32,214 bases of DNA from Pelodictyon luteolum (GTDB taxonomy: Bacteria > Bacteroidota > Chlorobiia > Chlorobiales > Chlorobiaceae). The DNA is taken from assembly GCA_020721225.1 (NCBI GenBank), contig DYNE01000027.1, positions 1 through 32,214 on the forward strand. The letters run 5' to 3'. The notes below the pieces were generated by a model, which saw nothing but the letters and a program-made list of their open reading frames with translations, was not told the origin of the DNA and did no database searches. Below, one piece after another: positions 1-32,214 of this stretch (its first letter is position 1; every line of letters begins with the position of its first letter). The translations under genes were made by a program, and so were the position numbers.

Positions 1-138
1 AGATATTCTCGTCGACTCGTTTTCGGAAATCAGAATTTATAGAGGTTCCCTTATGTGTCTTTAATCTTCGTTAAAGAGGAGTCGTCATACTTTTCTTCCG
101 GTTGTCATGATCGCATTGCGCTCTGATTGCCTGACAAG

Positions 139-158
139 CTATAAACAACTATAAACGG
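139..158 (+). repeat. Two adjacent 10-bp near-repeats before the first gene
   Basis: CTATAAACAA is followed directly by CTATAAACGG. The second copy runs into the GGAG ribosome-binding site of the FISUMP gene. It could be a slippage duplication or part of a promoter or operator (each copy holds a TATAAA). The rest of 1-138 shows no recognisable gene or motif. Confidence 0.3.
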
Positions 159-167
159 AGAACAAGA

Positions 168-860
168 ATGAATCTCAGGAAAAATACAGGGCACGCCATC
201 CTGATGCTTCTCGTGAGCATGATTACGCTCTTATCGGGCTCGTTACATGCTTCAGACGACAGGTTGCGTGATATCGACGGTAACGGCTATCGTACGGTAA
301 CTGTCGACAAGCAGATATGGATGGCCGAAAATCTCGATGTAAGCCGTTACCGCAACGGTGATCCTATCCGACATGCCGCGACACGGACGGAGTGGCTCGA
401 TGCCGCCGCCAAAGGGGAAGGGGCCTGGTGCTATTACGGTAACGACAAGGAAAATGCGGAAAAATACGGACGTCTTTACAACTGGTATGCCGTTAACGAT
501 CAGCGCGGTCTTGCTCCGGAAGGATGGCATGTGCCCGGCGATCAGGAATGGTCGGCATTGACAGCTTTTCTGGGAGGCGAAGCTGTAGCCGGCAGCAAAA
601 TGAAAAAGGCGAAGCGCTCTCTCTGGCGCACAGCGAACGAAGTCGCAACGAACTCCAGCGGATTCAGCGCGCTTCCGGGTGGATTGAGGGGCATCGACGG
701 CGGCTTTATCTTTGGCAGAGAGAGCGCATATTTCTGGACCTCTACGGAACATTCCCCTTCGCTTGCATGGTACAGGGTACTCAACTATCATGCCGCAACG
801 ATCGTCAGAAGCGGCGAGGAAAAAATCGACGGCATGTCGGTCCGCTGCGTCCGCGACTGA
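168..860 (+). CDS. Secreted FISUMP-domain protein
   Basis: This 230-residue protein starts at an ATG placed 7 nt after a GGAG. An N-terminal signal peptide (about residues 1-28, ending SLHA) sends it to the periplasm or cell surface. The rest matches the Fibrobacter succinogenes major paralogous (FISUMP) domain. Seen are the entry stretch IWMAENLDVSRY, then YGRLYNWYAV, then APEGWHVPGDQEW, then SGFSALPGGLR, then YFWTSTE, and the closing SVRCVRD. The fold is related to sulfatase-modifying-factor and C-type-lectin-like surface domains; the molecular function is unknown. There is no lipobox, so it is probably soluble or loosely surface-bound. It stands alone, convergent with the TetR gene. The family call is firm and any role is open. 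Confidence 0.85.
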   Translation: MNLRKNTGHAILMLLVSMITLLSGSLHASDDRLRDIDGNGYRTVTVDKQIWMAENLDVSRYRNGDPIRHAATRTEWLDAAAKGEGAWCYYGNDKENAEKYGRLYNWYAVNDQRGLAPEGWHVPGDQEWSALTAFLGGEAVAGSKMKKAKRSLWRTANEVATNSSGFSALPGGLRGIDGGFIFGRESAYFWTSTEHSPSLAWYRVLNYHAATIVRSGEEKIDGMSVRCVRD

Positions 861-917
861 TTTTCCGGAAATGCGGGAGGAATGTGTTCATGATGGAATT
901 GTACTTGCATACGCCAT

Positions 918-1541
918 TCACGAGTCGGAGGAGTTACGGCATTCCAGCGCACGGCGAAACAGCCTGAATTGCCTGGCGGCATGCTCGGTCAGCATAGAGC
1001 TCTCTCCGGTGATCATCGCCTGTATGACCTGTCCCTGAAGCGTACCGATGAACATGGTTGCGGCCGATCGCGCATCGACGGAAGGATTGATCTCTCCCGA
1101 CTTTTTGCCTTTGGCAATTATATCTGTAAGAAGAGAAGAGTAACGGGCAAGCATATCACGAACGATTTTCCTTGATTCCGATCCTTCCGGATTCTGCAGT
1201 TCGGCAAAGAGCATCCGGGGAACTCCCGGGTGCTCTGCAACGAACGCAACATGCGTGCGGTATATCCGTTCAAGGGCATCAAGAGGAGAAGCCGCGCCAG
1301 AAGCAGCCTTTTCGACAGCGGAAAAGAGCTCCATGGTTGTCCACTGCATCACTTCCTGCCACAACATATTTTTCGTAGGAAAATGCCTGAAAAGCGCAGC
1401 CTGCGTCAGACCCATTCTTGCGGCTACCGCTTCGGTGGTAATTTCCGCCGGATTCAGGCCGGCTGCAAGCTGCAGCACCGCCTGTACGCTCATGGCACGC
1501 CGTTCGGCTGCCGGAAGGGATTTTGCTGTTCTTTTGGTCAT
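918..1541 (-). CDS. TetR/AcrR-family transcriptional repressor
   Basis: This 207-residue protein has an N-terminal TetR-type helix-turn-helix at about residues 34-62, with the hallmark order ITTEAVAARMGLTQAALFRH followed by FPTKNMLW. The C-terminal half is a helical ligand or dimer domain containing a clustered VPRMLFAEL segment. It is read divergently from the export cassette, with a 108-bp gap that holds a 24-bp palindrome. The usual arrangement for such pairs is autorepression plus repression of the pump, relieved by a substrate of the pump. That regulation is inferred from layout and family. The ligand cannot be told from sequence. Confidence 0.9.
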   Translation of the reverse strand: MTKRTAKSLPAAERRAMSVQAVLQLAAGLNPAEITTEAVAARMGLTQAALFRHFPTKNMLWQEVMQWTTMELFSAVEKAASGAASPLDALERIYRTHVAFVAEHPGVPRMLFAELQNPEGSESRKIVRDMLARYSSLLTDIIAKGKKSGEINPSVDARSAATMFIGTLQGQVIQAMITGESSMLTEHAARQFRLFRRALECRNSSDS

Positions 1542-1559
1542 GTCATTGTAATCTTTTTT

Positions 1560-1583
1560 GTAAGTTAGTGATCAATAACTTAC
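1560..1583. promoter_or_regulatory. 24-bp palindrome, likely TetR operator
   Basis: Arms GTAAGTTA (1560-1567) and TAACTTAC (1576-1583) are exact reverse complements. The centre GTGATCAA contains the palindrome TGATCA, so only one base pair of the whole 24 is mismatched. It lies between the divergent TetR gene (start 1541) and the TolC-like gene (start about 1652), where an operator would control both promoters. Length and symmetry fit TetR-family dimer sites. Confidence 0.7.
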
Positions 1584-1651
1584 TTTAAAGGCAAACAAAA
1601 CAAAAATACTTGTTGAAAGAGAAGTATAGTACTTAAACAGAGCTGATTGTG

Positions 1652-2959
1652 ATGCGATCTTTTATCTTTTTCCTTCTGTTACTCCTGTTTCTGCCCGGTA
1701 ATCAGGGAGCAGCGGCTGGAGCGCTGACCTTGCAGGGTGCCATACGCGAGTCGCTCGAAGGGAATCCTTCGGTCGGTATGGAACGCCAGAAACTCCGGCA
1801 GCTCGAAGCGGACTACCGTGCGGCACGCGCAGGCCTGCTGCCGCACCTGTCGGCAACCGCATCCTATACCCGTCTTGCTCCTGACCGGCTTGCCATGGCC
1901 AGCCTGCCGGGAACGACGCTTTACGATCGCGAGGCATACGGAGGCATCGGTCTGAGCCAGCTGATCTTCGACGGCAAAACCAACGCCCTGCGCAAGGCGG
2001 CCGCAACAGCTGCAGGCGCACAGGAAACCCATGTGGTTTCTGCGGAGAACCTGGCGGCATATCAGGCAGCAAAAGCATTCATACAGGTACTCGAATCGCG
2101 TGCGCTCCAGCAGGCTTCCTTGCAGGCGGTCGAGCGTGCCCGCTCGTTCGAGGCCATGACCACAGCCTATTTCAATGCCGGCAAGGTCACCCGTCTCGAC
2201 CTGCTGCAAGCCCGCAGCGGACGGCTCGATAGCGAAGCCTCGCTCGTCAGGGCGAAGGAACTCGGCAAGACGGGCATGGCGCTGCTTGCCGCCGTCATTG
2301 GCCGTGAGAATGTCGACTTCACGGTGGATGGCAGGTTGCCGGTCGCCGTTCCGCCGGTACCTCCGGATTCGATGACCCTTGTGGTTGCCATGGCCCGCAA
2401 CCCGGATATGCAGCGTTTCCGGAAACTGGCCGATCGCGCCGGTTATACTGCAGATGCCGCAAAGGGGGCTCTCTATCCCACAATTACAGCAAAAGCTGGA
2501 ATTGGATATCGTGATCGTGACATCGGCGGCGGAGCACGCGAATGGACTGCCGGACTGCAACTCGATCTGCCGATCTATGATGGAGGCGCCCTGAGTGCAG
2601 GAATCGCCAGAGCAAACGCAGCGCAGGCCGAATCGCGCGAAGCCGAGCGATCCGTCAGGCTTGCCGTTCAGTCGCAGTTGCGTCGAGAACTCTCGACATG
2701 GCGAACGGCCTCCGCCGACCTCCGTTCGGCGGAGGAGTCCATCGCTGCGGCCCGCGAATCCCTCGATGCCTCCCAGGCACTCTACCGGGTCGGAAAGGCA
2801 ACCGCGCTCGACATACTGACGGCGCAACTCGGTCTTTCGCGGGCCGAGACCGAACGCGCCGGCGCCCTTGCCGGTTATGCAATTGCCCGGGCAGGCGTGG
2901 ACCTGCTCATTGGTTCCAGCCGCAGCTTCACTCTCAACAGTAAAGGAGAAACTCCCTGA
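1652..2959 (+). CDS. TolC-family outer membrane efflux protein
   Basis: Outer membrane channel of a tripartite exporter, about 435 residues. A signal peptide (MRSFIFF, then Leu-rich, ending NQGAAA) precedes two outer membrane efflux protein repeats rich in long amphipathic helices. The typical first-repeat segment SATASYTRLAP and the second-repeat segment DLPIYDGGALSAGIARA are visible; the latter matches the L-P-I-(Y/F)-D-G-G turn common in TolC proteins. A GTG at 1649 is directly before the chosen ATG and could also serve. The stop codon overlaps the next gene's ATG by one base (TGATG), so translation is probably coupled. Substrate unknown. Confidence 0.88.
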   Translation: MRSFIFFLLLLLFLPGNQGAAAGALTLQGAIRESLEGNPSVGMERQKLRQLEADYRAARAGLLPHLSATASYTRLAPDRLAMASLPGTTLYDREAYGGIGLSQLIFDGKTNALRKAAATAAGAQETHVVSAENLAAYQAAKAFIQVLESRALQQASLQAVERARSFEAMTTAYFNAGKVTRLDLLQARSGRLDSEASLVRAKELGKTGMALLAAVIGRENVDFTVDGRLPVAVPPVPPDSMTLVVAMARNPDMQRFRKLADRAGYTADAAKGALYPTITAKAGIGYRDRDIGGGAREWTAGLQLDLPIYDGGALSAGIARANAAQAESREAERSVRLAVQSQLRRELSTWRTASADLRSAEESIAAARESLDASQALYRVGKATALDILTAQLGLSRAETERAGALAGYAIARAGVDLLIGSSRSFTLNSKGETP

Positions 2960-4029
2960 TGTCGCCATCAATACCCGAACTTATTCGTAAACCAGCCGTC
3001 ATCGCAGTTGCGGCGATTGTTGTGATTCTGTTTGTCGCATACCGTATTTTCTTCGGCGCTGCAGCTGTCGAAACCGTAGCGGTGCGGCAGGGTTCGGTCG
3101 AAGCGCTTGTCAACGGCCCGGCAAGAATCCGGGCAAGGGTGCCGGTGTCGATCACCCCTCGTTTCGCCGCCGAAATTCTCGAAGTGCGGGTCGATATCGG
3201 CGACAGCGTCCAGGCCGGAGAGGTGCTCGTGCGCCTCGACGCTCGCGACCTGCAGGCCAGAACATCGGCATCGCGCGCCATGCTGGCCCGTGCGGAGGCC
3301 GATCTTGCGCTTGCCATGAGCAATGAGCAGCGCGACCGCGATGTATTCAAACAGGGGTACATCAGCCGCGCCGCAATGGAGGCGACCTCCACCCTGAGCA
3401 AACTCAAGCAGGCGGAAGTTACCGTCGCAAGGGAGGAGCTGGCCTACGCAGGTACCCAGGCAGAATACGCCACGCTCACCGCCCCCATGGACGGTATTAT
3501 CACGGCAAGGCTGGCTGAACCGGGCGACAACGCTGCGCCGGGAGCCCCCATTCTGCGCATGGTCGATCCCCGCACTCTCCAGGCTGTAGCGCTGATAGAC
3601 GAAACAGTAGCCGGACGAATCAGGCCGGGCATGCCGGTAATTATCCGAAAGCGTACCGGCGGCACAACTGCCGGCAGGGTATCGCGTATCCGGCTCGAAG
3701 CCGATGCCGCCGCGCGCGAGTTCCTGGTCGAGGTTGACTTTACAGAGCTTCCCGACCGCTTTGCCATTGATCAGGAAGCCGAAGTCACCATTACGACCGG
3801 CAGGGAGAAGGGGCTCACGATTCCGATTTCCGCACTGATGCAGCAGGAGGGACGGCAGGGGGTACTTGCGCTCCGCAACGGACGAGCGATGTTCCAGCCG
3901 GTTGAAACGGGAACTTCCGACGGTAAGCGAGTTCTCGTTCGGAAAGGTCTCAAGAGCGGAGAACGGATCGTTCGCAATGCGGCGGGCGTGAAGCCCGGAA
4001 GTCGCGTGCGCGCAAAAACGGGGGAGTAA
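2959..4029 (+). CDS. HlyD/RND-type periplasmic adaptor protein
   Basis: Membrane fusion protein of 356 residues that would bridge the inner-membrane ABC complex to the TolC-like channel. An AAAGGAG ribosome-binding site lies at 2942-2948. One N-terminal transmembrane anchor spans about residues 13-33. It is followed by a biotinyl-lipoyl-like half motif (EVRVDIGDSVQAGEVLVRLDA), a coiled-coil hairpin (about residues 95-165), the second lipoyl half (TAPMDGIITARLAEPGDNA) and beta-barrel and membrane-proximal domains. The lipoyl pair around a helical hairpin defines the family. It sits between the channel and permease genes with 1-nt overlap and 4-nt spacing. Confidence 0.9.
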   Translation: MSPSIPELIRKPAVIAVAAIVVILFVAYRIFFGAAAVETVAVRQGSVEALVNGPARIRARVPVSITPRFAAEILEVRVDIGDSVQAGEVLVRLDARDLQARTSASRAMLARAEADLALAMSNEQRDRDVFKQGYISRAAMEATSTLSKLKQAEVTVAREELAYAGTQAEYATLTAPMDGIITARLAEPGDNAAPGAPILRMVDPRTLQAVALIDETVAGRIRPGMPVIIRKRTGGTTAGRVSRIRLEADAAAREFLVEVDFTELPDRFAIDQEAEVTITTGREKGLTIPISALMQQEGRQGVLALRNGRAMFQPVETGTSDGKRVLVRKGLKSGERIVRNAAGVKPGSRVRAKTGE

Positions 4030-4033
4030 AAAA

Positions 4034-5227
4034 ATGGATCTTGCTATAAAGGATGTGCAGCGCCATGTCGGCAAATTCATCGCCACCATCATCGGTGTCG
4101 GGCTTCTGATGTCGATCGTACTTATCATGAACGGCATCTATCAGGGTAACACCTCAGACGGTGTCTGGCTTATCGATAACACTGCGACCGACCTCTGGGT
4201 AGTTGAAAACGGCCGGGGCGGCCCCTTCAACGAGCAGTCGCGCATAGCCGAGGAGAGCTGGAGAAGCGTTGCCGCCATATCCGGCGTCGCCAAGGCCAGC
4301 CCCTTCATTTCCTACACGGTACAGCGCCGGGTGGCGATGCGCGAGCAGCAGTTCGCCATTATCGGCTACGATGTGTTCGGTGGCCTTGGCGGGCCGGGGC
4401 GGATCGTGGCCGGGCGGCCCATTGCACAGGCTCACTATGAAGCTGTCGCCGATATGAAGCTCGGCCTCAGGCTCGGCGACACACTGCATCTCGGCGTACA
4501 CGACTATACTGTGGTGGGACTGACCCGCAAAGCGGTCGATGCCGGGGGGAACCCGCTGCTCTACCTCTCGCTGCACGATGCGCAGGAGGTGCTCTACGAC
4601 CAGGACAACCGTGCGCGCGAACGCTCGCGTTCGGCGGAAACGGAGCGTCTGATCCGGTCGGGTTACTCTTCCGCAGAGACGCAGCGTTTGCTCCCTCTGC
4701 TCTCGGACGGAAGCGGAACCGTCAACGCCGTTCTCGTCAAACTCCGGCCCGGCGCCAGCATACCGCGCGTCGCCGCCGACATCGAGCGGTGGCTCTACCT
4801 GAGCGTCTATACCTCCCGGCAGGAACGAAACCTCATGCTCGAAGGACGGCTCAGGAAAATGGCGGCCATTCTCGGTCTTTTCCGCGCGCTTCTCGTGATT
4901 GTATCGCTGGTGATCATCGCCCTGCTCATCTATGTGCTTACGGTCGAAAAAATCAAGGCAATCGCCACGCTCAAGCTCATAGGAGCCTCGAACGGCATCA
5001 TCGTCCGCCTCATTCTCGAGCAATCCATCGTGCTGACCGTTTCGAGCTTCCTTTTTGCCTGGGTGGTGGTCCAGCTCACGTACGATCATTTTCCGCGCAC
5101 CCTCGTGCTTCTACCGCACGAGACGCTGGCAAGTTTTGTGGTCTTTTTCATCGGGGGTATGGCGTCGAGCCTTGTCGGCATCGTGCATGCACTGCGCACG
5201 CCCCCTTCACTCGCACTCGGAGGCTGA
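4034..5227 (+). CDS. FtsX/MacB/DevC-like ABC transporter permease
   Basis: Inner-membrane subunit of 397 residues. One transmembrane helix near residues 12-32 is followed by a large periplasmic domain (about 35-270). Three further helices lie near 276-300, 320-345 and 365-388, the usual FtsX/MacB topology. The stretch TVEKIKAIATLKLIGASNG is the typical cytoplasmic coupling segment that contacts the ATPase. Unlike MacB, the ATPase is a separate gene, starting 1 nt after this stop. The opening DLAIKDVQRHVGKFIATIIGVGLL resembles cyanobacterial DevC-type permeases, so a lipid or glycolipid export role is conceivable. That is inference from family resemblance only. Confidence 0.87.
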   Translation: MDLAIKDVQRHVGKFIATIIGVGLLMSIVLIMNGIYQGNTSDGVWLIDNTATDLWVVENGRGGPFNEQSRIAEESWRSVAAISGVAKASPFISYTVQRRVAMREQQFAIIGYDVFGGLGGPGRIVAGRPIAQAHYEAVADMKLGLRLGDTLHLGVHDYTVVGLTRKAVDAGGNPLLYLSLHDAQEVLYDQDNRARERSRSAETERLIRSGYSSAETQRLLPLLSDGSGTVNAVLVKLRPGASIPRVAADIERWLYLSVYTSRQERNLMLEGRLRKMAAILGLFRALLVIVSLVIIALLIYVLTVEKIKAIATLKLIGASNGIIVRLILEQSIVLTVSSFLFAWVVVQLTYDHFPRTLVLLPHETLASFVVFFIGGMASSLVGIVHALRTPPSLALGG

Positions 5228-5228
5228 T

Positions 5229-5936
5229 ATGAGCATCGTACAGGTCGAAGGACTGCGCAAGGTATTCGGTCAGGGAGAGCTCGCCGTCGAAGCGCTCAGG
5301 GAGGTTTCCTTCAGCGTCGAGCCGGGAGAGCTCATGGCCCTGCTCGGCCCGTCGGGTTCAGGCAAAAGCACGTTGCTGCTCTGCATCAGCCTCATCCAGG
5401 AACCCTCGTCAGGGCGCATTACCATGAACGGCCGAAAGATTTACGACAACGGCTGGACCGGAATCGACGTGCGGCGGTTCCGTCGCGAAAACATCGGCTT
5501 CATCTTTCAGGCCCACAACCTCATCCCGTTTCTCAACGCCCGCGACAACATCGCCATAGCCATGGAGATCAACGGCGTGCACTGGAAAGCCGCCCGCAAG
5601 CGAGCCCTTGAACTTCTGGATTATCTCGACCTGTCCAACCGTTCATCAGCACTGCCGGCAATTCTTTCCGGTGGAGAACAGCAACGTGTGGCCATCGGAC
5701 GGGCCCTTGCAAACTCGCCATCGATCATTTTCGCCGACGAACCCACCGCATCGCTCGACACCGTGCGGGGCACGAAGGTAATGGAACTGCTCAAACGCAT
5801 CGCCCGTGAGCAGCAGACTGCAGTCATCACCGTTACCCACGACATCCGCATGATAGAAGGATTCGATACAATCTATCACATTGTCGATGGGCGGCTTGTC
5901 GTCGATGACGCCGTCGCAGAAAGCACGACGGCGTAA
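5229..5936 (+). CDS. ABC transporter ATPase (LolD/MacB/DevA type)
   Basis: Cytoplasmic motor of the exporter, 235 residues. Motifs in order are Walker A GPSGSGKST (40-48), Q-loop Gln94, signature LSGGEQQRVAIGRAL (from 146), Walker B IIFADE (166-171) with D-loop SLD, and the switch His204. Length and motif spacing fit the LolD/MacB group. The reading frame is open upstream to 5055, but the ATG at 5229 gives the normal family N-terminus (MSIVQVEGLRKVF) and lies 1 nt after the permease stop. The neighbours supply channel, adaptor and permease, so the four genes make a complete tripartite exporter. Confidence 0.95.
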   Translation: MSIVQVEGLRKVFGQGELAVEALREVSFSVEPGELMALLGPSGSGKSTLLLCISLIQEPSSGRITMNGRKIYDNGWTGIDVRRFRRENIGFIFQAHNLIPFLNARDNIAIAMEINGVHWKAARKRALELLDYLDLSNRSSALPAILSGGEQQRVAIGRALANSPSIIFADEPTASLDTVRGTKVMELLKRIAREQQTAVITVTHDIRMIEGFDTIYHIVDGRLVVDDAVAESTTA

Positions 5937-5981
5937 CAGAGCATATGCCCCCCGGAGGCCACATCGCAGCCGACTCAGGAA

Positions 5982-6242
5982 TCAGGGCTTCTGCTTCGGC
6001 CCGTAGGGAGAGGTTTGGCCGCTGCCGTCAGAAACGCCGTCGCCGGAGTTCGGAGCCGGGCCTTCGGACTGCGACGTATCGCCGGCACCTGAAGCAGACG
6101 CAGGCTCTTCCTCCTGAGCCCCGTTAAGAATAGCTTCCTTAATCCCGGAAAACAGCTTGTCAAGCCCCGATCCATACACAGGAAGGGCTGTTCCGGCGGC
6201 CAAAATACCGGAAATCGCAAGAACAGGAATGAATTTTTTCAT
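5982..6242 (-). CDS. Small secreted protein with low-complexity tail
   Basis: An 86-residue protein with a clear signal peptide (MKKFIPVLAISGILAAGTAL, cleavage near ALPVYG). A short amphipathic segment GLDKLFSGIKEAILNGA follows, then a disordered tail rich in Gly, Ser, Glu, Gln and Pro. An AAAGGTGGT ribosome-binding site sits about 5 nt before the ATG, stronger than for most genes here, which supports real translation. No family is recognised. It is convergent with the ABC operon. It could be a periplasmic chaperone-like or surface peptide; no function is claimed. Confidence 0.65.
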   Translation of the reverse strand: MKKFIPVLAISGILAAGTALPVYGSGLDKLFSGIKEAILNGAQEEEPASASGAGDTSQSEGPAPNSGDGVSDGSGQTSPYGPKQKP

Positions 6243-6514
6243 GCTGCACCACCTTTATTGTTTTATCTGTTGGGGGAAACGCCGAGGCAGGGGAGTCGCT
6301 CCCGGACAACAGACAATCTAACGAACGCTTTACTTATTTGCTTCCGCAGTTGCCGGATTCCCTCGATTTCCAATTTTTTTTGCCGGATGAAGTTTTCCTG
6401 TTCAGGGCGTCAAAGCGGGGATTGTTCGTATATTTATTTGCACTGGCGGAGCAGAGAAAGATTATCTCAGGAAGAAAACGGATCTCAACCCAATAATGAC
6501 AATAGGCGTTTTCA

Positions 6515-7336
6515 ATGGAATCTAAAAAACGAGCGGCGAACACAAAGCGGGCCGTTTTCGTGCATATGCTCTTTCCGCTCATGCTTTTCATCCTGTTTCC
6601 GTCTCCTGCAGCGGCAGGGGATGCCGCGCTTGCCAGGCTGTTCGCCGGGAAAGGCGTCGAGGGCACAATGGTGCTTTCGTCGCTGAAGAGCGGGAGGACA
6701 ATTGTGCACAACGACAAACGGGCATGCCTGCGGTTTCCTGCGGCTTCAACATTCAAGATACTCAACACCCTGATCGCACTTGAGGAGAAGGTTGCGACGG
6801 GAAAGGATTATCTGATCAGGTGGGACGGCAGGCGGCACGATTTCCCCGACTGGAACCGCGACCAGACTCTGGAGAGCGCGTTCAGGGCTTCATGCGTCTG
6901 GTACTATCAGGAGCTTGCCCGCCGGATCGGGGCTGAAAAGTACCGGCGCTATCTTGGGCAAACGGGCTATGGAAAGCTGCGGGAGCCGTTCGACACGACG
7001 ACCTTCTGGCTCGACGGTTCGCTGGACATCAGCGCATCGGAGCAGGCGGATTTCCTCAGGAAGCTCTATCTGAAAGATTTGCCGTTCAGCGACTCCTCGT
7101 ATGCGACGCTCAGGGAGATCATGGTTGCAGAAAAAACCCCGGAATTCACGATCTACGGCAAAACCGGATGGGCCGCATTCGCAAACCCGCAAATCGGATG
7201 GTATGTCGGTTCTATCGAAATGCCTGATGAGGTCTGGTTTTTTGCGCTGAACATCGATATCCATGATCCCAAAGAGCTGCCGCTTCGGCAGTTGCTGATT
7301 CGCGAAGCGCTCCGGATTAAGAACATTATCGATTGA
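6515..7336 (+). CDS. Class D beta-lactamase (OXA-like) family protein
   Basis: A 273-residue secreted serine hydrolase with a signal peptide ending near residue 34 (PAAAG). Class D landmarks are Ser78-x-x-Lys81 (STFK, nucleophile and carbamylation lysine), Ser126-x-Val128 (SCV), the FWLDGSL stretch holding Trp165 (the Trp that shields the carbamylated lysine in OXA enzymes), and Lys216-Thr-Gly (KTGW). The usual YGN motif reads Tyr152-Gly-Lys154. Mature size fits the family. The cataloged role is hydrolysis of penicillins; a BlaR-like sensor is less likely because there is no membrane domain. No mobile element flanks it closely. Activity cannot be judged from sequence. Confidence 0.88.
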   Translation: MESKKRAANTKRAVFVHMLFPLMLFILFPSPAAAGDAALARLFAGKGVEGTMVLSSLKSGRTIVHNDKRACLRFPAASTFKILNTLIALEEKVATGKDYLIRWDGRRHDFPDWNRDQTLESAFRASCVWYYQELARRIGAEKYRRYLGQTGYGKLREPFDTTTFWLDGSLDISASEQADFLRKLYLKDLPFSDSSYATLREIMVAEKTPEFTIYGKTGWAAFANPQIGWYVGSIEMPDEVWFFALNIDIHDPKELPLRQLLIREALRIKNIID

Positions 7337-7628
7337 TGTGGCTGCAAGCGGAAAGAAGCGGAGATTTGTCGAAAACCTTCTTGAACAGGAGATTTATTTT
7401 TTCGACACGCATGGTGAACTCATGCAGCGCCTTCGGAAATGCACCGAATATCGATAGCTTGAAATCACACCCGTAAACTGGTTGAACGGCAGATTTTTTT
7501 CAGGATGTTTTTTCGCTTGGAGAAAATGCGCTCTGTATGATACCTTGAGGGTTTGCTGCCAAAGGGGAAAATGCTTTTCAATTTTTGACTTCCGGATCAT
7601 TATGATAGTGTCGCAACCATAAGGTTGA
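7337..7628. other. No confident gene; probable decayed DNA
   Basis: No convincing gene is visible between the beta-lactamase and the ORF-3-like fragment. Plus-strand frames are broken by frequent stops. One frame running from 7339 to about 7457 gives a plausible but unrecognised 39-residue stretch. A minus-strand open frame (7394-7723) has no family resemblance and overlaps the remnant that follows. The stretch is AT-richer than its left neighbour. Confidence 0.4.
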
Positions 7629-7775
7629 CGACTGAAAATCACCTTGACTGGGGCGACTCCTTCGATATGGCGACAGTTTCCGGTTTCATCGGAGATGCCT
7701 TGGATGAGGTCGGGGGATTCCATGACGATATTTCAGATGCGTATATCGAATTTTATGACCGGTTTTAAGCGATAA
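7629..7775 (+). pseudogene. Remnant of a pRiA4b ORF-3-like gene
   Basis: Starting just after a TGA, the plus strand reads LKITLTGATPSIWRQFPVSS and on to a TAA at 7773-7775. This matches the opening of plasmid pRiA4b ORF-3 family proteins, which begin like (Y/Q)LKITL.G..P.IWRR..VP. Those proteins are normally much longer, continuing with a W-x-x-x-H-L-H-x-F region that is absent here. There is no upstream start codon, so it reads as a decayed 5' fragment. It ends 3 nt before the helicase ATG. The match is from memory, hence moderate confidence. Confidence 0.45.
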
Positions 7776-7778
7776 TAA

Positions 7779-10700
7779 ATGATTGCCTTGCATTGTTCGA
7801 TCCTGGAGGGAAAACCGATGCTCTGGAGTGAGGGTCGTGTTCCGGGAGATATCAAAGAACTTCGCCGTGCGCTCAAGGCAATCGGCGTGACCTTTACGAT
7901 TCGCAAGCCAATGACGAGAGAGGTTGTTGCATGGCTTCCTTGCCGGGGGGAGGAGCGGGTGCCTTCTTCGCCATTGATTGGTGATGAGCCTGATAAACGC
8001 CGAAAATCATCTCTCAAGCCCTTTACGATCATCGCGCTTCCTCTTGAAATTCCCTTGAGCCTTGCATTGTTCGCTTGCGCTCGCGGTGGCAATATCCCTG
8101 GTACAGGTACTTTTTTCGGGACATCTTTTTTATGGACAAAGAATCTTTTCGAGGTCGCCGCGCATATTGTTTCGTCTCAGAGGTATCTCCCTTCGCTTGT
8201 TTGCGGTAACATGCAATGGGATGGACGCTGGGTTCCTTATCCTGAAAATTCCGTTGCATCGCGACTCGATACACTGACGGAAACTATGCCTCCTGTATGC
8301 CGTTGTCTTTCATCGGACGGAAAGGCGCATCCGGAAACCTCAAGAAAAGAGGTACAGGCAGAGCTGTTGCAGGGTTTGGTGGATTCACTTGTCCGGTTTT
8401 CCTTCGATACCACGAGTCGCAAAGCGTTAAAGCCATTGACGGTACATGACGCCTGGATGGAATCGCTTTCAGGCAACATCCCTGAAATAAACTGGGAACG
8501 CAAGCCGGAAATCAAAGCTTTTGCCCGGGAGCTTGCAAAGTGGCGCCGCCCGCTGGATGTTTATGCCCAATCTCCCTTCAATTTCTGCTTTCGCCTTGCA
8601 GAGCCTGCCCTCAAGGGGAAAAAAGATATCTGGCAGCTCACTTATCTGCTTCAGCTGAAAAGTGATCCGAGTCTGTTGCTTGAAGTCGGGGAACTCTGGA
8701 CTCCGGAAAGCGACGCATCACTACAGGCAAAGAGCTATGGGGTTGATTGTACGGAGTTCATGCTTATGGCGCTGGGACAGGCGGCGGCGCTGTACCCCGC
8801 AATCGTCGAAGGCTTGAAACCGAAAAAACCGGGTGGCCTGAAGCTCGATACCGAAGGGGCATTCAGGTTTCTTTCCGGGTATGCCGCCATTCTGCGAGGT
8901 GCCGGGTTTGTTGTCATGCTTCCGTCGTGGTGGGTTGGCAAGGGGCCGCTGAACAGGATGGGGATAAAGGTGCGCGTAAAAGCGCCGTCCATGAAGGGAA
9001 GTGGTAACGGCATGGGTCTTGATGAGCTGCTTTCATGCGATTATGCTGCGTCACTTGGCAGCGATGAGATCGATCTGGACGAACTTCGCCGTCTTGCCGG
9101 GCTGAAAATGCCTCTGGTCAGGGTGAGAGGGCAGTGGCGACAACTTGACCAGCGGGAACTTACCGAAGCGGTGCGTTTTCTTGAAAAACAGCGATCAGGC
9201 GAACTCAGCGCACGCGATGTTCTTGCAACGGCTTTTGGCACCGGTTCGATTGAGACCACTCTGGTAGCTCAATCTGTCGATGCCGACGGATGGATGCAGG
9301 ATCTTCTGAAAAAACTGAAAGGAGATACCCGTTTTGAACTGCTCTCGCAGCCGGATCGTTTTCAGGGAAAGCTTCGTGAATATCAGATGAAGGGGTATTC
9401 ATGGCTTGCTTTTCTGAGAACCTGGGGGCTCGGCGCCTGTCTGGCTGACGACATGGGACTTGGCAAGACGGTACAGACTCTCGCCCTTTTGCAGGAGGAG
9501 AGAAACAGGGGGGAAAAACGGCCGGTGCTGTTGATCAGCCCGACCTCGGTTGTCAACAACTGGAGAAAGGAAGCGGAACTGTTTACTCCCGATCTGCCGG
9601 TTCTTGTGCACCATGGAGCCGACCGGCATAAAACCGCTGCCTTCAGGAAAGCAGCAAATGCATCGGCTCTGGTGATCTCAAGCTATGGACTTTTGTTTCG
9701 TGATATAGCCACGTTGTCGAAAATGGAATGGGCCGGAGTTATTCTCGATGAAGCCCAGAACATCAAGAATCCCGAAACGAAACAGGCAAAAGCGGCCCGG
9801 ACATTGCACTCGGATTACCGGATAGCTCTTACCGGTACGCCGGTTGAAAATCATGTTGGCGACCTTTGGGCTCTGATGGATTTTCTCAATCCCGGTTTTC
9901 TTGGCAGTCAGACTTTTTTCAGGGAAAAATTTTTCTATCCGATTCAGTGGTATGGGGACAGCTCTGCCTCTGAAAGGCTGAAAGCCATGACGGCGCCATT
10001 CATTCTGCGCCGGCTTAAAACCGACAGATCCATCATTTCCGACTTGCCTGACAAGATCGAAATGAAGCAGTATTGTACCCTTACCAGGGAGCAGGCCTCA
10101 CTCTACAAGGCGGTTGTTGACGAACTGCAGGAGAGAATCGAAATGGCGGAGGGGATCGATCGAAGTGGCCTTGTTTTGGCATTGCTGGTTAAACTCAAGC
10201 AGGTATGCAATCATCCGGCGCAGTTTCTCGGAGACAATTCGACGGTTGAAAATCGTTCAGGCAAGCTGCAGCGCTTGACCGAACTGCTGAGTGAAATCCG
10301 TGAGAGCGGTGAACGCACGCTTGTTTTTACCCAGTTCATGGAGATGGGAAAGCTAATGCAGAACTATCTTCAGGAACTGTTCGGCGAAGAGGTGTTTTTT
10401 CTGCACGGCTCACTCGCCAGAAAAAAGCGTGACGAAATGATCGAAACTTTCCAGAATGATGATCATGCGCCACGAATTTTCATTCTTTCCCTGAAAGCGG
10501 GTGGTTCCGGTTTGAACCTGACCAAAGCCAACCATGTTATTCATTATGATCGCTGGTGGAATCCTGCAGTTGAAAACCAGGCGACAGACAGAGCGTTCCG
10601 TATCGGGCAGAAATACAATGTGGAGGTACATAAATTCATTACCGCAGGAACGCTTGAAGAGCGGATCGATGAAATGATCGAGAGAAAAACGGCAGTTTCC

Positions 10701-10799
10701 GGAACGGTTCTCGGTAAAGGCGAGCAGTGGCTGACAGAACTTTCGAACAGTGATCTGAAAAAACTCATCATGCTTGGACGGGAAGCAACAGGAGAATAA
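7779..10799 (+). CDS. SNF2-family DEAD/DEAH-box helicase (Swi2/Snf2 ATPase)
   Basis: A 1006-residue ATP-dependent DNA translocase. The N-terminal half is the bacterial SNF2-associated region, with start MIALHCSILEGKPMLWSEG as in that family. This supports the ATG at 7779 even though the ATG at 7818 has the better GGAGGG ribosome-binding site. The motor follows: motif I DDMGLGKT (557-564), motif II DEAQ (657-660), motif III-like LTGTPVENHVGDLWALMDFL, then the second RecA lobe with LVFTQF, LKAGGSGLNLT, and motif VI QATDRAFRIGQ ending at 944. The SWIM-protein gene starts 4 nt after the stop, a pairing common in bacteria. Proposed roles are DNA repair or transcription recycling. Confidence 0.95.
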   Translation: MIALHCSILEGKPMLWSEGRVPGDIKELRRALKAIGVTFTIRKPMTREVVAWLPCRGEERVPSSPLIGDEPDKRRKSSLKPFTIIALPLEIPLSLALFACARGGNIPGTGTFFGTSFLWTKNLFEVAAHIVSSQRYLPSLVCGNMQWDGRWVPYPENSVASRLDTLTETMPPVCRCLSSDGKAHPETSRKEVQAELLQGLVDSLVRFSFDTTSRKALKPLTVHDAWMESLSGNIPEINWERKPEIKAFARELAKWRRPLDVYAQSPFNFCFRLAEPALKGKKDIWQLTYLLQLKSDPSLLLEVGELWTPESDASLQAKSYGVDCTEFMLMALGQAAALYPAIVEGLKPKKPGGLKLDTEGAFRFLSGYAAILRGAGFVVMLPSWWVGKGPLNRMGIKVRVKAPSMKGSGNGMGLDELLSCDYAASLGSDEIDLDELRRLAGLKMPLVRVRGQWRQLDQRELTEAVRFLEKQRSGELSARDVLATAFGTGSIETTLVAQSVDADGWMQDLLKKLKGDTRFELLSQPDRFQGKLREYQMKGYSWLAFLRTWGLGACLADDMGLGKTVQTLALLQEERNRGEKRPVLLISPTSVVNNWRKEAELFTPDLPVLVHHGADRHKTAAFRKAANASALVISSYGLLFRDIATLSKMEWAGVILDEAQNIKNPETKQAKAARTLHSDYRIALTGTPVENHVGDLWALMDFLNPGFLGSQTFFREKFFYPIQWYGDSSASERLKAMTAPFILRRLKTDRSIISDLPDKIEMKQYCTLTREQASLYKAVVDELQERIEMAEGIDRSGLVLALLVKLKQVCNHPAQFLGDNSTVENRSGKLQRLTELLSEIRESGERTLVFTQFMEMGKLMQNYLQELFGEEVFFLHGSLARKKRDEMIETFQNDDHAPRIFILSLKAGGSGLNLTKANHVIHYDRWWNPAVENQATDRAFRIGQKYNVEVHKFITAGTLEERIDEMIERKTAVSGTVLGKGEQWLTELSNSDLKKLIMLGREATGE

Positions 10800-10803
10800 T
10801 ACT

Positions 10804-11775
10804 ATGGCGTATTACGGCTGGTACAAACCCGCTGTTCCGAAAAAAGTCGATAACGGCATCAGGGCACAGAATAAGCGTGGCGCATTTGCCCGGCAATGGT
10901 GGGGAAAAGAGTGGATTTCGAGGCTTGAGCGCTTCAATGACAGCTCACGACTTGCACGAGGACGGGCTTATGCATGAAAGGGACAGGTTACCGATCTGGT
11001 TGTTACGAGCAAAGGTGTTTCAGCAAAAGTTCAGGGGTCCAGGGTAAGCCCGTACAAGGTGGTTCTTCGACTTACTCCATTTTCGAAAGAGGAGTGGCAG
11101 CGTCTTATCGATGTGCTGACCGACAAACCGATTCATCTGGCTCAGATGCTTGGCGGAGAAATGTCGGAAAGTATCGCGCAGCTATGCAACAAAGAGGGGC
11201 TCTCTCTTTTTCCGAAATCCTTCAGGGAGCTGGAAGCATCGTGCTCATGCCCTGACTATGCAAACCCCTGCAAGCATCTTGCTGCTGTGTTTTATCTGCT
11301 TGCTGAAGCGTTCGACCGTGATCCGTTTCTTCTTTTTACCCTGAGGGGAATGGACAAGGATACGCTTTTCAAGGCTCTCGGTGGATATCGAGACAGTATT
11401 TCCGAAAAGAAAAAGAAAAAAAAGAGTATAACGGAATCGCTGCCTTCCGATGCGGAGGCCTTCTGGTCTTCAGTCGGGGAGATGGTACCTGCATTACCTC
11501 ATCAACAGCCGACAGGGCCGGCCATTCTAATCAAGCGGCTCGGTGCGGTTCCGTTCTGGCGGTCGGACAGAAATTTCATATCCGAAATGGAAATAGCCTA
11601 CAACATGGCTTCAGAACGCATAGAACAGGTGATGCAGGAATACCGTCAGACTGACGAATCAGATCAGGAAGGTTCGGTCAGTTGTTTGTCAGTTTCGGAT
11701 TGCGAGGGAAGAGAAAAGAAGTCGGAGTTTGGGTTGTCGAGCACACGAACGGCGCCGGCGAAACGTTTGTCGTAG
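10804..11775 (+). pseudogene. SWIM zinc-finger protein gene interrupted by in-frame TGA
   Basis: The frame encodes a typical helicase-linked SWIM protein but has a TGA at 10975-10977 (codon 58). Before it lie QWWGKEWISRLE and SRLARGRAYA. After it the same frame continues KGQVTDLVVTS, then VSPYKVVLRL, the SWIM finger CSCPDYANPCKH (Cys-x-Cys, then Cys-x-His) and a C-terminal tail with a Lys-rich stretch. Homologs usually have Arg at the stop position (GR.YAR.G.V.DL), so a single CGA-to-TGA change explains it. It may be a pseudogene, a sequencing error, or two pieces restarting near 11059. An A8 run at 11416-11423 is a second slippage-prone spot. The 3' end overlaps the convergent NlpC/P60 gene by 112 bp. 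Confidence 0.85.
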
Positions 11776-12287
11776 TATTTCTGCTGGAGCTTGTCTTCGG
11801 TGATACCTTTTGAAAGAGAGGAGTGTACAAAAGTGTCGTTGCCGACGAATATGCCTACGTGGTTGATGCGGCACCCTTTTGTCTGAAAAAAGATCAGGTC
11901 GCCGGGCTTGAGTTCACTGCGCTCGATTTTTTTCCCTATGGTCGCCATCTCCCACGACGTACGGGGCAGTCTCATGCTGAAAACCCGATCGTACATGAAG
12001 CGAACAAAACCGGAACAGTCGAACCCTTCGGGAGTCTGGCCGCCGAAACGATATCTGATACCGAAAAACTGTTTGACATCGCTGAAGAAGCTCTGCATGG
12101 AACAGGATGTCTTTTCAGGTTCGGATTGTGCGATGTTATTTTCAGGAGAAATGGCGGCAAAGGATTCGGTAAGAGGAGTAAGCGAGAGTGTTGTAAAAAA
12201 GAGGACAAGAACGGAAAAGAGACGGAGCTTATGCTGCGGGGTTCCCGAAACGGAGCGCGGTCGGCAAAAAAAATTGGTAGACAGCAT
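11664..12287 (-). CDS. Secreted NlpC/P60 family peptidoglycan endopeptidase
   Basis: A 207-residue exported cysteine peptidase that would cut peptide stems of peptidoglycan. A long n-region then a hydrophobic signal segment (about 20-45) precedes the catalytic domain from about residue 65. The triad is Cys91 in FDCSGFV, His143 in INHVGIFVG and His155 in FVHSS, in the right order and spacing. LKPGDLIFF is also typical. The last 37 codons overlap the convergent SWIM gene. A perfect-arm palindrome lies 47-64 bp upstream of the start. It stands near VanX-like and MltF-like wall enzymes, though not in one operon with them. Confidence 0.92.
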   Translation of the reverse strand: MLSTNFFCRPRSVSGTPQHKLRLFSVLVLFFTTLSLTPLTESFAAISPENNIAQSEPEKTSCSMQSFFSDVKQFFGIRYRFGGQTPEGFDCSGFVRFMYDRVFSMRLPRTSWEMATIGKKIERSELKPGDLIFFQTKGCRINHVGIFVGNDTFVHSSLSKGITEDKLQQKYYDKRFAGAVRVLDNPNSDFFSLPSQSETDKQLTEPS

Positions 12288-12655
12288 ATGCGAAACTGTT
12301 TATTAAGGCAGCCCGAAAAACCAGCAGCCTGCATTCCTGAAATTACAGGAAAAGAGGACCGGCTGAACAGCATCGTTACGATTTTTCGGCGAGCCCGGGT
12401 AAATGTTTACTTGGGATTGCCTCTATGGCTTTGCATTTAAGTTATAAATGTACGTGTTATTTTATGTTAATTCCAAACAATTGCCGAAAAACATGATGCT
12501 TTTTCTGCGTTTTCCTTTCATTTCGGGCATCTGCCTGAAAATGCATAACGCATGAATTTATAAAGCTTTTTCATGGAGCAGTTCCTGTTGTTGCGGAATA
12601 TCGTTACCTTTGTGCTATGTGTGTTTATTATCTGAAGCAACCATTTTTCTTTTTT
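12288..12655. other. Divergent intergenic region with two inverted repeats
   Basis: This 368-bp AT-rich gap separates the leftward NlpC/P60 gene from the rightward UPF0149 gene. No gene is convincing in it. It holds a near-perfect 18-bp palindrome (12334-12351) and a 6-bp inverted repeat CATGAA/TTCATG (12551-12575) around AAAGCTTT. Both promoters must lie here, but no clear -35/-10 pair can be assigned by eye. Confidence 0.5.
12334..12351. promoter_or_regulatory. 18-bp palindrome upstream of NlpC/P60 gene
   Basis: TTCCTG and CAGGAA are exact reverse complements, separated by AAATTA, whose inner AATT is itself symmetric. Only one central pair is mismatched. Position 47-64 bp upstream of the NlpC/P60 start suits an operator. 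No regulator is assignable. There is no following T-run, so a terminator is unlikely. Confidence 0.4.
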
Positions 12656-13270
12656 ATGACTCCTTCCGACGATCTGTTTAAGCCGCTTTCCAGCGAAGAG
12701 CTCGATGAGCTTGAAGATTTTCTTCTTCTGGATGGTCATGAAGATAAATCCATGACGCTTGACATGCTGGATGGATTTCTTGCCGCACTTGCAGTAGGTC
12801 CTTCGCCTGTTATGCCCAGCGAATGGCTTCCGATGGTTCTCGATGTAGAAGGAAGAACCCCGCCTTCGTTTGTATCTCCCGAGGAAGCCTCGCGGATTAC
12901 GACCCTGATCATCAGGTGTATGAATGCAACGGCCGGTGTTTTTGAGGACGATCCGGATAGTTATCAGCCGCTTTACGATCAGTGCGTTTTTGGCGATCCG
13001 GAAGAGGAGGAGTTTGCCGTGAAAGCGTGGGCACTTGGCTTTATTCTGGGTATGGAGCTCCGTTGGGACGACTGGATACCGGTTTTTGATGCGGTTGATG
13101 AAGAGGGTGATTCGGAGGTGTTGCTTCTGACCCCGATATTTCTGCTTTCAGGAACAGATGAAAATCAGCCGGAGTTGACAGAGGAGGATCGTGAATCGTG
13201 GCGCGAACTGATTCCGGAAAGCGTTTCCGGCCTGTACCGTTTCTGGCAGATGTACCGCGCTCAGGAGTAA
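12656..13270 (+). CDS. UPF0149 (YecA/YgfB-like) family protein
   Basis: About 204 acidic residues with the UPF0149 hallmark near the start, LDGFLAALAVGPSPVMPSEW, and the later FAVKAWALGFILGMELR segment. The family is all-helical and cytoplasmic with no settled biochemical function; YecA members often carry a metal-binding SEC-C tail, which is absent here. The open frame extends to an ATG at 12617, but the 13 extra residues (hydrophobic, Phe-rich) do not fit the family, so 12656 is preferred. Neither start has a good ribosome-binding site. It heads a run of three plus-strand genes with the VanX-like and NYC1-like genes. Confidence 0.85.
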   Translation: MTPSDDLFKPLSSEELDELEDFLLLDGHEDKSMTLDMLDGFLAALAVGPSPVMPSEWLPMVLDVEGRTPPSFVSPEEASRITTLIIRCMNATAGVFEDDPDSYQPLYDQCVFGDPEEEEFAVKAWALGFILGMELRWDDWIPVFDAVDEEGDSEVLLLTPIFLLSGTDENQPELTEEDRESWRELIPESVSGLYRFWQMYRAQE

Positions 13271-13299
13271 GGCCGGCCGTGAAGCTATATTTGCCCGGA

Positions 13300-13929
13300 A
13301 TGAAACATGCGTTCTTTGTTCTTCTGCTGCTTCTGCTGCCTTTCAGGGAGAGTATTGCAAGAGAGCCTGATATGATGTTGGCCGATCTGGCGGACTATGA
13401 CTCCTCGATTATTCTCGACATACGTTACGCGACTACAAACAATTTTACCGGCAAAAAAGTCTATCCGGCAGCAAGGTGTCTCTTGCGTCGCGATGTCGCC
13501 ATGCGGCTGTTGAAGGTACAGGAAAAGCTTCGGGCAAAGGGGTACCGGCTGATCGTTTTCGACTGTTATCGTCCGTTGTCGGTGCAGAAGCATTTCCGGG
13601 CTCTATTGCCCGATGAACGCTATGTGGCGGATCCGGCCAATGGGTTGCGCCACAATCGCGGAGCCGCAGTCGATGTGAGCCTTGCTGACAGCACCGGGAG
13701 GCCTCTGGAGATGCCTTCGGGTTATGATGATTTTTCGGAGAAAGCGACGAGAGGATGGTCCGGTTCTTCCACCGCTGCCCGTCGTAACAGCGAATTACTT
13801 GATACAGCCATGGAGGAGGAGGGGTTTGAACCGTTTTCCGCAGAGTGGTGGCATTTCGACGCTGCCGGGTGGGAGCTTTACCCGGTTTCGGATTTTCCTC
13901 TTGAAAAAACCGGCGGCTGCGAAGAGTGA
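13300..13929 (+). CDS. D-Ala-D-Ala dipeptidase, VanX/DdpX-like (M15D)
   Basis: A 209-residue zinc peptidase with a signal peptide (MKHAFF, Leu run, ending ESIA), so probably periplasmic, unlike cytoplasmic VanX. VanX landmarks are Arg91 in DCYRP, zinc ligands His118 and Asp125 in RHNRGAAVD, catalytic Glu182 and zinc ligand His185 in EWWHFD. Numbering nearly coincides with VanX. The Ser that usually precedes the first His (S-x-H) is Leu here. A GTG at 13279 with AGGAG 11 nt upstream is an alternative start and would lengthen the signal peptide by 7 residues. Without VanA/VanH partners, cell-wall recycling or D-Ala-D-Ala scavenging is more likely than vancomycin resistance. It overlaps or nearly abuts the next gene. 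Confidence 0.9.
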   Translation: MKHAFFVLLLLLLPFRESIAREPDMMLADLADYDSSIILDIRYATTNNFTGKKVYPAARCLLRRDVAMRLLKVQEKLRAKGYRLIVFDCYRPLSVQKHFRALLPDERYVADPANGLRHNRGAAVDVSLADSTGRPLEMPSGYDDFSEKATRGWSGSSTAARRNSELLDTAMEEEGFEPFSAEWWHFDAAGWELYPVSDFPLEKTGGCEE

Positions 13930-13934
13930 GTACA

Positions 13935-14744
13935 ATGCGGCAACTTGGCGTGGTCATTACCGGAGGAAGTGCGGGATTAGGGTTTGCGCTGGCCGCCGGT
14001 TTTCTCGAGGCTGGTGATCGAGTGGTCATTTGCGGCAGAAATGAGGCTCGTATAGAGAGAGCTCTCGAAGCTCTTGCCATCCGTGTGCCGTCAGGGGTGG
14101 TGCATGGTATGGTTTGCGACGTTTCACATCCTCCGGATCTGACGCGCTTTTTGTCGTTTGTGCGTCAGCGTCTCGGAAGGGTGGACCGGTGGATCAACAA
14201 TGCCGGAAGCGCAGGGTCTCTGCAGCAGTCACTCTGGGAGCTGCGGAGTGAGGAAATGCTCGAACTCTGCTCGACCAATCTTGCAGGAAGCATGATGGCG
14301 TGTGCCGGAGCGCTGAGGCTCATGCTTGAGCAACCACCTTCACAGAATCCGGTTTATCATTTGTTCAATATGGGTTTTTCGTCTGCAGGTGCCCGTTTTT
14401 CGCGTTCTTCGATACCTCACCGGGTCTCAAAAACCGCCGTCACATCACTCACTGCGTTTCTTTCGGAGGAACTCCTGAGAAACGCCATAACTTCGATCGG
14501 AGTTCATGAACTGAGTCCCGGAATGGTTAAAACCGACCTTCTTTTTCGCGGCGTTTCACCTGAAACCGGCAGGTTTCTTGATGCTGTCGCCGAGGAGCCG
14601 GAAAAAGTGGCAAAAACGCTTGTTCCGAAAATCCGTCATGTCGCAACCCGCAACAGGCCTTTGCGGTATGCTTCATTTGCAGAAACCTTTGTCAGATCGA
14701 TCAAAGCGATCCTTGTTTCCCGAAAAGCCTTTTCGGCACCATAA
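13935..14744 (+). CDS. NYC1/chlorophyll b reductase-like short-chain dehydrogenase
   Basis: About 269 residues of the classical SDR fold. The dinucleotide motif TGGSAGLG is at residues 9-16 and WINNAG at 87-91. Resemblance to plant NYC1/NOL chlorophyll b reductases is visible in STNLAGS, HLFNM, GVHELSPGMVKTDLL and the tail EEPEKVAKTLVPKIR. The active-site YxxxK is changed: His162 stands where Tyr is expected, with Lys166 kept (HRVSK). NYC1 enzymes reduce the C7 formyl of chlorophyll b; the substrate here is unknown. An in-frame GTG at 13926, overlapping the upstream TGA, is an alternative start and suggests translational coupling to the VanX-like gene. Confidence 0.85.
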   Translation: MRQLGVVITGGSAGLGFALAAGFLEAGDRVVICGRNEARIERALEALAIRVPSGVVHGMVCDVSHPPDLTRFLSFVRQRLGRVDRWINNAGSAGSLQQSLWELRSEEMLELCSTNLAGSMMACAGALRLMLEQPPSQNPVYHLFNMGFSSAGARFSRSSIPHRVSKTAVTSLTAFLSEELLRNAITSIGVHELSPGMVKTDLLFRGVSPETGRFLDAVAEEPEKVAKTLVPKIRHVATRNRPLRYASFAETFVRSIKAILVSRKAFSAP

Positions 14745-14785
14745 CAGGGTCTTCACCGGTACGATCCCTGATGCCTTGTTTTTCC
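14745..14785 (+). terminator. Possible terminator after the SDR gene
   Basis: CAGGGTC pairs with GATCCCTG (one-base bulge), and a T-rich stretch (CCTTGTTTTTCC) follows 7-9 nt later. It sits between convergent genes. The stem is modest and the T-run is somewhat distant. Confidence 0.3.
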
Positions 14786-14815
14786 GATAAGCCAAAAGGA
14801 GCGTAAACGACTTTT

Positions 14816-16219
14816 TTATTGAGGGATAACCTGGTTGTAAAGCGAATATCTGCCAAGAATGTTTCTTGTATAGTTGACTGGCATGATGCCGTTGCAATAA
14901 CCGAAATCAGTCACTTCATCGCGGTAGTAGAATGGGTCTGATTTCAGTTGCATGTACCGCTCGACGCTTCCTTCCCATACCTCCGGATCCCTTCCGTATT
15001 TACGGGCGAGTTCCTGTGCGTCACGAACATGGCCAGGCCCCGCATTGTATGAAGCGAGAATGAATCGTATGCGGTTTTTCGGATCGGGGATCTCCCGCCA
15101 CTCCTTGTGCAGATATTCAAGATAGAGCGTACCTGCTTTCATGTTGGCTTCCGGATCGAAGAGGTTGGTAATGCGGAACATCCGCGCGGTTCCAGGCATG
15201 AGCTGCATGAGGCCCATGGCTCCCGCCCATGAAACCGCCTGCGGATCGAATCGCGACTCTTCATAGAGCAGCGAAGCCAGAAGACGCCAATCCCAATCAA
15301 TGGTCTTTGCATATTTTTTTATCAAGGGATCGTAGACGGATATCTCTCCGGCTTTATCGGAATAGAAGGCCTGAATTGCCTGTTTACTGAAGGAGTACTG
15401 CTGCCGATAGTATTTATTTTGCAGAAGGTTTGTGTATGTTTTTGTTTTGTTATCGGCCAACCAGCGGTTCAGGGTTGCAAGCAGTTCAGGAGAGCGCTTT
15501 GATACTGTCCAGGCAAGCGGCATGTTGTCGCTGATGATGGTTTCGAAGTCCAGATCGGGATATAGGGAGCTGTGCGCTTCCGCAATATTTCTGTCGGCAA
15601 TCGTGTAGGCGATTTTCCCTTCTGAAACCTCACGGATCAACTCTCCGGTACTTTTGGATCCCGGCACGGTAAGAATATTGAGATCGATCTTTATCGAACC
15701 CTCGATTTTTTTCAGTTGGGTGTAATAAGCAGAACCCGATCTGACATGGACTGTTTTGCCGTCAAGTTCCCCGAGTTTTCTTATTGGTTTGTCATTGCTT
15801 GTTTTTTTCTGAACGAGCACCTGACGGGTATAACTGATAGGTTCGGTAAAATTCACTTCAAGCTTTCTGATACCGGTGATCGTGAGATTGTGGGCTACGA
15901 GATCACCTTTTCCGGCTCTGAGGGCTAAAAGGAGGCGGTTCAGGTCGCGAACCAGCACAACTTCCATTTCCACACCGATATCGTCACTGAACTTCCTGGC
16001 AAGTTCATAGCTGTAACCCATCGGAGTCCCTTTATAGATAAAGTAGTTGATCGGATCGTAGGCGATGATAACCCTGAGTTTTCCTGATTTTTTTATGGCA
16101 TCGAGATCTTGCGGCGTACGCAGGAAGTTGCAGAAGGCGAGGGCGAGCAGAACAACCGCCGATGCGATACCTGCAAAAATGGTACGGTTCAAATGGTAAG
16201 GAGGCTTTGCCTTTTTCAT
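14816..16219 (-). CDS. MltF-like membrane-bound lytic transglycosylase
   Basis: A 467-residue protein that would cleave glycan strands of peptidoglycan. An N-terminal membrane anchor (about 12-33) is followed by a periplasmic solute-binding-protein-3 domain (about 45-270, with [11 protein letters not shown] and [15 protein letters not shown]). A C-terminal SLT domain follows, with Glu321 in [20 protein letters not shown] as catalytic acid and [10 protein letters not shown] as the NAGP-type motif. This two-domain order is that of MltF, where the binding domain senses muropeptides. Its ATG overlaps the ParA stop by 4 nt, so it is the last gene of a CHAD-ParA-MltF unit. The catalytic motif is intact. 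Confidence 0.93.
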
Positions 16220-16965
16220 AGTGAGGGCAAGACAGCATCAGATAGTTCGCTCCACAAGCGCTGATAAGCTTTTGCAGCTATGGCCGACGGCAGTACGGCA
16301 TTGAGTGGTGCCCGGTAGATGCCCATCTTTTCAACTTCAGAGTTATAGGGAATGCTCTGTTTGAGAAAATCCGGCTGACTTTCACAACTCTCTATAATGT
16401 CGCGATGCATTGACTTCCGTTTTTCGACCATCGTGAAAAAGGCCTTTATTTTCGATGCGTCGAGACCGCTGCTCTCGAAAAATCCTTTAAGCTGCTCATA
16501 GGTACGTATCGAAAGTGTTGTGGGAATAACCGGCACGAGAATGATATCGGCAGCGGCGAAGATGCTTTCCGAAAAAAGCGTGAGGTTCGGCGGACAGTCA
16601 AAGAAAATATACCGGTATTCATCACTCAGTTCTTCAAGGTTTTTTCTGAGTTTTTTCTGTGGTTTTTTCTCTTCCAGAAGTTCAAGATCGAGGTTGCGAT
16701 AAGAGAAGTCGGAGGGAAGCAGATCGAGCTGATCGTAGTCGGTTGCCTTGATGTTCCGGTAAATTTTTTTGCTTCCCTGCAGAAATTTGGTGCTGTTGTA
16801 TTTTTCACCGGCAGCTATTCTGAAGTAGTAGGAACTTGCGCCTTGAGGATCGAGATCGCAGATCAGCGTAGAGAGGGAATTCCGGGATGCAAGATAGGAG
16901 AGGTTGACCGCCGCTGCGGTTTTTCCTACTCCGCCCTTGATGCTGTAAAGTGCAATGGTTTTCAT
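16216..16965 (-). CDS. ParA/MinD-type P-loop ATPase (orphan)
   Basis: A 249-residue ParA-like ATPase. The deviant Walker A KGGVGKT is at residues 10-16 (signature Lys10), DLDPQGASS follows near 38, and Walker B IFFDCPPN lies near 98. Later, VPVIPTTLS and the [13 protein letters not shown] stretch fit ParA proteins. No ParB or parS-like repeat is near, so chromosome or plasmid partition is unlikely. Orphan ParAs often position other cargo such as carboxysomes, chemoreceptors or storage granules. It sits 6 nt after the CHAD gene and overlaps the transglycosylase gene by 4 nt, so the three are probably co-translated. Cargo is inferred, not shown. Confidence 0.92.
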
Positions 16966-16971
16966 GTTCGA

Positions 16972-18705
16972 TCATCGATTGAGAAGCTCCGTGACAAGAG
17001 TTTCGGTTTCGTCGTTATCAAAGCGCCTGAATGTTTGTTTGAAAGCTTTGCGTTCTTTTTCCTGCCGGCGATGGAGCATAACGATAAGTCCGCCAAGCGC
17101 AGCAGCCAGTTCAGGATTGGCCGGTTTCGTTTTCATGGAATCGATATATCTGTACAGCGCATGCTGCTGTACGGCCAGATCGACAAAGGCGCCGAGGTTT
17201 TCCTGAAGTTCCTTTAGATGCCTGACGACGGGGCTGATGGTTTTTTCGGGAAAAAGCGATGAAAAGAACTCAAGAAGATAACGCAGCTTTTTGCAGTCTA
17301 TCCTTAGCGCGTGCAGTTCGCTGTCGGAAGCCTCGGCAGGAATGGCTCTGCCATGGCGGATGACTTTTTTCCAGGCTTTGCCAATGGTTTTTACTGCAAC
17401 GCTTATGCCCGGTTCCTGGCCGGGATCGGATTCTCGCTCTGTGCCGGGAGCATTGAGGGCATCGTTCAGAAGCAATTGCCATTCGTCGAGCATCGTGCGG
17501 TAGGTTTTTGAGCGCAGAAAGTCGCCAAATCGCTTCAGCTCGACTTTTCGGGTTGCTTCGAGTTCCCCGAAAAACGGAGCAAGGTGAACGGCAAGCAATG
17601 GTGGGAGAGTATCGAAGTAAGCTGTTTTTTTCAGCATATAAACGTCGCAATCCCTGAGCGTGTTGCATTTTTTTCCGATATCGCTGAATGCCTGACGGTA
17701 TCTGAGGATTATTTCCGGAGGGAAAATGCCTTTGATCTGGCTTAGCAGGGAACGGGTTCTCCTCAGTGCTACCCGGTAGTCATGCAGAAACTCTGTGTCG
17801 ATACTGCCAAGAATGCCCGGTTCATTGCTTTTCATGATGCCATGCGTAAACAGCAGAAGTTCGGCGGCTGAGATTCTGACAGGATTGCCGGGGAGAAGCG
17901 CAAGACGGATTTTCGGGTTGTAATCGTTGACCCGCACACCTGCCGAGTCCATCAGCAGCATGAACATGCTCTTGACATCGAGTCGGCTCTCCGTACCGAA
18001 ATGCTCTTCGAGCTTACGGGAGATCATGAGATTTTCATCCTGAAACCCTTTCAGCGGCTTCAGTGTGATCAGCCCGGCAATCCGTTCCTTCCGGTTTCCT
18101 TTTATAAGAAATAATGTTTCAGCGAAAAGAAATCCGGTCGTTTTTTCAATCTTGTCAAGAATCCTGAACGTTACCATATCGCTCTCGATGGTGCACCTTT
18201 TCATGAGCGCTCTGAGGCCGGCAAGGGACTCGAGTCTGTTTCTGATTGTACCGAACGGAAGAGTTGAGGGCAGAAAATGGGATGGGGACGTTTTTAAAGA
18301 GAGTGAGGCGCTTTCAACGCCGCTCTGCAGGTCGAGTAGAGAAATCGTTCGGTTTTTAACGACAACGGTCGTTTGGTGCTCGAAACAGCGCCAATCAAAG
18401 GTATCGTAATAACTTCGCCTTTCTTTTCTGCGAAATTCTTCGTGAAGATTCAGATAGGGTTGAAACAGTACCGTGAGAGACGGGGTAGCGACTCCTTCGG
18501 GAGACTTGAAGCATATGGTATTCAGGAGTGCTGCCATCTTCCCTGCATTTATGGGCACCTCGATAAAGTTATTTCGCTCAAATGCTGCGTTGTCCAGATT
18601 ATTCCGGACTCCGTCCGCCCTGCACCCTGATCGTTTATCACACTGAAATAGAGGTGACCTTATGATCGTAAGTGATTTTTTCAATCTGTAGAAAAAATAT
18701 AGCAA
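16972..18705 (-). CDS. CHAD-domain protein, possibly with CYTH-like N-terminus
   Basis: Up to 577 residues. The C-terminal half is a CHAD domain of two helical repeats, each with a conserved His and basic helix: FLHDYRVALRRTRSLLSQIK (about 310-330) and ELHALRIDCKKLRYLLEFF (about 470-490). CHAD proteins bind polyphosphate and localise to polyphosphate granules. The N-terminal part (about 46-290) is in the place of a CYTH phosphatase domain but lacks a clear ExExK motif, so it may be degenerate or unrelated. The start is uncertain: the full frame opens with a TTG at 18705; GTG 18558 or ATG 18537 would remove about 50 unconserved residues. First gene of the minus-strand unit. Confidence 0.85.
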   Translation of the reverse strand: MLYFFYRLKKSLTIIRSPLFQCDKRSGCRADGVRNNLDNAAFERNNFIEVPINAGKMAALLNTICFKSPEGVATPSLTVLFQPYLNLHEEFRRKERRSYYDTFDWRCFEHQTTVVVKNRTISLLDLQSGVESASLSLKTSPSHFLPSTLPFGTIRNRLESLAGLRALMKRCTIESDMVTFRILDKIEKTTGFLFAETLFLIKGNRKERIAGLITLKPLKGFQDENLMISRKLEEHFGTESRLDVKSMFMLLMDSAGVRVNDYNPKIRLALLPGNPVRISAAELLLFTHGIMKSNEPGILGSIDTEFLHDYRVALRRTRSLLSQIKGIFPPEIILRYRQAFSDIGKKCNTLRDCDVYMLKKTAYFDTLPPLLAVHLAPFFGELEATRKVELKRFGDFLRSKTYRTMLDEWQLLLNDALNAPGTERESDPGQEPGISVAVKTIGKAWKKVIRHGRAIPAEASDSELHALRIDCKKLRYLLEFFSSLFPEKTISPVVRHLKELQENLGAFVDLAVQQHALYRYIDSMKTKPANPELAAALGGLIVMLHRRQEKERKAFKQTFRRFDNDETETLVTELLNR

Positions 18706-18833
18706 GAACTTGACGATATACCCTATAGTGCCGGTCGATAAAAAACGCCTCCAAAAAAGAGTACTGCAACCGAAAACCGGCGCAACATACCATGATATAC
18801 GTTTGTCGCTGTTGATAAACCCAGCATTTGTTG

Positions 18834-18864
18834 CCGCTTTTTTTTTAAATAGAGCGGGTTTTTT
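18834..18864 (+). terminator. Possible hairpin plus T-run in the lipoprotein leader
   Basis: CCGCTTT pairs with TAGAGCGG (one bulge or wobble), directly followed by GTTTTTTCT. It looks like an intrinsic terminator pointing rightward but lies upstream of the lipoprotein gene with no plus-strand gene before it. It might act as an attenuator. The stem is short and T-rich, so chance is possible. Confidence 0.3.
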
Positions 18865-18897
18865 CTAACTTGCAGTTCATGAAAAACAAATCTACCC

Positions 18898-19923
18898 ATG
18901 AATCGTCTCCTTGGTTTTTTTCTGATTTGCGTATTGTTTCTGGGAGCCTGTTCAGAATCGTCACCTGAAAAGGCCGGTTCAGAAAAAAGGAAAGGGAGCC
19001 TTCGGGCCGGGCTGGTTTTTGATGTGGGCGGTCTGGGCGACCGATCCTTCAATGATTCGGCATATCACGGTCTTGAACTGGCTAAAGAAAAATATGGTAT
19101 GGATTTCATCCATACCGAGCCGTCCGGGGAGGGTGCAGATCGGGAAGCCGCACTTCGTCAGATGGCTGCTGATCCCGATATCGATCTGGTAATCGGCGTC
19201 GGACTCTTGTTCAGCGAAGATATCGCTGCCATAGCACAGGAGTTCCCCGACAAGAAGTTCGTCTGTATCGATTACATTGCCAAGCCCGGTGTCAGACTGC
19301 CTGAAAACCTGTCCGGTATGGTGTTCGAAGAGAAAAAAGGTTCATTTCTTGCCGGAGCGATCGCCGGTCTTGTAACCAGGACCAATACCGTAGGTTTTAT
19401 TGGCGGCATGGAGTCGTCTATTATCAGAAAATTTGAAACCGGTTTCGCTGAAGGGGTAAAGTATGTCAACCCCTCAGCAAAGGTTATTCCTGCTTATATC
19501 GGAATGACGGGAAGTGCATTTACCAATCCGGCAAAAGGAAAGGAACTTGCACTCGGTCAGTTCGCACGCGGTGCGGATATCATCTATCAGGCTGCGGGAG
19601 CGAGCGGCATGGGAGTGATAGAGGCGGCCCGCGAAGCGAAAAAACTGGTAATCTGCACAGATCGCGACCAGGAGCCCGATGCGCCGGGATTCGTCCTGAC
19701 CAGCATGGTTAAATCGATTGACCGGGCATTGCTCAAAACCGTTGAGGATGTGCTCGGCAACACATTCAAAGGCGGAACGGTAACGGTTTTCGGAGTCGCA
19801 GACAGCTATACCGATTATGTATATAACGAGAAGAACGCTTCGCTTGTAAGCACAACCGTTCATGATCGTGTAGAGGAGATTCGCGGGAAAATACTTTCCG
19901 GCGATATAGCAATAGAGGATTAG
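18898..19923 (+). CDS. BMP/PnrA-family substrate-binding lipoprotein
   Basis: A 341-residue periplasmic binding lipoprotein. The signal peptide ends in lipobox LGAC with Cys18 as the lipidated residue. The mature part follows the basic membrane protein (Bmp/PnrA) family: GLVFDVGGLGDRSFND near the start, IGVGLLFSEDIAAIAQEFPDKKFVCID, GSFLAGAIAG, GFIGGMES, and ADIIYQAAGASGMG. PnrA-type proteins bind purine nucleosides for an ABC importer. No permease or ATPase of that transporter is adjacent. The start ATG lacks a ribosome-binding site. The upstream 190-bp gap is shared with the divergent CHAD gene. Confidence 0.92.
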   Translation: MNRLLGFFLICVLFLGACSESSPEKAGSEKRKGSLRAGLVFDVGGLGDRSFNDSAYHGLELAKEKYGMDFIHTEPSGEGADREAALRQMAADPDIDLVIGVGLLFSEDIAAIAQEFPDKKFVCIDYIAKPGVRLPENLSGMVFEEKKGSFLAGAIAGLVTRTNTVGFIGGMESSIIRKFETGFAEGVKYVNPSAKVIPAYIGMTGSAFTNPAKGKELALGQFARGADIIYQAAGASGMGVIEAAREAKKLVICTDRDQEPDAPGFVLTSMVKSIDRALLKTVEDVLGNTFKGGTVTVFGVADSYTDYVYNEKNASLVSTTVHDRVEEIRGKILSGDIAIED

Positions 19924-19989
19924 GTCGCGGCGAAGTTCGACTCTGTTGAGAGCATTTGCCGTTCTTTAAATGATTGAAGTACAGTATTG

Positions 19990-20982
19990 GTGAACAAAAA
20001 AATTCTGGTGACTGGCGGTACGGGTTTTATCGGATCGCGTCTTGTCCACAAACTGGCCGCTACGGCCGATGACATTCATGTTCTTGTCAGGAAAAATTCG
20101 GATCTGGTATCTCTGAAGGATATTCTTGACAGGATAACCCTTGTTTACGGTGATGTGACCAACCGTCCCTCTCTTGACAGCGCCATGAATGGGATGGAAC
20201 TGGTCTATCATTCCGCCGGACTTACCTATATGGGCGACAAACGAAATCCATTGCTTCAGGCCATCAATGTCGATGGAGCAAGGAATGTTCTGGAAGCCGC
20301 TCTGGAGGCGGGAGTCAGACGAGTGGTGCATGTCAGCTCGATTACCGCAGTGGGTATTTGCGATGGAAAAAAGCCGCTTGATGAATCATCGCCATGGAAT
20401 TTTGATCGTATCAACCTCGAATATGCACGGACAAAGCATCAGTCAGAACTTGCTGTGGCGTCAGCCATTAAAAAAGGTCTTGACTGCGTGATTGTCAATC
20501 CAGCCTACGTGTTTGGCGCCGGAGACATCAATTTCAATGCGGGTCGTTTGATCAAGGATATTTATAACCGGAAAATTCCGTTTTATCCTCTTGGGGGCGT
20601 CTGCGTAATCGATGTAGAGATTGTAGCCGAAACCATCATTGCTGCAATGGAGAAAGGAAAAACCGGCGAGCGTTACATTATCGGGGGAGATAACGTTTCG
20701 TACAAAGAGCTTATGGAAACGATTTCGTCTGTAGCGGGAGTGCCCAAAGTCGTACTTCCTCTGCCGTTCTGGATGGCGAAGGTGTTGAAATCGATACTCG
20801 ATATGATCAAAACCCGTAACGGAATATCGAAGCTTTTTAACCTTTCCATGTACAGAATTGCCTCTGAAAACCTGTTTTACGACTCGTCGAAAGCTGCTCG
20901 GGAGCTTGGCATGAGGCATGAATCTCATCTGAACAGCATCAGAAGTGCGTTTGACTGGTATCGTGAGAGGGATATGCTGTAA
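19990..20982 (+). CDS. NAD(P)-dependent epimerase/dehydratase (extended SDR)
   Basis: About 330 residues of the extended SDR fold. The nucleotide-binding motif TGGTGFIG is at 8-15, VYGDVTN near 52, HVSSITAVG near 114, and the catalytic pair Tyr145/Lys149 in YARTK. NPAYVFGAGD and a substrate-domain tail follow. It resembles dihydroflavonol-reductase/3-beta-HSD-like bacterial enzymes acting on nucleotide sugars, hopanoid or lipid substrates; the substrate cannot be told. Start choice is GTG 19990; a TTG at 19987 is directly before it and neither has a good ribosome-binding site. It stands 66 nt after the lipoprotein gene. Confidence 0.88.
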   Translation: MNKKILVTGGTGFIGSRLVHKLAATADDIHVLVRKNSDLVSLKDILDRITLVYGDVTNRPSLDSAMNGMELVYHSAGLTYMGDKRNPLLQAINVDGARNVLEAALEAGVRRVVHVSSITAVGICDGKKPLDESSPWNFDRINLEYARTKHQSELAVASAIKKGLDCVIVNPAYVFGAGDINFNAGRLIKDIYNRKIPFYPLGGVCVIDVEIVAETIIAAMEKGKTGERYIIGGDNVSYKELMETISSVAGVPKVVLPLPFWMAKVLKSILDMIKTRNGISKLFNLSMYRIASENLFYDSSKAARELGMRHESHLNSIRSAFDWYRERDML

Positions 20983-21092
20983 AATAAACGTGATTTATAT
21001 TCCTGCCTGCAGCAAGCGTAGTCTCCGGTCTGCGCTCGCAGCCTTTTCATCGATCGTTCGATATATTTTTATCCATTTTTTTTGCAATATCC

Positions 21093-23042
21093 ATGCCGTC
21101 AAACACTATTGTTGAGCGTGTTGCTGCAGATCTCAGCAAATACCCACCGTTCGATGTGCTTGAGCCGTCAGTTCTCCTGGACCTTGCCTCCTGCATATCC
21201 ATTCACTATCACGAGGAAGGTGAAGTGATTTTCAATAAAGGGGTTCTGCTGGGGGATGCTTCGTTCATGGTTATGAAAGGGGCCATCAGACTTTTTGACA
21301 CCATCGACGGCGAAGAGGTGCTGGTGGATCTCTGTGATGAGGGGGATATTTTCGGGGTTCGGGCAATTTTCGGCGGCAGCACCTATGTTCTGAGCGCTCA
21401 CGTTGCCGAAGAGAGCCTTGTCTATGAAATGCCGATCGAGAAAATACGAAGCCTCATTGCAGCCAATACCTCGCTTTCCATGTTTTTTGCAGGGGAGTTC
21501 GCAAAAAGCATGCAGGTTATGGAGAGAACCCTTACCAATGCATTCGATCAGCATCGGGTACGGTATAATGAACAGTCCTGCAGAAGCTTTCTTGAGCACG
21601 AGACGCTTGAGGTGAAGCCGGTGACCAATGTCATTACCTGCTCTCCGGATATCAGCGTCAGGGCGGCCGCTAAAATCATGTCGGACTGCAATATCGGTTC
21701 GATACTCGTAGTATCTCCGGAAAACCATCCGCTTGGTATTATTACCGATACCGATCTGCGCAAAAAAGTTGTAGCGCAGCCAGGCTCCGTCAATGAGCGT
21801 CCGGTGCACGAAATCATGAGCAGCCCGGTCTATACCATTACTGGAGGCAAAACAGTGGCCGATATGGTGATGCTGATGGTGAAAACAAAGCTTCGCCATT
21901 TCTGTATTACTGAAGACGGTACGGTGGACAGTCCGCTGCAGGGTATTATTTCAGAGCATGATATCATTACCTCTGAAGGAAACAACCCGGCAGTGATCAT
22001 GAAAGAGATCATGGCTGCCGAACAGGTGGAGCAGCTGAAAAAAGAGCGTGACAAAGCCGAAAACCTGCTTCAGGTTTATATCCGTCAGGATGTGGCTGTT
22101 CATTTTATTTCGAATATCATCACTGAAATCAATGATGCCCTCATCGTCAAAGCGATAACCTTTGCCGTTGCGGAACTTGAGCATGAAGGTTTCCGCAGGC
22201 CTGCCACGCCATTCTGCTGGCTCTCTCTGGGCAGCGAAGGACGAAAGGAGCAGCTGCTGCGTACCGATCAGGATAATGCTCTTCTTTATGAGGATCCGCC
22301 GGAGGGAAGGGAAGAGGAAGTTCACGATTACTATCTGGCTCTCGGCCGGAAAGTAACGGCCATGCTTGTAGAAACGGGTTTCGAAAAGTGTCCTGCAGAG
22401 GTTATGGCCAGTAATCCGCAATGGTGCCAGCCGGTATCGGTCTGGAAAAAATATTTCAGCCGCTGGATTCAGAATCCGGAACCGAAAGCTCTGATGCATT
22501 CAACGATCTTTTTCGATTTCCGTCCGGTTTACGGTGAGGCCGTTCTGGCTATGGAACTTAAGCGGAACATTTTCGAGGAGATTGCGACAGGCAGGGGATT
22601 TCTTGAGTTTTTTGCAAAAAATGCGCTGCAGAATCCACCGCCTCTCGGATTTTTCAGAAACTTCATGGTCGAAAAAAGCCGTGACCATGCCAATGAGTTC
22701 GATATCAAATCAAGAGCCATGATGCCGCTTTCGGACGCGGCAAGAGTGCTCGCTTATGAGTTGAGAGTTCCTGACTATCTGAGCACCTCCGAGCGGTTTC
22801 GCAAACTTGCGGAACTGATGACGCCTGAACGCGATCTCTGTCTTGAAGCTGCCGGAGCTTATGAGTTTCTGATGCGGCTGCGGGTTGTGAACGGATTGCG
22901 GCTTGTTTCGTCAGGTCGCTATATCAATCCCGAAAATCTGAACAAAATAGACCGGCAGATGCTTCGAAATGTTTTTGCAACGATAGAGCAGGTACAAAAA
23001 ACCCTTAACCTGAGATTCCAGCTTGACTATATCCGTGATTGA
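21093..23042 (+). CDS. cNMP-binding/CBS/DUF294 nucleotidyltransferase-like protein
   Basis: A 649-residue multidomain protein of likely signalling role. Domains in order are a Crp-like cyclic-nucleotide-binding domain (about 15-140), a CBS pair (about 175-295, with ITDTDLRKKV and GIISEHDII), the DUF294 nucleotidyltransferase domain with GSEGRKE (380-386) and TDQDNAL (391-397), and the DUF294 C-terminal domain to the end. The GS...R.E...TDQDNA motif is that of GlnD-like nucleotidyltransferases, whose substrate is unknown in this family. Its stop overlaps the DnaQ-like gene by 8 nt; DUF294 proteins are often paired with such exonucleases. No ribosome-binding site is evident. Confidence 0.93.
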   Translation: MPSNTIVERVAADLSKYPPFDVLEPSVLLDLASCISIHYHEEGEVIFNKGVLLGDASFMVMKGAIRLFDTIDGEEVLVDLCDEGDIFGVRAIFGGSTYVLSAHVAEESLVYEMPIEKIRSLIAANTSLSMFFAGEFAKSMQVMERTLTNAFDQHRVRYNEQSCRSFLEHETLEVKPVTNVITCSPDISVRAAAKIMSDCNIGSILVVSPENHPLGIITDTDLRKKVVAQPGSVNERPVHEIMSSPVYTITGGKTVADMVMLMVKTKLRHFCITEDGTVDSPLQGIISEHDIITSEGNNPAVIMKEIMAAEQVEQLKKERDKAENLLQVYIRQDVAVHFISNIITEINDALIVKAITFAVAELEHEGFRRPATPFCWLSLGSEGRKEQLLRTDQDNALLYEDPPEGREEEVHDYYLALGRKVTAMLVETGFEKCPAEVMASNPQWCQPVSVWKKYFSRWIQNPEPKALMHSTIFFDFRPVYGEAVLAMELKRNIFEEIATGRGFLEFFAKNALQNPPPLGFFRNFMVEKSRDHANEFDIKSRAMMPLSDAARVLAYELRVPDYLSTSERFRKLAELMTPERDLCLEAAGAYEFLMRLRVVNGLRLVSSGRYINPENLNKIDRQMLRNVFATIEQVQKTLNLRFQLDYIRD

Positions 23043-23733
23043 TCGCGCAATCATAGAGGCGGGTCTGTTCCGTTGCAGGAAAAAAGCGCTGCCTCCTGAT
23101 GCATGCCGTTACCTGATGGAAAACAGAAAGAAAATTCCGGCAAAAAAACCGCTGAGCGAGGTTCGTTTCGTTGTTTTTGACACCGAAACAACCGGATTCG
23201 ACCTGAAAACGGACAAAATCATCTCTATCGGAGCGATTGCGCTTACGGCACAGCGTATCGAAGTCGGAGATTCGTTCGAGGTGCTGGTACGGCAGGAAAA
23301 AGTAGGGGATCGTGAAGCGGTAAGCGTGCACGGCCTGCTTCGCAAGGATATTGCATCGGGTATAGACGAGAAAAGCGCGGTTACGGCATTCCTCGATTAT
23401 ATAGGCAACAGTGTTCTTGTTGCCCAGCATGCCGGTTTTGACATTACCATGGTCAACCGTGTGCTCTGGAAGAATTTCGGCATCCGCCTTTTTAACGATG
23501 TCGTCGATACAGCAAGTCTTGCCAAAAGGCTTGAAAAAGGGCCTTATTACAACCTTGCGCACAAAGCGGGGGAGTACCGGCTCGACAATTTATGCGAGCG
23601 TTACAATATACGTCTTCACGATCGCCACACCTCCGCAGGTGATGCCTACCTGACCGCACAACTTTTTCAGCGCCTGCTGGCAAAGGGAAAGAAATCCGGA
23701 ATCGATACTGCGGGCTCCTTGCTGATGACGTAG
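23035..23733 (+). CDS. DnaQ-like 3'-5' exonuclease (DEDD family)
   Basis: About 232 residues with the exonuclease core of the DNA polymerase III epsilon family. Exo I is FDTETTGFD (Asp49, Glu51), a middle motif is VAQHAGFDITMVN with its Asp, and Exo III is HTSAGDAYLTA (His then Asp). The first 40 residues are basic and outside the core. The start is GTG 23035, overlapping the DUF294 gene; TTG 23023 is also in frame. Lack of other polymerase parts and its coupling to the DUF294 gene suggest an accessory nuclease rather than the replicative proofreader. Confidence 0.9.
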   Translation: MIDRAIIEAGLFRCRKKALPPDACRYLMENRKKIPAKKPLSEVRFVVFDTETTGFDLKTDKIISIGAIALTAQRIEVGDSFEVLVRQEKVGDREAVSVHGLLRKDIASGIDEKSAVTAFLDYIGNSVLVAQHAGFDITMVNRVLWKNFGIRLFNDVVDTASLAKRLEKGPYYNLAHKAGEYRLDNLCERYNIRLHDRHTSAGDAYLTAQLFQRLLAKGKKSGIDTAGSLLMT

Positions 23734-23747
23734 AGGAACCGGAAAAC

Positions 23748-24539
23748 TCATGGCTTTTTCGAGAAGAGCATCATTCTTGGAGAATGGCCGCTGTCGAACG
23801 CCGAGCCGCTGTAATCCCCGGCAATCGAATCGATCAAAAACCCTGCATTACGCAGCATATCCGAAATTTTTTCTTCAGAAAAGAGCGCGACCGATTCGGT
23901 AAAAGAGAGCGATTCGCCCTTTTCGGGAGTGATGGTGATTGTTTTGGTGATGCGTCGATCAGTGAGCGACCGCTCTTCGATAACCGTCAGATTTCCGATC
24001 GTACGACACGAACGCTCTACGAGGTTCCGCTTCAGATGAAGTGGATTTATCAGGTCGAGCACATACCAACCCCCTCTGTTGAGCACCTGGTGAACATTGG
24101 CGAGCACCTGACGATCATCATCTTCCGTATCAAAATAACCGAAGCTGGTAAAAAGCTGCACGACAAGATCGAAACGGTTGTCATGCGGGAGTTTGCGCAT
24201 GTCGCAACAGGTGAAGGCAAGCTCAATGCTGCCGGCCGTGGCTTCACTGCGGGCCGTATCGAGAAGAAAGGGCGAAAGATCGTTACCGGTTACGTTGTAG
24301 CCGAGTCGGGCGAGTTCAAGAGCATGACGACCGGCGCCACAGGCTATATCGAGTACGGTCAGAGAAGAAGGGGGTATACCGGCAAGTCCGGTACGATCAA
24401 GAACGGTGCGTATGCAGCGAACGGCTTCCCCCGTATCCCGATGGCTGTAAACCTGCAGATAAAGCGGATGATTGAACCACTCTGCAAACCAGGGCTCCCG
24501 GGAGGTATCGCAACCGGAAGGGTGATCGCTTTCAGACAT
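23748..24539 (-). CDS. Class I SAM-dependent methyltransferase
   Basis: A 263-residue methyltransferase. Motif I is VLDIACGAGRHALELARLG, followed by NVTGNDLSPFLL (motif II, acidic residue contacting the ribose) and FDLVVQLFTSFGYF (motif IV/V region). After the core comes a small beta-rich extension (RITKTITITPEKGE), as in methyltransferases acting on small or lipid-like molecules. The substrate is unknown. The frame opens at a GTG at 24593, but the ATG at 24539 gives a more normal N-terminus and leaves the upstream hairpin (24573-24598) outside the gene. The 3' ends of this and the exonuclease gene are 14 nt apart. Confidence 0.87.
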   Translation of the reverse strand: MSESDHPSGCDTSREPWFAEWFNHPLYLQVYSHRDTGEAVRCIRTVLDRTGLAGIPPSSLTVLDIACGAGRHALELARLGYNVTGNDLSPFLLDTARSEATAGSIELAFTCCDMRKLPHDNRFDLVVQLFTSFGYFDTEDDDRQVLANVHQVLNRGGWYVLDLINPLHLKRNLVERSCRTIGNLTVIEERSLTDRRITKTITITPEKGESLSFTESVALFSEEKISDMLRNAGFLIDSIAGDYSGSAFDSGHSPRMMLFSKKP

Positions 24540-24572
24540 GTGACAAGGAGAATACTGTAGTGAAAAGAGGTT

Positions 24573-24598
24573 GCAGGGTACCTGAAAAAGCACCCTGC
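24573..24598 (-). terminator. Hairpin after the small basic-protein gene
   Basis: GCAGGGT (24573-24579) and ACCCTGC (24592-24598) form a perfect 7-bp stem with a 12-nt loop, starting 15 nt after the stop of the 64-residue gene on the minus strand. The following sequence (AACCTCTTTTC) is only moderately T-rich, so termination strength is doubtful. Confidence 0.45.
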
Positions 24599-24613
24599 AT
24601 CGAGGGTGAACAG

Positions 24614-24808
24614 TTACTTTACGGTATCGCTGACGGCTTTTGCGAGAATAGCCTGTTCATTTTCACCGTTTGGAATACGGACATGTTTTTCAACAAATTT
24701 CCATGCATTGGTCTTCTCGGAATGAACGGAAAGAACAAGCTTCGCAACCTTGAAGTCACTTACACCGGATTTTTTCCCTTTATCGCCGAACGTTTGTTTC
24801 TTTGCCAT
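24614..24808 (-). CDS. Small basic conserved-type hypothetical protein
   Basis: A 64-residue Lys-rich protein beginning MAKKQTFGDKGKKSG. The middle SVHSEKTNAWKFVEKHVRIP has the feel of small Bacteroidota/Chlorobiota proteins such as DUF4295 (Lys-rich N-terminus, then an aromatic F-V-E segment), but the match is weak and the function unknown. It has no signal peptide and no transmembrane segment. A likely hairpin follows the stop, supporting a genuine short transcript. No ribosome-binding site is seen. It lies between pyrC and the methyltransferase on the same strand. Confidence 0.7.
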   Translation of the reverse strand: MAKKQTFGDKGKKSGVSDFKVAKLVLSVHSEKTNAWKFVEKHVRIPNGENEQAILAKAVSDTVK

Positions 24809-24922
24809 GACTTATACGATAGTTCTTGTGATTGTTACGCAATTCGCTTTTGCTAAAAGAACTTGAATGTAATAAAAAAATCACCTGCATACAAACCAAA
24901 ACCACCCCGCTCGCTTGCAGCA

Positions 24923-26245
24923 TCAACGGTTTTCAAGCAGCACCCCTTTGTGATAGATACCGATAGCCCGACCCTTGAGCCTGCGTCCGACAAACGGGGT
25001 GTTCTGTGACCTGGATTTCATGTCATCGCTTGTGACCGTCCACTCGACTTCCGGGTCTATGATGGTCATATTTGCCTTTTCCCCTGCACTGAAGCGAACC
25101 GGCGCAAGGTTCATGATTTTCCTTGGATTGACCGAGAGCATTTCAATGGCTCTTCGCATAGGGATAACCCCTTTTGATACCAGTTCCGTCAGGGTAAGGC
25201 CTACGGCGGTTTCCAGCCCGGTTATACCGAAAGCCGCCTGATCGGGAGGACAATCCTTTTCGTGGGCGGCATGGGGTGCATGGTCGGTCGCAATGGCATC
25301 GATCGTACCGTCGGCAATGGCATCGATCAGAGCCAGCATGTTTTCGGCAGAGCCGAGAGGTGGCTTCATGATGAAGTTTCCTTTTTCTTTGGCCAGGAAC
25401 AGATCTTCGTCGCTGAGTGTGAAGTGGTGAGGAGTCACTTCGCAGGTTACCTGCAGCCCTTCGAGTTTTGCCTGCCTGACAAGGTCGAGCGCCGCTCTGG
25501 TGCTGATATGCGCCACATGGTAACGAGGCAGATTGAGCGGATCGTGCAGCTTGTGCTGCTGGAGATATCTCATGAGCTGCAGATCCCTGGAAACGATAAT
25601 GGCTTCGGCTACATCGGGAATGCCCTTCAGACCGAGAATGGTTGAAAAATGACCTTCATTCATTACCCCGCCTTTTGTCAGCGTTTTATCTTCACAGTGC
25701 TGAATGACGAGCAGGTCGAAATTTGAAGCGTATTCGAATGCAAGCCGCATGATCTGGGTATTCTGAATGGCGGTACCGTCATCAGATATCGCGGTAACGC
25801 CGTATGAGCGGAACTTTCCGAAAGGAGCCAGAGTTTCCCCCCGGCTTTCGACGGTCATGGCTCCGATGACTTCCAGATCGACCGGCAGCAGGGCGGAATG
25901 GTGCCTGATATAGGCGACGCCAAGCGGGCTGTCGATTACGGGACGGGTATTGGGCATGAGCGCAACACCGGTATATCCGCCGGCTGCTGCTGCCGAAGAA
26001 CCGGTTTCAAGCGTCTCCTTGTACTCCTGTCCCGGCTCCCGGAAATGACAGTGCATGTCGAAAAGACCGGGAACAAGCAGTTTGCCGTCCAGATCGATAA
26101 CCCGATCATCATCGTTATGCGGCATATCAGCGCTGTCAAAAGAGACGGATTCGATAATGCCCGAACCATCGATTCTGATTGATCCTGTTGCATCGAGGTT
26201 TTCAGCCGGATTGAGCAGATGTGCCCGTTGAAAAATTGTGCTCAT
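24923..26245 (-). CDS. pyrC: Dihydroorotase, class I
   Basis: A 440-residue amidohydrolase that closes N-carbamoyl-aspartate to dihydroorotate, the third step of pyrimidine synthesis, in the cytoplasm. The metal-binding HxH is His65/His67 in DMHCHFREPGQE. GVTAISDDGTA carries the class I Asp, HVAHIST and EVTPHHFTL give further His ligands, and ATDHAPH supplies the catalytic Asp. Length and motifs fit the class I (long) dihydroorotase rather than the E. coli-type class II. It lies 47 nt after the FAH-family gene on the same strand. All key residues appear intact, so it is probably the functional housekeeping enzyme. Confidence 0.95.
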   Translation of the reverse strand: MSTIFQRAHLLNPAENLDATGSIRIDGSGIIESVSFDSADMPHNDDDRVIDLDGKLLVPGLFDMHCHFREPGQEYKETLETGSSAAAAGGYTGVALMPNTRPVIDSPLGVAYIRHHSALLPVDLEVIGAMTVESRGETLAPFGKFRSYGVTAISDDGTAIQNTQIMRLAFEYASNFDLLVIQHCEDKTLTKGGVMNEGHFSTILGLKGIPDVAEAIIVSRDLQLMRYLQQHKLHDPLNLPRYHVAHISTRAALDLVRQAKLEGLQVTCEVTPHHFTLSDEDLFLAKEKGNFIMKPPLGSAENMLALIDAIADGTIDAIATDHAPHAAHEKDCPPDQAAFGITGLETAVGLTLTELVSKGVIPMRRAIEMLSVNPRKIMNLAPVRFSAGEKANMTIIDPEVEWTVTSDDMKSRSQNTPFVGRRLKGRAIGIYHKGVLLENR

Positions 26246-26292
26246 GGTCGAAAGAGTGATTTAAAAAGATTAATGACAACGCAATCCGGGAA

Positions 26293-27033
26293 TCATTGTC
26301 GGGAAATCCCCTGAAGAACCGATGCCGTGAGTGACGTAAGCTCATAGGATTCACCCTGGAAGCTGCTGCGCTTGCAGAGTCTGGCTTCAAGCATGTCGCC
26401 GGCAGCGACCCGTCCGACACCTGCCGGAGTTCCTGTAAAGATGAGGTCGCCCTTGCGAAGTCCATACAGAGCAGAGAGATAATGAACGAGAAAGGGAGGA
26501 GAAAAAATGGCATCCGAGAAATAACCGTGCTGAACCCGCTTTCCGTTGCAGTCAAGAAAAATTTCAAGATCCTGCCAACTGCCGGCTTCGCTGCGGAGAA
26601 CGAAATCGGATATCAGGGCGCTTTTTTTAAATCCTTTGCTTTTCAGCCACGGGTTTCCCTGCTTTTTGGCTTCGAGCTGCACATCCCTGAGCGTCATATC
26701 GAGGCCTGCACCGTATCCTTTGACGGCCTTGATAGCTTCCTCTTCCGGACAGTCGTCGCAATCCATGCCGATCAGCAGGACGATTTCAGCTTCGTAATGC
26801 ATGTTTTCGGAGAGCGGCCTGCCTTCGAATTCAGGAATCTGCGTTATGCCGCCGGTTTCCACCGCTGAAGGGGGCTTGATAAAAACGACCGGTTCGAGTT
26901 GTTCGACCGACGGAACAAACTGCTGAGGGTTATCTTCCCAGAGCAGCATTTCTCTGGCATGTTCAGGGTAGTTTTTTGCGACGCAGTAAACGGTACCTGG
27001 CGTAATTGACGACGATTCGATAGATCGGGACAT
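26293..27033 (-). CDS. Fumarylacetoacetate hydrolase (FAH) family protein
   Basis: A 246-residue protein of the FAH superfamily, similar in size to YcgM/FAHD1. Family marks are YCVAKNYPEHAREM near the start, VVFIKPPSA, the metal-binding HYEAEIVLLIG (both Glu present), GYGAGLDMTLRDVQ, KGFKKSALISDF and the closing GDLIFTGTPAGVG. Members hydrolyse or decarboxylate acylpyruvates and oxaloacetate; the exact substrate is not readable. It precedes pyrC on the same strand and may be co-transcribed. It is divergent from the cyclo-ligase gene across 177 bp that hold no recognisable element. Confidence 0.93.
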   Translation of the reverse strand: MSRSIESSSITPGTVYCVAKNYPEHAREMLLWEDNPQQFVPSVEQLEPVVFIKPPSAVETGGITQIPEFEGRPLSENMHYEAEIVLLIGMDCDDCPEEEAIKAVKGYGAGLDMTLRDVQLEAKKQGNPWLKSKGFKKSALISDFVLRSEAGSWQDLEIFLDCNGKRVQHGYFSDAIFSPPFLVHYLSALYGLRKGDLIFTGTPAGVGRVAAGDMLEARLCKRSSFQGESYELTSLTASVLQGISRQ

Positions 27034-27210
27034 AAAAAGCTGAGGTTTTTTGCTATCAGTTTATTGCAGTAATGTAAAATCATTCACGATGAACTACAAC
27101 TCGAAGGGCTGAAGGAATGATGGTACTGAAAGATTGTTAAGTTTCTTATTTTGTTTTCGTATTGGTAACAAAAGGAACCGCTCAACGTTATTAACTGCCG
27201 ACAGCACATC

Positions 27211-27798
27211 ATGAGCCGCCTTACGGTATCGAAACAGCTCCTTCGAAAAGAACTGCTTGTCCGCAGAAAAATGCTGTCGGAACGGGATTGGTTTGAAAAA
27301 AGCGCATTAATAGCATCGAAAGTGCTGAAGATCAGGGAGGTCGTCGAAGCCGAGCATATTCTCGTTTATCTTTCAATCAATGAAACCCGTGAAGTTTATA
27401 CCGGTGAGCTTGTTTCAAGGCTTCTTGAGGCGGGCAAGAGGCTTTCCGTGCCGGTTGTGGATCAGCAGCGGCTTCTGGCAGTCAGGTACGAGCCGGGGCA
27501 AAAACTCCGTCGCGGCATTTTCGGCCAGTCGGAACCTGAATCGATTCGTCCCGTCGATGCGTCCCTTCTGCAGGTTGTGCTTCTGCCGCTTGTAGCTGTT
27601 GACGAAAGAGGGTGCCGCATGGGTTATGGAATGGGATTTTATGACCGGTTTCTTGCGGAACTGGCCTCGCACAAATGCTTTCCATGCCGCGCAGGACTTG
27701 CGTTCCGCTTGCAGATTGTGCCGGCATTACCCTGTGATTCATGGGATGAACCGCTTGATTATGCCGTGCATGAGGATGGATTAATACATTTTATGTAA
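27211..27798 (+). CDS. 5-formyltetrahydrofolate cyclo-ligase
   Basis: A 195-residue enzyme converting 5-formyl-THF to 5,10-methenyl-THF with ATP, part of folate one-carbon metabolism. Typical parts are the N-terminal [30 protein letters not shown]-like core, [26 protein letters not shown] as the ATP/substrate loop motif, and the closing [16 protein letters not shown]. The loop residue often Lys or Gly is Met here (GYGMGFYDR), a position that varies in the family. It is followed 14 nt later by ppk1. Confidence 0.93.
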
Positions 27799-27812
27799 TA
27801 TTCACGCTTATT

Positions 27813-29951
27813 ATGGAACAGCAAAACGTAACAACTGAAACCGCTCCGTCGCTGCCGGACCTTCGCGACCCCGCGTACTATATCAACAGGGAGTTGAGCT
27901 GGATCGAGTTCAACCAGAGGGTGCTGGAAGAAGCGCTGGTGCCCGCCGCCCATCCACTTCTGGAGCGAGCCAAGTTCATCTCGATTTTCAGCTCCAATCT
28001 CGATGAATATTTTATGATCCGTGTTGCCGGTATCGAAGATCAGATAGATGCCGGTATTCAGGAGCGAACCATCGACGGCCTGACACCTTCGGAGCAGCTC
28101 GAAAAGATCCGATCAAGAATCCTGCTGCAGCTTCATCTGCGTAACGACTGTTTTTATAACGATATTCTGCCGGCGCTGGCCGAAAAAGGTTTGGAGTTTA
28201 TCCGTTTTGCCGATATGAGCACCGAAAACCAGGAGGTTCTGCGCCTCTATTTTCGGCAGGAAATTTTTCCTGTGCTGACCCCTCTGGCTTTCGATACCGG
28301 CCACCCGTTTCCGTTTCTCTCGAATCTCTCCCTGAATCTCGCAATCGAGCTGGAGGACGAGGAGAGCTGCACGCATAAATTCGCCCGAGTCAAGGTTCCG
28401 AGCATTTTGCCCCGATTGCTCTATCTCGAACGCATCGAGAATTTAGTGTTCGAGGATGGCGTTTTTCGTTTTCTGTGGCTCGAAGATCTCATAGCCAACA
28501 ACCTCGATCTGTTGTTTCCGAAAATGAAAATCATCAACTCGCATCTGTTCAGGGTTATCCGTAACGCCGACATGGAAATCGAAGAGGATGAAGCCGGAGA
28601 TCTTCTCGAAACAATAGAGCAGGGAATACGTTCCAGACGTTACGGCAAGGTTGTTCGTCTCGATATCGGGCCGGAAATGCCCGATTCGGTCAGAAAACTG
28701 CTGATGAACAATCTTGATGTGACTGAACGGAACATCTATGAAATATCGGGGGTATTGGGTCTCTCCTGCCTTATCGATCTCCTCAGGGTCGACCGCCCGG
28801 ATCTCAAGGATGAACCCTTCGTACCGGTTAACAAGATAGATGAACAGTTCGAGGGCAATGTATTCAGTGCCGTCAGTGCCAAAGATCGTCTTCTCTATCA
28901 TCCCTACGACTCTTTCCAGCCGGTAGTGGATTTCGTCACCCAGGCTGCTGAAGATCCCGATGTGCTTTCAATCAAGCAGACTCTTTACCGGGTAGGAAGC
29001 AAATCTCCAATCGTCAAGGCGCTCATGAATGCCGTTGAACATGGCAAGCAGGTTGCCGTTCTGGTTGAACTTAAAGCCCGATTCGACGAAGAGAACAACA
29101 TCGTCTGGGCCAGAGCGCTTGAAGATGTCGGGGCTCATGTAATCTATGGGCTGCCGGGATTGAAGACCCATGCAAAACTTACCATGGTTGTCCGCAGGGA
29201 GCACCACAAACTGAAACGCTATCTGCATCTCGGTACCGGAAACTACAATACGGCAACCGGAAAAATCTATACCGATTACAGTCTTTTTACGGCAAACGAG
29301 CGTCTTGCAATGGAGGTTGCAGAACTGTTCAATGCCCTTACCGGTTACTCGAAATACACAGAGTACAAGAAACTTCTCGTATCGCCTATCAATACCAGAA
29401 AAAAAATCATCGGAATGATCGAGAGGGAGGTCGAACTGCACAGGAAAGAGGGCGGAGGCCGGATTATCATGAAAATGAACGCCCTTGTGGACGACAAAAC
29501 CATCAGGGCTCTGTATCGCGCATCCTGTGCGGGCGTCCGGATCGATCTTGTCGTGCGCGGCATCTGCTGTCTGAAGCCCGGTATTACCGGCGTCAGTGAC
29601 CATATTCGGGTGATCAGCATCATAGGAAGATTTCTTGAACACAGCCGCGCTTACTATTTTACAAATGGAGGGAAGTGTGAGTTGTATCTTGGCAGTGCCG
29701 ATATTATGCAGAGAAATCTCGACCACCGGGTTGAAACGCTCTTTCCCGTCCTTGATCGGGACATTATTCAGTTGGTAAAATCCGATCTTGAACTTATGCT
29801 CATCGATAACACCAAGTCATGGGAGATGCAACCGGACGGTTCGTATCGGAAAGTGAGCTGCGAGGGAGCGGAAATCAACAGCCAGAACATTTTTCTCAAT
29901 CAGTCGGCAAGAAGAAAGTTTTCAAAAAAATTTAAAGCAGAAGAGTCATGA
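27813..29951 (+). CDS. ppk1: Polyphosphate kinase 1
   Basis: A 712-residue enzyme making polyphosphate from ATP, membrane-associated. The N-terminal domain starts [19 protein letters not shown] and [15 protein letters not shown]. The catalytic C-terminal part has the two phospholipase-D-like His residues: His453 in LKTHAKL (phosphorylated His) and His610 in EHSRAYYF, 157 residues apart as in E. coli Ppk. [15 protein letters not shown] is also conserved. The stop overlaps rpiB by 4 nt. A CHAD protein, a family that binds polyphosphate, is encoded 9 kb upstream. Confidence 0.96.
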
Positions 29952-30382
29952 AGATTGCAGTTGGTAGCGATCATGCTGGTTTTGAACTCAAAAACTATGT
30001 TGTCCGGTGGCTTCAGGAAAACGGCCATGAACCTGTTGATATGGGCCCTTTCAATGAAGAGTCGGTTGATTATCCTGATTATGCAAGAAAAGTAGGCGAC
30101 AGTATCGTGGACGGCACCTGTCAGGAGGGAGTTCTCTTATGCGGAACCGGTATCGGCGTTTCGATTTCGGCGAACAAGGTGAAGGGCATACGAGCCGCTC
30201 TGGCCTGCAGACCGGAATTCGCAACACTTGCACGGCAGCATAATAATGCAAATATTATCTGTTTCTCTGCCAGGTTTACCGACAGGGAAACCATTGCGAA
30301 AAGTCTTGAAAACTGGTTTGCCGCTGAATTTGAAGGCGGAAGACATGAAAGAAGGGTCAATAAAATCGAACCATGCTGCTGA
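29948..30382 (+). CDS. rpiB: Ribose-5-phosphate isomerase B
   Basis: A 144-residue RpiB interconverting ribose 5-phosphate and ribulose 5-phosphate. The opening SDHAGFELK (Asp8, His9) and the catalytic Cys65 in [15 protein letters not shown], followed by GIRAAL, are the family's active-site features; [12 protein letters not shown] is also typical. It overlaps ppk1 by 4 nt (ATGA) and the CBS gene by 10 nt, so the three are translationally coupled. The C-terminal tail ([10 protein letters not shown]) matches the usual RH..R..KI ending. Confidence 0.96.
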
Positions 30383-31062
30383 GTGAGTGTATAGAAAATT
30401 GTCTTGACAGAACATATCCGTTTTTTAGCGACACAGCCTTTGCAGCGGAGGTTCTCGACATCATGCAGGAAAAGGGCATTGAAAGTGCTCCTGTCCTGCA
30501 TGACGGGAAAGCTGTAGCTGTTGTAACGCTTGCCGATCTTTTGCCGGCACGACGGCATCCGGAAACGGCAGGCCTTCGCCTGAGCGAGATGCGCATCAGC
30601 GAGATCAAAAGCATAGGTCGTCATGAACATCTTTTCGATCTTTTCGAACAGTTACCATCATTTGTTCATCCAATTATTCCGGTATCCGATGACGACGGCA
30701 GGTATACCGGCATTGTCGAACAGGTAAAAATCCTTCGACAAATTGCTGAGGTGTTCCATCTCGGAAAGGAAGCAAAGACTCTTGAACTCGATCTGCCGTC
30801 GCACAGCCTGAAACTATCGGAAGTTATTGCCACTCTCGAAAAAAACGATGCGACACTTCTGAGCTTCGGTTCATACTTTGCCGGTTCCGATAAAGAGCGG
30901 ATAATCGTCACCTTCAGGGTTCAGACACACGATCAGTTTCGCCTGGTCAAAAATATGGAAAAATATGGCTATACGGTTCGCTACGCATCGCCGCTGTCGC
31001 AATCGGAGTATGACGAACTGAGAGAAAAGGCGCTTGAATTCATACGCTATATGGATATGTAG
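30373..31062 (+). CDS. CBS-domain protein
   Basis: A 229-residue cytoplasmic protein with a CBS pair in the first half (about 5-130: MQEKGIESAPVLHDGKAVAVVTLADLL and HPIIPVSDDDGRYTGIVEQVKIL). A C-terminal ACT-like part follows (about 140-215, with LKLSEVIATLEKN and RIIVTFRVQTHDQFRLVKNMEKYGY). CBS pairs usually bind adenosine nucleotides and sense energy charge. The partner is unknown. It overlaps rpiB by 10 nt and is the last gene of the cyclo-ligase/ppk1/rpiB run. Confidence 0.88.
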   Translation: MLLSECIENCLDRTYPFFSDTAFAAEVLDIMQEKGIESAPVLHDGKAVAVVTLADLLPARRHPETAGLRLSEMRISEIKSIGRHEHLFDLFEQLPSFVHPIIPVSDDDGRYTGIVEQVKILRQIAEVFHLGKEAKTLELDLPSHSLKLSEVIATLEKNDATLLSFGSYFAGSDKERIIVTFRVQTHDQFRLVKNMEKYGYTVRYASPLSQSEYDELREKALEFIRYMDM

Positions 31063-31098
31063 AACCTCTCACAAAGCACAACGCTGTCAACAAGCAAC

Positions 31099-31134
31099 AG
31101 GGGACGCTCCTTATTACTATGACATATTTCCCCT
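31099..31134. repeat. Inverted repeat upstream of RAYT transposase
   Basis: AGGGGA (31099-31104) and TCCCCT (31129-31134) are exact reverse complements around a 24-nt AT-rich middle. It resembles GGGGACGTTC-type ends that I recall beside Y1/RAYT genes in several bacteria, and may be the transposase's DNA target or left end. It is 45 nt before the RAYT ATG. Confidence 0.5.
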
Positions 31135-31179
31135 TTCGCAAGAACAAGCAACACCGAAAACCCTTTTAATCGATAAACC

Positions 31180-32145
31180 ATGCCGAGAGGAGCAAGACTT
31201 GACGCACCCGGGACGCTGCACCACGTGATGGTTCGCGGCATCGAAGGAAAATGCATCGTCGAAGATGATTCCGACCGCAACTATTTCGTTACCCGCCTGG
31301 GCATCGTAGCTGCGGCATCAGGCACAAACATCTATGCCTGGGCGCTGATGACCAACCATGCGCATATTCTTTTGAAAAGCGGACCGTCCGGTCTCTCCTC
31401 CTTTATGCGCAAACTCCTGACCGGCTATGCATCTTACTACAACCGAAGGCATAAACGGCATGGGCATCTGTTCCAGAACAGGTATAAATCGATTGTCTGC
31501 GACGAGAATGCCTATTTTCTCAAATTGGTCAGCTATATCCATCTCAATCCGTTACGAGCAGGTCTTGTCTGTTCGCTTGACGAACTTGAGCGCTATCCCT
31601 GGTGCGGCCATGCCGTCATCATGAAAATGATCCGGCGGGATTGGCAGGAACGGGCATATGTTCTTGGCTGTTTCGGAGATCAAGAATCTTCAGCCTGTAA
31701 AACATACCGTGAATATGTTGCGTCGGAATGTGGACTTGGTAGACAACCGGAGCTGACCGGAGGAGGATTGACCCGTTCTCTTGGCGGATGGTCGGAAGTC
31801 AAAGGGCAGCGGCAACGCGGAGAGAAATCCTTCAGTGACGAAAGAATACTGGGTAGTGAAGGATTTGTAAAAGAAATCCTGAAAGAAGCTGAAGAACATA
31901 GAAAAACCCGGTTTCCGGCCATACCGCTTGAACTCGAAGCCCAGAAGCGACTGGATGAGCTTTGTCGTGAAGCGGGAGTCTCGCTGTATGCGCTTCAGGG
32001 CGGAAGCCGTAATCGGACTTGTTCTTCGATACGCAGACAACTGGTGCGGGAGTATGTAGAAGAACTGGGAATGTCACATGCCGGGGCGGCGAGGTTGCTG
32101 GGTGTTTCTGCTTCAGCGGTGACTCAGATGCTCTTGAGGAAATAA
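31180..32145 (+). mobile_element. REP-associated tyrosine transposase (RAYT, Y1_Tnp)
   Basis: A 321-residue protein with an N-terminal IS200-like Y1 HUH domain. PRGARLDAPGTLHHVMVRGIEG opens it as in RAYTs, and the HUH pair is His60-Ala-His62 (TNHAHILL). The nucleophile Tyr is probably in GYASYYNRRH (83-91), and HGHLFQNRYKS and YIHLNPLRAGLV follow. The C-terminal 285-321 is a DnaA-like helix-turn-helix (MSHAGAARLLGVSASAVTQML). RAYTs cut single-stranded DNA at REP palindromes and are often single-copy and domesticated. All key residues are present. A group II intron end starts 15 nt after the stop. Confidence 0.9.
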
Positions 32146-32160
32146 TTGTTGCAATAATAA

Positions 32161-32214
32161 GTCACGGTAGGGATGCCAGTTACCCGGCACCCCCCGTACA
32201 GATCCGTACGTGCG
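32161..32214 (-). mobile_element. 3' end of a group II intron (domain VI, part of domain V)
   Basis: Read on the minus strand, the sequence CGCACGTACGGATC is the second half of a domain V-like hairpin, whose first half lies beyond the window. It is followed by a domain VI-like hairpin: GGGTGCC pairs with GGCATCC (one G-U) around GGGTAACT, then CCTACCGTGAC, with a candidate branch-point A and a terminal AC as at intron 3' ends. The identification is from recall of bacterial group II introns. The reverse transcriptase would be off the right edge. Confidence 0.6.

Follow-up and report, generated by a model that had tools for sequence, protein, structure and literature searches.

A CHAD protein paired with its own ParA-type ATPase across bacteria and archaea is a candidate positioning system for polyphosphate granules

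Bacteria very commonly contain inclusions in the form of polyphosphate (polyP) granules. With regard to their positioning, a 2025 review names AlgP as a factor, names no positioning ATPase and leaves the use of energy open (PMC13052382). AlgP of Pseudomonas aeruginosa produces a nucleoid-linked, even spacing of granules, the same outcome that we propose below for a pair of CHAD and ParA proteins; however, it is a histone H1-like tether and not an ATPase, and is unrelated to the pair in sequence (PMC9239181). In its gene arrangement the pair resembles McdAB, where a dedicated ParA-type ATPase gene also lies beside the gene of a cargo-binding protein and the cargo is not DNA. It differs from McdAB in that the proposed cargo is the polyP granule, the partner is a TTM-CHAD protein and not McdB, and the partner gene is upstream of parA with no carboxysome genes nearby; by Pfam, neither an McdB-like partner nor carboxysome genes were found in the window or among the neighbours read. 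Polyphosphate and CHAD are both missing from a study that examined ParA/MinD cargos by gene neighbourhood (PMC10241942), and our literature search, which mostly covered sources other than subscription papers and preprints, retrieved no published report of a CHAD-ParA system or of ParA-based positioning of polyP granules.

The cargo-binding side is better described. The CHAD protein of C. tepidum, CtCHAD, binds polyP with a KD of 0.15-1.9 uM, and binding is cut in mutants of H253, R256, R260, R296, R418 and Y419 (PMC6537752). In green sulfur bacteria, a cell can contain as many as three polyP granules (PMC11269200). The protein studied here shares an orthologous long CHAD domain with CtCHAD and a TTM-CHAD architecture with E. 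coli YgiF, but it is set apart from YgiF and from the CHAD phosins, CtCHAD included, by a link to ParA that is undescribed in the literature examined and by the lack of the TTM motif EXEXK in the window protein.

The window, the whole stretch of 32,214 nucleotides of Pelodictyon luteolum DNA that was analysed, carries the genes listed in Table 1. Their coordinates agree with an earlier note on this DNA, which had described three minus-strand genes, CHAD, ParA and MltF, with a 6-nt gap between the first two and a 4-nt overlap between the last two, and a ppk1 gene about 9 kb away (9.1 kb from the CHAD ORF). Because Met57 of the CHAD ORF (18537) is nearly invariant in the alignment of relatives, while the part upstream is unconserved, translation probably starts at this codon to give a 521-aa product, the TTG at 18705 being too early. 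Scans for sigma-70 promoters and terminators as operon signals at the locus gave no excess over shuffles. The 2.6 Mb genome holds one CHAD gene, one ppk1 and two clear ParA matches, namely the CHAD-linked one and a Soj-like one.

Table 1. Features of the window, with positions counted from its first letter
Feature	Position	Strand	Basis or remark
CHAD ORF	16972-18705	-	as first called, TTG start at 18705
CHAD protein, 521 aa from Met57	16972..18537	-	Pfam CHAD, alignment-based start, AlphaFold, VIA-align
Upstream open-frame extension of CHAD, TTG start, probably untranslated	18538..18705	-	unconserved in relatives
ParA-type ATPase, CHAD-linked subfamily	16216..16965	-	Pfam, HMM survey, tree, Soj/ParA fold
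MltF-like lytic transglycosylase, co-directional accessory neighbour	14816..16219	-	Pfam SBP_bac_3 + SLT
ppk1, polyphosphate kinase	27813..29951	+	sole ppk1 found in genome; beside CHAD-ParA in many others
IS200-like (Y1) transposase domain protein	31180-32145		near contig end

The CHAD protein matches Pfam CHAD (PF05235) at an E-value of about 3e-50 to 4e-50, and the C. tepidum CHAD structures 3E0S, 6QV7 and 6QVA at about 1e-74. In its AlphaFold model (pLDDT 89.4) a TTM/CYTH-type fold (residues ~1-205) is followed by the long CHAD domain (~206-521). Superposed by VIA-align, the predicted CHAD domain fits 6QV7 with a Z of 37.7 and an rmsd of 1.9 over 312 residues, and residues ~2-200 match TTM enzymes with a Z of 11-13. 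The equivalents of the six CtCHAD residues, numbered H252, R255, R259, R295, R419 and Y420 in our 26-sequence comparison, are invariant in all 26 CHAD proteins of the module, archaea included; with its CHAD domain and these basic polyP-binding residues, the window protein is classed from its sequence as a putative phosin. The N-terminal fold was seen by structure comparison only, with no Pfam CYTH domain found by sequence in any of the 26 proteins. We also grade this triphosphate-tunnel domain, as read from its motifs, as catalytically degenerate, because the N-terminal end of the window protein lacks EXEXK, a motif expected on the first strand; the pattern occurs within the first 45 residues in 1 of the 26 members.

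The neighbouring ATPase matches Pfam AAA_31/CbiA at 2.7e-33 and has the features of the ParA/MinD superfamily: the deviant Walker A motif KGGxxK[ST], the catalytic Asp of DxDPQG, the Walker B Asp and a Soj-like fold. The nucleotide motifs are kept in the alignment (K10-G-G-V-G-K15-T16, D37/D39 and D123, all invariant), and the predicted model (pLDDT 83.5) finds its best Foldseek match in Soj/ParA, with a TM of ~0.8. Fold and motifs are thus common to ParABS/Soj and to the CHAD-linked ParA, but the latter differs in three respects. No ParB was found among the window neighbours, in agreement with the earlier description of a ParA without ParB, and the partner slot is taken by CHAD. In the tree, all members of the subfamily form one 100/100 clade on a long branch, separate from the Soj-like rows, and linkage to CHAD extends over nearly all of its branches. 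Finally, EKMG..R occupies the region of the AECPS/SEAPS-type segment of the Soj-like rows. Conserved lysines are present in the subfamily, and in most members the alignment stops a few residues past the last core helix, the place at which MinD carries its C-terminal amphipathic membrane-targeting helix.

The third gene behaves differently. Its product carries SBP_bac_3 (1e-19) and SLT (1.6e-25) domains, and its near full-length match to the NCBIfam equivalog NF008112 reaches 313 bits, below the cut-off of 354. The earlier note had suggested that MltF ties granules to wall turnover or division, a trio model that could appeal to the 4-nt overlap with ParA and to the fact that MltF, where located in Chlorobium, comes after the CHAD-linked ParA (in six of the loci examined closely, namely the window, L032, L033, L057, L058 and L059, and also in L068, L107 and L230). 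However, a single search of 23 genus genomes detected the homologue in three and missed it in 20, nearly all of which carry CHAD and ParA. Two genomes of family f3 have MltF and are devoid of the CHAD-linked ParA, and at the sensitivity used no MltF was found in the CHAD-ParA loci outside Chlorobiaceae. Since MltF is rare in the genus and is found apart from ParA, the wall-linked part of the proposal is not supported, and we reject MltF as a core member; the trio model strikes us as barely plausible. MltF is probably a co-transcribed passenger in some Chlorobium lineages. The three ORFs of the unit claimed earlier are therefore real, but the conserved unit is the CHAD-ParA pair, the third gene being lineage-specific.

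Within Chlorobiaceae the pair is kept in nearly all genomes sampled. ParA was present in 36 of 37 genus genomes, mostly at 67-86% identity, the copy in G019 being interrupted by a stop. In the genus loci read, CHAD immediately precedes ParA in the same orientation, and the commonest junction is a 4-nt overlap, often of the ATGA type. Adjacency has been preserved despite relocation among several unrelated genomic contexts: one type of neighbourhood has a BMP lipoprotein, MltF and an SDR; another ppk1, phoU, an LRR protein and an alkaline phosphatase; another Pst-type permeases with an ABC ATPase, phoU, a HAD phosphatase and a PhoR-like kinase; another phoU, LRR and AdoMet synthetase; and further types exist. 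A ParA with no CHAD beside it occurs in a small lineage (G033, G016 and G005, and, judged from 1.5-kb flanks, G915, G911 and G978); CHAD sits at another locus in the three genomes checked. Of 65 Chlorobiaceae genomes sampled, the four without ParA are also without CHAD and have kept ppk1; two of these four are <90% complete.

The phosphate-related neighbours raise the question of whether CHAD-ParA senses polyP and feeds PhoR/PhoU in phosphate-starvation signalling. Many Chlorobium genomes do have phoU, pstCA/ABC, phoB/phoR-like and alkaline phosphatase genes next to the pair, but these neighbours are variable and mostly missing outside Chlorobiaceae, and neither the CHAD nor the ParA protein has a signalling domain; we attach very little weight to this possibility.

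A CHAD-based search of GTDB genomes extended the pair far beyond the family, to loci of KSB1, Calditrichota, Deferribacteres-labelled genomes, Desulfobulbaceae, Chloroflexi, Gemmatimonadota, Lentisphaerae and methane archaea. Where the DNA continues downstream of CHAD, as it does in 20 of the non-Chlorobiaceae loci, a ParA is always present, at 45-58% identity; L127 and L134, which show no ParA, were not treated as exceptions, as their DNA stops shortly past CHAD. The converse survey used an HMM built from alignment A4, on genomes of the window's phylum and four other phyla, and outside Bacteroidota CHAD adjoins the ParA found in 31 of 33 cases: 14/14 in KSB1/Calditrichota, 7/8 in Chloroflexota, 2/2 in Halobacteriota and 8/9 in Desulfobacterota. 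In the last phylum (198 genomes), ParA accompanies 8 of 9 long CHADs and none of 10 short ones, and the nine ParA matches score 284-402 bits with the next tier at 146 bits, a ranking that is not blind, the HMM having been trained on CHAD-linked ParAs. Because of this score gap, CHAD-linked ParAs are classed, on alignment and tree, as a discrete subfamily. A lack of recurrence in other genomes was among the outcomes that the earlier note had named as refuting its idea; the pair does recur, in several bacterial phyla and in archaea.

Linkage to polyP synthesis accompanies this recurrence. In 10 of the 22 non-Chlorobiaceae CHAD loci, ppk1 lies inside the ~8-kb flanks, often directly adjoining; by a rough reckoning, <1% of loci would have ppk1 by chance within 16 kb of a 4-Mb genome. 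A role in regulation would account for such linkage to ppk1 and phosphate genes no less well than one in positioning. In a non-spatial reading, ParA would be a BcsQ-like ATPase that acts with TTM-CHAD in the assembly or regulation of PPK1, or of granule nucleation and size, and so controls the amount of polyP or the growth of granules and not where they lie. BcsQ, likewise a ParA-family ATPase tied to polymer synthesis, is indeed among the Pfam and structural matches of ParA. Its role is in cellulose secretion with other partners, though, and its matches to the CHAD-linked ParA are weaker than those of Soj/ParA; the neighbouring genes showed no BcsR/BcsE-like partner, and a few pair-bearing genomes gave no PPK1 match (6 of 26 CHAD-ParA genomes checked, some of them draft MAGs, in a search that covered PPK1 only). 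We consider the BcsQ-like reading unlikely, if still a serious contender.

Taken together, a TTM-CHAD protein orthologous to a proven polyP binder is coupled to a dedicated ParA across phyla and in archaea, often near ppk1 or phosphate genes. Adjacency in such distant bacteria and archaea, often with ppk1, points to a machine for spacing or sharing granules, and we hypothesize, with a probability of roughly 0.6, that CHAD-ParA is a two-component system for the positioning and inheritance of polyP granules. The CHAD domain would coat the granule and serve as its tag, with the CHAD protein as the partner of ParA; ParA-ATP dimers would bind the nucleoid; and the degenerate TTM domain, the N-terminus of the CHAD protein or both may provide a ParB/McdB-like contact that triggers ATP hydrolysis by ParA, although no obvious conserved basic N-terminal tail of the McdB/ParB kind is apparent in the alignment. 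Granules would then follow and deplete a ParA gradient and so be held at a distance from one another, spaced out and divided between the daughter cells, as carboxysomes are by McdAB. Points against this reading, besides the lack of such a tail, are the EKMG..R in place of the Soj-type segment, the sister clade of ParAs with no CHAD next to them and the CHAD-ParA genomes that gave no PPK1 match. The fuller version, in which ATP-driven TTM-CHAD and its own ParA subfamily position and partition granules in bacteria and archaea with the retired triphosphate-tunnel domain as the ParA-activating adaptor, is to our minds an even bet. For the earlier idea that CHAD tags the granule and ParA spaces it, the comparative support is strong (recurrence of a conserved pair, often in translational coupling, ppk1/pho linkage and polyP binding by the orthologue), but spacing itself is a deduction from it.

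Alternatively, ParA might act on DNA, with CHAD-coated polyP as a passive nucleoid anchor or a phosphate/cation buffer, so that the pair would link granules to chromosome organisation. In Caulobacter the granules follow the segregating chromosome, and in Pseudomonas they associate with the nucleoid (PMC13052382), which would suit this idea, but a second, Soj-like ParA match is present in the genome and the ParA studied here is tied to CHAD and ppk1, not to ParB genes; it seems to us improbable. If the positioning reading holds, polyP granules would gain the motor and adaptor missing so far, the ParA family a new cargo and orphan ParAs a role. C. tepidum is a directly testable case, as the structure of its CHAD in complex with polyP has been determined. 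Genome G880 encodes a CHAD with 100% identity to 3E0S across the 310 compared residues, and this genome with the exact crystallised CtCHAD sequence has the gene order ppk1-LRR-CHAD-ParA.

Further observations concern relatives and neighbours of the pair. Of the six ParA matches in Bacteroidota other than Chlorobiaceae, one is CHAD-linked. A sister clade of the ParA (family f9, G116 and G1010) has no adjacent CHAD, and G116 is without any CHAD; sister-clade ParAs with no CHAD neighbour were read in L212, L214, L215 and L216 (family f9) and in L222. A histidine phosphatase that looks SixA-like by eye adjoins CHAD in L213 (4014-4508), and another lies near a subfamily ParA in a CHAD-less genome (L217:5000-5491). 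Chlorobium also has a paralogue locus, PhoU-LRR-CHAD-PPK1 without ParA (L071, L078 and L112), and some genomes have both CHAD types. In most Chlorobiaceae, a gene for an LRR-like protein separates CHAD from ppk1 or phoU (L052:6914-8017; L233 ~7573-8358); its product is possibly a further granule protein. In one Chlorobium lineage, a gene upstream of HAD-CHAD-ParA (L060:6722-6943) encodes a conserved protein of 74 aa that matches nothing in Pfam.
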